DNA of 64,000 bases from Hyphomicrobiaceae bacterium (GTDB lineage Bacteria; Pseudomonadota; Alphaproteobacteria; Rhizobiales; Xanthobacteraceae). This document shows positions 1-64,000 of the stretch, one piece after another; the stretch's first letter is position 1; each line of letters starts with the position of its first letter. The position numbers and the translations under genes were made by a program. Location: assembly GCA_021324465.1 (NCBI GenBank), contig JAJPJB010000071.1:52624-116623 (forward strand), given 5' to 3'. The notes beneath the pieces were generated by a model, which saw only the letters and a list, made by a program, of their open reading frames with translations, searched no databases and was not told the DNA's origin.

Positions 1-1005
1 CTGCGGTCGATCGCCGGGCTGGGCATCGGCGGCGTCATCCCGAACGTCGTGGCGATCAACGCCGAGTCGGCGCCGCGCAATCTGCGCGCGACGCTCGCCA
101 TCATCGCGACCGGCATGGTGCCGATCGGCGGCGCTCTCGCCGGCTTCGCCGCCGCCGGGCTCGTGCCGCATTACGGCTGGCAGATTCTGTTCGAGATCGG
201 CGGCATTGCCCCCATCGCGTTTGCAATCGTCGCGATCTTCGGTCTTCCCGAATCGATCAAATACATGACCTTGCACGAAAGCCAGCGATCCAAGATGGAA
301 GCGCTGATCGCGGCAATTCGTCCCGATTTCAAGGTGCCGCCCGATGCACGCTTCATCATCGAGGACGAAAAACAATTTCCAAGCTCCAATCCCCGTTATC
401 TGTTCCACAACGGATTGGAAGTGATCACGCCGCTGACCTGGCTGATCTTCATCCTCAACTTGATGGGGTACTTCTTCCTCATCAGCTGGACGCCGACGAT
501 GCTGGTGCAGGCCGCCCATGCGTCGCAGACGGTCGCAGCGCTCACCGGCGCGGGGCTGCAGGTCGGCGGCACGGTCGGCGCCTTGGTGCTGTGCTGGTGG
601 CTGCAGCGGCAGCGCTTTCTCGCCATCGCCATCCTGTTCGTGATCGCGGTCCCGGTGGTCGGCTCGATCGGCTATGCCGGGTTGTCGTCCACGACTGCGC
701 TGGTGATCGTGGCGTTCTTGGCCGGTGCCGTGGTGCTCGGCATCCAGTCGGGCATCAATGTGGTCGGCGCGATGATCTATCCGACGTCGCTGCGCGCGAA
801 CGGCTCGGGATGGCAGCTTGGCTTGGGCCGCTTCGGCGGAATCATCGGACCGCTCGCCGGCACGCTGTTGGTCGCCTTCCCGATCGAGAACATGTACCTG
901 TTTGCGGCGGTGCCCTTCGCTTTGGGCGCGGTCGTGACCTTCATCATCCACGTGCTCAACACGGCGCGTCTCAAAGCGCACCCCGAATTGGCGCAGGGCC
1001 AGTAG
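1..1005 (+). CDS. MFS transporter, aromatic acid:H+ symporter-like (5' partial)
   Basis: The reading frame is open from the first base, so the N-terminal third of the gene lies outside the window; at least 334 residues are present. The opening residues (GIGGVIPNVVAINAE) and the following APRNLRAT are typical of the membrane segment 4/5 region of AAHS-family carriers (PcaK/BenK group), which import protocatechuate, benzoate and similar acids by proton symport in the inner membrane. A GTG at 49 is in frame but is internal to the conserved region, so it is not the start. Several hydrophobic helices follow, separated by a hydrophilic central loop (about residues 75-130 of the visible part). The gene ends before a short repeat and the convergent flavin oxidoreductase gene. 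The family is clear; the substrate is not. Confidence 0.85.
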   Translation: MRSIAGLGIGGVIPNVVAINAESAPRNLRATLAIIATGMVPIGGALAGFAAAGLVPHYGWQILFEIGGIAPIAFAIVAIFGLPESIKYMTLHESQRSKMEALIAAIRPDFKVPPDARFIIEDEKQFPSSNPRYLFHNGLEVITPLTWLIFILNLMGYFFLISWTPTMLVQAAHASQTVAALTGAGLQVGGTVGALVLCWWLQRQRFLAIAILFVIAVPVVGSIGYAGLSSTTALVIVAFLAGAVVLGIQSGINVVGAMIYPTSLRANGSGWQLGLGRFGGIIGPLAGTLLVAFPIENMYLFAAVPFALGAVVTFIIHVLNTARLKAHPELAQGQ

Positions 1006-1078
1006 TTTCGTCATTCGGGGGCGCGGCCGACAGGCGGCGAGCCCGCAATCCATGGTCCCGGCGCTGCATGTTCCGCAC

Positions 1079-1134
1079 TTGCCGGGATTATGGGTTCCAA
1101 GCCTGCGCGCTTCAGCGCCGTCCCGGAATAACGG
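1079..1134. repeat. dispersed repeat, copy 1 (related to 40957-41010)
   Basis: The segment resembles 40957-41010: both carry a CCGGGA/CCGGAC-TATGGG(T/C)TCC core followed by a GC-rich loop and CCGGAAT(A/G)AC. It fills the short gap between two converging genes. Such CCGGGA...TCCCGG palindromes are common intergenic repeats in Hyphomicrobiales. Confidence 0.45.
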
Positions 1135-1137
1135 CGA

Positions 1138-2226
1138 TCAAAACGGCTCAAAATTCCGCAGCGCCGGGATTACCTGTTCCCCGAACAGCCGGATTGAGCG
1201 CAACAGCGCATCCTCCGGCAGGTCGGCGAAGTTGAATTCGCCGAGAAAAGCGTTGAACAGGCCGGCCTGGGCAGCGGCGCGGATTTTTTCTGTCACCGTT
1301 TGCGGGGAGCCGATGAAGATAAGTTCGTTCTTGTAAAGATAATCGGGATCGAACAGGTTCTGCATGATTTGGGACGCACCCGGCTCGCCGCGGCCGACGA
1401 ACATCTTGGCGTGTTCTTTGGCACGCTGCTCAAAGGTCTCGCCCGGCTTTGGCGGCGGCAAGAACCCCTCATACGCGCGACTGGCGCGAAGCAGCGCGAC
1501 ATCGAGCGCCTTTTCATCCGTCTCATCCACATAGACAACCGTGCAATAGGCGATGCTCGGCCTGCGCGGATGGCCGGCCGCCTTCCAGTCGGCCAGAAAT
1601 TTGCGATAGCGCGGCGCCGCGTCGGCGCGCGGATACACCAGAAAGTAGCCGGGATTGATGCCGTGCCGCGCGCAAAATTCGAGGGTCTGCGGGTCGCGGC
1701 TCATCATCCATAGCGGCGGATGCGGGCGCTGCACCGGCGGGACGGCGATCAGCGCCTGCTCGGTGTGAAACTCATGGCCGTGAAACGAGAACGGCTGCGC
1801 CTCGCCGAAGGCCGCGCGCAAGTATGCGACGAATTCCAGCGTCGGCGACTTGCGTTGCCCGTAATCCAGCCCGAAGGGCCGGAAATAATCGGCATTGATG
1901 CCGGGCACCAGGCCAAGCTCCATGCGCCCGCCCAGCATCTGGTCGACAATGGCGATCTCCTCGGCGAGCCGCAGCGGATGATAGAGCGGCACGATGTAAC
2001 CCATCGGCCCGATGCGCAACCGCTTGGTGCGCGCGCCGGCGCCGACCGCATAGAGGCTCGGCGACGACATCCAGCTTTCGTCCGGCCGGAAATGATGCTC
2101 GACGCAGAACGAATGATCGAAACCGAGCTCATCGCACAATTGCAATTCGCGCCAGAGCTGCTCATAGCGCTGATGCGGCGTCATGCCGGGCTTGGCCCAG
2201 ATATGGGAGAAATGCGCAAACTTCAT
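1138..2226 (-). CDS. LLM class flavin-dependent oxidoreductase (luciferase-like monooxygenase)
   Basis: The 362-residue product has the bacterial-luciferase-like TIM-barrel fold: it begins MKFAHFSHIW, continues with an EHHF(R) segment and SPSLY near residue 50, and has IGPMGYIVPLYHPLRLAEE followed by LGGRMELGLVPG, a classic pattern of this FMNH2-using family. An SPQTVTEKI segment near the C-terminus is also typical. I chose the ATG at 2226 because homologous N-termini begin there; an in-frame start 12 codons upstream (2262) adds nothing recognisable. It is read divergently from the TDT carrier gene. The substrate (alkanal, alkanesulfonate, aromatic or other) cannot be told from sequence. Confidence 0.85.
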   Translation of the reverse strand: MKFAHFSHIWAKPGMTPHQRYEQLWRELQLCDELGFDHSFCVEHHFRPDESWMSSPSLYAVGAGARTKRLRIGPMGYIVPLYHPLRLAEEIAIVDQMLGGRMELGLVPGINADYFRPFGLDYGQRKSPTLEFVAYLRAAFGEAQPFSFHGHEFHTEQALIAVPPVQRPHPPLWMMSRDPQTLEFCARHGINPGYFLVYPRADAAPRYRKFLADWKAAGHPRRPSIAYCTVVYVDETDEKALDVALLRASRAYEGFLPPPKPGETFEQRAKEHAKMFVGRGEPGASQIMQNLFDPDYLYKNELIFIGSPQTVTEKIRAAAQAGLFNAFLGEFNFADLPEDALLRSIRLFGEQVIPALRNFEPF

Positions 2227-2376
2227 GGGCGCACCAACCGTGTCATGGGCATCATCGGCCATATCTCGTATTGGAAATCATGGGCTGCACCTCATATTGA
2301 CCTATGCAAGGCCGACCGATTCTGCCGAAAATCCGATGTGCGAAATTCGTGTCTCGCGTCGACAGGAGGATGACCA

Positions 2377-3468
2377 ATGATCACCAATGCCTCAATCGAC
2401 AGAGATGATCGGCCAGAATTCGGGTCCGGACTCAAGCTTGCGGCGAAGAATTTGTCACCTGCTTATTTTGCCATGGTCATGGCGACCGGCATCGTGTCGA
2501 TCGCGGCGTTCATGCAGGGCATGTCATCCCTTGCGGTCGGCCTGTTTGTTGCGAATGTCGTCATTGCTGTTGCGCTTGGCCTCCTTTTTCTTTCCCGGCT
2601 GATCTGGTTTCCGGGTGCGGTGCTGTCCGACCTCGCCGACCATCAGCGCGCGCCGGGTTTCTTCACCATCGTCGCCGGCGCCTGCGTGCTTGGCAGCCAG
2701 TGCATTGCCATCGCCGACAGCTTCGACGCTGCGGTCGGCTTTTGGATGTTCGCCGCCGCGCTGTGGCTGGTTCTCATCTACGGCATCTTTGCCGCGCTCG
2801 CGGTGAAGGCGCAGAAGCCGACGCTTGCCGAGGGCATCAATGGCGGCTGGCTGCTGGCCGTGGTGGCGACGCAAGCGGTCGCCATGCTCGCCACGATGAT
2901 TGCGGCGCATTGGCCGCAGCCCTACCGGATCGAGCTCAATTTTCTCGGCCTGTCGCTGTGGCTCACCGGCGGCATGCTCTATGTTTGGATGATCGCCCTG
3001 ATTTTCTATCGCACGACGTTCTTTGAGGTCGCGCCCGACGATCTCACCCCGCTTTATTGGATCAATATGGGCGCGATGGCGATTTCGACCTTGGCCGGCT
3101 CGCTGTTGATCATCAATGCGCGGGAGGCGCCGTACCTTGGCTCGCTGCTGCCGTTTCTCAAAGGATTCACCGTCTTCTACTGGGCAACCGGAAGCTGGTG
3201 GATACCGATGCTGGTGGTGCTGGCGCTGTGGCGGCATGTCTTCAGGCGGTTTCCGCTGCGCTATGATCCGCTGTATTGGGGCGCGGTGTTTCCGCTCGGC
3301 ATGTATGCCGCCGCGACCTGGCAGATGGCGCGCGTCATGGGCCTGAATTTCCTGCAGGTCATCGCCGAATGTTTTGTCTATCTCGCGATTGCGGCCTGGG
3401 CTGCGACGTTCACTGGTTTCATTGTCACGGTCGCCCGCGGCGCGGCGGAACTCGCGCGCGGAACGTGA
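2377..3468 (+). CDS. TDT-family carrier (tellurite-resistance/C4-dicarboxylate transporter type)
   Basis: A 363-residue integral membrane protein with about ten hydrophobic helices. The N-terminal stretch LSPAYFAMVMATGIVSIAA matches the start of the TehA/Mae1 (SLAC1-like) family, which forms inner-membrane channels or carriers for organic anions. The ATG at 2377 is preceded by GGAGG at 2365-2369 with 7-base spacing, which fixes the start. The family includes malate permeases, sulfite exporters and TehA; nothing here selects between them. The DUF2945-like remnant follows 51 bases downstream. Confidence 0.8.
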   Translation: MITNASIDRDDRPEFGSGLKLAAKNLSPAYFAMVMATGIVSIAAFMQGMSSLAVGLFVANVVIAVALGLLFLSRLIWFPGAVLSDLADHQRAPGFFTIVAGACVLGSQCIAIADSFDAAVGFWMFAAALWLVLIYGIFAALAVKAQKPTLAEGINGGWLLAVVATQAVAMLATMIAAHWPQPYRIELNFLGLSLWLTGGMLYVWMIALIFYRTTFFEVAPDDLTPLYWINMGAMAISTLAGSLLIINAREAPYLGSLLPFLKGFTVFYWATGSWWIPMLVVLALWRHVFRRFPLRYDPLYWGAVFPLGMYAAATWQMARVMGLNFLQVIAECFVYLAIAAWAATFTGFIVTVARGAAELARGT

Positions 3469-3519
3469 TCGATCTTCGGGGGACGGTTGTGCGCGTTCGA
3501 GTGATAGTAGGAGTGATCT

Positions 3520-3736
3520 ATGGCGAAGATATTCAAAGTCGGCAATCGCGTCAGCCTGGGACTCGGAGGCGGGCCGCGTGCGCGGTCGCATCGTGCGGTT
3601 GCATCGGAAAGACATCAATTATAAAGGCTACATTCATCATGCGAGCCTTGACGCGCCGCAATACGAGATCAAGAGCGACAAGACCGATCACATCGCCCTG
3701 CATAAGGGGCAGGCGCCGCGCCTGCTGCGGCGCTGA
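3520..3736 (+). pseudogene. DUF2945 (Tudor-like, hypervirulence-associated) protein, single-base frameshift
   Basis: The ATG at 3520 encodes MAKIFKVGNRVS and then goes out of frame. Shifting by one base at about 3556 (an extra C in GTCAGCCTGG) continues as WDSEAGRVRGRIV... PQYEIKSDKTDHIALHK... to a stop at 3734-3736. Joined, the roughly 71-residue protein has the features of DUF2945: a short basic N-terminus, the VxWxSxxGxxxG core, then PQYxIKSDKT and AxHK near the C-terminus. Neither frame alone gives the whole domain. This is either a true inactivating insertion or a sequencing/assembly error; the good conservation on both sides of the break makes an error or a very recent event likely. Confidence 0.7.
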
Positions 3737-3765
3737 ACATCCTTGATCGCCCCGCGAGCCGCGTC

Positions 3766-4212
3766 GTGGACTTTGCCACCCTTCTTGCTCGTTTGCTGTT
3801 GTCGACACGCTCGGACGCCATCATCGCCGCCGATCGCGACGGCGTCATCCGTTTCTGGAATCCCGGCGCGGAGCGCATATTCGGTTATACGCGCGACGAG
3901 GCGGTCGGCTGCTCGCTCGATCTGATCATCCCGGAACGGTTGCGCGCGCGGCATTGGGACGGCTTTCGTCACGCCATGGCGAGCGGGCAGAGCCGCTATG
4001 GCGAAGGCGACGTGCTCGCGGTGCCGGCGCTGCGCAAGGATGGCGCGACCATCTCGGTCGAATTCACCATCGTCCCACTGAAAGATGACGCCGGTGCAAT
4101 CATCGGCATGGGCGCGGTCATGCGCGACGTCACCAGGCGCTTCAATGAATTGCGCGCTCTGAAACGGCAGCTTGCGGAAGCATCGATCCGCCCGCCGTCA
4201 ACCGCCCGTTGA
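3766..4212 (+). CDS. single-domain PAS protein
   Basis: The 148-residue product is almost entirely one PAS fold: SDAIIAADRDGVIRFWNPGA (residues 15-34) with the FGYT(R)DEAVG segment, then a PAC-like region ending GAVMRDVTRR near residue 130. There is no kinase, GGDEF or DNA-binding part and no membrane segment, so it may be a small cytoplasmic sensor acting on a partner protein. It probably starts at GTG 3766; the ribosome site there is weak. The frameshifted DUF2945 gene ends 29 bases upstream and the EamA carrier begins 39 bases downstream, all in the same direction. Confidence 0.75.
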   Translation: MDFATLLARLLLSTRSDAIIAADRDGVIRFWNPGAERIFGYTRDEAVGCSLDLIIPERLRARHWDGFRHAMASGQSRYGEGDVLAVPALRKDGATISVEFTIVPLKDDAGAIIGMGAVMRDVTRRFNELRALKRQLAEASIRPPSTAR

Positions 4213-4251
4213 AAGCTCATCCGTCCGCCCGGGCCTCCTCCCAAGCTCCGC

Positions 4252-5133
4252 ATGAAGGAAACGCGCAAGAATATCGGCCTGGCGCTCGGCATCGCCGGCG
4301 TGGTTCTGTTCGGCGGCACGCTGCCGGTGACTCGGTTTGCGGTCGCCAGCATCGACCCGCTGTTTCTGACCGCCGCGCGCGCCGTTATTGCCGGATTCGC
4401 CGGCGTTCTGGTTCTCCTCGCGCTGCGCCGGCCGGTGCCGCTGCGCCCGCTGTGGGGCGAGCTCATTCTCGCCGGGCTGTGCACGATAGTCGGCTTTCCG
4501 GTGTTTACCGCGCTTGCCATGTTCAGCGTGCCGGCCGCCCATGGCGGAGTCGTGCTCGGCATCATTCCGCTGGCGACCGCCGCGGCGGCGGCGCTCGTTG
4601 CGCATGAACGGCCGAGCCTTGGCTTTTGGTGCGTCAGCCTCCTCGGCGCCGCCGTCATCATCGCTTTCGTCCTGAGCCGCCCCGAGGCGCGCGCCTTCGC
4701 GCTCGGCGACGTGTTTCTGTTCGGCACCGTGATCTCCGGCGCTTTCGGTTATGCTTTGTCAGGCCGGTTGAGCCGGCGCATGCCGGGCTGGGAGGTGGTG
4801 TCGTGGCAGGTCGCGGCCTTTCTGCCGCTGTCACTGGTCGCAACCGTGGCGCTGTGGCCGCACAGCCTGGCGATGGTGCCGCTGCCGGCCTGGATCGGGC
4901 TCGCCTATGTCGGCCTGGTCAGCCAATACCTCGCGTTCTTTGTCTTCAACGCCGCCATGGCGATGGCCGGCGTCGCGCGCGTCGGGCAATTGATGCTGCT
5001 GCAGCCCTTCGTGATCGTCGTGCTCGCCGCCCTGGTCAATGGCGAGCCGCCGCAACTGTCCACCCTCGCCTATGCCGCCGCCGTGGTGGCAACCGTACTG
5101 CTCGGACAGCGCATGGCGATCAGGCAGCGCTGA
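4252..5133 (+). CDS. DMT superfamily carrier with two EamA domains
   Basis: The 293-residue product has ten predicted membrane helices arranged as two EamA repeats (about residues 8-140 and 150-290). The second repeat has the usual VGLVSQYLAFFVFNAAMAMAGVARVGQ-type segment (split here for length: VGLVSQYLAF, then FNAAMA). DMT carriers move metabolites such as amino acids across the inner membrane, usually as exporters. Residues after the start (LGIAGVVLFGGTLPVTRFA) match the first helix of this family. The substrate is unknown. No partner gene is evident nearby. Confidence 0.8.
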   Translation: MKETRKNIGLALGIAGVVLFGGTLPVTRFAVASIDPLFLTAARAVIAGFAGVLVLLALRRPVPLRPLWGELILAGLCTIVGFPVFTALAMFSVPAAHGGVVLGIIPLATAAAAALVAHERPSLGFWCVSLLGAAVIIAFVLSRPEARAFALGDVFLFGTVISGAFGYALSGRLSRRMPGWEVVSWQVAAFLPLSLVATVALWPHSLAMVPLPAWIGLAYVGLVSQYLAFFVFNAAMAMAGVARVGQLMLLQPFVIVVLAALVNGEPPQLSTLAYAAAVVATVLLGQRMAIRQR

Positions 5134-5214
5134 GATCGCGATGCGCGCAAAGCAGCCGAACTGAAACCGAAAACCGTGTTCGATGTGTTCGCGCAGGCTC
5201 ATGCAAAGCAGGGA

Positions 5215-5246
5215 GGCCTGCAAAGCAAAAAGCCTGCAAAGCAAAA
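5215..5246. repeat. two tandem 16-bp units in an intergenic gap
   Basis: GGCCTGCAAAGCAAAA at 5215-5230 is followed directly by AGCCTGCAAAGCAAAA at 5231-5246 (15 of 16 identical). They lie in the 422-base gap between the EamA carrier and tRNA-Leu (5134-5555), which otherwise holds only the palindromic repeat at 5418-5514 and no convincing gene. Confidence 0.6.
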
Positions 5247-5417
5247 GGCCCAGCAACCGAGCAAATATCTGCGGTGCGGCGCCACCGGATCGGACACGCA
5301 CAGCAGCCGCTTGCAGCGCGCAGGCAGGCTGCCGCGTGGCGCCGCCACTCGCCGTCACGGGACCCGTGGTGAACAGCGGCGCAACAACTCGCCAGAAGTG
5401 CTTGTAAATTTAAATTA

Positions 5418-5514
5418 GAGCATTTTGCGGAAAGAGCGGGTGCCGGTTTTCCGCAAGAAAATGCAACAAGAAACCTGGAGCGTTTCCCGATTTCATCGAA
5501 TCGGAAAACGCTTC
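5418..5514. repeat. REP-like palindromic element, copy A (double hairpin)
   Basis: Two imperfect palindromes stand side by side: GCATTTTGCGGAAA paired with TTTTCCGCAAGAAAATGC around a CGGGTGCCGG centre, and AGCGTTTCCCGATTT paired with GAATCGGAAAACGCT. Related elements occur at 7607-7656, 8185-8233 and, in opposite orientation with both hairpins, at 35034-35134. The GAGCAT...CCGGTTTTC...ATGCTC pattern is a widespread intergenic repeat in Hyphomicrobiales. Confidence 0.7.
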
Positions 5515-5555
5515 AGGGGGCTATGAGCAACAGCGAACAACCAGGGACATGTTGC

Positions 5556-5640
5556 TGGTGCCCGTGGAGGGAATCGAACCCCCATGCCTTGCGGCGCACG
5601 ATTTTGAGTCGTGTGCGTCTACCAGTTCCGCCACACGGGC
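5556..5640 (-). tRNA. tRNA-Leu (anticodon CAA)
   Basis: On the minus strand the sequence starts GCCCGTG and ends CACGGGC-A-CCA, giving a 7-bp acceptor stem with an encoded CCA. The anticodon arm is CACGA-CTCAAAA-TCGTG, so the anticodon is CAA, reading UUG. The D arm (GGAACTGGTAGACGC), the long variable arm and the GGTTCGATTCC T arm are those of a class II leucine tRNA. Length is 85 bases. Confidence 0.97.
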
Positions 5641-5981
5641 TTGATGCCGTTCTCTATATAATCCGTCCTCGCCGGCGTCCACCGCCGCCGTCCACCGCCT
5701 GCGCACACGCCTGCGCGGCCTTGCGGACATAGCCGCCTCATATTGCAGGCGCGCTGCGCAAAGCGGCTCGGGCGGTTCTATCGCGTTGGCACGCCGGCGC
5801 GCACCGCGGGCTCACCTGGGCTTGATCCGGCCGGTCTTGCTTCCGCCCAAAGGATACGCAAAAGGGAACCGACGGCCCCTATGGCCCCGAACTTGCGAAC
5901 GAGACATTTCGGGACACGTTGAAGTCCTGCATTGCTGAAGGCGCGAATTGCTGAAAAGGCGGAAAGGCTTGTTAAGTCCTC
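5641..5981. other. 341-base intergenic region upstream of dsbB
   Basis: This stretch separates the divergent tRNA-Leu and dsbB. The part next to 5640 should hold the tRNA promoter and the far end the dsbB leader. I see no convincing gene, tRNA or strong inverted repeat in it. Confidence 0.5.
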
Positions 5982-6515
5982 ATGAAACGCAAATGGATCG
6001 ATCAACTCCATGCCGCGCCCGCCGCCGCGGCCGCGCTCGCGGTGTTTGCGATCGGGCTTGCCACGCTCGGCGGCGCCTGGTTCTTCGAATATGTGCTGAA
6101 ATACCAGCCCTGCCCGCTCTGCCTCGAAGAGCGCATCCCCTATCATGTCGTCATCCCGCTGTCGCTGCTGGTGGCGATCGCCGCGCTGGCCGGCGCCCCG
6201 CGCAAGCTCATCATCGTCGGCTTTGCCGCGATCCTCGTTGCGGTGCTCTGCAATGTCGCGCTCGCCGGCTATCACTCCGGCATCGAATGGCATTGGTGGG
6301 CGGGTCCGGCCGATTGCACCGGCCAGATCACGGATTTCAAATCCGGCGGCGGCTTGCTGAGCCAGCTGCAGTCGATCCATGTCCCGCGCTGCGACGCCGC
6401 GGCCTGGCGCTTCCTCGGCATTTCGCTCGCCGGCTACAACTTTTTGATCTCGCTCGTGCTTGTGGCGCTGGCGGCCTATGGCCTGTTCGCCCCGCCGCCG
6501 CGGGCGCATGCCTGA
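5982..6515 (+). CDS. dsbB: disulfide bond formation protein DsbB
   Basis: A 177-residue inner-membrane protein with four hydrophobic helices. The first periplasmic loop has the catalytic CPLC pair (C44 and C47, within YQPCPLCLEE) and the second loop the other redox pair (C112 in ADCTG and C137 in PRCDA). DsbB passes electrons from DsbA to quinones and so drives disulfide formation in the periplasm. The spacing and four-helix layout match the family, in the shorter alphaproteobacterial form. A hairpin with a T-rich tail begins at the stop codon, so the gene is probably monocistronic. DsbA is not in the window. Confidence 0.9.
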   Translation: MKRKWIDQLHAAPAAAAALAVFAIGLATLGGAWFFEYVLKYQPCPLCLEERIPYHVVIPLSLLVAIAALAGAPRKLIIVGFAAILVAVLCNVALAGYHSGIEWHWWAGPADCTGQITDFKSGGGLLSQLQSIHVPRCDAAAWRFLGISLAGYNFLISLVLVALAAYGLFAPPPRAHA

Positions 6516-6556
6516 ATGCGCATGACAGCCCCGAGAAGCTGTCACCGCATTTTCGT
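6515..6556 (+). terminator. probable Rho-independent terminator after dsbB
   Basis: AATGCG (6515-6520) pairs with CGCATT (6546-6551) and, inside, TGACAGC pairs with GCTGTCA. The stem is followed by TTTTCGTCATT. It lies at the dsbB stop codon. Confidence 0.6.
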
Positions 6557-6645
6557 CATTGTTCTGCTAATCTGATTGCCCTGCGCCCGGTAGAAGGCGC
6601 AGCAATCCAAAGGCAGACGGAGAGTCCAAGACAGAGGAGGCGTCA

Positions 6646-7044
6646 ATGAGCATACTCGGCAGTATCGTCTCGGCGATTTTCCATCACGCTGGCGTCGCGA
6701 CTTCGGCGCAGGCCGCCCCCGCTGCACCGGGCGCCTCCGGCAGCGCCACAGGCGCTGCCATGCCGCCGAAGCAGCCGGCCAATTCGGTCGATGTCGATGC
6801 CGCCCTGACCAAGCTTGCGGCGCAGAGCAAGGAGAAGCTCGATTGGCGTCACTCGATCGTCGATCTGATGAAGCTCCTCAACCTGGATTCGAGCTTGGCG
6901 GCGCGCAAGGAGCTGGCGAAGGAGCTGCATTATACCGGCGACACCAACAATTCCGCGGCCATGAATGTGTGGCTGCATGCCCAAGTGATGCAGAAACTCG
7001 TCGAGAACGGCGGCAAGGTGCCGGCCGATCTGATGCAGAAATAG
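6646..7044 (+). CDS. DUF3597 domain protein
   Basis: The 132-residue product begins MSILGSIVSAIFHH, has an Ala/Pro-rich linker (about 20-45) and then a compact alpha-helical domain: VDVDAALTKLAAQ, LDWRHSIVDLMKLLNLDSS, ARKELAKELHY and NVWLHAQVMQKLVENGGKVP. This combination is characteristic of DUF3597, a small conserved family of unknown function. The ATG is preceded by AGGAGG. There is no signal peptide or membrane helix, so it is probably cytoplasmic. The YidB-like gene follows 183 bases downstream in the same direction; both small proteins have helical domains suited to binding partners. Confidence 0.8.
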   Translation: MSILGSIVSAIFHHAGVATSAQAAPAAPGASGSATGAAMPPKQPANSVDVDAALTKLAAQSKEKLDWRHSIVDLMKLLNLDSSLAARKELAKELHYTGDTNNSAAMNVWLHAQVMQKLVENGGKVPADLMQK

Positions 7045-7227
7045 GTAATAAATTCGCTGCGCATTTTTTGCGCCGATGCTGTGCCAAAGGGCGCCATCGG
7101 GCGTGCCTCTGGCACTGCCGCCAGGCTTCGGTTAGGCTTGCGCGGTCCGATTGTACTTTGCCTCTCGAAGTATTTGCGTTTTTGAGCGTGGCGGCGCCGT
7201 CACTTCGCATCACATGGGGAAGCGATT

Positions 7228-7599
7228 ATGGGACTGTTCAGCAATCTCAATCTTGGCGACACGCTCTCGGGGGTGCTGGGCCAGTTGCAGGCTGCCGCGG
7301 TTCCGGCGCTGATCAATGCCGTGCTGGAAAAGACGCAATATCATGACATCAACGGTCTGGTCGCCGCCTTGCAGAAGGGCGGGCTCGGCCCGCAGGTGCA
7401 ATCCTGGCTTGGCAACGGCCAGAATATCCCCATCACCGAGGATCAGCTTAAGGCGATCCTCGGCAATGCGCAGGTGCAGGATTTCGCCCGCCATCTCGGC
7501 CTGCCGGTCGACGCAACACTTAAGATATTGGCGCAATATTTGCCTGAGCTGGTGGACAAGGCGAGCCCGAGCGGCACGCTGCAATCGCACCTGAAGTGA
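7228..7599 (+). CDS. YidB/DUF937 family protein
   Basis: The 123-residue product matches YidB-like proteins: a helical N-terminus (GQLQAAAVPALINAVLEK), then the signature GLVAALQKGGLGPQVQSWLG and GQNIPITEDQLKAILG, ending with a helix of DFARHLGLPVDATLKILAQY. Proteins of this group are cytoplasmic and of unknown biochemical role. A GGGGAA ribosome site lies just ahead of the ATG. A REP-like palindrome begins 8 bases past the stop. Confidence 0.8.
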   Translation: MGLFSNLNLGDTLSGVLGQLQAAAVPALINAVLEKTQYHDINGLVAALQKGGLGPQVQSWLGNGQNIPITEDQLKAILGNAQVQDFARHLGLPVDATLKILAQYLPELVDKASPSGTLQSHLK

Positions 7600-7606
7600 T
7601 TTTTCG

Positions 7607-7656
7607 GAGCATGAATCCGGAGGGGCGAAGCCGGCTTTTCGAGAAAGGCCATGCTC
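7607..7656. repeat. REP-like palindromic element, related to copies A-C
   Basis: GAGCATG at 7607-7613 and CATGCTC at 7650-7656 bound an imperfect palindrome with a GCCGGCTTTTCGAGAAA centre, the same plan as the elements at 5418, 8185 and 35034. Confidence 0.6.
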
Positions 7657-7727
7657 AATGAAAGTGGTAGAAAGCGTAAGAGCCGGCACTTTTTGAGAAC
7701 TGCAATCGAGCATCCGTGGAGCGAACC

Positions 7728-8057
7728 ATGAAAACGATCGCAATTGTCGCTGCCTCTTTTTTCCTCGCATCCGCCGCTCTGGCGCAGACCACGACGCCTG
7801 CCCCAAGCCCGGCGCCGGCCGCGCCCGCCGCGGGCGCAGCCGCCGGCAGCAGCCCGGCCGATGCCGCCGGCGCGACCTGCCAGAGCCAGATCGGTCCGAA
7901 GAATTTGAAGGGTGCAGCGCTGAAGAGCTCGGCCACGAAGTGCTGCAAGGATGCTGCCGCCGCCGCCAAGCTGCATGGCGCCGCAGCCGCAAGCTTCACC
8001 AAGAAATGCGTGTCCGATGTGATTCCGGCGGCGCCGGCGGCGGGCAAGAAGAGCTGA
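7728..8057 (+). CDS. small exported PsiF-like protein
   Basis: The 109-residue product starts with a signal peptide (MKTIAIVAASFFLASAALAQ), followed by a low-complexity Pro/Ala region to about residue 50. The mature C-terminal half has two Cys-containing helical stretches: CQSQIGPKNLKGAALKSSATKC and CKDAAAAAKLHGAAAASFTKKC. The latter resembles the PsiF repeat (CxxxAxxKxLxGxARxxFxxxC), so I place it there tentatively. The function of PsiF proteins is unknown beyond phosphate-starvation induction in E. coli. GGAG sits 7 bases ahead of ATG 7728, which I prefer over the in-frame GTG at 7716. Confidence 0.6.
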   Translation: MKTIAIVAASFFLASAALAQTTTPAPSPAPAAPAAGAAAGSSPADAAGATCQSQIGPKNLKGAALKSSATKCCKDAAAAAKLHGAAAASFTKKCVSDVIPAAPAAGKKS

Positions 8058-8184
8058 GCCGAAGCGGCCGGTCCGTCCGGCAAAATCGACGAATTTCTTA
8101 AGCTGTCCGACGGTCCCCGATCCGCGTGCCCCCTGCGGGGCTTGACCCCGCCGGCAGCGCGCGAGTAAACCCGTGCGCCTTAAA

Positions 8185-8233
8185 GGGGCATGACCCGAAA
8201 AAGCGGTCACCGGTTTTTCGAAACGATCATGCC
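8185..8233. repeat. REP-like palindromic element, copy B
   Basis: GGGGCATGACCCGAAAAAG pairs imperfectly with CTTTTTCG-type and GATCATGCCC sequence around CGGTCACCGG. It lies 18 bases ahead of tRNA-Val, in the gap after the PsiF-like gene. Confidence 0.65.
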
Positions 8234-8251
8234 CACTCGAAGTCCTTGACC

Positions 8252-8326
8252 GGGCGGTTAGCTCAGCGGAAGAGCACTTCCTTGACATGGAAGGGGTCAG
8301 AGGTTCGATCCCTCTACCGCCCACCA
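8252..8326 (+). tRNA. tRNA-Val (anticodon GAC)
   Basis: Acceptor stem GGGCGGT/ACCGCCC with discriminator A and encoded CCA. The anticodon arm is CTTCC-TTGACAT-GGAAG, so the anticodon is GAC, reading GUC and GUU. D arm GCTC...GAGC and T arm AGAGG-TTCGATC-CCTCT are canonical. Length is 75 bases including CCA. Confidence 0.97.
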
Positions 8327-8364
8327 GCCCGCCACATGGAAATGGGCTACGCGGCCCGTCGGCC

Positions 8365-9117
8365 TCAATGCACCGCCCGCCCGCCGGAAATATCGAACAC
8401 GGCGCCGGTGGAGAACGAGCAGTCCTGCGACGACAGCCACGCGACCATCGCCGCGATTTCGTCGACCGCGACGAAGCGGTTCATGGGAATTTTCGACAAC
8501 ATGTAGTCGATCTGCGCCCGCGTCATTTGATCGAACAGGTCGGTCTTGGCCGCCGCCGGTGTGACGCAGTTTACCAGGACGCCCTTGCCGGCCAATTCCT
8601 TGGCCAGCGACTTGGTCAGGCCGATCAGGCCGGCTTTGGATGCCGAATAATGCGAGGCATTGGGATTGCCTTCTTTGCCGGCGATCGAGGCGATGTTGAC
8701 GATGCGGCCGTAGCCGGCCTTGACCATGTGCGGCACGACGGCGCGGCAGACGAGATACGGCGCGATCAGATTGACCTCGATCACCTGCCGCCAGATTTTT
8801 GGCGCAAGCTCCCAGGTCGGCGCATTGCCGCCGGTGATCCCGGCATTGTTGACTACAATGTCGATGCTGCCGGCATCACCGATCAGCGTTTTGACAGCGC
8901 TTGCAATCGCCGTCTCGTCGGTGACGTCCAGCGTCGCGGTACAAACGCGATTGCCGCCGTTCAGCGACGCGACGGCTGTTTCGAGCGCCGCCGCATCCAT
9001 GTCCCACAGCGCCACCGTTGCGCCCGAGGCCAGGAACCGCCGCGCAATGGCAAAGCCGATGCCTCGGGCTCCGCCGGTGACGATTGCCGTGCGATTTTTC
9101 AAATCGATGGTGTTCAT
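8365..9117 (-). CDS. SDR family NAD(P)-dependent dehydrogenase/reductase
   Basis: A 250-residue classical short-chain dehydrogenase. The nucleotide-binding motif is TGGARGIG near residues 15-22, with NNAG at about 90, the catalytic serine in NIASIAG near 143, and YSASK (Tyr and Lys) near 157-161. The acidic residue after beta-2 (WDMD) suggests NAD(H) preference. Classical SDRs interconvert hydroxy and keto groups. It is the last gene of a leftward block after the BKACE gene, which also acts on a beta-keto acid, so it may supply or remove a keto substrate. An FabG-like role is less likely in this context. Confidence 0.85.
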   Translation of the reverse strand: MNTIDLKNRTAIVTGGARGIGFAIARRFLASGATVALWDMDAAALETAVASLNGGNRVCTATLDVTDETAIASAVKTLIGDAGSIDIVVNNAGITGGNAPTWELAPKIWRQVIEVNLIAPYLVCRAVVPHMVKAGYGRIVNIASIAGKEGNPNASHYSASKAGLIGLTKSLAKELAGKGVLVNCVTPAAAKTDLFDQMTRAQIDYMLSKIPMNRFVAVDEIAAMVAWLSSQDCSFSTGAVFDISGGRAVH

Positions 9118-9142
9118 AGAGCACCTGCGGGTGCAGCGTTCC

Positions 9143-9185
9143 CGTCATCGCGGATCGCTGCGTCGCTTCGCTCCTCGCAATGACG
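9143..9185. repeat. short dispersed repeat (CGTCATYGCGAGGAGCG type)
   Basis: Read on the minus strand this is CGTCATTGCGAGGAGCGAAG followed by CGACGCAGCGATCC and GATGACG, a palindromic repeat common between genes of many proteobacteria. It separates the BKACE and SDR genes. Confidence 0.55.
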
Positions 9186-9195
9186 GAACCCCAAG

Positions 9196-10125
9196 CTAAA
9201 ACTTCACGCGGTCGCCGCCTTTGAGCCCGAGCATCTGCCGCGCCTCGGTCGGCGTTGCGATCTCGTAGCCGAGATCCTCGATGATGCGGCGGATTTTTTG
9301 CACCTGCTCGGCATTGCTCTTGGCGAGCTTTCCGGGGCCGATATAGAGCGAGTCCTCGAGGCCGACCCGTACATTGCCGCCCATCATCACCGCCGTGGTG
9401 CAGAAATTCATCTGATGGCGGCCGCCGGCCAGCACCGACCAGGAATAATCCTTGCCGAACAGCCTGTCCGCCGTGCGTTTCATGAACAGCAGATTGTCGA
9501 GATCGGCGCCGATGCCGCCGAGAATGCCGAAGATCAGCTGCAGGAACAGCGGCGGCTTGAACAGACCGCGATCGACCATATGCGCTAGATTGTAGAGGTG
9601 GCCGGTGTCGTAGCATTCGTGCTCGAATTTCACGCCATGGCCTTCGCCGAGCGTCTTATAGACCTTCTCGATGTCGCGGAACGTGTTGGGAAAGATGTAA
9701 GCGTCGGAATTGCGCAGATAGCTTTCTTCCCAGTCGTATTTCCAGGTCTTGTAGCGGCGCGCCATCGGATAGAGCGCGAAATTCATCGAGCCCATATTCA
9801 TCGAGCACATTTCCGGCGAAAGCGCATTGGCGGCCGAGATGCGCTGCTCGACCGTCATGGTGACGGCGCCGCCGGTGGTGATGTTCACCACCGCATCAGT
9901 CGCCTGCTTGATGCGCGGCAGAAACTGCATGAACACGCTCGCCTCCGAGGATGGCCGGCCGTCCTTCGGATCGCGCGCATGCAGATGCAGGATGGCGGCG
10001 CCGGCCTTGGCGGCGTCTATGGCCTGGGTGGCGATCTGATCAGGCGTGATCGGCAGCGCATCCGACATGGTCGGCGTGTGGATCGAGCCGGTGATCGCAC
10101 AGCTGATGATGATCTTGTTGGCCAT
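9196..10125 (-). CDS. beta-keto acid cleavage enzyme (BKACE, DUF849)
   Basis: The 309-residue TIM-barrel protein has the hallmark HLHARD motif (ILHLHARDPKDGRPS, near residues 45-59), where the two histidines are metal ligands, followed by NITTGG, a conserved BKACE strand, and by PEMCSMNMGSMNF. The family condenses a beta-keto acid with acetyl-CoA to give an acetoacetate-like product and a CoA thioester; the founding member is 3-keto-5-aminohexanoate cleavage enzyme. The start at ATG 10125 (MANKIII) has a GGGAGCA ribosome site upstream; an earlier in-frame start at 10158 would overlap livM. The actual keto acid is not predictable here. Confidence 0.88.
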   Translation of the reverse strand: MANKIIISCAITGSIHTPTMSDALPITPDQIATQAIDAAKAGAAILHLHARDPKDGRPSSEASVFMQFLPRIKQATDAVVNITTGGAVTMTVEQRISAANALSPEMCSMNMGSMNFALYPMARRYKTWKYDWEESYLRNSDAYIFPNTFRDIEKVYKTLGEGHGVKFEHECYDTGHLYNLAHMVDRGLFKPPLFLQLIFGILGGIGADLDNLLFMKRTADRLFGKDYSWSVLAGGRHQMNFCTTAVMMGGNVRVGLEDSLYIGPGKLAKSNAEQVQKIRRIIEDLGYEIATPTEARQMLGLKGGDRVKF

Positions 10126-10154
10126 TGGACGTTGCTCCCTTGACTGCGCCACTC

Positions 10155-11186
10155 TCATTTCCGCGCGGTACCATCGTCGAGGATAACGCGCCGTTCAAGC
10201 GGAAAAACCGAGAAGCCGAAGCGCTCGGCGATCAGCCCCCACACCCCCTTCGGTGCGGTGAGCATGACCGCAATTGCAACGAGGCCGAGCATCATCAGAT
10301 ACAGCGTGCCGAGGTCGGCCAGCGTCTGGCGCAGCACAAAGAAAATGATGGTGCCGATGATCGGCCCTTCGATGCGGCCGATGCCGCCGATCACGGTGAT
10401 GAAGATGACAAAGGCGGTCCAGTCATTGACGCTGAAGGCGGCGTCCGGCGAAATGCGCAGCCTTTGCAAAAAGATCAGCGCGCCGACCATGGCGGTGCCG
10501 CAGGCGGTGACAATATAGACCAGAACCTTGGTGCGCATGACGTCGATGCCGCTGCAGCGCGCGGCGACTTCGCTGTCGCGGATGGCCTTGAGCGCCAAGC
10601 CATAGCGCGAGCGCAACAGCAGCACGATGGCAACGAGAATTGTAAGCGCGAGCGCCAGCGCCACCCAGTATTCGACCGCATCACGCAGCGCCCGGCTTGG
10701 CGCAATAGCGATGATCATGGACGCCGGCAGGCTCGTGCCGGAGCCGCCGCCGAGGAGCGAAACTTGCGACGCGGCGAGCCGAAACACCTCCGCGACGATC
10801 CAGGTGCCGATCGCGAAATAATGGCCGCGCAGGCGGAACACCAGGCCGGCGACCGGCATCGCGACCAGGCCGGAAATGATGCCGGCGAGCGGGAGCGCCC
10901 ACAGCGGTGACAAGCCCAACAGAATGGCGAGGGCAAACAGCAAATAGGCGCCGAGCCCGACATAGGCTTGCTGGCCGACCGAGACGAGGCCGGCATAGCC
11001 GGCCAACAGATTCCAAAGGCTCGCCAGCGCCGCATAAGCATAGATTTCCGCAAGCAGCTGCAAGTCGTCGCGGCCGCCCCAATAGGGCGCGGCGGCGAGG
11101 GCGATCACGCCAAGTGCAAACAGCACGAGCGCGATCCGGCTGGCGCGGCTTTCAAAGACGACGCGCACGCGTTTGCTGTCGCTCAC
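10155..11186 (-). CDS. livM: branched-chain amino acid-type ABC permease LivM
   Basis: A 343-residue inner-membrane permease with about ten hydrophobic helices. It has the LivM-type SLWNLLAGYAGLVSVGQQAY segment near residue 60-80 and the ABC-contact loop SEVAARCSGID near residue 200. The gene overlaps livH by four bases (11183-11186). LivM pairs with LivH to form the channel of HAAT importers, which carry branched-chain amino acids but also many carboxylic and aromatic acids. Its position next to BKACE suggests import of an acid feeding that enzyme; this is inference. Confidence 0.88.
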   Translation of the reverse strand: MSDSKRVRVVFESRASRIALVLFALGVIALAAAPYWGGRDDLQLLAEIYAYAALASLWNLLAGYAGLVSVGQQAYVGLGAYLLFALAILLGLSPLWALPLAGIISGLVAMPVAGLVFRLRGHYFAIGTWIVAEVFRLAASQVSLLGGGSGTSLPASMIIAIAPSRALRDAVEYWVALALALTILVAIVLLLRSRYGLALKAIRDSEVAARCSGIDVMRTKVLVYIVTACGTAMVGALIFLQRLRISPDAAFSVNDWTAFVIFITVIGGIGRIEGPIIGTIIFFVLRQTLADLGTLYLMMLGLVAIAVMLTAPKGVWGLIAERFGFSVFPLERRVILDDGTARK

Positions 11187-12049
11187 ATGCGCACCTTGGG
11201 AAACAGGCCCTGCGGCCGCACCGCGAGCACGATCAGAAAAGCGATATGGCCGGCGAGAATTTGCCAGCCCGGATTAAGGTGCGCGCCGATCGCCTGCGCG
11301 ACGCCGAGAATGAGGCCGCCGGCAAGCGTGCCCCACAGGCTGCCCAGCCCGCCGACGATCACCGCCTCGAAGCCGAAGATCAGTCGCGCTGGTCCTTGCG
11401 ACGGATCGAAATTGGCACGCACCGCAAGAAACACGCCGGCGATCGCGACCACCGCGAGCGACAGCGCCATGGCGAGCGCAAAGACGTGGCGGTTGTCGAG
11501 ACCCATCAGCTGCGCTACCGCCGGATCGTCCGCCGTGGCGCGAAATGCGCGGCCGAGCGCGGTGCGATAAAAGACGAATTGCAGGCCGCCAATTACGGCA
11601 ACTGCGACTGCGAATTGCAAGAGTGGCAGCACGCCGACATAGATGCCCTCGGCGAGTCGGACGGTGTCGACCTCGATCGCGCCCGCCTGCAATTTGACGC
11701 TATCCGCCGTGAACACCGTCAATAAGCCGTTCTGTATGATGACCGAGAGTCCAAAGGTCACGAGCAACGGCGGCAGCAGGTCATCGCCCAAGGTGCGGTT
11801 GAGCAAGATCCGTTGCAGCAGATAGCCGATCAGTGCCATCGCCGGCACGACGATGAGGAGCGCCGTGAGCGGCCCGATGCCGAGCGTCTGCGTGATGACG
11901 AGCGCGAGATAGGCGGCAAGCACGATCAGATCGCCATGCGCGATATTGACCAGCCGCATCACGCCGAAGATCAGCGACAGGCCGGCGGCGAACATGGCGT
12001 AGAGCCCGCCCACCAGCACGCCTTGGATGATGACGTTGATCCAGTCCAT
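11183..12049 (-). CDS. livH: branched-chain amino acid-type ABC permease LivH
   Basis: The 288-residue membrane protein carries LivH features: an N-terminal IIQGVLVGGLYAMFAAGLSL segment, FGVMRLVNIAHGDL, and a C-terminal GGLGSLWGTLAGGLILG segment. The EAA-like cytoplasmic loop is TADDPAVAQLMGLD. It is followed immediately by livM with a four-base overlap. Between it and livF lies a 130-base gap with a palindromic repeat. No periplasmic binding protein is encoded in this operon. Confidence 0.88.
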   Translation of the reverse strand: MDWINVIIQGVLVGGLYAMFAAGLSLIFGVMRLVNIAHGDLIVLAAYLALVITQTLGIGPLTALLIVVPAMALIGYLLQRILLNRTLGDDLLPPLLVTFGLSVIIQNGLLTVFTADSVKLQAGAIEVDTVRLAEGIYVGVLPLLQFAVAVAVIGGLQFVFYRTALGRAFRATADDPAVAQLMGLDNRHVFALAMALSLAVVAIAGVFLAVRANFDPSQGPARLIFGFEAVIVGGLGSLWGTLAGGLILGVAQAIGAHLNPGWQILAGHIAFLIVLAVRPQGLFPKVRM

Positions 12050-12070
12050 TCGACGCCGCTCAGTTTCCAG

Positions 12071-12154
12071 CCGTCATGCCCGGCCTGTGCCGGGCATCAA
12101 CGACTTCAGCTTCAAGAAAAGACGTGGATGGCCGGGACAGGCCCGGCCATGATG
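12071..12154. repeat. REP-type inverted repeat between livF and livH
   Basis: CGTCATGCCCGGCCTGTGCC at the left and GGCCGGGACAGGCCCGGCCA at the right are arms of an imperfect palindrome, with GACGTGGATG between. The same kind of CCCGGCxxxxxCCGGGCAT repeat is abundant in related genomes. Lying inside the operon, it could form a stem-loop in the transcript. Confidence 0.6.
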
Positions 12155-12179
12155 GACAAAAGCCAGCCAGTTTCTCACT

Positions 12180-12896
12180 TCATACCCCAAAATACGCCGC
12201 CGCGATCTGCTCGCGCGTCAACGCCTTGGTGGCGCCTTCGAGCGCGACGCGACCCTCTTGCAGGCAATAGACCCGCTGCGCCGCCTTGAGCGCCTGCACG
12301 ATGTCCTGCTCGACCAGGATGATCGACGTGCCCTGCGCCAGGATCGCCGGCAGCCGCGCGTAAATGTCGCGCACGACGATGGGGGCCAGCCCGAGGCTGA
12401 TCTCGTCGCAGAGCAAGAGTTTCGGATTGGCCATCAGCGCGCGGCCCAGCGCCACCATCTGCTGCTGGCCGCCGGACAATGCGGTACTGGGCAAATTCCG
12501 CCGCTCGGCGAGAACCGGAAACAGCTCGAACACGCGCTGCAAGCTCCACGGGCCGGCGCGCTTGAGCTGACCGCCGATCATGAGATTTTCCTCGACGCTG
12601 AGCGAGGGAAACAGTCCCCGGCCCTCCGGCACCAGGGCAATGCCGCGCGCCGCGACCGCAAATGCCGCCATGCCGCCGATCGGCTCGCCTTCACAGACGA
12701 TGGCGTCGCGCGGCGCGCGCAACAGCCCGGCGATGCTTTTGAGCAGGGCGCTCTTGCCGGCACCGTTGGCGCCGATCACCGCCACCGCTTCGCCCGGGGC
12801 GACCTGCATCGAGACGCCGAACAGCGCCTGGATATCGCCGTAAAACGCGTCGAGCCCGCGCACGGCAAGGAGCGGCGCCGCGGATGGATCAGGCAT
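12180..12896 (-). CDS. livF: branched-chain amino acid-type ABC ATPase LivF
   Basis: The 238-residue ATPase has Walker A GANGAGKS (near residue 40), the signature ALSGGQQQMVALGRAL (near 138) and Walker B LLLCDEIS (near 160); the Walker B glutamate is present. The GLAP(I) segment after Walker B is typical of LivF. It drives the LivHM permease with LivG. The start overlaps the end of livG by eight bases, which suggests translational coupling. Confidence 0.88.
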   Translation of the reverse strand: MPDPSAAPLLAVRGLDAFYGDIQALFGVSMQVAPGEAVAVIGANGAGKSALLKSIAGLLRAPRDAIVCEGEPIGGMAAFAVAARGIALVPEGRGLFPSLSVEENLMIGGQLKRAGPWSLQRVFELFPVLAERRNLPSTALSGGQQQMVALGRALMANPKLLLCDEISLGLAPIVVRDIYARLPAILAQGTSIILVEQDIVQALKAAQRVYCLQEGRVALEGATKALTREQIAAAYFGV

Positions 12897-13620
12897 CGGC
12901 CTCGATCCCCAGATAGATTTCGGCGACCTGCGGACTCCTGATCACGGTCGCCGGATCGCCGTCGGCAATGAAGGCGCCATTATGAAGCACGAGCAGCCGG
13001 TCGATGCTGGCGACCAGCGCGTGCACGACATGTTCGATCCAGATGATCGAAATGCCGCCACGGCGCAGCGCGCGGATCAGTTCGACCAGGGCCTGGCATT
13101 CGTACTCGGTGAGCCCGCCCGCCACTTCGTCAAGCAGCAGCACCGCCGGATCGGTCGCCAGCGCCCGCGCCAATTCGAGCCGCTTACGATCGAGCAGCGT
13201 GAGGCTGCCCGCCGGCCGGTTGGCTTTTTCGGCAAGCCCGCAGCGCTCGAGAATGTCCATGCAGCTCTGATAGGCCTCACGCTCGCGGCGGCGCGCCCCG
13301 AACGCGGACGCCACCACCAGATTTTCGAACACGCTCATGCCGGTGAACGGCAAGGGGATCTGGAACGAGCGCCCGATGCCCATAGCGCAGCGCCGCGCCG
13401 GCGACGCGCGTGTGATGTCGCTTCCCTCATAAAGCACGCGCCCCGAATCCGGCGCCACCGTGCCGCTGACGATGCCGAACAAAGTGGTCTTGCCGGCGCC
13501 GTTGGGGCCGATAATGCCCAGCGCTTCGCCTTTGTCGAGGGCGAGATCAATGGACGCGGCAACGACGATGGCGCCGAAGCGTTTTGAGATTTTTTCCAGC
13601 GCGAGGATCGGCATGGACAT
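12889..13620 (-). CDS. livG: branched-chain amino acid-type ABC ATPase LivG
   Basis: The 243-residue ATPase has Walker A GPNGAGKT (near residue 40) and Walker B LLLDEVAGGL (near 165). Its signature is unusual: SLTLLDRKRLELARAL, where LSGGQ is replaced by TLLDR. LivG proteins commonly have LSYGQ or LPLGR-type variants, so this lies within known spread but at the divergent end. It is the first gene of the livGFHM set. Its upstream region (13621-13948) contains a 124-base palindromic element. Confidence 0.86.
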   Translation of the reverse strand: MSMPILALEKISKRFGAIVVAASIDLALDKGEALGIIGPNGAGKTTLFGIVSGTVAPDSGRVLYEGSDITRASPARRCAMGIGRSFQIPLPFTGMSVFENLVVASAFGARRREREAYQSCMDILERCGLAEKANRPAGSLTLLDRKRLELARALATDPAVLLLDEVAGGLTEYECQALVELIRALRRGGISIIWIEHVVHALVASIDRLLVLHNGAFIADGDPATVIRSPQVAEIYLGIEADA

Positions 13621-13776
13621 TGTGGCGGGCCAAAACTACGGCATTGGATTTGATCGCATTGCGCCGTCGCTGCGCGACCGCCGGAGAGATCCCCAGAAGG
13701 ACGTTCGAAGGCAGGCCACGGCGCGGACTCTGGGGGGTTCACCTATCATGCCCGGCTGCCGGCCAGAACCGGCTGT

Positions 13777-13900
13777 TCGATCGCAACGCCCACTGTCCTT
13801 TTCCAAACAAATCAGGCTGTCAAGGGCAAGCCGCTGCGCGGCGCCGGAGGCGCCCCTGACAGCCTGATTTGTTCGGAACCTTTGCGGCCGTTGCGATCGA
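13777..13900. repeat. 124-bp imperfect palindrome, possible bidirectional terminator or mobile mini-element
   Basis: The inner arms 13806-13826 and 13853-13873 match at 20 of 21 positions (AACAAATCAGGCTGTCA pairs with TGACAGCCTGATTTGTT) around a 26-base GC-rich loop. Outer arms TCGATCGCAACG (13777-13788) and CGTTGCGATCGA (13889-13900) are a perfect 12-bp inverted repeat. The whole lies in the 328-base gap between the molybdenum-enzyme gene and livG, both leftward. The AT-rich stem base and short T-rich exits are terminator-like, but the long nested symmetry is also what a small non-autonomous transposable element shows. Confidence 0.75.
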
Positions 13901-13948
13901 CGGCGCGAAGCGATCAGAGGCCGTCATCCAAATTTATAGGTTTTGCCC

Positions 13949-16354
13949 CTAATTCCCGCCTGCGGACCTCGCCCTCTCATTCCTTTTCGCTTCTTGGATC
14001 GCCGACCAGATCGCATACGGCGTCGCAGGCATCGCGATGTCGCGCACACCGAGGTCGCGCAGCGCGTCGAGGATGGCGCTACTGACAGCCGCCGGCGCAG
14101 CCGTGGTGCCGCCCTCGCCCCCGGCCTTGATGCCGAGCGGGTTTGTTGGCGACAGCACTTCGGCAATGCCAATATCAAATGACGGCACTTGGTCGGCGTG
14201 CGGCATGCCATAGTCCATCAGCGAGCCGGTGAGCGGCTGGCCGGAATCCGGATCGAGATAGATCTGCTCGCAGATCGCCTGCCCCACCCCTTGCACGATC
14301 GCGCCGTGGGTCTGGCCATGCACGATCAGCGGATTGATGCAGCGGCCGACATCATCCACCGAAGCGTATCGCGTGATCGCCATATTGCCGGTTTCCGGAT
14401 CGATCTCCACTTCGCAGACCGCCGTACCATTGGGAAACACCGGCTCATGCATCTCATTGTCGGTCACGACGAACAGCCCGTCTTTGAGCGGCTCCGGCAG
14501 CTTGATCTGTGCCGCTTCATTGGCGAGTTCGAGAAAGTCGAATGTGCGATTGGTGTCGCGCGCGCCGAAGCGGCCGTCGCTGTACGTGACATTCTCAGGC
14601 GGCACATCCATCACCAGGGCGGCGATCTGCTTGCCTTTCTCGATCAGATCGACCGCCGCCTTGGAGAACACCGTGGCCGCATGACGCATCGAGCGGCCGG
14701 AATGCGACCCGCCGCCGACACGCACTACGTCGGTATCGCCGAGCACGATGCGCACCCGTTCCAGCGGCACATGCAGGAGATCCGACATCACCTGTGCGAA
14801 GCTCGTCTCGTGGCCCTGCCCTGCCGGCTGGGTGCCGATCACGACGTCGATATGCGCCGGCTCTGCTTGACCCTGCGGCTGCACCTTGATGCGCGCCTGT
14901 TCGCGCGGCGCGCCGATCGAGGACTCCACGTAATTCGCAAGTCCAAGCCCCAAAAGCTTGCCGCGCCGTCTGGCTTCGCGCCGGCGCGCCGCAAAACCCT
15001 TGCAGTCAGCAAGCTCCATGGCCCAGTCCATATTCTCTTCATAGCGGCCGGAATCGTAGAGCATGCCGACTGCATTGCGATACGGCATGGCGTTCGGCCG
15101 GATCAGATTCTTGCGCCGCAGTCTGATGCGATCGATGCCGAGCTCGGCCGCGGCCTCGTCGACCAGCCGCTCGATGGCATAAGTGACTTCCGGCCGGCCG
15201 GAGCTGCGATAGGCCTGTGTCGGCATGGTGTTGGTGAAGACGGCGAGCGAGCGCAAGCTTGCCGCAGGAATATCGTATGAGCCGGGAATCAGCCCTGAGC
15301 CTTTGCTCAGCGGCGACAGCGATACGCAGTGCGCGCCGACATTGCTGATATTGGTGGCGCGCATCGCCAGAAACCGGCCGCCTTCGTCGAGCGCAAGTTC
15401 GACTTCGGTGACCAGATCGCGGCCCTGGTAATCGCTCAAAAAGGCTTCCGAGCGCGTAGCGAGATATTTGACCGGTCGACCGATCTTCTTCGAGGCCCAC
15501 AGCACCAGGGCGAATTCGACAAAGACACGATTGCGGGTGCCGAAATTGCCGCCGACATCATAAGAAAGAACGCGCAGCGTGTCGGGGACAAGACCGAGTA
15601 CGAATTCCAGTTCGCGCTTCTGTCGCACCGCGCCACCCGAGCCGGCGTAGAGCGTGTAGCGGCCGGTCGCAGCATCGTAATGGCCGAGCGCCGCCCGCAG
15701 CTCCATCGGCACGCCGGTGACGCGGCCGATATGAAATTTCCGCTTCACCACATGCGCCGCACGCGCAAAAGCCGCCTCGGTCGCTTCGGCATCGCCGAAC
15801 CGCGTGTCGACCAGAATATTGTTCGGCGCCTCATCCCAGAGCGTGGGCGCGCCCGGCCGCATCGCATCTTCCGAGTGCAGCACGAAGGGCAACTCCTCGT
15901 ATTGCACCGCGACGGCTTCCGCCGCATCCATTGCCTGCGCTTTGGTCTCGGCGACCACCATGGCGAGCGCCTCGCCGACATGGCGTGCCTTGTCGGTGGG
16001 CAACAGCACATGCGGGCCCTCGAACACGGCGCCGCCGCCCGGACCATGCAGCTTCATGTCAAACTTGGTCTTCGGCAGCGGATCGTGGGGGATCGGCTTG
16101 AGCTTGTCGGCGGCGCAATCGGCGCCGGTGAACACGCCGAGAACACCCGGCATCGCCAGCGCCTGGGTCTTGTCGATCGCAACAATGCGCGCATGCGGAT
16201 GCGGCGATCGCACCATGACCGCATGCGCCTGACCGGGAAGCGAGAAATCGTCGGTGAAGCGGCCCTTGCCGGTAATGAGCCGCGCGTCCTCCTTGCGCGG
16301 CATGGGCTTGCCGATGAAACGATAGAGGTCGTCCGGCCGTCCGGTATCGTTCAT
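13949..16354 (-). CDS. xanthine dehydrogenase/CO dehydrogenase-family molybdopterin-binding large subunit
   Basis: The 801-residue product is a CoxL/XdhB-type large subunit: N-terminal KEDARLITGKGRFTDDF with HPHARI, then VGGNFGTRN (near residue 255), AYRSSGRPE (near 365) where form I CO dehydrogenases have the AYRCSFR active-site loop, and the catalytic glutamate in GIKAGGEGGT near the C-terminus. The AYRSSGRPE loop rules out a form I CO dehydrogenase. Such enzymes hydroxylate purines, aldehydes or N-heterocycles and need FAD and Fe-S subunits, but neither lies next to this gene. I chose ATG 16354 (MNDTGRPDDLYRFIG) over an in-frame start at 16468. It follows the enolase-superfamily gene by 212 bases. 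Confidence 0.88.
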   Translation of the reverse strand: MNDTGRPDDLYRFIGKPMPRKEDARLITGKGRFTDDFSLPGQAHAVMVRSPHPHARIVAIDKTQALAMPGVLGVFTGADCAADKLKPIPHDPLPKTKFDMKLHGPGGGAVFEGPHVLLPTDKARHVGEALAMVVAETKAQAMDAAEAVAVQYEELPFVLHSEDAMRPGAPTLWDEAPNNILVDTRFGDAEATEAAFARAAHVVKRKFHIGRVTGVPMELRAALGHYDAATGRYTLYAGSGGAVRQKRELEFVLGLVPDTLRVLSYDVGGNFGTRNRVFVEFALVLWASKKIGRPVKYLATRSEAFLSDYQGRDLVTEVELALDEGGRFLAMRATNISNVGAHCVSLSPLSKGSGLIPGSYDIPAASLRSLAVFTNTMPTQAYRSSGRPEVTYAIERLVDEAAAELGIDRIRLRRKNLIRPNAMPYRNAVGMLYDSGRYEENMDWAMELADCKGFAARRREARRRGKLLGLGLANYVESSIGAPREQARIKVQPQGQAEPAHIDVVIGTQPAGQGHETSFAQVMSDLLHVPLERVRIVLGDTDVVRVGGGSHSGRSMRHAATVFSKAAVDLIEKGKQIAALVMDVPPENVTYSDGRFGARDTNRTFDFLELANEAAQIKLPEPLKDGLFVVTDNEMHEPVFPNGTAVCEVEIDPETGNMAITRYASVDDVGRCINPLIVHGQTHGAIVQGVGQAICEQIYLDPDSGQPLTGSLMDYGMPHADQVPSFDIGIAEVLSPTNPLGIKAGGEGGTTAAPAAVSSAILDALRDLGVRDIAMPATPYAIWSAIQEAKRNERARSAGGN

Positions 16355-16409
16355 GGCATTCTCATGCAATCGGCTCGGCACGCGATGGCTTTGCCTCGAA
16401 ACATCTGCG

Positions 16410-16431
16410 CATTCCCGCGCAGGCGGGAATG
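16410..16431. repeat. 22-bp palindrome in the gap upstream of the molybdenum-enzyme gene
   Basis: CATTCCCGC and GCGGGAATG are perfect inverted arms around CGCA-type sequence. The motif is a common intergenic repeat in proteobacteria. It lies 56 bases ahead of the chosen start of the large-subunit gene. Confidence 0.6.
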
Positions 16432-16566
16432 GAGCTTTGGGTGCCCGCTTTCCGCCTTCGCGTTCCACGCGTCAGCAGAGGCTAACTGCCGCAGATCGCG
16501 TGCAAGTGCCGGCGGGTGGCGGGGACGAACGGAGTATGAATTCGAGTCGAGCCGAAGCATCGCAAT

Positions 16567-17712
16567 CTAAGCCACGCGCTTGAAATCCTGCGCCGAGCGA
16601 CGCACGCGGTACTCGTCGACCGCAACGCCAAGCCCGCAGCCTTGCGGCACCGTCACATGGCCGGCCTCGACGCCAACCGGCGTTGCGGTCACGTCTTCGG
16701 CGAGGCCGGGGCTGGTTACCGTGAGACCCCACGCGATCGCGGGCGCAACCGCCGCAACATGGATCGCCGCCGCCGAGGCGATGCTGGATTCGCCGGTCTT
16801 GCACGAGATGTTGACCTTAAGGCCCAAGCGCTCGCACAGGCGGCTCGCCTCCAGCAAAGCGCGCAGGCCGCCAAGCTTTATGGCCTTGAGGCTCACGCCG
16901 TGCGCCGCTTGTTCTTGATGATGGCGCGCGATGTCGGCCGAGGAATGAATGCCCTCATCGGCACCGACCTGCAGCCCGCGCTGCTGCGCCGCCGCGGCGA
17001 CGCGTGCCATGCCTTCGAGATCATGCGCGTCGACCGGCTGCTCAAAAAAATCGAGGCCGCAATCGTCGACGTCCTGCACAAAATGCAGTGCCTCGTCGAG
17101 CCCATAGCCTTGGTTGGCGTCGGCCGAGACAAGACAAGGCACGCCGTCGTTCCTGCTCAGCGCCTTAAGCGCCGTGCACAGGCTGCGCGTGCGTGCGGCG
17201 TCGACCGCCGCCGAAGCAAGCCCGACCTTGATCTTGAAGGCGCGATGCCCGGCCGCGTAACGCGCCTGCGCCTCGCGCATATCGGCAATCGCATCCTCCG
17301 AGCCGACGACGGCGAGTACCGGCATGCGGTCGCGCACCTTGCCGCCGAGCAGCACATGAAGCGGGCAGCCGGTGCCGCGCCCGACAAGATCATGCAACGC
17401 GATCTCGATCGCGGCCTTGGCTCCGGTATTGCCGTAAATCAGCGCGTTCATCGCCGCTGATGCGCCGGCAAAATCGTCGGCTGCCCGACCGAGCAGCGCC
17501 GGCGCCATATGGGACACCGCCGCCATCATGCCGGCGACAGTCTCCCCCGTCATGGTCGGGGCCGAGGCCGCTTCGCCCCAACCGACCACGCCGGTATCGG
17601 ACTCGACACGCACGAGTACATTATCGGCGCGCGTCACGGTCTCGCCGGCCATTTGTACCGGCTTTTTCATCGGCAGACTGACCGCGATCGGTTCGATGGA
17701 CTTGATCTTCAC
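16567..17712 (-). CDS. enolase-superfamily enzyme, mandelate racemase/muconate lactonizing type
   Basis: The 381-residue product has the two-domain enolase-superfamily layout. The catalytic lysine pair is KIKVG after beta-2 (near residue 160); metal ligands are the aspartate of SADANQGYG (near 190), the glutamate of FFEQP (near 218) and the aspartate of GADEGIH (near 243). A C-terminal lysine in LKAIKLGGL completes the muconate lactonizing enzyme pattern (KxK plus K). Members do racemisation, epimerisation, cycloisomerisation or dehydration of acids, so the substrate is open. GAGG precedes a GTG at 17712, which I prefer; a TTG at 17736 is also in frame. It may be the first gene of the leftward catabolic block. 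Confidence 0.85.
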   Translation of the reverse strand: MKIKSIEPIAVSLPMKKPVQMAGETVTRADNVLVRVESDTGVVGWGEAASAPTMTGETVAGMMAAVSHMAPALLGRAADDFAGASAAMNALIYGNTGAKAAIEIALHDLVGRGTGCPLHVLLGGKVRDRMPVLAVVGSEDAIADMREAQARYAAGHRAFKIKVGLASAAVDAARTRSLCTALKALSRNDGVPCLVSADANQGYGLDEALHFVQDVDDCGLDFFEQPVDAHDLEGMARVAAAAQQRGLQVGADEGIHSSADIARHHQEQAAHGVSLKAIKLGGLRALLEASRLCERLGLKVNISCKTGESSIASAAAIHVAAVAPAIAWGLTVTSPGLAEDVTATPVGVEAGHVTVPQGCGLGVAVDEYRVRRSAQDFKRVA

Positions 17713-17933
17713 GAAGCGCCTCGAAACGGTAGCCAACGTGACGGCACGATATTACCGATCGGCATAATGTGCGCCTCCCCGACGATCAAGTTTCGACTGT
17801 GACATCGATGCCTGTCAAATCAGCAAGGCTGCGCCACACCGGCGGGTGGCCATTGCATGAGGTGCAGCATCGGCCTATCTCCTCTGCGCGAATTGCGGCA
17901 CACTCAGATCCCGTAGCTTTCGGAGTCCGGACG

Positions 17934-18524
17934 ATGCGAGGAAAACTTGTAACCGCGTTGGCAGCGCTGTTGCCGCTCGTCGCCCCGCTGGGTTTGCCGG
18001 TCTCCGCCATTGGCGCCGACCTGACGCCGGCCGGCCTGTGGCAGGCCGTCGATGATGACACCAAGCAGCCGAGCGGCTGGTTTCTGATCACCAATCGCGA
18101 CGGCGTCTATACCGGCATCATCGCCAAGATGTTTCTTAAGCCGGGCGAGAATCCGAACGTCGTGTGCGACCAGTGCAAGGACGACCGCTACAATCATCCC
18201 TGGCTTGGGCTCGAAATCATCCGCGGCATGCGCCAGGAAGAGGCCGACAAATATGGCGGCGGCACCATACTTGATCCGCGCGACGGCAAGGTCTATCACG
18301 CCATCCTCAAAGTATCGCCCGACGGCCAGACGCTCATCGTGCGCGGCTATCTGGGCATCGAGCTGCTCGGCAAGAACCAATACTGGTCGCGCCTGCCGGA
18401 TTCCGCCTACAGCATGCTCGATCCGTCGATCAATCCGAATGCGGCGGTGAAGCGTGCGCCGGCGGCTGCATCGTCGGCGCACAAATCGGAATTGCCGCGC
18501 CCGCAAAACGCGGTGCGGCAGTAG
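17934..18524 (+). CDS. exported DUF2147 protein
   Basis: The 196-residue product begins with a signal peptide (MRGKLVTALAALLPLV, cleavage near AIGA). The mature part has the DUF2147 features: LWQAVDDDTKQPSGWFLI, a CDQCKDD segment, GLEIIRGMR and a C-terminal beta-rich GYLGIELLGKNQYWSRL. DUF2147 proteins are periplasmic lipocalin-like beta barrels of unknown function. ATG 17934 is chosen because it places the signal peptide at the N-terminus. The tail after residue 165 is Ala/Pro-rich and probably unstructured. Convergent with hpnN downstream. Confidence 0.82.
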   Translation: MRGKLVTALAALLPLVAPLGLPVSAIGADLTPAGLWQAVDDDTKQPSGWFLITNRDGVYTGIIAKMFLKPGENPNVVCDQCKDDRYNHPWLGLEIIRGMRQEEADKYGGGTILDPRDGKVYHAILKVSPDGQTLIVRGYLGIELLGKNQYWSRLPDSAYSMLDPSINPNAAVKRAPAAASSAHKSELPRPQNAVRQ

Positions 18525-18662
18525 TCAACGAAATAATCGGCCCGCCCCGACCGCGCCGCAACTCGCCTGGGCTCGCCTGGCGATCGCTCAGGCACCGTGT
18601 AGGCATGCAACAATGAAGAAGTACGCCTCGGTCGACGCTTTATGCGTACCGAACTGGCAGGC

Positions 18663-21266
18663 TCACTCCCCCGCCGACTGCGATTGCCGCGGCTTGCCCA
18701 TCAGCACCGGCTGGAACAGCGCCGCCGCCGCCATGGTGGTAAGCAGCGAGATCGCCAGTAGCTTGCCCATGCTGGAGGTGCCGGGGTGGCTCGAGAACCA
18801 CAAGCTGCCGAACGCCGTCGCCGTCGTGCAGGCCGAATAGGTCACGGCGCGGGTGAGCACCGACTGCAGGAGATTGGTCTGCCCCTCGCGCCAAGCCATG
18901 ATGTAATAGATCTTGAAGGCGACGCCGACCCCGAGCAGGAGCGGCAGCGCGATGATATTGGCGAAGTTGAGCGGCAGATCGACCAGCACGCAGATTTCCA
19001 GCGTGACGACTCCGGCCAGCAACAGCGGCACCAGCGTCAGCAGCACGTCGCCGATGCGGCGCAGTGTGATCAGGAGAATGACCCCGATCGAGAGCAGCGC
19101 GAATGCGCCGGCCTCGATGAAGGCCGTGACGACGGCGCGCCGCGCCTCGAGAATCGAGACCGGCCCTTCGGTCGCGTTCGGCGCCACCCCTTGAACAGCG
19201 CGGGCGAAGGCTTGCAGATTGGCATTATCGTTCGGGTCGCCGCTCGGCGCGACGTCGATGCGCGCCTGGCCGTCCGCCGTTACCCATTGGTTCTTCAGCG
19301 ACTGGGGCACGTTGGCAAGCGTGACCTGCTGCGCCTTCAAGAGATTGCGCAAGTCATCGAGCCCGATCTTCAGCGGCTGAACGAACACGGTCTCGGCGCG
19401 CTGCCGCACTGAAGGATCGGCCTTGGCGAGCGCGGTCATCGCCGCGGCAAGCCGCCGCGCGGCCGCCGCTCCCGCTCCGGTGCCGCTGCCCGCCAGCCGA
19501 TTGAGCGCATCGACCGTCGAATTCATCATGCTGATATTCTGCGCATCATTCGCCTGCGGAGGCGGCGTCGTCGGGTTGAGCACGGGATTGAGGCTCTTCG
19601 CCGCAGCCTGGATCAGCGGCAGTTTCTGCTCTTGATCGGCCGGGATAAAACTCGACAGCGTTATCACGCGCGAGACCTGCGGCAGGGCGCGTAGCTTCTT
19701 CGCCACCTGATCGGCGTCTGCGAGCGATGGCTCGAGCACCTGGATATTATTGGCGCCGCTTTCCGGGTCGCTCTTGAGCTCCAGGTACGTGGAGACTGCC
19801 TCGGTTTTTGGGCTGCGCAGATTCATCGGATTGAAATCGAACCGCAGCCAATGCAGGAGCGGCAGCCCGCCCACGACGATAATGGCGGTGACGATCAGGA
19901 TCGCCATGCGATGGCGCGCCAGGAAATTGTCGACCGGCGCGAGCGCGGCATAGCCAAGCTGCTTCGGCTCGCTCGGCGGCCTGAGCACGCTCAAGAGCGC
20001 CGGCAGCAGCGTGATGCTGGTGATGAAGGCGATCAGCATGCCGACACCGGCGATCAGGCCGAGCTCGGATACGCCTTTGTAGATGGTCGGCAGAAATGAC
20101 AAGAAGCCGGCCGCCGTCGCCAGCGCCGCAAGCGTCAGCGGCCCGCCGGCGCGATTGCCGGTCTCCAGCAGCGCCAACCGCAAGTCGTCGGCATTATGTC
20201 GCTCGGCGCGATAGCGCACGCTGAACTGGATGCCGAAATCGACGCCGAGGCCGACGAACAGAACGGCAAAATAGACCGAGATCAGATTGAGCGTGCCGAC
20301 CATCAGCATGCCGGCTGCAGCGGTTATGGAGAGCCCGACGACGAGCGCGACAAAGACCGCGAAAATGATCCGCACCCAGCGCAGCGCCATCCACAGGATG
20401 AACAGCACGATCGCGATGGTCACCGTCGCATTGAGCGCGGCATTTTCCTTGATGGTGGAGAATTCCTCATCCGCCATCGGCACCGGACCGGTGAGCCGCA
20501 GCCGTGCCTGATATTTGCCGGCAAGGTCGAGAGCGGCGGCGGCCTGACGAATGGTATCGGTCGCGCGCCGGCCGGGTTCGAGCTTGGAATAATCGAGCAC
20601 CGCGCGAATCTGCAGGAAGCGAAGCTTGTCGCTTGCGCTCGCCGGCTGGCCTTGCACCATTTCATGCCAGGAGAAGCTCGCCGGCTTCCCGGCATTGACC
20701 TTTTCGAGCGCGTCCGAGGCGAGATTCATCGGCCAGGCCATCTGGTCGAGCGTGATTTGCCCGCCCTGCACGCCGAGCAGCCCGAACTGCAGCGCCTGAA
20801 TGACCCCGCGCAGGCTCGGATCGCCGGCCAGGACCTGAACCAGGCGCTGCGCCTGGGTGAGCGCCTTCATTTGCGGCTCGAGCTCCTTCACATCCTCGAA
20901 CAGCAGCCCGTTCTGCGCGAAGAATGGACCGCCTTTCGGCTGCTCGATGCTGCGAAACAGGTCCTTGTGCTGCGACAACCGCTCGGCCAGCGCATCGGTC
21001 GCGCCTTCGACGAGCTCGGGCGTGGGCGCGTCGATCACTGCGACGATCAGCTCGAATTGCGGAAAGGCCTGCTCGAATTTGGCTTCGCGCTGCCGCCAAT
21101 CGATGTTCGGCGAGATCAGCTGATTGACGTCGGTCGTCATGGAAAAATGCGTCGCCGCGTACCAGGCGGACGCGATCGCGAGCACGATCGACAGAGCGAT
21201 CAGCGGCCACGCATGGTGGACGCAGAAGTCGATTGTGCGGACGACGACGGCGGTAATCGTTTTCAT
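18663..21266 (-). CDS. hpnN: hopanoid biosynthesis-associated RND transporter HpnN
   Basis: The 867-residue MMPL/RND-family membrane protein has an N-terminal helix, a large periplasmic domain (about residues 40-270), a helix bundle with VGLGVDFGIQFSVRYRAER near residue 345, a second periplasmic domain, and a C-terminal bundle containing LPLLLGVGVAFKIYYIMAWR. This duplicated RND layout with two soluble loops matches HpnN, which moves hopanoids from the inner to the outer membrane in Rhodopseudomonas and Burkholderia. Linkage to ispH, hpnH and shc supports that call. It is transcribed leftward, away from ispH, across an 860-base region. Confidence 0.92.
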   Translation of the reverse strand: MKTITAVVVRTIDFCVHHAWPLIALSIVLAIASAWYAATHFSMTTDVNQLISPNIDWRQREAKFEQAFPQFELIVAVIDAPTPELVEGATDALAERLSQHKDLFRSIEQPKGGPFFAQNGLLFEDVKELEPQMKALTQAQRLVQVLAGDPSLRGVIQALQFGLLGVQGGQITLDQMAWPMNLASDALEKVNAGKPASFSWHEMVQGQPASASDKLRFLQIRAVLDYSKLEPGRRATDTIRQAAAALDLAGKYQARLRLTGPVPMADEEFSTIKENAALNATVTIAIVLFILWMALRWVRIIFAVFVALVVGLSITAAAGMLMVGTLNLISVYFAVLFVGLGVDFGIQFSVRYRAERHNADDLRLALLETGNRAGGPLTLAALATAAGFLSFLPTIYKGVSELGLIAGVGMLIAFITSITLLPALLSVLRPPSEPKQLGYAALAPVDNFLARHRMAILIVTAIIVVGGLPLLHWLRFDFNPMNLRSPKTEAVSTYLELKSDPESGANNIQVLEPSLADADQVAKKLRALPQVSRVITLSSFIPADQEQKLPLIQAAAKSLNPVLNPTTPPPQANDAQNISMMNSTVDALNRLAGSGTGAGAAAARRLAAAMTALAKADPSVRQRAETVFVQPLKIGLDDLRNLLKAQQVTLANVPQSLKNQWVTADGQARIDVAPSGDPNDNANLQAFARAVQGVAPNATEGPVSILEARRAVVTAFIEAGAFALLSIGVILLITLRRIGDVLLTLVPLLLAGVVTLEICVLVDLPLNFANIIALPLLLGVGVAFKIYYIMAWREGQTNLLQSVLTRAVTYSACTTATAFGSLWFSSHPGTSSMGKLLAISLLTTMAAAALFQPVLMGKPRQSQSAGE

Positions 21267-22126
21267 GCTTGGGTCAATGCGATGCGGTCAGCGGTCAGGC
21301 GAGTTCGCGATCGGGTTTGAGGCGTCAAGAGAACGGCGAATTGGAGGCGATGGACCGCGCCGCTCGCTTGGCCGCTTGTCGGGGTCGTTGTCAAGGTTCT
21401 TTGGCCGCTTGCTGGCGTGCTTCTTAACGCGGCACGCAACGTGGTATCCGGGTGCCTTGAAGGGATCCGCGGCGGAAATAGTGGATATTTTCCTAGCAAA
21501 CTGCGTGGCGGCGGCCGCTCGGACATGGCGGCAATCTCATTGTTCAGCCAATTCGGCGGCCGATGGCATTGATGCCGGCAGAGGCCCGCTGTCCGCATTA
21601 ATGTTGCTGACCCCGAACCGGTTGCAGGCAAAGACGTTGCCGTTTGACGGCAAAAACCCGTTTTCGGTTCAATCTGCCACCGTTTAGTGTCGCGATTTAC
21701 CGCTACAGGCGGGTGTCGCTCCGACCGGCTGCGCCGGCGCTGGACAAGGGGCGGTATTTCCGGGCAATGGTTGGTGTTTAACGACCGAAGGACGGCACGG
21801 ACCAAGCGCGGCAAGCGCTCAGTACATGCGCCGCCGAACAGCCCGATCGGGTCTTGATTGTCGGGGTTTTGCGGCCAATTAAGCGGCCAAGGAACCGGTT
21901 AGGGAATTTAGGGCCTGCAACGCCCGTATACGCATAAGTGAGTGGCAACTGTTACGCATAAGCGATACGGAACTGAATAACCGGCACATAACCGCTCTAA
22001 CCACATCCGTCGCGCATTGCGGCGGATGGCCGCATGAGATGGTCTAAGACGCCGCATGCGGCCCGCCTGAACGAGCAGGACTAGAAGCGAACGGGATTTT
22101 GACTGCAAAAGGATTCGGAGGTCTTG
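21267..22126. promoter_or_regulatory. 860-base divergent control region between hpnN and ispH-hpnH
   Basis: No convincing gene is seen here. The region must hold promoters for leftward hpnN and rightward ispH. Near ispH, TACGCATAAG occurs twice (21929-21938 and 21953-21962, 24 bases apart), and GCGGCCAA occurs twice at 21871-21878 and 21883-21890 (12 bases apart). Both spacings are close to whole helical turns, as binding sites for a dimeric or cooperative regulator would be. Confidence 0.5.
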
Positions 22127-23083
22127 ATGAAAGTGATACTCGCCCAGCCTCGCGGTTTCTGCGCCGGCGTCGTGCGCGCAATCGAGATCGTCGAACGGGC
22201 GCTGCAGAAATTCGGGCCGCCGGTTTATGTGCGTCACGAGATCGTGCACAACAAGCACGTGGTGGAAAGCCTTAAAGCCAAGGGCGCGCATTTCGTCGAG
22301 GATCTCTCCGAAGTGCCGCCAAACGCGGTCACCATCTTCAGCGCGCATGGCGTCGCCAAGAGCGTCGAGGAAGAAGCCGCCGCGCGCAATCTGCCGGTGC
22401 TCAACGCCACCTGCCCGCTGGTCACCAAAGTGCACAATCAGGGCAAGCGCTATGTGGCGCAGGGCCGCCGGCTCATTCTCATCGGTCATGCCGGCCATCC
22501 CGAGGTCGAAGGCACAATGGGCCAGATCGCCCAGCCGGTGACGCTGGTGCAGACCGAAGCCGACGTGGTCAGGCTCGACATTCCGGCCGATACGCCGGTC
22601 GCCTATGTCACGCAGACCACGCTGTCGGTGGACGACACGCGCGGCATCATCGCCGCGCTTCACAATCGCTTCACCGATATCGTCGGACCGGAGACGCGCG
22701 ACATTTGCTATGCCACGCAGAATCGGCAGCAGGCGGTGCGCGAACTGAGCAAACTTGTCGATGTTATCCTCGTGGTCGGCGCCAAGAACAGTTCCAACTC
22801 CAACCGCCTGCGCGAGATCGGCGAGGAGGAAGGCCGCCCGAGTTATCTTATTGCCGACGGCAGCGAGCTTGATTCGACGTGGTTCGAGAACGTGCAAACC
22901 GTCGGTATCACCGCCGGCGCCTCGGCGCCGGAAGTTCTGGTGGAGGATGTGATCAATGCGCTGCGCCGGCTTAATCCGGTCGACGTCAGTCAGCTCCATG
23001 GCCGGCACGAAACCATCGAGTTTCGCCTGCCGCCGGAATTGACCGACGGAGTGACCGCAGGTCGTGTGACCGCCAAGGTCTAA
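22127..23083 (+). CDS. ispH: 4-hydroxy-3-methylbut-2-enyl diphosphate reductase IspH
   Basis: The 318-residue enzyme carries the three conserved cysteines that hold its iron-sulfur cluster: C12 in [10 protein letters not shown]96 in NATCPLV and C194 in [22 protein letters not shown] and NSNRL, all conserved in IspH, are also present. It makes IPP and DMAPP from HMBPP, the last step of the MEP pathway, in the cytoplasm. GGAGG lies 5 bases ahead of ATG 22127; the TTG just before it is not needed. hpnH follows 97 bases downstream on the same strand, so isoprenoid precursor supply is linked to hopanoid synthesis. A second ispH elsewhere in the genome is possible. Confidence 0.95.
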
Positions 23084-23180
23084 GGCGCGCCAAGGCGTCT
23101 TTGGCGCTTTCACAGCAAAGTTCTTTAAGGAATCTCGCCGGCAGCGGCGCTCACGAAACGTACAAGAAAAGAGGTTTATC

Positions 23181-24365
23181 TTGGGTGTATCTTTGCGACA
23201 AAAGATAAAAGTCGGCAGCTATGTGCTGCGTCAGCGTTTGGCTGGACGCAAGCGCTATCCGCTGGTGCTGATGCTCGAGCCGTTGTTCCGCTGCAATCTG
23301 GCGTGCTTCGGCTGCGGCAAGATCGACTATCCCGACGCGATCCTCAACAAGCGTCTCACCGTGCAGGAATGCCTTGACGCCGTCGACGAATGCGGCGCGC
23401 CGATGGTCGCAATTCCCGGCGGCGAGCCGCTCATCCATCGGGAGATCGGCGAGATCGTCAAAGGCATCGTCGCGCGCAAGAAATTCGTGTCGCTCTGCAC
23501 CAATGCGTTGCTTCTGGAAAAGAAGCTGCATCTGTTCGAGCCCTCGCCCTATCTGTTCTTTTCGGTGCATCTCGACGGGCTGAAAGAGCATCACGACAAA
23601 TCGGTGTGCATGGCGGGCGGCTTTGAGAAGGCGGTATCCGCGATCAAGGCCGCCAAGGCCAAGGGTTTCTCCGTCAATGTCAACTGCACGATCTACGACG
23701 GGCACCCGGCGGAAGACATCGCCAAATTCCTCGATTTCACCGAAGAGCTCGGCGTCGGCGTCTCGATCTCGCCCGGCTATGCCTATGAACGCGCGCCCGA
23801 TCAGGAGCACTTCCTCAACCGCCGCAAGACCAAAGAATTGTTCCGCAGGGTCTTTGCGCTCGGCAAGGGCAAGGAATGGAATCTGACGCATTCCGGCATG
23901 TTCCTGGACTTCCTTGCCGGCAATCAGGAATTTCACTGCACGCCGTGGGGCATGCCGACCCGCAACATCTTTGGCTGGCAGAAGCCCTGCTATCTGCTCG
24001 GCGAAGGCTATGCCAAAACATTCAAGGAGCTGATGGAGACCACCGACTGGGACTCCTACGGCACCGGGCGCTACGAAAAGTGCGCCAACTGCATGGCGCA
24101 TTGCGGCTACGAAGCGACTGCGACCGAAGCCATCATGCAGCACCCGCTGCAGGCCTTGGGCATCGCATTCAAAGGCGTGCGCACCGAAGGCCCGATGGCA
24201 CCGGAAATCGATCTGTCGAAGCAGCGCCCGGCGCAATATGTCTTCGACAGCAATGTGCAGCTGCGGCTTTCGGAGATCCGCGCCAACGAGACGCGCGAGA
24301 AAGCCGCGAAGGAAGCGGCCAAAGACGCCACCAAAGCGGCGCAGACGTCCGCGAGTGCAGCTTGA
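23181..24365 (+). CDS. hpnH: adenosyl-hopene transferase HpnH (radical SAM)
   Basis: The 394-residue radical SAM enzyme has the CNLACFGC motif (C38, C42, C45), followed by GGEPL near residue 87, and a C-terminal domain with EKCANCMAHCGYE near 300-312, as in the HpnH family (radical SAM plus DUF3463). HpnH joins the 5'-deoxyadenosyl group to diploptene, giving adenosylhopane, the first step toward side-chain-extended hopanoids. The start is TTG 23181, with GAGG six bases upstream (23171-23174), giving MGVSLRQKIK as in homologues. The last 35 residues are an Ala/Lys-rich tail of low complexity. HpnG, which would act next, is not encoded nearby. Confidence 0.94.
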   Translation: MGVSLRQKIKVGSYVLRQRLAGRKRYPLVLMLEPLFRCNLACFGCGKIDYPDAILNKRLTVQECLDAVDECGAPMVAIPGGEPLIHREIGEIVKGIVARKKFVSLCTNALLLEKKLHLFEPSPYLFFSVHLDGLKEHHDKSVCMAGGFEKAVSAIKAAKAKGFSVNVNCTIYDGHPAEDIAKFLDFTEELGVGVSISPGYAYERAPDQEHFLNRRKTKELFRRVFALGKGKEWNLTHSGMFLDFLAGNQEFHCTPWGMPTRNIFGWQKPCYLLGEGYAKTFKELMETTDWDSYGTGRYEKCANCMAHCGYEATATEAIMQHPLQALGIAFKGVRTEGPMAPEIDLSKQRPAQYVFDSNVQLRLSEIRANETREKAAKEAAKDATKAAQTSASAA

Positions 24366-24378
24366 TCTTCAGTCCGCC

Positions 24379-24424
24379 GGCGCGGCCAACCGGTCCGGCC
24401 TTCAGCCGATCCAATGGCCGCGCC
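24379..24424. terminator. possible bidirectional terminator between hpnH and the converging small gene
   Basis: GGCGCGGCCA (24379-24388) and TGGCCGCGCC (24415-24424) form a perfect 10-bp stem with a 26-base loop that itself contains CCGGTCCGG. It lies exactly between two converging genes. No strong T-run follows, so it may only shield the RNA 3' ends. Confidence 0.45.
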
Positions 24425-24437
24425 CTGAATCAGCGAA

Positions 24438-24755
24438 TTAGGCTTCGCCGCCCCCATCCGTTCCCAGCGAAACCGTGCTGTTTGTCAGCTCCGGTTCGTG
24501 CGCTTCGAGCTTGGGCGGATTCGAGTCGGTCCAATAGGCCAGGTTTATGACCACGCCGACCTGGCCGACATCCGACCGCGCAACATTCAGCGCCGCGGGG
24601 GCGGGTTCCACGATATTCAGTCCATTACCATCGATAAAATAGGTGTGATCGCCCCAGATCCGATTGAGCTGCGGCACCAACGGATGGTCGTCCGGCAGCG
24701 CTTCGATCTGCAGCTGGCTTTCCGTTCGCGCGACCTGTGCCGTGTTGAGCTTCAT
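24438..24755 (-). CDS. conserved hypothetical protein (105 aa) in the hopanoid locus
   Basis: The product begins MKLNTAQVARTESQLQIEAL and continues LVPQLNRIWGDHTYFIDGNG, then NIVEPAP and a Val/Ala-rich strand GQVGVVINLAYW. There is no signal peptide or membrane helix. It reads like a small cytoplasmic alpha/beta protein. I do not recognise a named family and cannot assign a function. It converges with hpnH and is read in the same direction as shc. It lies in the position where hpnG is commonly found in related clusters. Codon use and frame length fit a real gene. ATG 24755 gives the best N-terminus; the longer upstream reading frame has no support. Confidence 0.65.
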   Translation of the reverse strand: MKLNTAQVARTESQLQIEALPDDHPLVPQLNRIWGDHTYFIDGNGLNIVEPAPAALNVARSDVGQVGVVINLAYWTDSNPPKLEAHEPELTNSTVSLGTDGGGEA

Positions 24756-24910
24756 CGCGTACTCCTGTGCTCGTAAGTTGCAGCGCGCCCTTATTCCGCA
24801 ACGTCTGACGTGCGGGGAACTTTCACGACCGGATTCCGTAGTGGGCCTCCCACCTTGAGGTGGTCCTGCTGTCAACGCCGCCCGATGATCCCGGTTCGCG
24901 CGGGACCAAG

Positions 24911-25168
24911 CTAGGAAAGCTCGATAATGATCCAGCCATAGGTGAATACCGCGATCAGAGCGGCGAGGAGAAAACAAGCAACGAGCCAAAGATTGGCTCG
25001 CCACGCCAGGCCGACGACCAGCCAAGTTCCCAATATCAACAGCCAGGGCGATAAGGCGGCCAGCTGATTGGCGTGCAGGAGCAAGTACGTCGCGAAAGCA
25101 GCAAATGGCAAACACACGAGCGCACTCAGAATCATCATACCAAGCGTGATGCTCCGCCCGAGGGCCAA
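24911..25168 (-). CDS. small membrane protein (85 aa) next to shc, unknown function
   Basis: The 85-residue product is almost wholly hydrophobic, with three likely helices: MMILSALVCLPFAAFATYLL, SPWLLILGTWLVVGLAW and LVACFLLAALIAVFTYGWII. I place the start at TTG 25168 because GGAGG (25176-25180 on the plus strand as CCTCC) lies 7 bases upstream; the ATG pair at 25133-25138 is an alternative. It lies 53 bases after the shc stop and is read in the same direction, so it may be cotranscribed with shc. No family is recognised. A role in hopanoid handling is only suggested by position. Confidence 0.6.
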   Translation of the reverse strand: MALGRSITLGMMILSALVCLPFAAFATYLLLHANQLAALSPWLLILGTWLVVGLAWRANLWLVACFLLAALIAVFTYGWIIIELS

Positions 25169-25221
25169 TGGTGCGCCTCCTGGTGATGCGTATTTCTTTC
25201 GACAGTAGTCGCCCGCGGCGC

Positions 25222-27261
25222 TTACATCCCGAATGCCACCTGCTTCGCATTGCCGCGCTTGAGATTGCGGTAGCGCGCCAGCGCCCACAGCGGAAAGAAT
25301 TTCGAATAGCCGTGATAGCGCAGGTAGAACACGCGCGGGAACCCGGTCGCAGTAAAGCGCGGCTCGTTCCAGAAGCCGTCGGAGCCCTGCCTGTCGGCGA
25401 GATATTTTACGCCGCGCGCCACCGCCGCATGGTCGACTTCGCCCGCAGCCATAAGGCCCAACAGCGCCCAAGCGGTCTGCGAAGCGGTCGAGGGCGCCTT
25501 CTCGTAGCCGTGATAATCCAGCTTGTAGCTCGAACCATCCTCGCCCCAGCCACCATCCTCGTTTTGTATCGCGACCAGCCAGTCGACCGCTTTGCGGATT
25601 TCCGGCGCGTTGTGATCGACACCGACCGCGTTGAGCGCGCATAGCACCGACCAGGTGCCGTAGATGTAGTTCATGCCCCAGCGGCCGTACCAGGAGCCGT
25701 CGGCAAGTTGCGTGCGCCGCAGATAGTCGACGCCGCGCTTGACGGTGTCGCTCGTCGTGTCGCCGAGCTGCCCGAGCATCGACAGACAGCGCGCGCTCAC
25801 GTCCTCGGTCGGCGGATCGAGCAACGCGCCATGATCGGCGAATGGAATATTGTTGAGGTAATAATATTCGTTGTCGGCGTCGAAGGCACCCCAGGCCCCG
25901 TTTTTGCTCTGCATGCCGACGATCCATTCGCGCGCGCGATCGATCTGGCTCTGATAATCGACATTGACCAGGCCGTGCATGCGCTCCATGGCCATGGCGA
26001 CCACGGCGGTGTCGTCGACATCCGGATAATGCGGATTGGCGTATTGGAACGCCCAGCCGCCGGGCCTGATATCGGGGCGGCGTGCGATCCAGTCGCCGCG
26101 CACATTGAGCACCTGCTTCGGCGCGAGCCAATCGAGGCCGCGGCGCGCCTGCGCGATCGCGCGCTCGCCGCCGGCTTCCATCAGCGCGTGGCAGGTCAGC
26201 CCGGTGTCCCAGATCGGCGACACGCAAGGTTGGCAATAGGCCTCGTGCTCGTGCACGACCAGAAGCTTTTCCACCGATTGGCGCGCGATCGCGCGCTGCG
26301 GATGATCCTCCGGATAGCCGAGCACGTCATACATCATCACGCTATTGGCCATGGCCGGGAAAATCGCGCCGAGGCCGTCTTCGCCATTGAGTCTCTCGCC
26401 GACCCAGGCCACGGCGGCGTCGATCGCCCGCTGCCGCGAGCGCTTGGGAAACGCCGGCTCGGCGGCATGCAGGACGCCGTCGAGAACATGGAAGAACCAG
26501 AACCACGACGCCTTCTGCTGCGGCGCTTTCGGCGCCGGCCCCAGCATCTGCGGCGGCTCGAGGAACAGTTCGTCGACGCGCACGCCCTTGGGATTGCGCG
26601 CGCGCGGCCGCTTCGCCATCAGCACCAAAAGCGGCACGATGACCGTGCGGCTCCAATAGGAGATCTTGTCGAGGTGAAAGGGAAACCATTTCGGCAGCAG
26701 CATGATCTCGACCGGCATTGCCGGCACCGCGCGCCATGGCACGATGCCGTAGAGCGCCAGCAGGCAGCGCGTGAACACGTTGGCGCGCTCTGCGCCACCA
26801 CGGTCGCGGATCGCTTCGCGGGCGCGCCGCATATGCGGCGCCTGCAGCGAATCGCCGATCATCTTCAGCGCGAAATAGGCCTTCACCGTCGCGCTCATGT
26901 CGAAGGCGCCTTCGGCAAACAGCGGCCAGCCGCCGTGCGCGCCTTGGATGCGGCGCAGATAACGGCCGATCTTGGCTTCAAGTTCGGCGTCGACCGGCTC
27001 GCCAAGATAATGGCGCAGCAGCACATATTCGGCCGGAATGGTCGCGTCCGCCTCGAGCTCGAACACCCAATGCCCATCCTCGCGCTGGCAGGCGAGCAAG
27101 GCGTCGCGTGCGGAATCGATGTGGCGGTCGAGATCGATGCCGTCCGCTGCCATCGGCCGCGGCGCGGCTTGCAATTCCCTGGTCTCAACTTCGTTCATGG
27201 CGGTGTCGCTCATAGCCACTTGCGCAATTGCGTTTTGCCAACATGACGAGTGCGCATCCAA
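25222..27261 (-). CDS. shc: squalene-hopene cyclase
   Basis: The 679-residue enzyme carries the catalytic DVDDTA motif (near residue 414), which protonates squalene, and repeated QW motifs such as GHWVFELEAD, GSWYGRWGMNYIYGTW and GGWGEDGSSY. The alpha/alpha-barrel pair and length fit Shc; it cyclises squalene to hopene and diplopterol at the membrane. Internal starts at 27213 (MSDTAMNEVE) or near 27198 may be the true start, since the first 20 residues are poorly conserved. hpnE, hpnD, hpnC and hpnB lie upstream on the same strand, and the small membrane gene lies downstream. Confidence 0.95.
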   Translation of the reverse strand: MDAHSSCWQNAIAQVAMSDTAMNEVETRELQAAPRPMAADGIDLDRHIDSARDALLACQREDGHWVFELEADATIPAEYVLLRHYLGEPVDAELEAKIGRYLRRIQGAHGGWPLFAEGAFDMSATVKAYFALKMIGDSLQAPHMRRAREAIRDRGGAERANVFTRCLLALYGIVPWRAVPAMPVEIMLLPKWFPFHLDKISYWSRTVIVPLLVLMAKRPRARNPKGVRVDELFLEPPQMLGPAPKAPQQKASWFWFFHVLDGVLHAAEPAFPKRSRQRAIDAAVAWVGERLNGEDGLGAIFPAMANSVMMYDVLGYPEDHPQRAIARQSVEKLLVVHEHEAYCQPCVSPIWDTGLTCHALMEAGGERAIAQARRGLDWLAPKQVLNVRGDWIARRPDIRPGGWAFQYANPHYPDVDDTAVVAMAMERMHGLVNVDYQSQIDRAREWIVGMQSKNGAWGAFDADNEYYYLNNIPFADHGALLDPPTEDVSARCLSMLGQLGDTTSDTVKRGVDYLRRTQLADGSWYGRWGMNYIYGTWSVLCALNAVGVDHNAPEIRKAVDWLVAIQNEDGGWGEDGSSYKLDYHGYEKAPSTASQTAWALLGLMAAGEVDHAAVARGVKYLADRQGSDGFWNEPRFTATGFPRVFYLRYHGYSKFFPLWALARYRNLKRGNAKQVAFGM

Positions 27262-27390
27262 GATTCCCGGGTCACCTTGGTAGACGCCGACTCAGGCAGA
27301 TCTGTTCAATGATCGCACGCCCAAACGGCGCCTGAGCATTCCCGCTGTGACCGGCGCTCTTTGACTGATGTTCGAAATAACACGACGCGC

Positions 27391-28647
27391 TCATCTCATA
27401 GCACTCACCAACTCCGCTGCCCGGTTGCCTGATCGGATTGCACCTTCGATGGTGGCGGGCAAGCCCGTATCTGTCCAATCGCCGGCCAGGGCAAGATTTC
27501 GCCACGAAGTTTTTGCTCGCGGCCGCTTGGCATCCTGTTCCGGCGTAGCCGCAAAGGTGGCGCGCCGCTCGCGCACAATCTGCCAGGGTGGTAAGGCGCC
27601 CGGGGCCGCCGGCAAGCCGGCAATGCCGGCGACCTCGGTCCAGATTCTTTGCGCCAGTTCCTCGCGCGGGGTGTCGAGCAGCCGATCGCCGGCGCTGATG
27701 GTGACCGACAGCCGGCCGGGAAAGGCGAAGATCCATTCCACCGTGCCGTTGAGCACGCCGATGATCGGCGGCTGGCCCGTCGGCGGATCGATGCGGAAAT
27801 GCGCATTAACGATGGCGCGGAATTCGGTCGGCACGGCAAGCCCGCGCAGCAGGGACGCAGCGATGTAGGGCGGCACAGCCAGAATGATGGCATCGTCAGC
27901 GGCGAGCGCAACCGTCTCATCGCCGAAATCAAGCGACTCGATGCGATCCGCGCCGAACCCGATGCCGCGCAGCTGATGCTCCAGCCGCACTGTCGCTCCG
28001 CGCCGTTCGAGGCAGGCAAGCGCCGGCGCGATCAGCGTTTCGCCGAGCCCTTCACGCGCAATCAGCGGCCGGCAGGCGCGGCCGCCGGCAGCGAGCGTTT
28101 CGCGGATCACGCCGCTTGCAAGTCTGGCCGAGCCGAGCGGCGGATCAATGTTGAGCGCGGCAAGCAAGAGCGGCTCGACCAGACGGCGATAGAGCGGGCC
28201 ATCGCAGGCGATGACCTTGCCGACCGCCTGTCCTGCCGGCGGCCACAGCAATCGCGCCAGCGCCAGATAATCGGCCGCACGCGTGCCCGGCACGCGCCGG
28301 TTTGCATCAAACACCCAGAACGGCAGGCGGCCGTCGTTGAACCGCAACGTCCAGCGTGCGCCGCTTTTCAGATCGATGAAGGGAAATTCGGCGTGGGCGG
28401 GGCCGACCAGACGATCGGCCGCGCCGATCTCGCGCAGATAATCGAGCGCGGCGCGATTGCCGGACAACAGCAGGTGATTGCCGTTGTCGATCGTCATGCC
28501 GATGAAAGCATCGTGATATGAGCGACAGCGACCGCCGGCGAAAGCGGTCGCCTCGTGCAGCACGACCCACTCGCCGCGCCCGGAGAGGTTTATCGCCGCC
28601 GACAAGCCGGATAGCCCGGCACCAATGATGTGCACTACACGCGTCAT
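27391..28647 (-). CDS. hpnE: hydroxysqualene dehydroxylase HpnE
   Basis: The 418-residue FAD-dependent enzyme begins MTRVVHIIGAGLSGLSAAI, a Rossmann dinucleotide motif (GAGLSG), with an acidic end to beta-2 (LHEATAFAGGRC). A C-terminal LAGDWTDTGLPATIEGAI segment is the second FAD motif of amine oxidase-like proteins. HpnE removes the hydroxyl of hydroxysqualene to give squalene. ATG 28647 starts 13 bases after the hpnD stop, and it keeps the Rossmann fold at the N-terminus. The order hpnC-hpnD-hpnE supports the assignment over carotenoid desaturases. Confidence 0.92.
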   Translation of the reverse strand: MTRVVHIIGAGLSGLSAAINLSGRGEWVVLHEATAFAGGRCRSYHDAFIGMTIDNGNHLLLSGNRAALDYLREIGAADRLVGPAHAEFPFIDLKSGARWTLRFNDGRLPFWVFDANRRVPGTRAADYLALARLLWPPAGQAVGKVIACDGPLYRRLVEPLLLAALNIDPPLGSARLASGVIRETLAAGGRACRPLIAREGLGETLIAPALACLERRGATVRLEHQLRGIGFGADRIESLDFGDETVALAADDAIILAVPPYIAASLLRGLAVPTEFRAIVNAHFRIDPPTGQPPIIGVLNGTVEWIFAFPGRLSVTISAGDRLLDTPREELAQRIWTEVAGIAGLPAAPGALPPWQIVRERRATFAATPEQDAKRPRAKTSWRNLALAGDWTDTGLPATIEGAIRSGNRAAELVSAMR

Positions 28648-28660
28648 CACATAAATTGCA

Positions 28661-29482
28661 TCAAATGAGATTGCGCAGAACGATGAACAGAAATTTGCCC
28701 TTGGGCAGGCGCACGCGTTCGCGCGGCGGTGCAAAGCCGCGCGCGATCAGCCTCTGCAGGATGAGGTAATAGGCTTCGCCCATGATGCGCGGCGCGCGCA
28801 CCACGCGGCGCGGGCATTTGGCCATGATCGCGCGCGCCGAAGCGAACTCGGCGCTGGCAAGGCTTACGATCGCAGCGCAGGGCCGGGCGATCGCCGGATG
28901 GGCGATGACCTCGGCCGGCTCGGTCGAGGCGATGCCGGCCGCCTGCAGCGCCTCGCGCGGCAGATAAAGTCGGCCGAGGGCTGCATCCTCATCGAGATCG
29001 CGCAGGATATTGGTGAGCTGCAGGGCGCGGCCCAAATGATGCGCAAGCGCCAGTCCCGCCTCGCGCTCCATGCCGAATACGCGCACCGAGAGCCGGCCGA
29101 CGGCGCAGGCGACCCGATCGCAATAAAGATCGAGCGTGGTGCGATCGGGTGCGCGGATATCGGCGACGACATCCATTTCCATGCCAGCGATGACGGCGAG
29201 AAAATCACCCTGCTCGAGGTTGAAGGCGCGCACCGCTTGCGCAAGCGAGGCCAGATGCGCGGGCGGCGTGCCGGCATAGATCGCGCCGATATCGGCCCGC
29301 CACTGCTCGAGCGCCCTGCGCCGCGCCTCGCGCGGGCCCGCATCGTCGGCGATGTCGTCGACGGCGCGGCAAAACGAGTAGATCTCGTACATGGCTTCGC
29401 GCTGGGCGCGCGGCAGAATCCGCATCCCGAAATAGAACGAGGAGCCCGAGGCGCGCTCGGCCGCTGGGGAGCTCTGGGTCAC
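28661..29482 (-). CDS. hpnD: presqualene diphosphate synthase HpnD
   Basis: The 273-residue squalene/phytoene synthase-fold protein has SFYFGMRILPRAQREAMY near residue 15 and both Asp-rich motifs, AVDDIADD (near 40) and DLDEDAALGR (near 160). HpnD converts two FPP to presqualene diphosphate. It starts at GTG 29482, directly after the hpnC stop with no spacer, so its translation is probably coupled to hpnC. HpnD and HpnC are paralogues; the order in the operon separates them. Confidence 0.92.
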   Translation of the reverse strand: MTQSSPAAERASGSSFYFGMRILPRAQREAMYEIYSFCRAVDDIADDAGPREARRRALEQWRADIGAIYAGTPPAHLASLAQAVRAFNLEQGDFLAVIAGMEMDVVADIRAPDRTTLDLYCDRVACAVGRLSVRVFGMEREAGLALAHHLGRALQLTNILRDLDEDAALGRLYLPREALQAAGIASTEPAEVIAHPAIARPCAAIVSLASAEFASARAIMAKCPRRVVRAPRIMGEAYYLILQRLIARGFAPPRERVRLPKGKFLFIVLRNLI

Positions 29483-30391
29483 TCACGCACCCCGCGGCTT
29501 TTGCGGCGCGAGCGAAGGACGTCGGCCGAGACGGCGCGCTGCACCGCGCAGCACGCCGAGTAGCGTCAACCCGGCAACGGCACCCATGGAGAGATGCACG
29601 CGCTCGCTCAACGGATCGCGCGCCATCAGAATGCGCGTGAGCCGATGCGCCAGCGTGTTGATGACCGCGACCTCAAGAGCAAGCCGCCTGTCCTTGATAG
29701 CGACGGCAAAGCCGTCGCTTTCGGAAAGGAGCCGCTCGGTGCGCTCGGCAAGCTTGTGCAGACAGGCGAGCAAGGCCGGCGAGGCTTTGTCGGCGGCGAG
29801 CGCCTCCACCGTTACGCCGCTTGCGGCAAGCGCATCCTGCGGGACATAGACGCGGTCGAGACTTTTGTAATCTTCCTTGCAGTCCTGCAGATGATTGATG
29901 ATCTGCAGCGCCGCGCACAGCGCATCGTTGGCCGGCCACACCGCGCGGCTCTCGCCATGCACATCGCAGACAAAACGGCCGACCGGCATGGCAGAGAGCG
30001 AGCAATAGCCGATGAGGTCGTCCCAGTCGCGATAGCGCAGCTTGGTCACGTCGAGCTTGAATGCAGCAATGAGGTCCTGGGCATGTTTGGGCGAAAGACT
30101 CCGTTCGGCGAGCGCGCCGCGCAAGCGTCCGGCCACCGGATCGTCGCCATTTGCGCCCAGGAGCCCCGCTTCCAGTCGCTCGAGCAGCGCGAGCTTCTGC
30201 TCCGGTTGCAAGGTGGCGTGATCGGCGATGTCGTCCGCCGTGCGCACGAAGTTGTAAAACGCGAGAATCACGCCGCGATGGCGCGGATGAATGAGAAAGG
30301 ACGCGACCGGGAAATTCTCGTCCCGATGGCCCTTGCCGGAGCGCCAGGCGGCGGCGCCTGGCGCACGGTCATGTGCAGTTCCGTCAGTCAT
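29483..30391 (-). CDS. hpnC: hydroxysqualene synthase HpnC
   Basis: The 302-residue enzyme has the squalene synthase fold: ENFPVASFLIHPRHRGVILA near residue 25, the first Asp motif RTADDIADH (near 52) and a second region NHLQDCKEDYKSLDRVYVP near 165. HpnC converts presqualene diphosphate to hydroxysqualene. ATG 30391 lies inside the end of hpnB (eight-base overlap). The N-terminal GKGHRDENFPVAS is characteristic of HpnC rather than HpnD. With HpnD and HpnE it completes the three-enzyme route to squalene. Confidence 0.92.
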   Translation of the reverse strand: MTDGTAHDRAPGAAAWRSGKGHRDENFPVASFLIHPRHRGVILAFYNFVRTADDIADHATLQPEQKLALLERLEAGLLGANGDDPVAGRLRGALAERSLSPKHAQDLIAAFKLDVTKLRYRDWDDLIGYCSLSAMPVGRFVCDVHGESRAVWPANDALCAALQIINHLQDCKEDYKSLDRVYVPQDALAASGVTVEALAADKASPALLACLHKLAERTERLLSESDGFAVAIKDRRLALEVAVINTLAHRLTRILMARDPLSERVHLSMGAVAGLTLLGVLRGAARRLGRRPSLAPQKPRGA

Positions 30392-31556
30392 GCGCGTCCG
30401 AAAGATTAGCCTGCGCCCGGCCCTTCCACATGCCGCCGCGGCCGCGGGCATGCTGATAGGCGGAATCGAGCGTGAATGCCATATACATTGCCGCGATCAC
30501 CGGCAGTAGCGGCGCCCACAGCGTCGTGAGCCGGTAGAACCGCAGCACCGGCCGGAAGGCCAGCGCCATCAAGATCCAGGCGAAAAGCCCGACGAATTGC
30601 GGCACGCCGGTCGCCAACAGCGTTAACGCCACGGGCGCCAGATAAGTCACGGCAAGCCCAAGCACGGTTCCGGCAAGATAGAGCGGCGAATAGCGCAATT
30701 GCGCATAGGCGGTACGCGACACCATGCGGCGGATATCGCCGATCCCCGGATAGGCGCGGATCGAATGCACCCGCTCGGTCAGCGCGATCGCGATCGGGCC
30801 GTGCTGCTTGAGCAGCTTGGCCAGCGCGCAATCGTCGATCAGAGCATCGCGGATCGCCGCCATGCCGCCGGCGCTTTGCAGCACCTTGCGTTTGACCAGC
30901 ATGCAGCCGCCCGCGGCCGCCGCCGTCGCGCGCCGCGGATTGCTGGCCCAGTCGAACGGATAGAGCATCTGGAAGAAGAAAATGAAGGCTGGCACGAACA
31001 TGCGCTCGGCAAAGCTCTTGCAGCGCAATTTCGCCATCAGCGAGGTGAGCACCAGAGCGTTCGCTTCAGCGCGCGCGACCAGCATCGCCAGCGCGTCCGG
31101 CGCATAGACGATGTCGGCATCGGTGAGGAGCAGATAGTCCGGCGCCGTCGCCTGGTCGCAAAATGCAACGCCCTGCTGCTGTGCCCACAGCTTGCCGGTC
31201 CAGCCGGCCGGCAGCGCCTCGCCGGAGAGCACGGTCAGACGCGCAGCGGCGCCGAGCGAAGCCGCCGCATCGCGCGCGATCTGCGCCGTGCAGTCCCGGC
31301 TCTGATCATCAACCAGGACCACATGGAACGCGCCGGGATAGTTCTGGCGCAGCAGCGAGGCCAGTGTCTGACCGATGCACTCGGCCTCGTCGCGGGCCGG
31401 AATGACGGCCGTCACCGCGGGCCAGGCGCCGCCGCGCGGCGGCGCCGCCGGCAGGGCTCGATCGTCCCGCTCGGCCGCGCGCCAGAATCCACCACGGGCG
31501 GCAATGAGATAAAGCCAGATCGCCAATACTATTGACGCTAAAACCGCGTTGGCCAC
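30384..31556 (-). CDS. hpnB: hopene-associated glycosyltransferase HpnB
   Basis: The 390-residue protein has an N-terminal membrane anchor, a GT2-type catalytic domain with VTAVIPARDEAECIGQTL (near 50), VVLVDDQSRDCTA, LLLTDADIVYAPDAL (DxD, near 150) and DDCALAKLLKQHGPI, then about three C-terminal helices. HpnB clusters with hopanoid genes in many bacteria; its exact acceptor has not been settled. It is the first gene of the leftward hpnBCDE set and reads away from ispA across a 131-base divergent gap (31557-31687), which presumably holds the promoters of both. Confidence 0.9.
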   Translation of the reverse strand: MANAVLASIVLAIWLYLIAARGGFWRAAERDDRALPAAPPRGGAWPAVTAVIPARDEAECIGQTLASLLRQNYPGAFHVVLVDDQSRDCTAQIARDAAASLGAAARLTVLSGEALPAGWTGKLWAQQQGVAFCDQATAPDYLLLTDADIVYAPDALAMLVARAEANALVLTSLMAKLRCKSFAERMFVPAFIFFFQMLYPFDWASNPRRATAAAAGGCMLVKRKVLQSAGGMAAIRDALIDDCALAKLLKQHGPIAIALTERVHSIRAYPGIGDIRRMVSRTAYAQLRYSPLYLAGTVLGLAVTYLAPVALTLLATGVPQFVGLFAWILMALAFRPVLRFYRLTTLWAPLLPVIAAMYMAFTLDSAYQHARGRGGMWKGRAQANLSDAHD

Positions 31557-31687
31557 AGAGTGTCCTTCGATTGTAGGCGAATACCGGCCTTTACCGCATC
31601 AGCCACAAGGGCCGACCCTTATCTCGCAAATGCAGGACCTGATATAGGACCCCGCAGCGATGATTAAACGCCGGGGTAAACGATCGA

Positions 31688-32614
31688 ATGGATGCCCAAA
31701 ACAGTGCTTTTTTAGTGCGCCTTGACGCCGTTGCGGCGGAAACCGAGACGTTGCTCGACCGGCTTTTGGCGGCGACCCCGGCTGCCGGCGAACTGAGCCG
31801 TCCGGCCCGCCTGGTCGAGGCGGTGCGTTATGCAAGCCTCGGCGGCGGTAAGCGCTTCCGGCCCTTTCTGGTCGTCGAATCGGCGAATTTGTTCGGCGTG
31901 GCGCGTAGCAATGCACTGATGGCAGGGGCGGCGCTCGAATGCGTGCACTGCTATTCGCTGGTTCATGATGATCTGCCGGCCATGGACAATGACGAACTGC
32001 GCCGCGGCCAGCCGACGGCGCATCGCAAATTCGACGAGGCGACCGCGATTCTTGCCGGCGACAGCCTGCTCACTTTCGCCTTCGACATTCTCTCGCGGCC
32101 GGAGACCCACGGCAATCCGGCCGTGCGCGTCGAATTGGTCAACGCGCTCGCGCGCGCCTCCGGACTCGGCGGCATGGCCGGCGGGCAAATGCTGGATCTC
32201 GCCGCCGAAGGCCGTTTCGGCGCACTGACGCTCGGCGAGACTGATGTGCGCATGCTGCAGGCGATGAAGACCGGGGCGCTGTTGCGCTTTGCCTGCCAGG
32301 CCGGCGGCATTCTCGCCGCGGCAAAGCCCGCCCAGCGCGCGGCGCTCGAGCGCTACGGTGCAGCCGTTGGCGAAGCGTTTCAGATCGCCGACGATCTGTT
32401 GGACATCGAGGGCGATCCGGCGCTGGTCGGCAAACAGACCGGCAAGGATGCCGTGGCCGGCAAGGCGACCTTTGTCAGCGTGCTCGGCATTGCCGGCGCC
32501 AAGGCGCGGCTCAGTCAACTGGTGGCCGAAGCAGAAGACGCGCTCGCCCCGTTCGGCAGCGCGGCGGCAACCCTGGTCGAGGGGGCGCATTTCGTCGCCG
32601 ATCGGCACGCGTGA
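31688..32614 (+). CDS. ispA: farnesyl diphosphate synthase (short-chain polyprenyl synthetase)
   Basis: The 308-residue enzyme shows the first Asp-rich motif DDLPAMDND (near residue 95), preceded by YSLVH, and the second FQIADDLLDIEGD (near 230). GGGKRFRP near 55 and the QLRRGQPTAH-type segment (ELRRGQPTAH) are also characteristic. The residues before the first motif fit an FPP synthase of the IspA type. FPP is the substrate of HpnD, so the gene supplies the hopanoid operon opposite it. A GGPP synthase role is less likely but not excluded. Confidence 0.92.
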   Translation: MDAQNSAFLVRLDAVAAETETLLDRLLAATPAAGELSRPARLVEAVRYASLGGGKRFRPFLVVESANLFGVARSNALMAGAALECVHCYSLVHDDLPAMDNDELRRGQPTAHRKFDEATAILAGDSLLTFAFDILSRPETHGNPAVRVELVNALARASGLGGMAGGQMLDLAAEGRFGALTLGETDVRMLQAMKTGALLRFACQAGGILAAAKPAQRAALERYGAAVGEAFQIADDLLDIEGDPALVGKQTGKDAVAGKATFVSVLGIAGAKARLSQLVAEAEDALAPFGSAAATLVEGAHFVADRHA

Positions 32615-32890
32615 TCCGTCAGCCGGCGTGGGGACCATGAATTGCGGACTTGCCGCTTGCGCGGCAATCCGGGTTGACGATGACCGATCCGAATGCCTCA
32701 CACCCTGAGCCGTTCGGTCGCAGCATCGTAAGATCTGCGTCAGACTTGCTAGACTGAGACGCGCGCGTTTGATTCTGTGTGGCTGCTTCGGGGCGAAGCG
32801 CCATCTCCCATTCGGCCAATTGAACTTGGCAATACCTCGTCATATCTGCTTGCGGCCGGTCGTGCGCGTTGCCCGAGTCCGCGCTGAGTG

Positions 32891-32945
32891 GATCGCCATG
32901 TGAGGCGACATATCGCCATATGAGGCGACATAATGTGAGGTGACA
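32891..32945. repeat. tandem 20-bp repeat in the patatin-gene leader
   Basis: ATCGCCATGTGAGGCGACAT (32891-32910) is followed by ATCGCCATATGAGGCGACAT (32911-32930; 19 of 20 identical) and a partial unit AATGTGAGGTGACAT (32931-32945). It lies about 90 bases ahead of the patatin start, in the 421-base gap after ispA (32615-33035), which has no other visible feature. The spacing of near two helical turns makes it a candidate operator. Confidence 0.7.
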
Positions 32946-33035
32946 TCATGACGCGAATCGCGACGCAGAATATTGCGTCTGTGTGTTGTCCCGCCTGACG
33001 AACCAGCCAACGCCTTTACGGACACCTCCATCATA

Positions 33036-34391
33036 ATGCACATGATCAAGCCTTGGCGCCGGACCATCACGACATGCATCGCCGCTTGCGCCGCTGCCGC
33101 GTTGACGGCGTTACCGCTCCCTTCTGCGGCGGGACGCTTTGCCGGGTCGGCGCAGGCGCAAAGCGTCAAGCAAAAGCACGCCAAGCCGGCACAAGGCACT
33201 ACGGCAGGCGCCGCAAGCGGTACACCACAAGCACCGGCGCCTGCAGGCCAAGCGTCAAGGCTTCCGCCGCGCACGCCCTTTACCGCCGCCGATGACGCCG
33301 TTGCCGTCATTCCCGGCATGCCGGACGCACGCTTCTATGCCGATCAGACATCCGCGTTCAAGGACGCGCTGCCGAAACAGCCGGGGCCCTGGCTTGCCCT
33401 CTCGACCGGCGGTGCGGATGGCGCTTTCGGCGCCGGCTTTGTCACCGGCTTGAGTGCCGGCGGGCATCGGCCGGATTATACCGTCGTCACCGGCGTAAGC
33501 GCCGGCGCACTGATGGCGCCGTTCATCTTTGCCGGGCCGAAATACGATCCGCTGTTGCAGGCGCTTTATACCAAGACATCGGCGCCGGATATTTTCGAGG
33601 TCGGCGCGACCGGCGAGAGCTTTCTCGACACTTGGCCGCTGCGCGACCTGATCAAGAAGGAGATCACGCCGGAATTGCTCGCCGATATCGCGGCGGCATA
33701 CACAGGCGGGCGGCGGCTGTTCATCATCACGACCGATCTCGATGCCGAGCGCTCGGTGGTTTGGAATATGGGCGCGATCGCCGTGCACGCCGCCGATCAC
33801 GGCAGGGGCCACGGTGGCGCGGCGTTGGATCTGTTCCGCAGCGTGTTGCTCGCCTCCGGCAGCATTCCCGGCGCCTTTCCGCCGGTGCAGATCGACGTCG
33901 AAGGCAATGGCAAGCATTTTACCGAAATGCATGTCGACGGCGGTGTCGGCGGACAGTTTTTTGTCGCGCCGGCGCCATTGATGGAAAGCACCAGCGGTTA
34001 CAAGATTCCGGCAAGCGCGCTCTATGTCGTGATCAACAGCGGTCTCAAGCCCGATTTCCAGGTGGTCGAGCGCTCGACGCCTGCGATTCTTGCGCAGTCC
34101 GTCGGCATGGCGGTGAAAGTCGATCTGCGGCTGATGCTCGACCGCGCTTACATCGCAGCGAAGAATAGCGGGATACCGTTCAACGTCGCGACCATTCCGC
34201 CCGACTTCAATGCGCCGAGCCGGGGCGCGTTCGATCCTGATTATATGAAGGCCTTGTTTCGGACCGGCTATGAATTGGGCAAGAGCGCCGCTCCATTTGC
34301 CAGCGCGCCGCCGCCTTATCCGGGCCAATCCACAATTCCTTCAAAAGCCGATGATAGAGCCCAGTCGAACGATCCGGGAGCAAACAAATGA
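33036..34391 (+). CDS. exported patatin-like phospholipase
   Basis: The 451-residue product has an N-terminal signal sequence after a basic start (MHMIKPWRRTITTCIAACAA), then a disordered Gln/Ala/Pro region to about residue 85. The patatin domain has the oxyanion loop STGGADGAFGAGF, the nucleophile elbow GVSAGAL (serine) and the aspartate of VDGGVGGQ, which form the Ser-Asp dyad. Patatins hydrolyse lipid esters; export implies action in the periplasm or outside. ATG 33036 or 33042 is the likely start. The next small secreted gene overlaps its stop by four bases. Confidence 0.85.
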   Translation: MHMIKPWRRTITTCIAACAAAALTALPLPSAAGRFAGSAQAQSVKQKHAKPAQGTTAGAASGTPQAPAPAGQASRLPPRTPFTAADDAVAVIPGMPDARFYADQTSAFKDALPKQPGPWLALSTGGADGAFGAGFVTGLSAGGHRPDYTVVTGVSAGALMAPFIFAGPKYDPLLQALYTKTSAPDIFEVGATGESFLDTWPLRDLIKKEITPELLADIAAAYTGGRRLFIITTDLDAERSVVWNMGAIAVHAADHGRGHGGAALDLFRSVLLASGSIPGAFPPVQIDVEGNGKHFTEMHVDGGVGGQFFVAPAPLMESTSGYKIPASALYVVINSGLKPDFQVVERSTPAILAQSVGMAVKVDLRLMLDRAYIAAKNSGIPFNVATIPPDFNAPSRGAFDPDYMKALFRTGYELGKSAAPFASAPPPYPGQSTIPSKADDRAQSNDPGANK

Positions 34392-34780
34392 GAAAGCTCA
34401 TTGTTACTTCGGTTGTTGTTGCGGGCGTGCTGATTGCGGCGCTGGCGACGCCGGCACAGGCGGGGAAGCGCGTTCGCTCCGGCCTCTATGACGGTTTGTG
34501 GAGCGTGTCGATCCGCACCCAATACGGCCCTTGCGATGCGGCCTATCGATATCCGGCACGCATTGTCGGCGGCCACGTGGTGCAGGCCGATAATGATTTC
34601 AGCTATCAGATTTCCGGCGCTGTGGTGTCGAGTGGCGCGATCGCCGTTACCGTCAGCCGCGGTGGCCAGAGCGCAACCGGCTATGGCCGGCTGCGTGGCG
34701 CAAGCGGCGGCGGGCGCTGGAGCGCCGGCGGCAATACCTGCTACGGCACCTGGAGCGCGATGAAGCGTGCAGCGAATTGA
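34388..34780 (+). CDS. small secreted protein (130 aa) translationally coupled to the patatin gene
   Basis: The start codon overlaps the patatin stop (ATGA, 34388-34391), so the two are coupled. A signal peptide MRKLIVTSVVVAGVLIAALA ends near TPAQAG. The mature part has LYDGLWSVSI, two cysteines (GPCDAAYRYP and NTCYGTWS) likely in a disulfide, and a beta-rich centre ending GRWSAGG. The layout resembles the 42127-42501 protein (DGRWTGSI start, two Cys). I recognise no named family. It may be a periplasmic partner or inhibitor of the lipase; that is only inference. Confidence 0.75.
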   Translation: MRKLIVTSVVVAGVLIAALATPAQAGKRVRSGLYDGLWSVSIRTQYGPCDAAYRYPARIVGGHVVQADNDFSYQISGAVVSSGAIAVTVSRGGQSATGYGRLRGASGGGRWSAGGNTCYGTWSAMKRAAN

Positions 34781-34807
34781 CGACGCGGCACGGCGTGGCA
34801 CCTGCCA

Positions 34808-35034
34808 TCAGCGTTTGGTCCGGCCGCATAATTGAACAAGGTCGCCGTTCCAGCACCCGGTCTGATTGTGACTGCGGCAGAAATCGGCCGGCATGGGATG
34901 CGGATTGCTCGTACGGCTGCGACCAGCGCCGTATTTCATGCACATGGTGATGCAGACATTGTTCTGCTCGCTGCAACTGCGTGCAACTGTTCGGCTCGGC
35001 GCCACCGCCGCGCCGATCGCAAGCGTCGCAGCTA
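34808..35034 (-). pseudogene. cysteine-rich small secreted protein, 5' end lost at a REP element
   Basis: On the minus strand the frame reads ALAATLAIGAAVAPSRTVA, resembling the end of a signal peptide, then CSEQNNVCITMCMKY and further on FCRSHNQTGCWNGDLVQLCG to a stop at 34808. Cysteine spacing C-x6-C-x3-C followed later by GCW and CG resembles small secreted proteins common in Hyphomicrobiales. There is no ATG upstream in frame: the frame meets a stop inside the REP-like element at 35034-35134. A GTG at 35003-35005 could start a shorter version without a signal peptide. I think the 5' end was cut by the repeat. Confidence 0.45.
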
Positions 35035-35134
35035 AAGCGTTTCCGATTCGATGGAATCAAAAACGCTGCGGGGCTTTTTGTTTTGTCGCATTTTCCAGCG
35101 GAAAACCGGTACCCCACTTTTCCGGAAGATGCTC
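35034..35134. repeat. REP-like palindromic element, copy C (inverse orientation of copy A)
   Basis: AAAGCGTTTCCGATTCGATG pairs with GGAATC...AACGCT, followed by GCATTTTCCAGCGGAAAACC and GGAAGATGC. The same two hairpins occur at 5418-5514 in the opposite order and direction. Confidence 0.7.
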
Positions 35135-35179
35135 CGACGCGGTCGCCGTGAGAAACTTCATTGGTTGTGCCGGTCTGGT

Positions 35180-36190
35180 CTAGCCGATCTTCCGCGCCGG
35201 CGCGTTCGCGTGCCACCACGGACAGACGTCCGCGGCGCGCAAATAATTGCCCTCCATCACATTGACCGGCACACGCGCGCCGTTGGCGGCAGCTTTCATG
35301 GCCAAAGCGCGGGCCTGCTCGCGTGCTTCGGGCGACAACCACATGCGATCGTGGCCCCACAGGCTCGGGCCTTCGGTCCGCTCCTGTGGCGTCCAGGTCG
35401 CCGGATCGATGCTGCGGCCGCCCCAGCCGTATTCGATCAAGAATCGTGACGGCGAATAGGAATAGAACGAGGTCATGTGATCGTTGACATGGCGGCCGAG
35501 AGTGGTGCCGATCATTTCCGGCTTGGCGAGCGCCAGATCATAGGCCTGCCCGACGTCGTCGAGATAGCAGGTCTCGAACATCATGTGATGGATGCCGTTC
35601 TTGCCGGTCTCGATGAAGGCGAGACTGTGATGGCGCGCATTGATGTGGAAGAAATAAGCCCGAAATGGCTTCTCGAAATAATCGCTCAGCTTGAAATTGA
35701 GGATTTTCGTATAGAACGGAATGACCTCGTCGATCCGCTCCGCGGTGAGCACGGCATGGCCCATGCCGAGCGGTCCGGTGCGGAAGCCCGAAATGGCGCG
35801 GCCCGGCTTGAACGGCTCGTTCGCGATCTCGGGGCCATGAAACGCTTCGAGCCGGTTGCCGAGCGGATCGGAGAACACGATCAGATCCTTGACGCGCCGC
35901 TCGTCGGCAAGCGCAGGCGAGCCGCGCGCGACCCTCACACCGGCGTCTTCCAGATGCGCGGCGAGCGCGTCGAGCGCCGCCGCGTCGGCCACTTCCCAGC
36001 CGTAGAATGACGGGCCTTCGTCCTCATCACTATGAATGATCACCCGCTGCTTGCGATCGTCCATACGCAAGGCGAGCGCGCCCCGGCTTTTCTCGACCAG
36101 CTGCATGCCGAGAAAGCGCGTGCCGTAGTCCGCCCAGTCGTCCAGATTTTTGCTGCCGATGCCGCAATAGCCGAGGGCGGTGAGATTCAT
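35180..36190 (-). CDS. type I extradiol dioxygenase-like VOC protein
   Basis: The 336-residue product has two VOC (vicinal oxygen chelate) repeats, as in BphC and HsaC. The likely metal ligands are His in LGMGHAVL (near residue 142), His in IHHMMFET (near 205) and Glu in LIEYGWGGR (near 257). A Tyr (SFYSYSP) lies before the last. These enzymes cleave catechol-type rings next to the hydroxyls using Fe(II). The complete HHE triad suggests an active enzyme. A further VOC gene lies at 43138-44028, and UbiD, nitroreductase and TauD genes are in the same region, consistent with aromatic use. The substrate is unknown. Confidence 0.85.
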   Translation of the reverse strand: MNLTALGYCGIGSKNLDDWADYGTRFLGMQLVEKSRGALALRMDDRKQRVIIHSDEDEGPSFYGWEVADAAALDALAAHLEDAGVRVARGSPALADERRVKDLIVFSDPLGNRLEAFHGPEIANEPFKPGRAISGFRTGPLGMGHAVLTAERIDEVIPFYTKILNFKLSDYFEKPFRAYFFHINARHHSLAFIETGKNGIHHMMFETCYLDDVGQAYDLALAKPEMIGTTLGRHVNDHMTSFYSYSPSRFLIEYGWGGRSIDPATWTPQERTEGPSLWGHDRMWLSPEAREQARALAMKAAANGARVPVNVMEGNYLRAADVCPWWHANAPARKIG

Positions 36191-36273
36191 GATCGCGCTC
36201 CTTGGCGCATCTCCCTGGGCCGGAATTCTAGCATTCTTGGACGGCGACCGGCAAAGGCGTCAAGTTGAAGAAC

Positions 36274-37317
36274 TCAGTGTCCGATCGTCTCGCTTGCAGC
36301 GGGGGCCGTCGCGGGCGCCGCACTTTGAGTCCCACTTGGCGTCCCACTTGGCGTCCCACTTGGCACCCCACTGGGCACCGGACTCGCCGAAGCCGGCGTG
36401 GGCGCGGGCATGGCGGCCTCACTCGGGCCATCACTCACAGCCGGTTTCGGCGCTTCGGCAGGTGCCGACTTCGATTCCGCCGCAGCGGGGCGCGTGACGT
36501 GTTGACCGAGGAAGCGCGGCACGACGATACGCTGGCCTTCGCTCAGCGACGCGGTCTCTGACTTCTGATTGATCTGCGCCACCGCCCAGGCTGGCACGTG
36601 ATAGGCCGCCGCAATCGTCTGGATTGTATCGCCGGCACGCGCCTGCACCGGCATCCCTGAATCCCACAATTCGATCGGGCCGGTCGAAGCAAAGACGATG
36701 TGCAGCGGCACGGCTTCGCCTTCGCCGCGCGCGCCGGCCGACCTGATCTTGGCGGCCAACTGCGCCTGAATGCCCTCGAACTTGTCCATGTTGACATGGA
36801 TGATTTCCGAGCGATTAACGAGGTTGAATGCCGCATAATGGCCATGGAAGCCGCGGCCCGGCTGAAGATCGCCACCGCCAAGGACATTGGACGACTGGTA
36901 CAGGTCGATATAGCGCTCGACATTCGCCGGAATGCTGCCGGCCGTTCGGTTCGGATCATAGGTGATGAGGAGCGCCACCGGCACATGCGCGGCAGCAAGG
37001 GCTTCAGCGAATTGCACGGCGGAATCGCCGCCAGCGGAATGGCCAACGACCGAAATCGGCTTGGGGTCGCGGCGGTAATCGGCGATCGCCTGATCGGCGA
37101 CCGAGCGCCAGCTCATGTGGCTATTGGTCGTAGCCAGGACGCCCGTGCGATTGATGCGCGCCGCCAGCTGGTCCATGCCCCAGTCGATCATGGCGATGAG
37201 GCCGTAGAACAGATAAGCGCGGCCGTGCACCGCCGTCTGTGCCTGGCTGCTCGTGCCGAGACACGGCGTGAGCAAAACTGCGGCCAATACGACTGCAACG
37301 AGTTTGGTTCGCATCAT
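36274..37317 (-). CDS. exported alpha/beta-hydrolase-like protein with C-terminal LysM domain
   Basis: The 347-residue product has a signal peptide (MMRTKLVAVVLAAVLLTPCL), an alpha/beta-hydrolase-like domain with the nucleophile elbow VVGHSAGGDS near residue 95 and a TYDPNRT segment near 125 that may carry the acid, and a LysM domain (VQARAGDTIQTIAAAYHVPA to IVVPRF, residues about 225-270). LysM domains bind peptidoglycan. A Ser/Pro/Gly/Thr-rich tail (VPSGTPSG repeats) follows, made from a 12-bp DNA repeat. The hydrolase part is distantly similar to the products at 37999-38991 and 63223-63843. A role at the cell wall is inferred from LysM; the substrate is not known. Confidence 0.75.
   Translation of the reverse strand: MMRTKLVAVVLAAVLLTPCLGTSSQAQTAVHGRAYLFYGLIAMIDWGMDQLAARINRTGVLATTNSHMSWRSVADQAIADYRRDPKPISVVGHSAGGDSAVQFAEALAAAHVPVALLITYDPNRTAGSIPANVERYIDLYQSSNVLGGGDLQPGRGFHGHYAAFNLVNRSEIIHVNMDKFEGIQAQLAAKIRSAGARGEGEAVPLHIVFASTGPIELWDSGMPVQARAGDTIQTIAAAYHVPAWAVAQINQKSETASLSEGQRIVVPRFLGQHVTRPAAAESKSAPAEAPKPAVSDGPSEAAMPAPTPASASPVPSGVPSGTPSGTPSGTQSAAPATAPAASETIGH
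36331..36378. repeat. four 12-bp tandem units inside a coding region
   Basis: CCCACTTGGCGT is repeated at 36331-36342 and 36343-36354, then CCCACTTGGCAC and CCCACTGGGCAC follow. In the LysM protein they encode four-residue repeats of the PSGT type, so unit-number changes would not shift the frame. Confidence 0.85.
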
Positions 37318-37585
37318 GGCTTTCAAGGTTCGGCCTTTGAGATTCGGCGTACCATCAGCGCTGCGAAACAGCCGGGCGTCCGCCGATCCGGCCGGCCAGA
37401 GAGATCCTGTGACATGTGGCCGAGACGAGCCCCCGCGACTCGTCCCTGTCCGCGACACCGCAAATTCGAGATTACCGTGCCAGCCTTGCCAATCATAGTG
37501 GGTGAAATTGTGGCTCGGGGCATTTCGTCGTGAAACGCGGCCGCGCGGGCGCGACGACGAAGGCCGCGCCTGCTAAGCTTGATTT

Positions 37586-37957
37586 ATGAAATTCCTCGCA
37601 AAAATGGCCACCGGCCAGGTTGCGCTGTGGCGCGTGTTCTGGCTCGTTGGAACTCCCCAGACCCTGGTTTGGCTCGTCACCGGCGCGGCCATAGTGTTCT
37701 GGCCCGGCGCCCCAAGGTCTGTTGTCGGCCTCGTAATTGGGGTGTTCACCTTGGCGACGTTCACGATCCCATTTGTCGCCTGGGCGATCTGGCGCAGCGC
37801 GTCCAAATATCCGCGCAAGACCTGGTGGCAGACGGCGCTGGCCTGGGGTGCCAAAGCCGGCGCGGCATTTTGGACTCTTGTGGCGCTGGCAACCGTTGTC
37901 GGGCTTTATGACTACGTTTATCCGCTGATCGCGCTTTGGCTGAGCGCCGAAGGATAG
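37586..37957 (+). CDS. small integral membrane protein, unknown function
   Basis: The 123-residue product has three probable membrane helices: TLVWLVTGAAIVFW, VVGLVIGVFTLATFTIPFVA and AGAAFWTLVALATVVGLYDY. It begins MKFLAKMATGQVALWRVFWL. No catalytic motif is visible. I do not recognise a named family. It lies between two converging/diverging hydrolase-like genes: the LysM protein gene is read away on the left and the 330-residue protein gene converges on the right. Confidence 0.6.
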   Translation: MKFLAKMATGQVALWRVFWLVGTPQTLVWLVTGAAIVFWPGAPRSVVGLVIGVFTLATFTIPFVAWAIWRSASKYPRKTWWQTALAWGAKAGAAFWTLVALATVVGLYDYVYPLIALWLSAEG

Positions 37958-37998
37958 CCGTCATCGCGAAGCGGTTGTTGTCGCAAGGACGAGAGCGG

Positions 37999-38991
37999 CT
38001 AATTGGATGCTGTCGTCGTCAGCCCGACGGCCGACGAACTGCGATACGTCCGTGCCGCATAGTCCTGCATATCGGCGAGCGTCAGTTGCCGCTCGTCGCT
38101 TGCCGTCGGCCGCCGCTCGAGCGGCAATGCGCCGGAATTCACCGTGCTCGAAAGCTTGTCCAGGAAGGCGACCAGCTCTCGCGGCTGCCGTTTCGGCGGC
38201 GGCTTGGGCTGATCCTGCGCCACGGCAACCGGCTTGGCCGCCGGCGGTTTCGGCGCTTCGCCCTGCGCCAGTTGCGGACGCTCCTTGGCCGCCACGTTGC
38301 GCCCTTGCTGCGCTATCAGCTGCGCCACCGGGTCGAGTTTCGGCCCGGCACCGCGCGGGTGCGGCAGTTGCGCCAGCTTGACCGAGCGCGCCGCCTCGGC
38401 TTGCGCCGTCATGATGCGATCTTCACTGGTGAACTTCGCGATCTCGGTCTTCACGAGGTTGCGAAAGTCGGGATTGAACTGCGCGCCCGGATGCGAGTCG
38501 TTGTTGGCGATATATTCGATATTCGCGCCTTCCAATTTCTTCGAGCCCATTCCGCCAAATGTCATCCACGGATTAGGATTGTAAACTTCGATGATGCGCC
38601 CGACCTTCCCCGCCCCCTTGAAGGGCGGATTCCAGCTCAGCATCGAAGGCTGCAGCGCAATGATCAGATCAATGTATTTCGAATTGTTGGCGACTGAGGG
38701 CGTGGCGTTCGCGCCCAGGCTGTAGCCGATCACCACCGTGTGTGTGCCTTCCGGCAGGCGGCTGATGTCCTCAACCAGCGTCGGCCATTCCTGATGCAGA
38801 TAAGTGTGGACCTCCACGTCCGGCATCATCCTGATTTCGGCCGTCAGCTCGACCAGCCCGATCGCCGGCAGCGGCCCGAACATCGGCCACAGCACGCCGA
38901 CAAAGGTCTTGGCTTGCGCGGAAGAGCAAAGCAATGCAGTACAGAAGGCAGCAAAGATCGCGAGTTTCTTCACGTTACACGTCCCCATCAT
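37999..38991 (-). CDS. exported alpha/beta-hydrolase-like protein (paralogue of 63223-63843)
   Basis: The 330-residue product has a signal peptide (VKKLAIFAAFCTALLCSSAQ) and a hydrolase-like domain with VVIGYSLGANATP, whose serine matches a nucleophile elbow, and NPWMTFGGMGSKKLEG followed by NNDSHPG, where the histidine could complete a catalytic set. It is closely similar over about 175 residues to the protein at 63223-63843. The region after residue 200 is unstructured, Pro/Gln/Ala-rich. I do not recognise a named family. ATG 38991 or the GTG at about 38973 (GGGGA upstream) may be the start. Confidence 0.7.
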   Translation of the reverse strand: MMGTCNVKKLAIFAAFCTALLCSSAQAKTFVGVLWPMFGPLPAIGLVELTAEIRMMPDVEVHTYLHQEWPTLVEDISRLPEGTHTVVIGYSLGANATPSVANNSKYIDLIIALQPSMLSWNPPFKGAGKVGRIIEVYNPNPWMTFGGMGSKKLEGANIEYIANNDSHPGAQFNPDFRNLVKTEIAKFTSEDRIMTAQAEAARSVKLAQLPHPRGAGPKLDPVAQLIAQQGRNVAAKERPQLAQGEAPKPPAAKPVAVAQDQPKPPPKRQPRELVAFLDKLSSTVNSGALPLERRPTASDERQLTLADMQDYAARTYRSSSAVGLTTTASN

Positions 38992-39314
38992 CGGCTGAGC
39001 CGCCAACGCGATACGCCTGTCACCGCGCCGGCGGCGGTCCGCCCGAACTGCTCACAGATGTCTGATTGCCCCCGACCCTGTGGCTCCCACGCCACAGGGG
39101 AACCAAAAATTGCGGGCATTTCTGGGACGCGAAAGGGAAACTTTGTGAACGAAAAGCGACCACGCGCCGGCGTGATTAACTTTTGGTGACGGGTTCACGA
39201 CGGGGAGCGAACCGAGCCTATCTGAGATCGTGACCGCCGTCGTCGGCTTCGCCGAAACCTATGGTTAAGGCGGCCCTACTAACGTCTTGGTCCACGGCAT
39301 TTTGAGCAGCAGCC
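38992..39314. other. divergent intergenic region without visible genes
   Basis: This 323-base stretch lies between the leftward hydrolase-like gene and the rightward serine hydrolase gene. It must contain both promoters. I see no clear repeat or RNA gene. Confidence 0.4.
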
Positions 39315-40508
39315 ATGAACAGTGCGCAGAGACCGCATCCGCTTACCGTCATGGCAGCGGCCGTCGCCCTCCTTATTTCCGCGCTTATCGGCGCGCAGGG
39401 CTCCGTCATGCATGGCGTCAACAAGGAGGTCGATCGCCTTGTTGCCCGCGATCTGGCGCCGCTCGCGCCGGCAAGCGGCGCCGGCGGTGTCGCCGTGGTC
39501 GTGCACCTTTCGGGCCGGACCTTTTTCTTCAATTACGGCTATGCGGACCAGGCGGACAAGCGGCCGATCTCGTCAGATTCGCTGTTCAATGTCGGCTCGG
39601 TGCGCAAGGTCTTCGAGGCCGTGCTGGTGGCGCAAGCGGTGCAGCGCGGCGAGCTCAAGCTCGACGACCCGGTGAACAAATATGTCACGGAGTTGCAGGG
39701 CGATTATATCCGGCGCGTCACCATCGGCGAGCTCCTCGCCCACACCTCCGGCCTGTTGCTGCCCACCGACCATCCGCCATGGCCGAATGATCATTATTCG
39801 CTGCAGGGCTTCTTGGACGCGCTCAATGCCTATGCTCCGGAAGGCGGCGAGCAACCGGGCAAGCAGCGTATCTACGCGCATTCGGGATACATCCTGCTCC
39901 AGCTCGTGCTCGAGCGCCGCTACGGCAAGCCGATCGCAGAACTGATTGCGCACGGCATTACTGCGCCGCTTGGCATGACCTCGACCGTGGTGCCGGAGCG
40001 CGGCCCGAACAATCGCGCGCTCATGGATCCGGCGCTGATGGCGCGCGCGGTCCAGGGCTATGCGCGCGACAGCGGGCCGATTGGGCTGCCTGGCAACCAG
40101 CAGGGCTACTACGACTTCTCCGGCACCGGGCAGATGTTCTCATCCGCGCGCGACCTCGCGGTCCTGCTCGCCGCCTGTCTCGGCGACGCGCCGGTCGCAC
40201 CGGAGCTGCGGCAGGCGCTGCAAACAACGCAGCGCGAGCTCTTTGCCGTGGACGCGCGCTATGGACAGGCGATGGCGTGGGAGATCAACAATGTCCCCGG
40301 CGCCAAGATCATCGACAAGCCCGGCGGGCTCAACAACGCGTCCGCCTATATCGGGCTCATTCCGGAATTGAAGATCGGCGTGGTGATCCTATCCAATCGC
40401 GGCGACGTGGCGCCGTTCGAGATCGCCCGCAACAGCCTGTTGCCGGAACTGGCGCGCATGGTACGCACGCCGATCGTGACAAACGCGCAGAGGCGCACGC
40501 ACGGCTGA
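39315..40508 (+). CDS. serine hydrolase of the class C beta-lactamase family
   Basis: The 397-residue product has an N-terminal signal or anchor helix (LTVMAAAVALLISALIGAQG) and a beta-lactamase/penicillin-binding fold. The nucleophile motif is SVRK (SxxK) near residue 98. The second motif, usually YxN, reads YAHSGY near 190, and the third, usually KTG or HxG, reads DKPGGLNNAS near 335. Such variants occur in esterases and D-aminopeptidase-like members rather than antibiotic-resistance beta-lactamases. It probably acts in the periplasm. It ends seven bases before the convergent DUF3551 gene. Confidence 0.82.
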   Translation: MNSAQRPHPLTVMAAAVALLISALIGAQGSVMHGVNKEVDRLVARDLAPLAPASGAGGVAVVVHLSGRTFFFNYGYADQADKRPISSDSLFNVGSVRKVFEAVLVAQAVQRGELKLDDPVNKYVTELQGDYIRRVTIGELLAHTSGLLLPTDHPPWPNDHYSLQGFLDALNAYAPEGGEQPGKQRIYAHSGYILLQLVLERRYGKPIAELIAHGITAPLGMTSTVVPERGPNNRALMDPALMARAVQGYARDSGPIGLPGNQQGYYDFSGTGQMFSSARDLAVLLAACLGDAPVAPELRQALQTTQRELFAVDARYGQAMAWEINNVPGAKIIDKPGGLNNASAYIGLIPELKIGVVILSNRGDVAPFEIARNSLLPELARMVRTPIVTNAQRRTHG

Positions 40509-40515
40509 CGCAACC

Positions 40516-40758
40516 CTATCGCCGCGCCGACGATGCACGCGAACCGGGCGGCGGACGGTACCAGTCATTTTGCACACAGAAGCCGCCAATGCCCGACACG
40601 TTCGCCATGCATTGCTGGAAGCTGACGAAGCCGCAATTCTGCGCGCCGCCCATGTCGCCGCTATAGATCGAGCACCACGGATAGTTCTGCGCTTGCGCCT
40701 TGGTGCCGAACGCCGCTGCGCTTGAAACGGCGAGAGCAATCGTCAGGATTCTTATCAT
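40516..40758 (-). CDS. small secreted DUF3551 protein
   Basis: The 80-residue product has a signal peptide MIRILTIALAVSSAAAFGTK and then the DUF3551 pattern: YPWCSIYSGD, NCGFVSFQQCMANVSGIGGFC and a Pro-rich end (NDWYRPPPGS). Four cysteines probably form two disulfides. The family is nearly restricted to Hyphomicrobiales; its function is unknown. ATG 40758 is preferred because it puts the signal peptide first. A 15-bp tandem repeat lies just upstream. Confidence 0.85.
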   Translation of the reverse strand: MIRILTIALAVSSAAAFGTKAQAQNYPWCSIYSGDMGGAQNCGFVSFQQCMANVSGIGGFCVQNDWYRPPPGSRASSARR

Positions 40759-40782
40759 AATCGTACCCGTTTCTTTAACCCA

Positions 40783-40824
40783 CTTGCGACGCAACCGCTT
40801 GCGACGCAACCGCTTGCGACGCAA
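40783..40824. repeat. 15-bp tandem repeat upstream of the DUF3551 gene
   Basis: CTTGCGACGCAACCG occurs at 40783-40797 and 40798-40812, followed by CTTGCGACGCAA (40813-40824). The units lie 25-66 bases ahead of the DUF3551 start. The gap 40759-41082 (324 bases) also contains the dispersed repeat at 40957-41010 and the Bug-gene leader. Confidence 0.8.
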
Positions 40825-40956
40825 AATGAGGCCGTGAGCCTTGGTGGTAAACACCCGCAGCGCGCGCCTATTCCTCGCAACGCGGCGAACAGAGTGCATT
40901 CCTCATCGTCATATCGAATGGTCGCACCGCCGCAAGTCTGGAAGATCCATGTCGCC

Positions 40957-41010
40957 GTCCCCGGACTATGGGCTCCAGGCGTGTCGCTTCGCTCGGCGCC
41001 GGAATGACAG
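40957..41010. repeat. dispersed repeat, copy 2 (related to 1079-1134)
   Basis: CCCCGGACTATGGGCTCC and the downstream CCGGAATGAC match the plan of 1079-1134, with a similar GTCGCTTCG-type centre. Confidence 0.45.
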
Positions 41011-41082
41011 GTCTCGCGAGTGTGGCGCGGCCAGAATTTTCGTCATACGATCTTCCGAAACAAAGACTGGGGAGAAGCGCGC

Positions 41083-42060
41083 ATGCGGCGACGGGATTTC
41101 ATTGCCTCGCTCGGGAGCGTTGCGGCGGCGTGGCCGCTGGCGGCCGCCGGGCAGACGGAAACGGCCTGGCCGACGCGCCCGGTGAAGCTCGTCGTCGGAT
41201 TCGCGCCGGGCGGCCCGACCGATCTGGTCGCGCGCCTGGTGGCGCAAAGGCTGAGCGAGCAAACCGGCAAAAATTTCTTTGTCGAGAACGTGCCGGGCGC
41301 CGGTGGCAATGTCGGCGCGGTCCGAGTGGCAAAGTCTGCGCCGGACGGCTACACGCTGCTGGTGACCGGCGGCAATATCACCAATAATCAATATCTGTTC
41401 GCCGAGCCGGGCTACGATCCGCTCAAGGATTTTGACGCGGTGACGCTCGTCGCGGCGACTCCGGTGGTGCTTGCGGTCAATCCGGCCGTACCGGCAACCA
41501 CCGTCAAGGAGCTGGTCGCCTGGATCCGCGCCAATCCCGGCAAGGAGAGCTACGCTTCGCCCGGCACCGGCACGCCGCCGCAACTCGTTGGCGCGCTGTT
41601 CCAGAATGCGCTGAAACTCGATCTGGTGCACGTGCCGTTCGATGGCGGCGGCACCGCGGTGCAGGCGACCGTCGGCGGGCACACGCCGATCTCGTTCGGC
41701 GCCATGGCGCCGGCAGTGCCGCTGATCAAGGCCGGCCAGCTGCGCGCGCTCGCGGTGACCGGCAAGGAGCGATCGCCTACCTTGCCGGAAATTCCGACCA
41801 TGGCCGAGGCTGGCTTTCCCGAAGTCGAAGGCACCACTTGGACCGCCATCGTGGCGCCCGCCGGCACGCCCAAGGACATTATTGCAAAGCTGCACGATTT
41901 GATCGTCACCGGGCTTGCCCAAGCCGATGTGAAGGCGAAGCTTGCAGCAATGGCCTATGTGCCGATCGGCTCCACGCCGCGCGAATGTGCAGAGTTCTTT
42001 CAGTCTGAACTGGCGAAGTGGGGAGCGGTGATCAAGGAGGCTGGTCTCAAGGCGGAGTAA
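41083..42060 (+). CDS. Bug-family (TctC-like) periplasmic solute-binding protein
   Basis: The 325-residue product starts MRRRDFIASLGSVAAAW, a Tat-type signal (RRxF), then the family signature WPTRPVKLVVGFAPGGPTD. A conserved GGxxxxxNxxxF-type region follows (NITNNQYLFAEPGYDPLKDF) and the GKLRALAVTGKERSP-like segment (QLRALAVTGKERSP). Bug proteins bind carboxylates for tripartite tricarboxylate transport, or act as sensors. No TctA or TctB partner is near, which is usual for the large Bug families of these bacteria. GGGGAG sits ahead of ATG 41083. Confidence 0.88.
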   Translation: MRRRDFIASLGSVAAAWPLAAAGQTETAWPTRPVKLVVGFAPGGPTDLVARLVAQRLSEQTGKNFFVENVPGAGGNVGAVRVAKSAPDGYTLLVTGGNITNNQYLFAEPGYDPLKDFDAVTLVAATPVVLAVNPAVPATTVKELVAWIRANPGKESYASPGTGTPPQLVGALFQNALKLDLVHVPFDGGGTAVQATVGGHTPISFGAMAPAVPLIKAGQLRALAVTGKERSPTLPEIPTMAEAGFPEVEGTTWTAIVAPAGTPKDIIAKLHDLIVTGLAQADVKAKLAAMAYVPIGSTPRECAEFFQSELAKWGAVIKEAGLKAE

Positions 42061-42126
42061 ATCGAGCCGCACATCGATGCGAAGCAGCAATCCCGCCGCC
42101 AGGATTATCGCGATCCCGATCCGGCC

Positions 42127-42501
42127 TTATCGCGCCTCGCGCTGCAGGAGCATCTGCCATTCACAGTCGCCGTTTTTGAACGTTCCGCTAAAACCGTCGC
42201 CGCTGAATTTTCCGGTCAGCGGCTGCCAGCCGATTGTGGCGCCAAATGTGCCGTCGGCGTGCACCGTCCCGCGAATGCCCTCGGCATCATCGGCGAATTG
42301 CGCCTGGCCGGTGACCGTCGCGCCCTCGACAGTGACGGTAACCTTGGCCGGCTTACATCTTGGCGCGCTCGACGTGATTGAGCCGGTCCACCGCCCGTCG
42401 AATGCATCGATGTTGTCGCCGGCTAATCCGGCACTGAACTGTGCCGAGAGCAGGATCACGAGCGGCACCAGAATGGCCGAACCGGCAAGCGCGGACCTCA
42501 T
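42127..42501 (-). CDS. small secreted beta-rich protein, unknown function
   Basis: The 124-residue product has a signal peptide (MRSALAGSAILVPLVILLSA) and a mature domain with FDGRWTGSITSSAPRC, VTVTVEGATVTGQAQF and LTGKFSGDGFSGTFKNGDCEW. The alternation of Gly and strand-like stretches suggests a small beta barrel; two cysteines (PRCKP and GDCEW) may pair. Its layout resembles the 34388-34780 product. No named family is recognised. It is read toward the Bug gene, with 66 bases between their ends. Confidence 0.65.
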   Translation of the reverse strand: MRSALAGSAILVPLVILLSAQFSAGLAGDNIDAFDGRWTGSITSSAPRCKPAKVTVTVEGATVTGQAQFADDAEGIRGTVHADGTFGATIGWQPLTGKFSGDGFSGTFKNGDCEWQMLLQREAR

Positions 42502-42798
42502 CGCAAACCATTACGAGAATGGCGCCCCCTCGTGAAGCATAGACCCAGCACCGCAATTTCGGAACTGGATGCCGCCGCAGTGCCGGGCCGAACGGTAATT
42601 CGGATGCCGCCGCGGCGCCACGACGGTCATCGGCATGACGGCCTCGATGGCGCGACCCCCTGCGCCCATTTAGTTTCATTTAGTTTATGTATGAAACAAT
42701 TCGTGAACACCGGCGCGTTTCAGTGTCGGTAGCGCGACCGACTTTTGCAACCAAATCAGCTACGCCGGAAAGGCCCATGTCCGTGTCGGGCAACCGGT

Positions 42799-42999
42799 AT
42801 GTCGGAAAGTGAGAGGGCCGCGACCTACAGGCTGCGTGCGGCAGAATGCGTTCTGATCGCGCACGGCATCAGGGATGCGCGCACAAAGGCTGCGCTGTTG
42901 AGAATGGCGGCGTCTTGGCTCTGGCTCGCTGAGCGCGCCGCCGGCTCAGGCGTCCGCGAGCAGAACGCACAACCGGGCACAGTCGAAAACGAAAATTAG
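42799..42999 (+). CDS. small protein of the YRxRAAECxxLA type, unknown function
   Basis: The 66-residue product MSESERAATYRLRAAECVLI ... RTKAALLRMAASWLWLAERA is a single amphipathic two-helix unit. Many short proteins with this YRxRAAEC...ALLxMAxxWxxLA pattern occur in Bradyrhizobium-like bacteria, with unknown role. I chose ATG 42799; longer in-frame starts add a basic, low-complexity N-terminus. No signal peptide is visible. Confidence 0.7.
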   Translation: MSESERAATYRLRAAECVLIAHGIRDARTKAALLRMAASWLWLAERAAGSGVREQNAQPGTVENEN

Positions 43000-43137
43000 C
43001 GATGCCGAGCGCGGCCCATGCGGCCTTGCAAGACGGCGAGGTGCTCACTGATGATTTCGCGCCAGCCGACCCCTGCCGCGTGACGCCGATGGGACTTCCG
43101 ATGCAATAAGCGCGGCCCCGCGGCGGCGCTGCGAAGC

Positions 43138-44028
43138 CTACGGATAGCCCGGGAACGTGCCGAACGAGCCAAAGCCCCAGGCGCTGCGCAGGGTCTCTTT
43201 CGGCCACCGTTTCGGATAGAGCGGCACTTCCTCGTGCCAGGGCCGCGGCTGCCAATAACCCAAGGCTTCGTCGTACATCAGATCCATCTCGCAATAGAAT
43301 TCGACGCGCAGATCGTCGCTGTTGCGGTGATAGGCCGCGATGTTGTGACCGACAATATGGCGCAGGGGGCCCCACACCAGCTGTATCCTGTTGCGCGCGA
43401 GAATCTCGCAGGAGCGGTGGATTTCGCTCCAGTCCTTCACCTCGAACGCAAGGTGGTGCAGACGCGGCGTGTCGTAGCGCACGAAATTCACCATGTGGTG
43501 GTCGACGCTGCAGCGCATGAATACGAAGTGATCGCCGACCCAATCAGAGACACGGAAGCCCAAAACCTCGGCATAGAAATTTGCCACCTTCTCGACGTCG
43601 GTAACCCGCGAGGCGACGTGCCCGATCTTGAGCGGGTTGACGCCGCCTTCCGTCCTGGTGACCGGATGAAATGCGCACTCGCTGAAGAGCTCGACGACGG
43701 TGCCCTTCGGATCGGAGAATGCGAGCGCCCGCTTCACCGCGGGCGTAATGTCCGATCGTCGCTCGTGGGAAAGGCCGGCTTTGCTCAGCGCAGCCTCCAT
43801 GCTCGCAAGGTCGCTTCCGGGTGCCGCTTGAAAGGCGATGCGCGTCAGATCGGCATGATCGCCGCGCTCGAGCACGATCGCCTCCTGCCCCAGCCGCGTC
43901 GCCAGCACGGCACGCCGCGCATCGCGCTCCACCACGCGCAGATCGACGACACCCGTCCAGTAATCGATCTGCTTGTCCAGATCGGGCGTGGAAAGCGTGG
44001 CGTGTGCCAGACGCCGGACTTGGATCAT
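43138..44028 (-). CDS. VOC-family extradiol dioxygenase-like protein
   Basis: The 296-residue product has two VOC repeats. Possible metal ligands are His in LKIGHVASR (near 142), His in LHHLAFEV (near 205) and Glu in LRVEFYCEM (near 255), so the HHE set of type I extradiol dioxygenases is intact. It begins MIQVRRLAHATLSTPDLDKQ. GGGAG lies ahead of ATG 44028. It is similar in architecture to the 35180-36190 product but belongs to a different branch (shorter, no long C-terminal extension). The substrate is unknown. Confidence 0.82.
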   Translation of the reverse strand: MIQVRRLAHATLSTPDLDKQIDYWTGVVDLRVVERDARRAVLATRLGQEAIVLERGDHADLTRIAFQAAPGSDLASMEAALSKAGLSHERRSDITPAVKRALAFSDPKGTVVELFSECAFHPVTRTEGGVNPLKIGHVASRVTDVEKVANFYAEVLGFRVSDWVGDHFVFMRCSVDHHMVNFVRYDTPRLHHLAFEVKDWSEIHRSCEILARNRIQLVWGPLRHIVGHNIAAYHRNSDDLRVEFYCEMDLMYDEALGYWQPRPWHEEVPLYPKRWPKETLRSAWGFGSFGTFPGYP

Positions 44029-44104
44029 CGTTTCGCTCCCTGTCCTGCACACCGGGGCTGCGCTGCGGAGCGCCGAACCTGCATTGTTGCACGCCTGTCA
44101 TTTT

Positions 44105-44225
44105 GCCTGAGAGGAATTTGAACTCAAGGACGGCCCGAACGCCCGCCGAATAGCGCGTTCACGCGTTGCAGCGCGCTGTCGAGCGGTGCGCCTCGCGTGT
44201 CCTCGATGTCAAATTCCTCTCAGGC
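44105..44225. repeat. mini-element with 17-bp perfect inverted ends
   Basis: GCCTGAGAGGAATTTGA (44105-44121) and TCAAATTCCTCTCAGGC (44209-44225) are perfect inverted repeats bounding an 87-base segment. Just inside the left end, AACTCAAGGACGGCCCGAAC (44121-44140) continues into GCCCGC; the 26-base stretch occurs again, 25 of 26 identical, on the minus strand at 52399-52424. No gene is contained. The layout resembles a small non-autonomous mobile element. Confidence 0.7.
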
Positions 44226-44297
44226 GCCGTTCAGGCGCGCCGACAATGAAGAAATCGGCCGCACTGGGCAGCTCGGCTGCCGCGGACGGCATTCCCC

Positions 44298-44975
44298 TCA
44301 CCCGAACCCGAAGAACCTGCAAAACTCCTCCGGTGCGGCGCGCGGCGAGCGAAAACTGTTGGCCGGATGCTGGCGGTCGCCATAGCCGATCGACACGGCG
44401 CAGAACAGCATCTGCTCCGGCGGCATTTTCACGAACGGCCGCACGATTGCGTGCATGCGCGCCCAGGATTCCTGCGCGCACGTGTCGAGACCATGGCCGC
44501 GCGCCAGATACATCAGCGCGTGGATATAGCCGCCGAGATCGGCCCATTGCCCGGGGCCGAGCTTGCGGTCGATGCCGATGAACAGCGCGACCGGCGCATT
44601 GAAGAATTCGAGATTGCGCGTGTATTGCCGCAGGCGCGCCGGCGCGTCGCCGCGGTCGATGCCGAGCGCGCCGTAAAGCTGCACGCCGTGCTCCTCGCGG
44701 CGCGCCTTGTACGGCTCCCACATCACCGGCGGATAGATCGGATATTCGGCATCAATGTGCCGCGGATCGCGATCCTTGACATGCGCCGCGACCTGCCGCT
44801 TGAGCTCGGCGAGCGGTGCGCCGGTGAGGGCATAGACCTGCCAGGGCTGCAGATTGCCGCCGGACGCCGCACGCGCCGCGCGCGCGATCAGATCGCGCAC
44901 GATCATCGGATCGACCGGCTTGTCGAGAAACCAGCGGCAGGAAATGCGCGAATCGACGGCTTCAAACACATCCAT
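44298..44975 (-). CDS. nitroreductase-family flavoprotein
   Basis: The 225-residue product has RISCRWFLDKPVDPMIV near the N-terminus and the FMN-binding ARAASGGNLQPWQVYAL segment (residues 33-49), both standard for NAD(P)H:FMN nitroreductases. The C-terminal MLFCAVSIGYGD...PANSFRSPR segment carries the usual final FMN-contact pattern. Such proteins reduce nitro groups, quinones or related substrates, or modify flavin chemistry. It is read in the same direction as the VOC and alpha/beta hydrolase genes, with gaps that make a single operon uncertain. Confidence 0.87.
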   Translation of the reverse strand: MDVFEAVDSRISCRWFLDKPVDPMIVRDLIARAARAASGGNLQPWQVYALTGAPLAELKRQVAAHVKDRDPRHIDAEYPIYPPVMWEPYKARREEHGVQLYGALGIDRGDAPARLRQYTRNLEFFNAPVALFIGIDRKLGPGQWADLGGYIHALMYLARGHGLDTCAQESWARMHAIVRPFVKMPPEQMLFCAVSIGYGDRQHPANSFRSPRAAPEEFCRFFGFG

Positions 44976-45093
44976 GATTTTCAGGACCCTTCACGGTAGC
45001 TCTGATGGTGCGTTTGGTCTGCCGCGGCAAGCTTCGCGCGCCTGCTGCCCTTGCAGGACGTGCCGCCGCGCCATGGTCATCGCGCGCTCCCGC

Positions 45094-46356
45094 TCAGTAC
45101 GGCGTCTTGTTGATCTCGCCGGAGCCGGTCACGTACCAGCGCTCGCTGACAAACGATTTTCCGGCCAGCCGATCGGCAAGCCAGTCGGCGACCAGAATCG
45201 GCGGAAACGGCCCCAGATTGGCGGCCGGCACGTTGCCGACCGAGTGCCGGGATTCCTGATAGACGACCATCTGCTTCGGTCCGCCGAGCGCCGCCATGAG
45301 GCGCTCGGAATGTTCGAGCGGGCTCAATTCCTCCGCTTCGCCGGCGACGCAGAGATATGGCACTTTGATCTGTTCGGCATGGCCTTCCCAGGTGATCTTT
45401 TTGCGGAATTCGTCGAACTCGTCCTCGTCGGTGATGCCGGACATATACATGAAGCGCTTTTTGAACGTCGGCGAGGCTTCCTGGAAGATCGTGTGACAGC
45501 CGGGCTCATGGCAGACCGACATCACCGCGCAGGCCTTGATGCGCGGCTCGTTGCCGGTGAGCACGGTGCCGAACAACGAGCCGAAACTTGTGCCGGACAC
45601 GCCGATGCGCGTCGCATCGAGCTCGGGCCGCGTGGCGATCCAATCAACCAGAGCCGGCCCCGCCGCTATCCAGTTCTCCATGGTGAAATAGACGCCGATC
45701 ATCGGCGATTCGTATTGGCCCGGCCCGTCGATCGCCAGCACCGCCATGCCGCGGTTGAGGAACTTGTCGCCGTAGAGCGCAACCTGGATTTCCTTGTAGC
45801 TGTCCATGCCGGGCACCGCGATCACGACCGGCAATTTGCCGCTCGTGTAATTCGGCGGCAGATGCAGCCAGGCGGGAATGGCCTTGTCCTTGAACGGCAC
45901 CCAGGCCGCTTCAACGTGATGGTCGGCGAGTGCCGCATATTTGGCGTAACATTCGCGCTTCTTGTTGTTATAGGCGATATTGGTCTCGTCGTTCTGATCA
46001 TACGGCCACTGCGCCGCGCCGTAATGCACCGCGGCCATGAAGAAATTGTCGCGCGCGGTGACCGTGTGATCGGCGAGCGCCGCGGCATTGGCCTTGGCTT
46101 CCCGGCGGCGCGCCACCGCGGCAAAGGCCGGGCCGATATCGGCCATCTTCTTCACCCGCTCGCGGATGCCGGCGAAATCCGCATTGGCCTCGATCCCGCA
46201 CGGCGCGTGGATATAGAGCGAGCGCGGCTGATCCCAATCGATGCCGTTGGCGCGGATGATATTGTCGATGAGCCAGCGCTGCTCGTCGAAACGGCGCACA
46301 TGCGGCTCGCCGCGCTGATCGCGAATGGGTGGGAAGCCTTGCTGCGGCCGGTTCAT
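45094..46356 (-). CDS. alpha/beta hydrolase (FrsA/pseudooxynicotine hydrolase-like)
   Basis: The 420-residue protein has an N-terminal helical cap domain (about 1-150) and an alpha/beta-hydrolase domain with PVVIAVPGMDSYKE (oxyanion region), GVSGTSFGSLFG (nucleophile elbow), and ESRHSVGN near the C-terminus as the histidine; the acid may be in AGEAEELSP. The overall shape is that of the DUF1100/FrsA group, which includes C-C bond hydrolases and esterases. Lacking a signal peptide it is probably cytoplasmic. GGGAG precedes ATG 46356. A catabolic role fits the neighbours, but the substrate is unknown. Confidence 0.82.
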   Translation of the reverse strand: MNRPQQGFPPIRDQRGEPHVRRFDEQRWLIDNIIRANGIDWDQPRSLYIHAPCGIEANADFAGIRERVKKMADIGPAFAAVARRREAKANAAALADHTVTARDNFFMAAVHYGAAQWPYDQNDETNIAYNNKKRECYAKYAALADHHVEAAWVPFKDKAIPAWLHLPPNYTSGKLPVVIAVPGMDSYKEIQVALYGDKFLNRGMAVLAIDGPGQYESPMIGVYFTMENWIAAGPALVDWIATRPELDATRIGVSGTSFGSLFGTVLTGNEPRIKACAVMSVCHEPGCHTIFQEASPTFKKRFMYMSGITDEDEFDEFRKKITWEGHAEQIKVPYLCVAGEAEELSPLEHSERLMAALGGPKQMVVYQESRHSVGNVPAANLGPFPPILVADWLADRLAGKSFVSERWYVTGSGEINKTPY

Positions 46357-46498
46357 GGCGTCTCGCTCCCTGGAAATTGCCAACGATGGCGGCCGGCAGG
46401 CCGATGAAATGCCCGCCGTTTTGAGCCGGCATTATCGGCGCATGGCGTGGCGTATTGTCAACGATGCTCGTCGCTTGTGCCGCGAAGCGTCGCGCCGT

Positions 46499-47743
46499 TC
46501 AGTTCTCACGCGGCTTGATCAGCCCGGACGGCGTGATGAAGACCAACAGGTTGGCGATGATTATGGTGCCGGCCAGAAAATAGAATGCGGCCATGATGCC
46601 ATAGCGGTCGGCCACCATGCCTGCGCTGACCGGCCCCAAGGCCATGCCGACCGCCTGCGCGCCGAACAGGATGCCGATGGCGCTGCCGCCCATGCCGGGC
46701 GGGGTCGCATCCAACAGCCAGGCTTGCAGCACGGCGCGCACGGCAAAGAGAAAGAAGCCAAGCACGGCGACCAGAAAGACGAACCAGCTCGACCCGCCGG
46801 CAAAGGTCATGGCCAGAATGATCACGCCGGTCATTGACATGCTCGACATGATGATCTGCCGGCGGCCGATCCTGTCGGACAGGTGCCCGGCGATTGGCGC
46901 CGCCATGAAGCCGGCCGCCTGCAGCGCGAACATGCAGCCGCCGATCCACAGCGACGGATAGCCCATGACGCGCGCCAGATAGAGCGGCAGAAACGTCAAG
47001 AGCGCGCCCTGCGTCATCGAGCGGAACGCCGAACCGATCGACAGCGTGACCAGCGCGCGATTGCGCAGCAATTCGCCGAGCATGCGCAGCCGTTCGGCGC
47101 CGAGCTGTTCCGGCTTGTCCTTGGCATGGCCGGCGCGCGCGTCGGCATTTTGCAGGCGACCGATATAGAAGAGGATCAATCCCGCGACCAGAATGCCGGG
47201 CACGACATTGAGCACGACCACGGTGCGCCAATTGTAGAGCTGCAGCAGCGAGCCGATGACCAGCGGCGCGACCGCGTCGCCGACATTGGCGCCCATGCCG
47301 TGGAACGACATGGCCAGGCCTTTGCGGTCTGGAAAGCGGTCGCCGAGCCAGGGGATCGCGGTCGGATGCCAGATATTGTTGCCGATGCCGACCAGGGTCG
47401 CGCAAAACAGCATCATCCAATAGGTGTGCGACACGCCCATCAACAGGTAGGGAAAGCCGATCCAGCACAGCGAAACGGCCATCAACAAGCCCTTGCGGCC
47501 GACGGTATCGACGAAGATGCCGCCCGGCACATTGGCAATGGCGCCCGCCGCATATTGGCAGGTCAAAATCGACCCGATCTCGCTGTAGCTTAAGCCGAGT
47601 TCTTTGCCGATCAGCGGCAGCAGGAGATAGAACGTCGCCGGGTACCAATGGGTCAGGGCATGGCCGATGCTGATGACCCAGACCTCGCCAAATGAGCGTC
47701 GCGGGACGGCCTGGGTCGGCGCGGTCGCTGTCGTCGAGGTCAT
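46499..47743 (-). CDS. MFS transporter
   Basis: The 414-residue protein has twelve likely membrane helices. FGEVWVISIGHALTHWYPAT opens the first helix, and the loop 2/3 motif is DTVGRKG; the equivalent second-half loop reads LSDRIGRRQ. HALTHWY resembles the fosmidomycin-resistance (Fsr) branch. Substrate unknown. ATG 47743 is preferred over an earlier start. A perfect 18-bp palindrome lies 26-43 bases upstream of the start, in the 380-base divergent gap before the GGDEF-EAL gene. Confidence 0.85.
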   Translation of the reverse strand: MTSTTATAPTQAVPRRSFGEVWVISIGHALTHWYPATFYLLLPLIGKELGLSYSEIGSILTCQYAAGAIANVPGGIFVDTVGRKGLLMAVSLCWIGFPYLLMGVSHTYWMMLFCATLVGIGNNIWHPTAIPWLGDRFPDRKGLAMSFHGMGANVGDAVAPLVIGSLLQLYNWRTVVVLNVVPGILVAGLILFYIGRLQNADARAGHAKDKPEQLGAERLRMLGELLRNRALVTLSIGSAFRSMTQGALLTFLPLYLARVMGYPSLWIGGCMFALQAAGFMAAPIAGHLSDRIGRRQIIMSSMSMTGVIILAMTFAGGSSWFVFLVAVLGFFLFAVRAVLQAWLLDATPPGMGGSAIGILFGAQAVGMALGPVSAGMVADRYGIMAAFYFLAGTIIIANLLVFITPSGLIKPREN

Positions 47744-47768
47744 TTTTCCTCCCTTAACTGCGGGCTTT

Positions 47769-47786
47769 GCTTGGCGTGCGCCAAGC
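47769..47786. promoter_or_regulatory. perfect 18-bp palindrome upstream of the MFS gene
   Basis: GCTTGGCG-TG-CGCCAAGC forms two 8-bp arms with a 2-base centre, suited to a dimeric regulator or to a short hairpin in the MFS leader. The surrounding 380-base gap (47744-48123) lies between divergent genes and holds no other clear feature. Confidence 0.5.
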
Positions 47787-48123
47787 ACGCGGCTCGCTTG
47801 CTACAGGGCGCTTCGGGAGGCGGCAAGCGCGGCGCGGTCAGATCTGCCTTGCGCGCCGGCGGCCCCCGACGCGGCGCCGAGGGCCGCAAGCCGGCGCTGA
47901 CCCGTGGAAACCGCGATGGCTGCGCGTGGCGGGTGACTTCGTAACCGATCTGAAACCAATCCTGTTTGGCAATCCGGGACGGAGCCGCAAAGCCTCTGGC
48001 GCGCGGCCGCCAGGGCCGCCTCAAGGTTACCGCATCGTATCGCTCGCCCCCCAGCGGGCAAACGGCGCAGTAAGAAATTTCTGCCACAAAGGTCAATCCG
48101 CCCACGGTGTGCGAGCGTCCGGA

Positions 48124-51100
48124 ATGAGGAAGTGGTTTCACGCATTTCGGCAAACGACGACCTGTCTGGGCGTCGTAGTGCTCGCCATCATTTGGGGCGG
48201 CATTCATCTGCTGACCAGCCAGGAGCACGAGCGCGCTTACCAGGACGCGCTTCGCCAGGGCGGCAACCTCGCCCGGGTTCTGGAAGAGTATATCAGACGC
48301 GTCGTGCAGGCCTCCGACGGCGCCCTGCTGGCGCTGCGGCGCGCTTATCAGGAGGACCCGCACCATTTCGATCTCGCGCGCTGGGTGGCGCGCACGCAGT
48401 CCAATACCGATCTGATGGTGGAATACGGCATCTGCAGCGCGGAAGGGTTTGTCCTGCAATCAAGTCACGGTCCGGTAAACGGCCCGGTCTCGATCGCCGA
48501 TCATCCACATTTCACTTTCCAGGCACATGCAACGGCCGACGAGCTCTACATCAGTCCGCCCGTGACCGGAAATATCAGCCGCAGGCTCGTCATCGTGCTG
48601 ACGCGGCGCCTGACCAGATCCGACGGGACGTTTGATGGCATCGTCGGCATTTCATTAGACATCCAGAAGCTCGGCGAATTCTTCAGTTCGCTGGATATAG
48701 GCCACGGCGGCGCGGTGTCGCTGGTCGGCCTCGACGGCATCGTGCGTGCGCGCGGCGGCCCCGATCAGGACGGCAAGAACTATGCCGGAATGTCGATCAT
48801 TCAGTCGCCGATCTTCACCGCGCTCGCCGCCGCGCCGGTCGGGCATTATTGGAATTCCGTGGACAGCGATGTCAGCGCCAAATTCGGCGGTGTCAGCAAG
48901 CTCATCTCTTATCGTCGGGTTGCGGGGCTGCCGCTCGTTGCCATCGTCGGCTTACCGCGCGCGCAAATCTTTCAGCGAGCAAACGAGACCGTGCGCCACT
49001 ATGTGGCGGCCGGCATTATCTTGAGCGCATTCGTACTGGTGGTGGTCGTTCTGGGCGCTGTCGGACGCGCGCGCGTTGTTTCGGCGACTGCCGAATTGCG
49101 GCAATCGAAGCTGTCGCTCGAGCAGAGCAATCATTTGCTGAACACCGCACTCGCGAACATGGCGCACGGGCTTTCCATGTTCGACCGCGATCTACGCCTG
49201 GTCATGTGCAACGATCGCTATGCCGAAATGTACGGCTTGCAGCCACAGCTGACCAAGCCCGGCACGCCGTTGCGCACGATATTGGAGGCACGCATCCCGC
49301 CCGACATGCCGCCGCAAGAGGCGGAGCGCTTTATCCGTGAACGGCTGGAAAATGTCGTAACGGGAAATACCCGCGGCATGGAAAACAAGCTCAAGGACGG
49401 TCGCATCATCGCCGTCACCTACGCGCTGCTGGCGGAGGGCGGATGGGTTGCCATTCACCACGACGTCACCGAGCAAAAACGGACCGAGCGCGCGCTGCTC
49501 GAAAGCGCCGAAGCGCTGAAGACGTCCAATGCGCGTTTCACCGCCGCTCTGGCAAACATGTCGCAGGGCTTGTGCATGGTGGACGCCGAGCATCGCATCT
49601 TGGTCGCCAACGAGCGCTATCGGCAGATCTACAATCTGCCCGAGGACATGGCGAAGCCGGGCACAACGCTCGCCGAGATCGTTCGCTATCGCGCGGCGAG
49701 CGGCAATTATAACGGCCCGGATCCGCACGAATATGTCGCGGCGCAATTCCACAACTCGACCGATATCGAGAAACTCGGCAATGGCCGCGTGGTCCTGATC
49801 TTGCGCCACGCCATGGCCGACGGCTGCTGGCTGATGACGCACGAGGATATCACCGAACGCTGGCGCACCGAGACGCGCGTCGCCTATCTCGCGCATCACG
49901 ACGCTCTGACCGGCCTCGCCAACCGGCCCTCGCTCGTGGAAAAGATCGAAGATGCATGCTCGCGCTATCGCTGGCGTGGCGAGAAATTCAATCTGCTGAT
50001 GGTCGACCTCGATCGTTTCAAGCAGGTCAATGACACGTTCGGCCATCCCTCCGGCGACGACCTGCTCAAGCAGGTCGCCGAACGCCTGAAAGGAACACTG
50101 CGGGAGACCGATGTACTGGCGCGGCTCGGGGGCGACGAGTTCGCCATCATCCAGGCATGCGAGGCCGATCAGACGGCGGCGGCCGAGGCCATGGCTGCGA
50201 GGATCATCGCACTGATTGCGGAGCCGTTCTCGGTCGATGGCATCGAGGTCGGAATCGGCGCGAGCGTCGGCATCGCACTTGCGCCGGAGCACGGGATTTC
50301 TGCCGACGATCTGCTCAAAAAGGCGGACCTCGCGCTCTACCACGCCAAGGCGTCGGGTCGAAATCGCTATGCCGTGTTCGAATCCGTCCTCGGGCAGGCG
50401 GCCGTCGAAAAGCATACGCTGGAAAACGAGCTCCGCCGCGCGATCGCCAGGAAGGAGTTCGAGATCCACTTTCAGCCGATCGTCGAGACCAAATCGCGCA
50501 AGCTGTGCGGCGCAGAGGCGTTGATCCGCTGGCGGCACCCGGAACGCGGCTTGATCCCGCCGGATCACTTCATTCCGCTCGCCGAGGAATCCGGCACCAT
50601 TGTTCAGATCGGCGAATGGGCGCTGGCGGCGGCCTGCAAGGAGGCGGTGCAATGGCCCGCGCCGGTGAAGGTCGCGGTCAATCTCTCGGCAGTCCAGCTG
50701 CGCAATGCAAGCCTGCTCGATTACCTGATGTGTGTGCTGGTCGAGACCGGACTGCCGCCGGAACGGCTCGAACTTGAAGTCACCGAAACCGCGTTGCTCG
50801 AATACGGCGCCGATTGCATTGCGATTTTGCGCAAGCTCAAGAAGCTCGGCATTACGGTCGTGCTCGACGACTTTGGCACGGGCTATTCGTCGCTCAACCA
50901 ATTGACGATGTTCCCGTTCGACAAGATCAAGATCGACAAGTCATTCACCAAGAACATGACCACGCGGGTCGATTGCGCCGCGATCATCTCTGCGGTGCTC
51001 GCACTCGCCCAAAGCCTCAATATTCACACGACGGCTGAAGGAGTCGAGACCGAGGATCAGCTGCGCATTCTGCGTCTCGCCGGCGTATCGACCGTACAAG

Positions 51101-51186
51101 GCTACCTGATCCAGCGGCCGGTTCCGGCATCGGAATTGAAATTCGACGGTTATCTTATCCGTGGGGAGGTTGAAGATGCGGCATGA
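48124..51186 (+). CDS. membrane-bound PAS-GGDEF-EAL cyclic-di-GMP protein
   Basis: The 1020-residue product has a first membrane helix (TTCLGVVVLAIIWGGIHLL, residues 11-29), a periplasmic Cache-type sensor domain (about 35-290), a second helix (near 300), two PAS domains (about 340-455 and 465-585), a GGDEF domain with an intact GGDEF at about residue 669 and an RETD inhibitory (I) site five residues before it, and an EAL domain with EALIRW at about 799, DDFGTGYSS and TTAEGVE. All key catalytic residues of both domains appear intact, so it could make or break c-di-GMP depending on input. ATG 48124 is chosen. The DUF2336 gene overlaps its 3' end. Confidence 0.92.
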   Translation: MRKWFHAFRQTTTCLGVVVLAIIWGGIHLLTSQEHERAYQDALRQGGNLARVLEEYIRRVVQASDGALLALRRAYQEDPHHFDLARWVARTQSNTDLMVEYGICSAEGFVLQSSHGPVNGPVSIADHPHFTFQAHATADELYISPPVTGNISRRLVIVLTRRLTRSDGTFDGIVGISLDIQKLGEFFSSLDIGHGGAVSLVGLDGIVRARGGPDQDGKNYAGMSIIQSPIFTALAAAPVGHYWNSVDSDVSAKFGGVSKLISYRRVAGLPLVAIVGLPRAQIFQRANETVRHYVAAGIILSAFVLVVVVLGAVGRARVVSATAELRQSKLSLEQSNHLLNTALANMAHGLSMFDRDLRLVMCNDRYAEMYGLQPQLTKPGTPLRTILEARIPPDMPPQEAERFIRERLENVVTGNTRGMENKLKDGRIIAVTYALLAEGGWVAIHHDVTEQKRTERALLESAEALKTSNARFTAALANMSQGLCMVDAEHRILVANERYRQIYNLPEDMAKPGTTLAEIVRYRAASGNYNGPDPHEYVAAQFHNSTDIEKLGNGRVVLILRHAMADGCWLMTHEDITERWRTETRVAYLAHHDALTGLANRPSLVEKIEDACSRYRWRGEKFNLLMVDLDRFKQVNDTFGHPSGDDLLKQVAERLKGTLRETDVLARLGGDEFAIIQACEADQTAAAEAMAARIIALIAEPFSVDGIEVGIGASVGIALAPEHGISADDLLKKADLALYHAKASGRNRYAVFESVLGQAAVEKHTLENELRRAIARKEFEIHFQPIVETKSRKLCGAEALIRWRHPERGLIPPDHFIPLAEESGTIVQIGEWALAAACKEAVQWPAPVKVAVNLSAVQLRNASLLDYLMCVLVETGLPPERLELEVTETALLEYGADCIAILRKLKKLGITVVLDDFGTGYSSLNQLTMFPFDKIKIDKSFTKNMTTRVDCAAIISAVLALAQSLNIHTTAEGVETEDQLRILRLAGVSTVQGYLIQRPVPASELKFDGYLIRGEVEDAA

Positions 51187-52366
51187 CCAGACGCTGACGG
51201 CAGGTCAGAGGCAGGCGGGCGGCGCCGCGCCCAATGCGGGCGGCGAGCAGCCGGACGGGGTCGCGAGCGCGGCCAAGTCGTTGATCGATGAACTTGAAGA
51301 CGCCATTGCCCGTACCGATCTGCATCATCGTGCCGCCGTGATGCGGCGCTTGACTGATCTGTTCCTATCGAACGGCACCGGCTTTTCGGACGAGCATATC
51401 GCGATGTTCGACGAGGTCATGAGCCGGCTGGTCGCCGCGATCGACAGTTCGGCGCGCGCACAGTTCGGCGACCTGATCGCCAGGAGCCCGCATGCGCCGG
51501 TCAAGACGTCGCGGCTGCTGGCGCTCGACGACGAGATCAAGGTCGCCGGCCCCATCCTGTCGCATTCCAAGGCGCTTGACGAAGCGACCCTGATCGAGGG
51601 CGCGCGGACCAAGAGCCAGAGCCATCTCTTTGCGATTTCGCTGCGCGAGACGATCGGCGAAGCGGTAACCGACGTGCTGTTGGAGCGCGGCGACACCGAG
51701 GTGGTGCGGAGTACGGCCAACAATCCCGGCGCGAAGTTCTCCGAATTCGGCCACACCACCCTGGTGCACCGCTCGCGCGACGACAGCGAGCTGGCGCTGC
51801 GCGTGTGGATGCGTTCCGACGTCCCGCGCCAGCATCTGCTCAGCCTGTTCGCGGCCGCCTCCGAGGAGGTGCAAAAACAGCTGGAGAGCGCCGATCGGCA
51901 GAAGGTTCAGCTCTACCGCTATCTGGTGGCGCAGGCCAAGAATCAGATCCAGACACGGATGCGCGAGCATTCGCAAGCCTATGCGGCGGCCCGCGCTCAT
52001 GTCGAACAGCTGCATCGTGCCGGCGAACTGACCGGCGAGCGCGTTGGTGCCTTCGCGCATGCCGGAAAGTTCGACGAGGTCACCGTGGCCTTGTCATTGC
52101 TGTGCGACTTGCCGGTCGGCCATATCGAGCGCGCGATCGTGCATCAGCGGCCCGATCATCTGTTGGTTCTGGCCAAGGCGATCGGCCTCGACTGGGAGAC
52201 CACCCGCGCCATTTTGTTGATGCGAACGCCGGTCAAATCGCCGAGCGATACCGATGTCGATGCCACGGCGCAGAGCTATGCCAGGCTGCAGCAGAAGACG
52301 GCGATGTCGGCGATGCACTTCTACCGGTTGCGCGCGCGGGCGGAGACGCAGCTCGAGGCGGGGTAG
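51176..52366 (+). CDS. DUF2336 protein overlapping the GGDEF-EAL gene
   Basis: The 396-residue product is soluble and helical, with LTDLFLSNGTGFSDEHIAMF near residue 55, then LARSPHAP-like (LIARSPHAPVKTSRLLALDD) and AISLRETIGEAVTDVLLERG, which match DUF2336, a repeat family of alphaproteobacteria. ATG 51176 lies inside the end of the upstream gene (stop 51184-51186), with GGGGAGG 5 bases upstream, so its translation is coupled. DUF2336 proteins often occur beside c-di-GMP or chemotaxis genes; the overlap suggests that this one works with the sensor. Confidence 0.8.
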   Translation: MRHDQTLTAGQRQAGGAAPNAGGEQPDGVASAAKSLIDELEDAIARTDLHHRAAVMRRLTDLFLSNGTGFSDEHIAMFDEVMSRLVAAIDSSARAQFGDLIARSPHAPVKTSRLLALDDEIKVAGPILSHSKALDEATLIEGARTKSQSHLFAISLRETIGEAVTDVLLERGDTEVVRSTANNPGAKFSEFGHTTLVHRSRDDSELALRVWMRSDVPRQHLLSLFAAASEEVQKQLESADRQKVQLYRYLVAQAKNQIQTRMREHSQAYAAARAHVEQLHRAGELTGERVGAFAHAGKFDEVTVALSLLCDLPVGHIERAIVHQRPDHLLVLAKAIGLDWETTRAILLMRTPVKSPSDTDVDATAQSYARLQQKTAMSAMHFYRLRARAETQLEAG

Positions 52367-52398
52367 CGGCCAGCGCCGTGGCTAACCCATCATAGTTT

Positions 52399-52424
52399 GC
52401 GGGCTTTCGGGCCGTCCTTGAGTT
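52399..52424 (-). repeat. 26-bp second copy of the sequence at 44121-44146
   Basis: Read on the minus strand it is AACTCAAGGACGGCCCGAAA followed by GCCCGC, 25 of 26 identical to the inside edge of the 44105-44225 element. It lies in the 210-base gap between the DUF2336 and UbiD genes. The inverted ends are not repeated here, so only part of the element is present. Confidence 0.7.
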
Positions 52425-52576
52425 GAACTTTTCTCTGCGCTCCAATGCGACCGTGCAACATAAGGCAGGATAGCGACCAAGCGCGCAGTTGATCCTGTGA
52501 CGCAATTGACAGCAGATGTGCGGTGGCCATGCTGCTGCGCCAATTACCGAAACGCGACTTGCCAGGAGCGCCCCCA

Positions 52577-54049
52577 ATGCAAACCAGCAACGTCAAGGCC
52601 GCGATCGCCTATGACGATCTGCGCGAATGGCTTGCGCACGCCGAGCGCCTCGGCGAGGTGCGCCGGGTGTCCGGCGCGACCTGGCAAGAAGATATCGGTC
52701 TCGCGGCGGAAGCGGTGCTGCGCGCCGAGTACGGGCCCTGCGTCGTGTTCGATGATATCCCGGGCTGCCCGAAAGGGTTTCGCGTTCTGCTCAACATGTT
52801 TGCCGGCAAGCGCCGCAACATGACACTCGGCTTTCCCGATCACCTGAGCAAATGGGAATTGAGCGACGCCTATCGCGAGGCCTTTCTTGAGGAACAGAAG
52901 ATCATCCCGCACGAGATCGTCGCGGATGGACCGGTTTTCGAGAACGTGCTGATGGGCGAGGACATCGACATCACCAAGTTTCCCGCGCCCGTTTGGCACG
53001 AGAAGGACGGCGGCCGCTATATCGGCACCGGCACCTACAGCATCACCCGCGATCCGGACGAGAACTGGCTCAACGCCGGCGCCTATCGCGCGCAGCTGCA
53101 CGACCGCAAATCGGTCGGCATCCTGATCGCCGCCGGCCACCACGGCGACATTCACCGCGCCAAATACTTCAAGCGCGGCGAGCCGATGCCAGTCGCCATG
53201 GTGCTTGGCGGCGATCCGCTGACGTTCTTTTACGGCGGGCTGGAAGTGCCCTACGGCACGTTCGAGCTTGACGTGGTCGGCGGCTTGCGCGGCAAGCCGA
53301 TGCAGCTGGTGCGCGGCAAGGTCACCGGCCTGCCGTTTCCGGCCGCCGCCGAGATCGTGCTCGAAGGATTCGTCACGCAGGAGCGCAACGCGATTGAAGG
53401 GCCATTCGGCGAATGGACCGGCCATTATGCCGGCGGCGCCAAGCCGGCATCGGTGCTCGACATCAAGGCAATCTATCATCGCAACGACCCGATCCTCCTC
53501 GGCGTGCCGCCGATGGGCGCCGGGCCGGACGAAATGGCGCGCTACCGCGCGGTGCTGCGCTCGGCGACCATCAAACAGAACATGACCAATGCCGGCGTGC
53601 CCGGCGTGCAGCGGGTCTGGTGCCACGAGATCGGCGGCGCCCGGCTGTTGCACGGCGTCTCGATCACCCAGCGCTATCCCGGCCATGCCGTGCAGGCCGG
53701 CCATATCGCCGCGCAATGCGGCGCGTCCGCCTATGCGTCGAAGTATATCGTGGTGGTCGACGATGACGTCGATGTCACCGACCTCGACCAGCTGCTCTGG
53801 GCGATGCTGACCCGCACCGATCCGGCGCAGTCGATTCAGTTCATCCGCGGTTCCTGGGACTCGCCCGCCGATCCGGCGCTGCCGCCGTGGCGGCGTGCCG
53901 CGGGCGACATGACCCATTCGGTCGCCGTGATCGATGCCTGCCGGCCGTTCCACTGGCGCGACAAGTTTCCGCCCACCAACGCGCCGAGCCCCGAAGTCGC
54001 GCGCAAGGCGCGGGAGAAATTCGGCTGGCTGTTGGATGGGAAGAAGTAG
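52577..54049 (+). CDS. UbiD-family decarboxylase
   Basis: The 490-residue product matches prenylated-FMN-dependent decarboxylases: DIDITKFPAPVWHEKDGGRY, GTGTYSITRDP, then EGPFGEWTGHYAGG near residue 300 (with the conserved Glu of the E-R-E set), and a C-terminal VVDDDVDVTDLDQLLWA. UbiD enzymes decarboxylate aromatic or alpha,beta-unsaturated acids, reversibly in some cases; they need UbiX to make the cofactor, and no ubiX is here. ATG 52577 is preceded by AGGAG. The context (VOC, ABC binding proteins) favours a catabolic enzyme rather than ubiquinone synthesis. Confidence 0.9.
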   Translation: MQTSNVKAAIAYDDLREWLAHAERLGEVRRVSGATWQEDIGLAAEAVLRAEYGPCVVFDDIPGCPKGFRVLLNMFAGKRRNMTLGFPDHLSKWELSDAYREAFLEEQKIIPHEIVADGPVFENVLMGEDIDITKFPAPVWHEKDGGRYIGTGTYSITRDPDENWLNAGAYRAQLHDRKSVGILIAAGHHGDIHRAKYFKRGEPMPVAMVLGGDPLTFFYGGLEVPYGTFELDVVGGLRGKPMQLVRGKVTGLPFPAAAEIVLEGFVTQERNAIEGPFGEWTGHYAGGAKPASVLDIKAIYHRNDPILLGVPPMGAGPDEMARYRAVLRSATIKQNMTNAGVPGVQRVWCHEIGGARLLHGVSITQRYPGHAVQAGHIAAQCGASAYASKYIVVVDDDVDVTDLDQLLWAMLTRTDPAQSIQFIRGSWDSPADPALPPWRRAAGDMTHSVAVIDACRPFHWRDKFPPTNAPSPEVARKAREKFGWLLDGKK

Positions 54050-54207
54050 GCGCAAAGAGCGCAGGGTGGGCGCCCGCCCCTCGCGCGTAACGGCCCCGCA
54101 CCATTAGCCGGCGCAGCAAAAAAACCGGCGCGAGACACTTCCTCTCGGCCGCACCCGTGGCAGAATGGCCGTAAAAGCCAAGGGCAACCTTCAGGGAGGA
54201 AACGATC

Positions 54208-55386
54208 ATGCGAAAGTCGATTCTAGCCGGCCTGTGCTGGCTCGTGGCTACACTCGTTGCGCCGTTTTCCGCGCACGCGCAGGGCACCGTGAAAGTCGGC
54301 CTGATCATGACCTATACCGGCCAATTCACTGATGCCGCCGCGCAAATGGATAATGGCATTAAGCTCTATATGAAGCAGCATGGCGACACGGTCGCCGGCA
54401 AGAAGATCGAGATCATCCGCAAGGACGACGCCGGGGCGCCGGATGCCGCCAAGCGGCTCGCCCAGGATCTCATCGTCAACGACAATGTCGACATTCTCGC
54501 CGGCTTTGTCATCACCCCCGAGGCGTTGACGGTGGCCGACCTTTCGGCCCAGGCGAAGAAATTCATGGTGGACATGAACGCGGCGACCTCGATCATTACC
54601 GAGAAGTCGCCCTATATCGTACGCACGTCGCTGACCATTGCGCAGAACTGCGAGACGCTCGGCACCTGGGCCGCCAAGAACGGCGTCAAGAAAGTCTTCA
54701 TCATGGTCTCGGACTACGCGCCCGGCCATGACGCGGAAGCCGCGTTCCAGCGCACCTTCACTGCGGCGGGCGGGCAGATCGCCGAGGCGGTCCATGTGCC
54801 GATGGCCAATCCGGATTTCTCGGCCTTCGTGCAGCGCGCCAAGGATTCCGGCGCGGACGGCATCTTCGTGTTCATCCCGGGCGGCTCGCAGCCGGCGGCC
54901 TTGGCCAAGGCGCTGGTCGAGCGCGGCATGGATCCGAACAAGCTTAAGATCATGGGCCAGGGCGAGCTCACCGACGAGAGCGCGCTCAAGGCGATGGGCG
55001 ATGCGGCCATCGGCATCATCACCGCCTTCCATTACGACTACACGCACGACTCGCCGACCAACAAGAAATTCGTCGCCGACTACAATGCCGCCTTCGGCCG
55101 CAACCCCGACCTGTTCTCGGTCGGCGGCTATGACGGCATGCATGTGATCTACGAGGCGCTGAAGGCGACCGGCGGCAAGACCGATGGCGACAGCCTGATC
55201 GCCGCCGCCAAGGGCATGAAATGGGAGAGCCCGCGCGGCCCGGTCGCGATCGACCCGGCGACCCGCGACATCATCAACACGGTCTATATCCGCAAGGTCG
55301 AGAAGGTGAACGGCCACGTGCAGAACGTGGAAATCGCCAAGGTCGAGAACGTCAAGGATCCGGTCAAGGAACGGATGGCGAAGTAA
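54208..55386 (+). CDS. branched-chain amino acid-type ABC substrate-binding protein (LivK-like)
   Basis: The 392-residue product has a signal peptide (MRKSILAGLCWLVATLVAPF, cleavage near AHAQ), then GTVKVGLIMTYTGQFTDAAA, the first strand and ligand loop of type I periplasmic binding proteins, and LSVGGYDGMHVI-type sequence near residue 310 (FSVGGYDGMHVI). No permease or ATPase genes are adjacent. The livGFHM set at 10-13.6 kb lacks a binding protein, so this orphan could serve it, though distance makes that a guess. GGGAGG lies just upstream of the ATG. Confidence 0.88.
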   Translation: MRKSILAGLCWLVATLVAPFSAHAQGTVKVGLIMTYTGQFTDAAAQMDNGIKLYMKQHGDTVAGKKIEIIRKDDAGAPDAAKRLAQDLIVNDNVDILAGFVITPEALTVADLSAQAKKFMVDMNAATSIITEKSPYIVRTSLTIAQNCETLGTWAAKNGVKKVFIMVSDYAPGHDAEAAFQRTFTAAGGQIAEAVHVPMANPDFSAFVQRAKDSGADGIFVFIPGGSQPAALAKALVERGMDPNKLKIMGQGELTDESALKAMGDAAIGIITAFHYDYTHDSPTNKKFVADYNAAFGRNPDLFSVGGYDGMHVIYEALKATGGKTDGDSLIAAAKGMKWESPRGPVAIDPATRDIINTVYIRKVEKVNGHVQNVEIAKVENVKDPVKERMAK

Positions 55387-55397
55387 ATTTTACCCCT

Positions 55398-55425
55398 CCC
55401 CGGATGCGCTGCGCCGCGTCCGGGG
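55398..55425 (+). terminator. hairpin after the LivK-like gene
   Basis: CCCCGGA (55398-55404) pairs with TCCGGGG (55419-55425) around a GC-rich loop, 12 bases past the stop. No T-run follows, so it may be a processing hairpin or a Rho-dependent end. Confidence 0.4.
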
Positions 55426-55545
55426 AACGGGCCATATCAACCGATCAGGCACTACCTTCATCACGTGTAGGTCGGCCCATCGGCCGCTGCGAAACTCGCA
55501 ATCACGAGTTGGCGCGAACCAGTAGCTTGCCCTAAAGACTCGGTC

Positions 55546-56466
55546 ATGAAGCTCGCCGTGCCGGACATGATCTCGAACTCATATTTTCCGGCGCAGGCCG
55601 CGGTCGAGCTTGGCTTCTTCAAGGCTGAGGGGCTCGATGTCGCGCTCGAACTGATCTTTCCGGTCAACAAGGCCTACCAGGCGCTGCGCGACGGCGCGGT
55701 CGATTTCGTCGGCGGCTCGGCGCATTCGGCGCTGGCCGCCTTCCCCGATTTCCGCGGCACAAAACTGATCTGCGCCCAGGCGCAAGGCATGTACTGGTTT
55801 CTGGTCATGCACGCCGATCTCAAGGCGCGGCGCGGCGATCTTGCCGTGGTCAAGGGCCGCAGCATCGGCGCGGCGCCCTGGGTCGACAAGGGCCTGCGCG
55901 GGCTCCTGGCCGAAGCCGGCATCGATCTTGCGCGCGATCAGGTCGAGATCGCGCCGGTGCCGGGTGCCGCCGGCGCCGGGATCAATTTCGGCGTCACTGC
56001 GGCCAAGGCGCTGGAAGCGCGCAAGATCGACGGCTTCTGGGCCAACGGCATGGGCGCCGAAGTCGCCGTGCGCCGCGGCATCGGCACCGTCGTGCTCGAC
56101 GTGCGTCGCGGCGACGGCCCAAAAGCCTGCTTCAACTATACGGCGGCCACCATCGCGACCACCGATGCCTTCATCGCGCGCGCGCCTGAACAGGCCGCCG
56201 CCGCAGTGCGGGCGATCGTCAAGACGCAAGCCGCCCTGAAGGCCGATGTCGCGCGCGCCGCCGCGGTCGGCAACAAATTATTTCCGCCGTCGGAAGCCGC
56301 GCTGATCACCGATCTCATTCGCCGCGACCTGCCCTATTACGATGCGACGCTCTCGCCGGCCTTCGTCGCCGGGATGAGCGACTTCGCGCAGCGCCAGGGT
56401 CTTATCGCGAGTCCGCTCGCCTACGAAGGCGTCGTGGCGACGCAATTCGCGCCATTGTGGCAGTGA
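55546..56466 (+). CDS. ABC transporter substrate-binding protein, NMT1/SsuA-like, apparently without signal peptide
   Basis: The 306-residue product has the NMT1/SsuA-like type II binding-protein fold: an opening strand MKLAVPDMISNSYFPAQAAV, ELGFFKAEGLDVALELIF (near 22-40), ALRDGAVDFVGGSAHSAL (near 45-62) and GAAPWVDKGLRGLLAEAG (near 105). These proteins bind sulfonates, thiamine precursors, nitrate or aromatic acids. Unlike usual members, no signal peptide is visible at the start used; a cytoplasmic or differently exported form is possible. It follows the LivK-like gene by 159 bases. A TauD-type dioxygenase is encoded nearby on the other strand. Confidence 0.78.
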   Translation: MKLAVPDMISNSYFPAQAAVELGFFKAEGLDVALELIFPVNKAYQALRDGAVDFVGGSAHSALAAFPDFRGTKLICAQAQGMYWFLVMHADLKARRGDLAVVKGRSIGAAPWVDKGLRGLLAEAGIDLARDQVEIAPVPGAAGAGINFGVTAAKALEARKIDGFWANGMGAEVAVRRGIGTVVLDVRRGDGPKACFNYTAATIATTDAFIARAPEQAAAAVRAIVKTQAALKADVARAAAVGNKLFPPSEAALITDLIRRDLPYYDATLSPAFVAGMSDFAQRQGLIASPLAYEGVVATQFAPLWQ

Positions 56467-56479
56467 TGGCAATTAGGCA

Positions 56480-56583
56480 CGTCGCCCTGAGCTGCTCGGC
56501 GCGAAGCGCCCGAGCCTTGAAGGGCGTCGGCCGGGCGCTCGGGCAGCGTCCTTCGAGGGCCGCTGAGCGCCGCCTCAGGACGA
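56480..56583. repeat. REP-type palindrome between two converging genes
   Basis: CCTGAGCTGC and, inverted, GCGCCGCCTCAGG mark the ends, and CCCGAGC (56509-56515) pairs with GCTCGGG (56537-56543). CCTTCGAGGGCC- and CTCAGGACGA-type repeats of this form are common between genes in related genomes. Confidence 0.45.
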
Positions 56584-56608
56584 TGGCATCCAACTTCACG
56601 CCGCCCAA

Positions 56609-57496
56609 TCAGGCTGCTTTGGGCCGCTCGGTGCCCTTCACGAACATCCGGTAGCCCGAGCGCACATTGGGCCAATAATCCCAGATCGCGAAATGCTGGG
56701 TGCAGCGATTGTCCCAGAACGCGATCGCATGCGGCGTCCAGCGGAAGCGCATGCTCCAATGCGGCCGCGAAATATGTTCGTAGAGGAATTCCAGCACATG
56801 GCGGCTTTCCGCCGGCGGCACTTCGTTGATGTGGCTCGTGAACTCGCGGTTGACGAACAAGAGCTTGCGCCCGCTTTCGGGATGGCGCACCACGACCGGG
56901 TGCACCGCGGTGGGGTACACGTCGGCGTTCTTGTCGAAGCCGCGCGCGCCGTCGTGCGTTGCGGTCTTGCCCTCGAGATAGGTTTTCATCGACGGGCTCA
57001 GCTCCTCGTAGGCCTTGTAGGCCGAGGCGAACATCGTATCGCCGCCGCCGTTCGGCGGAATGATCTCCTGATAGAGCACGCTGTACATCGGCGGGATCTC
57101 GGCGCAGCTCTGATCGGAATGCCATTCCTCGCCGGACACGCGTTTCGAATTGGCGTCGAAATATTGCTTGCGGATGGCGGGATGGCCCGGCACGCCTTTC
57201 GACGCAGTGCCCTTGCCGCCGACATGAATATGCGGTTCGCCGAAATAGCGCACAAAGCGCTCATGCGCTTCGAAGTCGATCTTCTGATTGCGAAAAAACA
57301 GCACGCCATGCGCGATGATGGCGTCGTGCACTTCCTCCACCTGGCGATTGGACAGCGGCCGCGTCAGATCGATATTGCCGATCTCGGCGCCGATATGCGG
57401 CGTGCAAGGCGTGACCGTGATGGTGTCGTATGCGCGGATCTCGGTGGCACCCGGGCTTGCAACTTCGCTTGCGGCTTCGCCTGCGATTTGGGTCAT
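56609..57496 (-). CDS. TauD/TfdA-family Fe(II)/2-oxoglutarate dioxygenase
   Basis: The 295-residue enzyme begins (M)TQIAGEAASEV and has the iron-binding HxD in EEWHSDQS (near residue 115), the distal His in TQHFAIWDY (near 265) and the 2-oxoglutarate-binding Arg in VRSGYRMF (near 277). IGAEIGNIDLTRPL near 38 matches the TauD/TfdA start. Members hydroxylate taurine, 2,4-D and other compounds. The two binding-protein genes upstream suggest a related substrate uptake, but which is unclear. ATG 57496 keeps the conserved start; an earlier in-frame start at 57574 lacks support. Confidence 0.88.
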   Translation of the reverse strand: MTQIAGEAASEVASPGATEIRAYDTITVTPCTPHIGAEIGNIDLTRPLSNRQVEEVHDAIIAHGVLFFRNQKIDFEAHERFVRYFGEPHIHVGGKGTASKGVPGHPAIRKQYFDANSKRVSGEEWHSDQSCAEIPPMYSVLYQEIIPPNGGGDTMFASAYKAYEELSPSMKTYLEGKTATHDGARGFDKNADVYPTAVHPVVVRHPESGRKLLFVNREFTSHINEVPPAESRHVLEFLYEHISRPHWSMRFRWTPHAIAFWDNRCTQHFAIWDYWPNVRSGYRMFVKGTERPKAA

Positions 57497-57580
57497 GGGC
57501 CTGCTCCGCCGGAATGGACCAGCAGGGATAATGTAATAGCAAACCCCGCAGGCGCGCCAGCGGCCCGGTGCCAATAGGCG

Positions 57581-57823
57581 CTAACGCATTCCGGCCTTGG
57601 TTAGCATCGGCGGCGGCGCCTTCTCCGCGGCGGGCGGCGGCGAGAGCACGAGAGTGATCCACGTGTTCCAGCCATGCGGCCGGTCGTGGCCGTCGAACTC
57701 GCCATAGGCCTTGAGGTTCAGATAGCCCTGCATGCCGGCGACCGGAAAGATGTAGCCGAATTGCGGGCCGATGCCGATGACCTGCCCCTTGGTTGTCAGC
57801 ATTCCGACAAAATGATCTTCCAT
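57581..57823 (-). pseudogene. C-terminal remnant of an outer-membrane SphA/phenol MetA-type beta-barrel
   Basis: The 80-residue frame reads GIGPQFGYIFPVAGMQGYLN followed by LKAYGEFDGHDRPHGWNTWITLVLSP, which matches the last strands of the SphA/MetA-pathway phenol degradation-like outer-membrane family. The N-terminal 200 or more residues, including a signal peptide, are missing; the frame is closed by a stop not far upstream. It is therefore a 5'-truncated relic beside the TauD gene and the sulfatase locus. Confidence 0.65.
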
Positions 57824-57954
57824 GGTCTTATTTGCCGGGGATTTGAGATCAAGGCGGCGAAAGAGAAAGTCTTTGTTGCAATAGGTAAATTACATTTCTG
57901 AAAGAGCCCCGGCGCGACCTTGAAGCGGCTTAACGCGTTTTTCGCGAGGGGCCC

Positions 57955-58935
57955 GTGAGCGACAGTATAGTCGCGTCAATCAGTCGAGCGGAGGCGACGT
58001 CGCCCCCGAACATGGTCTTTATTCCCGCCGGCACGTTCCGCATGGGCTCCGACAAGCATTATCCCGAAGAAGCGCCGGCGCATCACGTTGCCGTCGACGG
58101 CTTCTGGATCGACCGCACGCCGGTGACCAACCGACAATTCAAAGAATTTGTCCGCGCCACCGGCCACGTCACTTTCGCGGAAATCCCGCCTGATCCAAAA
58201 AGTTATCCGGGCACCTTGCCGCACATGCTCTATGCCGGCTCGCTGGTGTTCACGCCGCCGCACCATCCGGTCGATCTGCGCGACTGGAGCCAATGGTGGA
58301 CCTTCATGCGCGGCGCCAATTGGCGCCATCCCTACGGGCCGAAGAGCAATATCAACGCGCTCGATAATCATCCCGTCGTGCATGTCAGCTATGGCGATGC
58401 GCTTGCTTACGCCAAATGGGCCGCCAAGGATCTACCGAGCGAAGCCGAATGGGAATTCGCCGCGCGCGGCGGACTCGACGGCGCCGAATTCGCCTGGGGC
58501 GATGAGTTCACGCCCGGCGGCCGGCATCGTGCCAATACCTGGCAGGGCAATTTCCCGTACGAGAACAGGTGCGAGGACGGGTTCGACCGCACCTCGCCGG
58601 TGATGGCGTTTCCGCCGAACGGCTACGCCATCTACGACATGATCGGCAATGTCTGGGAATGGACGGCGGACTGGTGGTCGTCGAAACACCAGGCCGACGC
58701 GGCCAAGGCGTGCTGCGTTCCGCAAAATCCGCGCGGCGGCCGCGAAGAAGACAGCTACGACGCCTGTCTGCCCAATATCAGGATTGCGCGAAAGGTTCTC
58801 AAGGGCGGATCGCATCTGTGCGCGCCGAATTATTGCCGCCGCTACCGTCCGGCCGCGCGCCACGCGGAAGCGGTGGATACATCCACAAGTCACGTCGGCT
58901 TTCGATGCGTCGTGCGAAGAGCAATAGGCAACTGA
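57955..58935 (+). CDS. formylglycine-generating enzyme (SUMF1/FGE family)
   Basis: The 326-residue product has the FGE-sulfatase domain: MVFIPAGTFRMGSD near residue 20, VAVDGFWIDRTPVTNRQFKE, LPSEAEWEFAARGG near 165, GNVWEWTADWW near 232, and GGSHLCAPNYC near 284-294. Cys289 and Cys294 match the two active-site cysteines (Cys336 and Cys341 of human SUMF1), so the enzyme is probably active in turning the sulfatase cysteine into formylglycine. No signal peptide is visible: it acts in the cytoplasm. It starts at GTG 57955. Its substrate is likely the sulfatase encoded 500 bases downstream. Confidence 0.93.
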   Translation: MSDSIVASISRAEATSPPNMVFIPAGTFRMGSDKHYPEEAPAHHVAVDGFWIDRTPVTNRQFKEFVRATGHVTFAEIPPDPKSYPGTLPHMLYAGSLVFTPPHHPVDLRDWSQWWTFMRGANWRHPYGPKSNINALDNHPVVHVSYGDALAYAKWAAKDLPSEAEWEFAARGGLDGAEFAWGDEFTPGGRHRANTWQGNFPYENRCEDGFDRTSPVMAFPPNGYAIYDMIGNVWEWTADWWSSKHQADAAKACCVPQNPRGGREEDSYDACLPNIRIARKVLKGGSHLCAPNYCRRYRPAARHAEAVDTSTSHVGFRCVVRRAIGN

Positions 58936-58953
58936 CAAACCGGAGGGAAGACA

Positions 58954-59305
58954 ATGTTGGGTTTTCGAGGGGCAGCCAAAATCGCTGCGATGATCGTTGC
59001 GGCCGCTTCGATCCTGCTTGCGGCGTCCGCGCCGTCGCGGGCGCAATCGGGCACAGTGCGACTGCATGTGGTTAAGGCCGGATTCACTTGCCGCCGTCGA
59101 CCTCGTCGGCACCGCGACCAATCTGCACAGGCCCTCTGACATCGTGGGCACCTATGGGGCGGCCGGCGCCGGCGCCACGTTTGTCGGCGGCGCGCAGGTC
59201 GCCACGCTGCAGAACCAGAACGGCGTCGTGCTGACCCTGCACGGCGTGCAGGCGGGCTTTCAGGTGTCGCTTGGTCTGGGAGGGATGACGCTGGCGATGC
59301 AGTGA
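58954..59305 (+). pseudogene. small exported protein with out-of-frame internal deletion
   Basis: The ATG at 58954 has GGAGG upstream and encodes a signal peptide (MLGFRGAAKIAAMIVAAASI) and then SGTVRLHVVKAGF. The frame then turns to basic nonsense, while the next frame continues as LAAVDLVGTATNLHRPSDIV, GTYGAAGAGATFVGGAQVAT, LQNQNGVVLTLHGVQ and GFQVSLGLGGMTLAMQ. Joined, these resemble a secreted family (KAGF...LVGTA.NL...DIAGTY...LQN.NGVVL) I recall from related bacteria, in which about 30 residues would lie between. An out-of-frame deletion is therefore likely at 59080-59090. The family name is not known to me. Confidence 0.7.
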
Positions 59306-59330
59306 AGCGGCCGTCCCTGGCCGCATGTTG

Positions 59331-59417
59331 AACTTCTGCCGCTGTAACCGCCCGGCCGCGCGCCATGCGGAAGCCGCGGATCCGCTCGGCCGCCATATCG
59401 GCTTTCGTTATGTCATC
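59331..59417 (+). pseudogene. remnant of a second FGE gene (C-terminal end only)
   Basis: The frame encodes NFCRCNRPAARHAEAADPLG followed by RHIGFRYVI. It matches the C-terminus of the intact FGE (NYCRRYRPAARHAEAVD...HVGFRCVV) at 18 of 29 residues, including the second active-site cysteine. The rest of the domain is absent. The identity is too low for a very recent duplication, so it is an older deletion relic or the trace of a lost paralogue. Confidence 0.8.
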
Positions 59418-59434
59418 ACAGTCGGGAGCGACCA

Positions 59435-61183
59435 ATGCCCAGAGAGAGTCAAGCAGAGACGTCGAACTTGGAACAAAGACACGCTGTTAATCGCCGCAAA
59501 ATCCTGCTCGGATCGACGGCTATCGCCGCGGCATCCGCACTAGCCGCATCCGCCACAGTGCCAACGGCGCAGGCGCAGCCCGCACCTGCAGGCGCCAAGC
59601 CGAACATCCTCGTCATCATGGGCGACGATATCGGCTGGTTCAATATCGGCGCCTATCACCACGGCATCATGTCGGGCAAGACGCCGAACCTCGACAAGCT
59701 TGCCGCCGAGGGCATGATCTTCACCGACTACTACGCCGAGGCGAGTTGCACCGCCGGCCGCGCCAATTTCATCACCGGGCAAATCCCGCTGCGCACCGGG
59801 CTGACCACGGTCGGCCAGGCCGGCGCCGATGTCGGCATTCCGGAGCAGGCGGTCACCGTCGCCACCGTGCTGAAATCGCTGGGCTACGCGACCGGGCAGT
59901 TCGGCAAGAATCATCTCGGCGACCAGAACAAATATCTGCCGACCGTGCACGGCTTCGACGAATTCTTCGGCTACTTGTACCATCTCGATGCGATGTCCGA
60001 TCCATATTGGTTCGACTACCCGCAGGACTGGATCGACAAATACGGCCCGCGCAATCTCGTTCACAGCTACGCGACCAACACCGACGATCAAACCGTGCAG
60101 CCGCGCTGGGGCAAGATCGGCAAGCAACGCATCGTCGACGAAGGCCCGCTCAAGCCGTTCAAGGACATGAGCGGCGATCACCAGTATTGGCAGAAGGGCC
60201 GCGACGCCAAGTATGACATGGAAACCTTCGACGAGGTTCTGGTCGAGCACAGTAAGCGCTTCATGGATCAGGCCAAGGCGGCCGGCAAGCCGTTCTTCAT
60301 CTGGCACAACACCACGCGCATGCACGTCTTCACCTATCTTCAGGCAAAGTATCAGGGGAAGATGAACTACGAGAGCAATTACGGCCTGGAAGAAGCCGGC
60401 ATGGCGCAGCTCGACGATGATATCGGCGACCTGCTCAAGCATCTCGACGACATCGGCGTCGCCGACAACACCATTGTCGTCTTCACCACCGACAACGGCG
60501 CCGAGGTCTTCACCTGGCCGGACGGCGGCATGACGCCGTTCCGCGCCACCAAGGGCACCGTCTACGAAGGCGGCTTCCGGGTGCCGTGCATTGCCCGCTG
60601 GCCGGGCAGGATCAAGCCGGGCACGGTCGAGAACGGCATCTTTTCCGGAATGGACTGGCTGCCGACGCTTGCCGCGGCGGCGGGCAATCCGAACATCACG
60701 CAGCAGCTGCTGCAGGGTGTAACGCTCGACGGCCGGACCTACAAAAACCATCTCGACGGCTACAACCAGATGGACCTGCTCACCGGCAAAGGACCATCGG
60801 CGCGCCACGAGGTCTTCTATTTCGCCGAAGCGAATCTCGGCGCCATCCGTATCGATGACTTCAAGTTCCAGTTCATGCAGCAGCCTTACGGCTGGCCGGG
60901 CGAAAAGGTGACGACCGACATGCCCACGATCGTCAATATCCGCCAGGATCCGTTCGAGCGAACGCCTTCGGTGCGCGGCGAGAGCCTCAATGACGCCGGC
61001 GGCGGATACATCAACGACTTTTTGGCGCGTGAATTCTGGCGCTTCGTCCAGGTGCAGCAGAAAGTCGCCGAGCTGGCGCAGACGGCGATCGAGTATCCGC
61101 CGATGCAGGCGCCGGCCTCGTTCAACCTCGCCGCCGTGAAAGAGAAGATTGATGCGGCGATGAAGAGCCACGAAGGGCAATAG
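59435..61183 (+). CDS. Tat-exported sulfatase (arylsulfatase type)
   Basis: The 582-residue protein has a Tat-like signal (NRRKILLGSTAIAAASALAA, residues 19-38), then KPNILVIMGDDIGW, where the aspartates bind Ca2+, and the sulfatase signature ASCTAGRANF with Cys105 as the residue to be changed to formylglycine. HNTTRMH and TTDNGAE are further catalytic or metal segments. Exact CTAGR is a known variant of C-x-(P/A)-x-R. Export by Tat suits cytoplasmic maturation by the FGE encoded upstream. It releases sulfate from an organic sulfate ester; the substrate is not known. ATG 59435 is the start. Confidence 0.92.
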   Translation: MPRESQAETSNLEQRHAVNRRKILLGSTAIAAASALAASATVPTAQAQPAPAGAKPNILVIMGDDIGWFNIGAYHHGIMSGKTPNLDKLAAEGMIFTDYYAEASCTAGRANFITGQIPLRTGLTTVGQAGADVGIPEQAVTVATVLKSLGYATGQFGKNHLGDQNKYLPTVHGFDEFFGYLYHLDAMSDPYWFDYPQDWIDKYGPRNLVHSYATNTDDQTVQPRWGKIGKQRIVDEGPLKPFKDMSGDHQYWQKGRDAKYDMETFDEVLVEHSKRFMDQAKAAGKPFFIWHNTTRMHVFTYLQAKYQGKMNYESNYGLEEAGMAQLDDDIGDLLKHLDDIGVADNTIVVFTTDNGAEVFTWPDGGMTPFRATKGTVYEGGFRVPCIARWPGRIKPGTVENGIFSGMDWLPTLAAAAGNPNITQQLLQGVTLDGRTYKNHLDGYNQMDLLTGKGPSARHEVFYFAEANLGAIRIDDFKFQFMQQPYGWPGEKVTTDMPTIVNIRQDPFERTPSVRGESLNDAGGGYINDFLAREFWRFVQVQQKVAELAQTAIEYPPMQAPASFNLAAVKEKIDAAMKSHEGQ

Positions 61184-61200
61184 AAGCCGAGGAGGCGCCA

Positions 61201-61563
61201 ATGCGCAGCTATTCGCTTTCGATCGCCGCCGCGGCGGCCGTCGTGTTTCCAGCTTTTCTCGCCCACGCCGACGACATCCCCGTGCTTCATGTCGAGCAGA
61301 TCTGCCACGGCATCGTCAATCAATCCGGCGGCTCGCTGACGGTCGGCGATCCGAAAGTGGCGTTCACCCAATGCATGGATGCCGAGAAGGCCGATCGCGA
61401 GGCGTTGAGCAAGGAGTGGTCGACCTTCACCGCCGATGACAAGAGGCATTGCACCGCTGAAACGACGATGGGCGGCGAGTCAAGCTATACGGAGTTGATC
61501 ACCTGCCTGGAAATGGCGCGCGACGTGCGCAAGCTGCGTGCGCCGCAGAAGAGCAGCGATTGA
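61201..61563 (+). CDS. small exported protein cotranscribed with the sulfatase
   Basis: The 120-residue product starts 17 bases after the sulfatase stop, with GAGGAGG before the ATG, so the two are in one operon. A signal peptide MRSYSLSIAAAAAVVFPAFL precedes a mature domain with four cysteines: QICHGIV, TQCMDAEKADREALSKEW, RHCTAETTMGGESSYTEL and ITCLEMARD. The helical, paired-Cys pattern is widespread in this group with no known function. It may be a periplasmic partner of the sulfatase; this is inferred only from the operon. Confidence 0.75.
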   Translation: MRSYSLSIAAAAAVVFPAFLAHADDIPVLHVEQICHGIVNQSGGSLTVGDPKVAFTQCMDAEKADREALSKEWSTFTADDKRHCTAETTMGGESSYTELITCLEMARDVRKLRAPQKSSD

Positions 61564-61692
61564 GCCCGGCCGGCGCCCATAGGCGCCGCCGGAATCAGAC
61601 CGGATAGCGCGGAACGGGTGGAAACCCCCAAGTGGTCGCTACCCGCCCCGATCGGTCGCTGCTTGCCCGCCGAGCGGGGCGATCCTCGGCCG

Positions 61693-61845
61693 CTACGCCG
61701 GGCAGCTCTCCAGGCCGGTGCAATTGCCGACCGTGTAGGCGCCCGTTCTCCATGGTTCGGCCGCCCGTTCGATTGCGTCATCAGAAAGCTTCTCAAAGAA
61801 GATCTGGTCTTCAAACTGGCCGCATTCGTATCTGGCTTCACTCAT
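61693..61845 (-). CDS. 50-codon RiPP precursor-like peptide
   Basis: The peptide has an acidic, amphipathic leader (MSEARYECGQFEDQIFFEKL, then SDDAIERAAEPW) and a short polar C-terminal part RTGAYTVGNCTGLESCPA with two cysteines and several Thr/Ser. AAGGATC lies about 8 bases ahead of ATG 61845. An L-S-D-(D/E)-A-(I/L)-E-x-A-A helix just before a small Cys/Thr core is the layout of many RiPP precursors. No maturase, protease or exporter is encoded in the remaining 2 kb, so maturation genes, if any, are elsewhere. It could instead be a small regulatory or stress peptide. It lies in the 611-base gap 61564-62174 and is read toward the sulfatase operon. Confidence 0.5.
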   Translation of the reverse strand: MSEARYECGQFEDQIFFEKLSDDAIERAAEPWRTGAYTVGNCTGLESCPA

Positions 61846-62174
61846 AGCATTGATCCTTTCATACATTGTGATCTCTGCTTTGCCGAAAATCGGACGGCGT
61901 CGATCAGCTTAGCACCATCGGGCGTGCCAGTCTCTGCTTGTGATAAGAATAGCCCGGCAGATGGGTTGTCGATGCTTAGCGGAGCTTTAACAAACGCGCA
62001 GCAAGTCATTTCAGTCGAGCCGAGCAAGCGACACACGCCGAGCAGCCCGCTGTTTTGCGCTGAGCCAACACAGTCCGGACGTCGACATAAGGTTATTCGA
62101 CCCGTAGCGGAGGTGCTTACCGCGGAATATCCTGGGCTTCCGTCGACCGGAGCATTTCCGACCGGAGCGTTTCG
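61846..62174. other. divergent intergenic region between the 50-codon gene and the isomerase gene
   Basis: The 329-base region must carry promoters for both genes. It is less GC-rich than its neighbours. I see no strong inverted repeat or RNA gene. Short repeated GACCGGAGC(A/G)TTTC units occur near 62147-62170 just ahead of the isomerase start. Confidence 0.4.
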
Positions 62175-62873
62175 ATGGCTGCTGATCCGATAGATTTCTG
62201 GTTTACGATGGGCAGCACGTACTCGTATCTGAGCGTGATGCGGCTGCGCGAATTGGAACAGTCGACCGGTATCCGCTTTCGCTGGCGTCCGTTCCACTTG
62301 CTCGTCATCCTTGAGGAGATGAAGCATATCCCTTTCGCGGATAAGCCGGCAAAATGCGCCTATATGTGGCGCGATATCGAGCGACGCGCGGCAATGTATG
62401 GCGTGCCCGTTTCATTGCCCGTGCCCTATCCTGCCCGCCAGTCAATCGTGGCGAACCTGGTGGCGATCGTCGGCATGCGCCAGGGCTGGGGCATCGATTT
62501 TGTCCGCGCCGCCTATCGCCGCTGGTTCCAGCTTGGGCAGGAGACCGGCAGTGAGCCTAACCTGTCGGAGAGCTTGCGGGACATCGGTCAGGAGCCGCAG
62601 TCGGTGCTCGCCTTGGCGAATGCGGCCGAAACAACGAACGCTTTAAGGGCGGAAACGGAGCTGGCGAAACAGCTCGGCATTTTCGGTTCGCCGACATTCG
62701 TCGTAGGGCGCGAGCTGTTTTGGGGCGATGATCGTCTGGCGGATGCCGTCAATTGGTACAGGCGGGGCCAGCTGGGGCCTGCGGCCGAAATGTCGCGACC
62801 TGCAACGACGCGGCGGAATACGCAGACAACAACGTCGTTAGACATTCCTGAGCCCGACAGTCTCGGCGGATGA
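62175..62873 (+). CDS. DsbA-fold 2-hydroxychromene-2-carboxylate isomerase-like protein
   Basis: The 232-residue product belongs to the thioredoxin-fold kappa-GST/NahD group: IDFWFTMGSTYSYLSVMRLR, where the first serine replaces the catalytic Cys/Ser; FRWRPFHLLVIL; and C-terminal GIFGSPTFVVGRELFWGDDR with the cis-proline. NahD needs glutathione and isomerises a chromene intermediate of naphthalene breakdown, but many members have other roles. The last 25 residues (after GPAAEMSRP) are disordered. No naphthalene genes are nearby, so the substrate is open. Confidence 0.85.
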   Translation: MAADPIDFWFTMGSTYSYLSVMRLRELEQSTGIRFRWRPFHLLVILEEMKHIPFADKPAKCAYMWRDIERRAAMYGVPVSLPVPYPARQSIVANLVAIVGMRQGWGIDFVRAAYRRWFQLGQETGSEPNLSESLRDIGQEPQSVLALANAAETTNALRAETELAKQLGIFGSPTFVVGRELFWGDDRLADAVNWYRRGQLGPAAEMSRPATTRRNTQTTTSLDIPEPDSLGG

Positions 62874-63222
62874 CGGCCATCGTGCAGGGCGCCGCAACGG
62901 TATTCCGCCGCAACGGGCGCCTACCGATGCTCGCCGGCGAAGCCGTCGCCGCCCGCCTTTCCGGTTCGGGGGCACGACCACCCCACCGCGGCCGCACAGC
63001 GGTTAAATGCGCACGAAGTTGTCTGTGAGCCAGGCGGCAGGCCGGCCGATAGCGCCGCAAGGGCCTCGCATGCCGGTTATGCATCCTCTATGGAGGGGTC
63101 GCGTGCTGCAGTGGCCTCTACGGGAATAAGCGGACTATGATCGCAATGCACGCTCCACTTTGATCGAAAACTGCAACACTGGTCTGTGTGTTCCAAGCCG
63201 ACCGTCGCCGGGGATCAAGCGG
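62874..63222. other. intergenic region without visible gene
   Basis: This 349-base stretch separates the isomerase gene and the last exported protein gene. I see no RNA gene, repeat or convincing reading frame. Confidence 0.4.
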
Positions 63223-63843
63223 GTGAGGAAACGTTCAATCGCTCTTGCCGTGTGCTGCTCTTTGATCTGCTCGCCCGGCTACGCGACCACGTTTATCGGC
63301 GTCCTATGGCCGTTGTTTGGGCCGCTTGCCGCGCCTGGACTGGTTGAATTGGTCGCCGAGCTTCAATCAATGCCCGATGTTGAAGTGGTAACCTATTGGC
63401 ATCCGGCATGGTCGCAACTGGTCGACGACATCAATCGTCAGCCTGAGGGAACACACATCCTGGTTATCGGCTACAGCTTGGGCGCAAACAATGCGGTGTT
63501 GGTAGCAAACAACGCCAATTACATCGACTCGATCATTGCGCTGCAGCCCTCGATATTCACGTCCAATACGCCGCTGACCGGCAAAGTGGGACGGATGGTC
63601 GAGATCTATAATCCAAATCCATGGATGACCTTTGGCGGAATGGGATCCCAGAAGCTGGTGGGCCCAAATATCGAATACATCACGAACAACGATTCACATC
63701 TGGGAGCCCCGTACGATTCGCAATTCCGTGATTTGGTGAGAAGCGAGATCACCAGGCTTGCCGCGCAACCGGCTCCGAATGCAGCGCAGACAAAAATGCC
63801 TGACGCGTCTCCTGCCAATGCGCGTCATATCGACGATCGATAG
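63223..63843 (+). CDS. exported alpha/beta-hydrolase-like protein (paralogue of 37999-38991)
   Basis: The 206-residue product has a signal peptide (VRKRSIALAVCCSLICSPGY, GTG start at 63223) and the same core as the 37999-38991 protein: TFIGVLWPLFGPLAAPGLVE, LVIGYSLGANNAV (nucleophile-like serine) and NPWMTFGGMGSQKLVGPNIE followed by NNDSHLG. It lacks that protein's long Pro/Gln-rich tail. A TTG at 63160 would add an unsupported 21 residues. The pair are clear paralogues. Family and substrate are unknown to me; the fold suggests a periplasmic hydrolase or a binding protein derived from one. Confidence 0.7.
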   Translation: MRKRSIALAVCCSLICSPGYATTFIGVLWPLFGPLAAPGLVELVAELQSMPDVEVVTYWHPAWSQLVDDINRQPEGTHILVIGYSLGANNAVLVANNANYIDSIIALQPSIFTSNTPLTGKVGRMVEIYNPNPWMTFGGMGSQKLVGPNIEYITNNDSHLGAPYDSQFRDLVRSEITRLAAQPAPNAAQTKMPDASPANARHIDDR

Positions 63844-63897
63844 TCGCGGGGAGCCAATGGCGGCCGCAAATGACGCGTTTGTGATGTCACCGTGGTG

Positions 63898-63926
63898 TTG
63901 ACATTGGTCACTGGTTGCGTTACATG
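63898..63926 (+). promoter_or_regulatory. possible sigma-70-type promoter near the window end
   Basis: TTGACA (63898-63903), a 17-base spacer and TACATG (63921-63926) form a plausible promoter for a gene beyond the window. The -10 match is weak. Confidence 0.3.
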
Positions 63927-64000
63927 AGCCGCCAATCCCGCTCGCCAAAGGGCCTGCGCCGAAGGCATGTCGGCGCGGGGAGCGGGAGGGCGGTGCCCGC

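Follow-up and report, generated by a model that had tools for sequence, protein, structure and literature searches.

Lanthipeptide biosynthesis in which one enzyme serves dispersed precursors has so far been described mainly in marine cyanobacteria. The available text of a 2023 paper gives substrate-tolerant LanM enzymes with dispersed substrates as known only from prochlorosin-like marine cyanobacterial systems (PMC10027976), although, in the available portion of a 2025 review, estimates are quoted for homologous clusters among alpha- and gammaproteobacteria (PMC12328550). A Cys-Cys-Cys (CCC) zinc triad is linked to substrate-tolerant, ProcM-type enzymes in the accessible parts of three sources (PMC11251773, PMC10027976, PMC12328550). 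Among the titles and abstract openings of the open-access literature we found no paper on the Xanthobacteraceae precursor family treated here, which is weak evidence of absence.

Here we analyze a short gene in a 64,000-nucleotide stretch of DNA (the window; positions 52624-116623 of contig C51) from G000, the genome of a soil bacterium, an assembly of 107 contigs that is 99.67% complete. An earlier note on this DNA had described a RiPP precursor, orphan or remotely matured; that reading held, and it could be sharpened to a class II lanthipeptide by homology to a precursor encoded beside a lanthipeptide synthetase (LanM) gene. The window gene encodes a paralogue, located on another contig, of that LanM-adjacent precursor, and we consider it likely that the LanM encoded on contig C9 would mature it in trans to give a lanthipeptide with two predicted rings.

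The Window Gene and Its Conservation

The minus-strand frame translates to MSEARYECGQFEDQIFFEKLSDDAIERAAEPWRTGAYTVGNCTGLESCPA, followed by a stop (Table 1). The frame matches the description in the earlier note, its own ribosome site included, and a purine-rich stretch occupies a similar position in the LanM-adjacent precursor genes that were read out. An alternative in-frame ATG at 61866 would give a 57-aa product, and this form is present as database entry P0002, on a contig of 417 kb. The predicted leader carries the family motif SD-x-A-[LI]-E-x-A-A in the version LSDDAIERAA, and a putative Gly-Ala cleavage site would separate it from the core. Ring-capable residues of the core are T38, T43, S47, C42 and C48, from which rings T38-C42 and T43-C48 are predicted. 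Across the nine precursor rows of profile A2, window included, T38, C42, G44, L45, C48 and P49 are invariant and position 43 is Ser or Thr.

Table 1. Features of the precursor gene and of the genes beside it, in window coordinates.
Feature	Position	Strand	Basis
Precursor gene, 50 codons + stop	61693..61845	-	Translation and homologues
Ribosome-binding site AAAGGA, 8 nt before ATG	61854..61859	-	Sequence
Predicted leader, residues 1-36, MSEARYECGQFEDQIFFEKLSDDAIERAAEPWRTGA	61738..61845	-	Alignments and HMM
Predicted core, residues 37-50, YTVGNCTGLESCPA	61696..61737	-	Aligned rows, core pattern
DsbA-family (isomerase-like) gene, between precursor and conserved neighbour	62175..62873	+	PF01323
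Conserved neighbour gene	63160..63843	+	82-87% protein identity to the copy beside the G010:C364 orphan precursor

The peptide (P0001) had no Pfam match and no NCBIfam match up to E 1. The frame was confirmed as real, beyond chance. With the window row and its nearest relative left out, the other 23 of the 25 leader rows of profile A3 were made into a leader HMM, which ranked the frame first of the 1292 frames in the window (E 7e-4; runner-up E 6), and the precursor profile, which does include the window row, matched it at E 2e-23. Over its full length the peptide has 33-40% identity to all but one of the eight other A2 rows and 61% identity to P0003. The earlier note had proposed to look for conservation, and frame and leader are indeed kept in related genomes. 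An Rfam search of 61-64 kb of the window returned no match, and one 14-nt inverted repeat was observed in 63-64 kb.

Selection on the gene bears on whether it might be a decaying, unmodified duplicate that yields no product. Compared with seven relatives, the window gene showed dN below dS each time, with the caveat that dS was high and just 46-49 codons could be compared. Frame, ribosome site and motif are undamaged, none of the four predicted ring residues is lost, and a metagenome homologue 60-61% identical to the window peptide retains nearly the same core. We therefore regard decay as unlikely, even though the leader is divergent, the family includes a frame at G010:C510 that has apparently decayed, and no promoter or terminator consensus was found. 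At 34% identity to the first A3 row, tied lowest of 24, the window leader is among the most divergent of the family, and its recognition by LanM is for this reason not assured.

A Precursor Family With a Shared Leader and Varied Cores

The leader common to the relatives contains EEILTFEVSDEALEAAA, and its motif is of the VSDEALEAAA type. We counted 47 distinct members, including a doubtful Lys-rich frame on G339:C80 (L131) and leaving out two frames judged spurious (453 aa in G012, 304 aa in G009), the apparently decayed G010:C510 frame and a duplicate of the window (L019). In the L131 frame (6225-6428, +) a Lys/Arg-rich N-terminus is joined to a TVSDEALERSA motif and a short Cys tail. A further oddity is P0004, a 78-aa database protein with the leader motif in tandem (EQTEEEILSFQVSDEA twice) before a single core.

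A TxxxC[ST]x(3-5)C core is present in 23 of the 47 members, window included (20 of 43 parsed cores and 3 of the 4 others, read by eye); the remaining members have different Cys-containing cores. Cys accounts for 92 of the 1090 residues that follow the leader motif, and for 7 of the 1273 residues in the leaders. Pairwise identity averages 0.44 (ungapped) for leaders and 0.34 (gapped) for cores, with a shuffled-core baseline of 0.25, in a set of 48 rows that holds the window frame twice. The pattern of a conserved leader and a variable, Cys-containing core that the earlier note had suggested looking for is thus present: the cores vary, and a Cys preceded by Ser/Thr occurs in 43 of 43 tabulated cores (of 47 members). 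Some cores recur across species, namely SFPxxPTVxxLxxCC in seven genomes, PTASxxxxPPNCC in three and YGSYCFTC in two.

In a protein database, 7992 candidates were scored against the A2 profile and 3490 of them reached E <= 1e-3. The precursors are frames of about 50 residues, and among the best 120 of the 3490 matches all that carry a name from their source are called 'hypothetical protein', the others being unnamed. The named loci of the family belong to Hyphomicrobiales/Xanthobacteraceae metagenome bins, bog_931 among them, and the genus is probably GTDB BOG-931.

A Lanthipeptide Synthetase on Contig C9

Within G000, the peptide search brought up a single paralogue of the window frame (41% identity, E 3e-5). 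It lies at C9:8650-8787, encodes MKHTIEQTEEEILTFQVSDEALEAAAATVKENAGAFTLAFCSGLDTCPA and adjoins, in divergent orientation, a 1124-codon gene for a class II lanthipeptide synthetase LanM (TIGR03897, 741 bits, cut-off 304). The enzyme has PF13575 (DUF4135) and PF05147 (LANC_like) domains, is the sole LANC_like match found in G000, and aligns to LicM2 (6st5, E 8e-58) and CylM (5dzt). Its zinc motifs are WCHGAIG and LCCGTLG, with LCCG standing opposite the LCHG of LicM2. Judged by these motifs, the enzyme has a Cys-Cys-Cys zinc triad like the one that published work describes for ProcM.

Near the LanM gene lie a cyclic-peptide-type ABC exporter gene (TIGR01194, 327 bits, cut-off 286) and an SPFH-domain gene. 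Both are found near LanM again in G001 and G017, and the exporter also in G276 and G334. A dedicated C39 leader protease was sought in G000 and none was found; the sole C39 domain found, on a third contig, belongs to a type I secretion transporter of the HlyB type (TIGR01846), and C39 double-glycine processing was accordingly lowered as a candidate.

A third precursor of G000 (L135, 8494-8787, -; core SFPNAPTVSILVMCCGND) is encoded on contig C107. It lies at 40.6 kb, inside a contig of 78.8 kb that is separate from the LanM contig. Cores like it occur in six other genomes, where the surrounding gene order is common to one locus pair only.

Co-occurrence of Leader and LanM

Among 391 genomes of the family Xanthobacteraceae, the leader was found in 13 (E <= 0.001) and a LanM over the cut-off in 19; 12 genomes have both, one the leader only, seven LanM only and 371 neither (Fisher p 2.9e-17). 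LanM matches that fell short of the cut-off were dropped; they made up half of the 40 match rows (20, with G008 among them). The leader-only genome, G016, is 60% complete. The LanMs of exactly the 12 genomes with both form one group, all with the CCG motif, in which the 11 other enzymes are 56-63% identical to the C9 enzyme. The eight LanMs outside this group, including a second LanM of G396, are at most 36% identical, and the leader was found in none of the seven genomes that carry only other LanMs. Seven of these eight also have the CCG motif, and the motif alone is therefore no marker of the system.

A precursor adjoins the group LanM in 10 of the 12 genomes (G000, G001, G004, G010, G017, G276, G334, G333, G396, G109), so that the repeated maturase neighbours that the earlier note had named as possible support do occur among relatives. 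In G005, the 7.7 kb contig that carries LanM showed no precursor. In total 10 of the 47 precursors are next to a group LanM and 37 are on contigs where no group LanM was found, one of the latter in G016, where no LanM was found at all. Many contigs of the relatives are short, and 'unlinked' therefore often means just 'on another contig'; the exporter lies on the same contig as the G339:C226 precursor, which probably belongs to a cluster split by the assembly. Between one and eight precursors were found per genome, with three on three contigs in G000. Among 20 genomes of the genus, seven have credible precursor members and six have a single LanM that passes the cut-off. A leader search at order level (397 genomes) matched only G000 and a 362-aa frame of G763, the latter judged spurious by its length; few genomes of the genus are in that set, since its 397 genomes were drawn evenly.

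A small peptide, secreted or regulatory, that stays unmodified or forms a disulfide bond would also fit the two Cys of the core and would need no lanthionine enzyme. However, one LanM group is present in 12 of the 13 leader-bearing genomes and relatives are physically linked to LanM genes, which makes such a peptide very unlikely. The small regulatory peptide that the earlier note had offered as an alternative gained no support.

Contig Ends and the Surroundings of the Window Gene

The earlier note had reported no nearby maturation genes. This holds for the bases present, the sole LANC_like match being on another contig, but C51 stops at base 64000 of the window, about 2.2 kb past the frame and 157 bp after the conserved neighbour gene, and the absence may be partly a contig-end effect. 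The gene order of relatives leaves room for a LanM or a YcaO cluster past the C51 end. At E 0.01 neither Pfam nor NCBIfam gave a match for the neighbour gene. On G010:C364 an orphan relative of the precursor adjoins a copy of this gene in matching orientation, and the locus therefore seems older than the species. The DsbA-family gene was not found at the G010 locus, and around its orthologues in G004 and G005 nothing else of the window site was in common. Elsewhere in the window, a paralogue of the neighbour gene is encoded at 38002-39051 (-), and within 57955-61183 a gene like those for formylglycine-generating enzymes (PF03781) lies close to one for a sulfatase (PF00884); a short frame between the two, at 59325-59543, looks by eye like the C-terminal end of the PF03781 gene, as if it were a partial duplicate.

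It is possible, though on balance doubtful, that the window gene simply belongs to a single lanthipeptide cluster, made to look dispersed by assembly breaks, with the same LanM maturing its product. The nearby C51 end would fit, as would the position of LanM, 9 kb into C9. On a single contig, G017 carries UbiD, a binding protein and a BamA-like gene, followed further on by a precursor and LanM. The first two of these genes have orthologues 75-80% identical at window positions 52523-54049 and 55546-56466, and the rest of the G017 contig matches the left end of C9 in fitting orientation. This gene order implies that LanM may sit about 11 kb or more beyond the window frame. A gap of no less than about 11 kb, filled by unrelated genes, would still separate the two, and the G001 arrangement differs, its BamA-like gene being 25 kb from LanM. 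No direct overlap of the right end of C51 with C9 was found. The last ~106 bases of C51 (window 63895-64000) are repeated in reverse where C8 begins and in part at C35, and C9 and C42 have their first 107 bases in common; since these end sequences recur, the C51 and C9 breaks lie at repeats. The C107 member, away from LanM and well inside its contig, also argues against a single cluster.

At the G010:C364 locus a SagB dehydrogenase gene lies 2.4 kb, and a gene for a fused YcaO/leader-binding protein 3.9 kb, from the precursor (TIGR03604 246 bits, TIGR03882 142 bits), and these genes likely form an azole-peptide cluster. The YcaO-type neighbours that the earlier note had thought of are thus real at this locus, but the cluster has its own Cys/Gly-rich precursor-like frame about 240 bases upstream. 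This frame (L016, 839-1330, +) ends in the tail CRCGGCGRGCRCGWRGCGGCGGCGGCGGGCC and lies upstream of both the YcaO and SagB genes. By analogy, the window peptide might be the precursor of a linear azole-containing peptide, its YcaO/SagB cluster lying just past the contig end, and YcaO clusters are reported, in the available text of one source, from prochlorosin-bearing Synechococcus (PMC10783134). We hold this to be improbable, slightly more so than decay, given the separate precursor-like frame in G010 and a window core scaffold that is that of LanM-adjacent precursors. Moreover, no YcaO relatives were found at the other precursor loci fetched or in ~1.35 Mb of G000 stretches, about one third of the genome.

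Proposed Maturation and Comparison With Known Systems

If the window peptide is matured in trans by the C9 enzyme, as we favour, its conserved leader (VSDEALEAAA-type in the family) would dock on LanM. The DUF4135 domain would then dehydrate Thr38 and Thr43, and the LanC domain, with its CCC triad, would close the two methyllanthionine rings, T38-C42 and T43-C48. Cleavage by some protease behind Gly-Ala would follow, and the ABC exporter of the cyclic-peptide type encoded near LanM would carry out the product, whose role would most likely be that of a secreted signal or antagonist. One LanM would in this way serve at least three precursors in G000, on C9, C51 (the window) and C107.

More broadly, and with somewhat less confidence, we lean towards the view that soil and bog Xanthobacteraceae hold a second prochlorosin-like combinatorial system, with one CCC-type LanM, dispersed precursors, a non-Nif11 leader, recurrent scaffolds and thousands of unannotated metagenome members. 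The recurrent scaffolds in that reading, and as tentative as it is, would be TxxxC[ST]GLxxCP, SFPxxPTVxxLxxCC, PTASxxxxPPNCC and YGSYCFTC. If true, this would add a new enzyme-leader pair, and a leader-distinct soil case would let one ask whether the CCC triad goes with many substrates; it would also bear on why dispersed lanthipeptides persist without known function.

Among known systems, the LicM2 and CylM class II lanthipeptide synthetases share the DUF4135 and LanC-like architecture of the C9 enzyme, but have a CHG cyclase motif where the C9 enzyme has CCG, and precursors of the present family are also found away from LanM. Linear azole-containing peptides made with YcaO and SagB are brought to mind by the cluster that accompanies the orphan precursor on G010:C364, although that cluster has a Cys/Gly-rich precursor-like frame of its own and the other precursor loci fetched showed no such cluster. 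The closest likeness is to the prochlorosins of marine picocyanobacteria (ProcA/ProcM, SyncA/SyncM), which, as far as the available text of the sources goes, have a single CCC-triad LanM with the CCG motif and several precursors that share a leader, differ in their cores and are spread over the genome (PMC10027976, PMC11251773, PMC11667668). In contrast to prochlorosins, the window family has a leader without a match to the Nif11 family model: of five precursors scanned, one reached TIGR03798, at E 0.056 and 13.7 bits vs. a cut-off of 32.3. Because this leader test failed, we do not file the window system as a prochlorosin. The leader is also shorter, about 30-36 residues compared with the 67 quoted for ProcA3.3, and one to eight precursors were found per genome where prochlorosins number in the tens. 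Finally, the hosts are Xanthobacteraceae, not cyanobacteria, and the family differs from the prochlorosins in keeping one two-ring scaffold in about half of its members (23/47).
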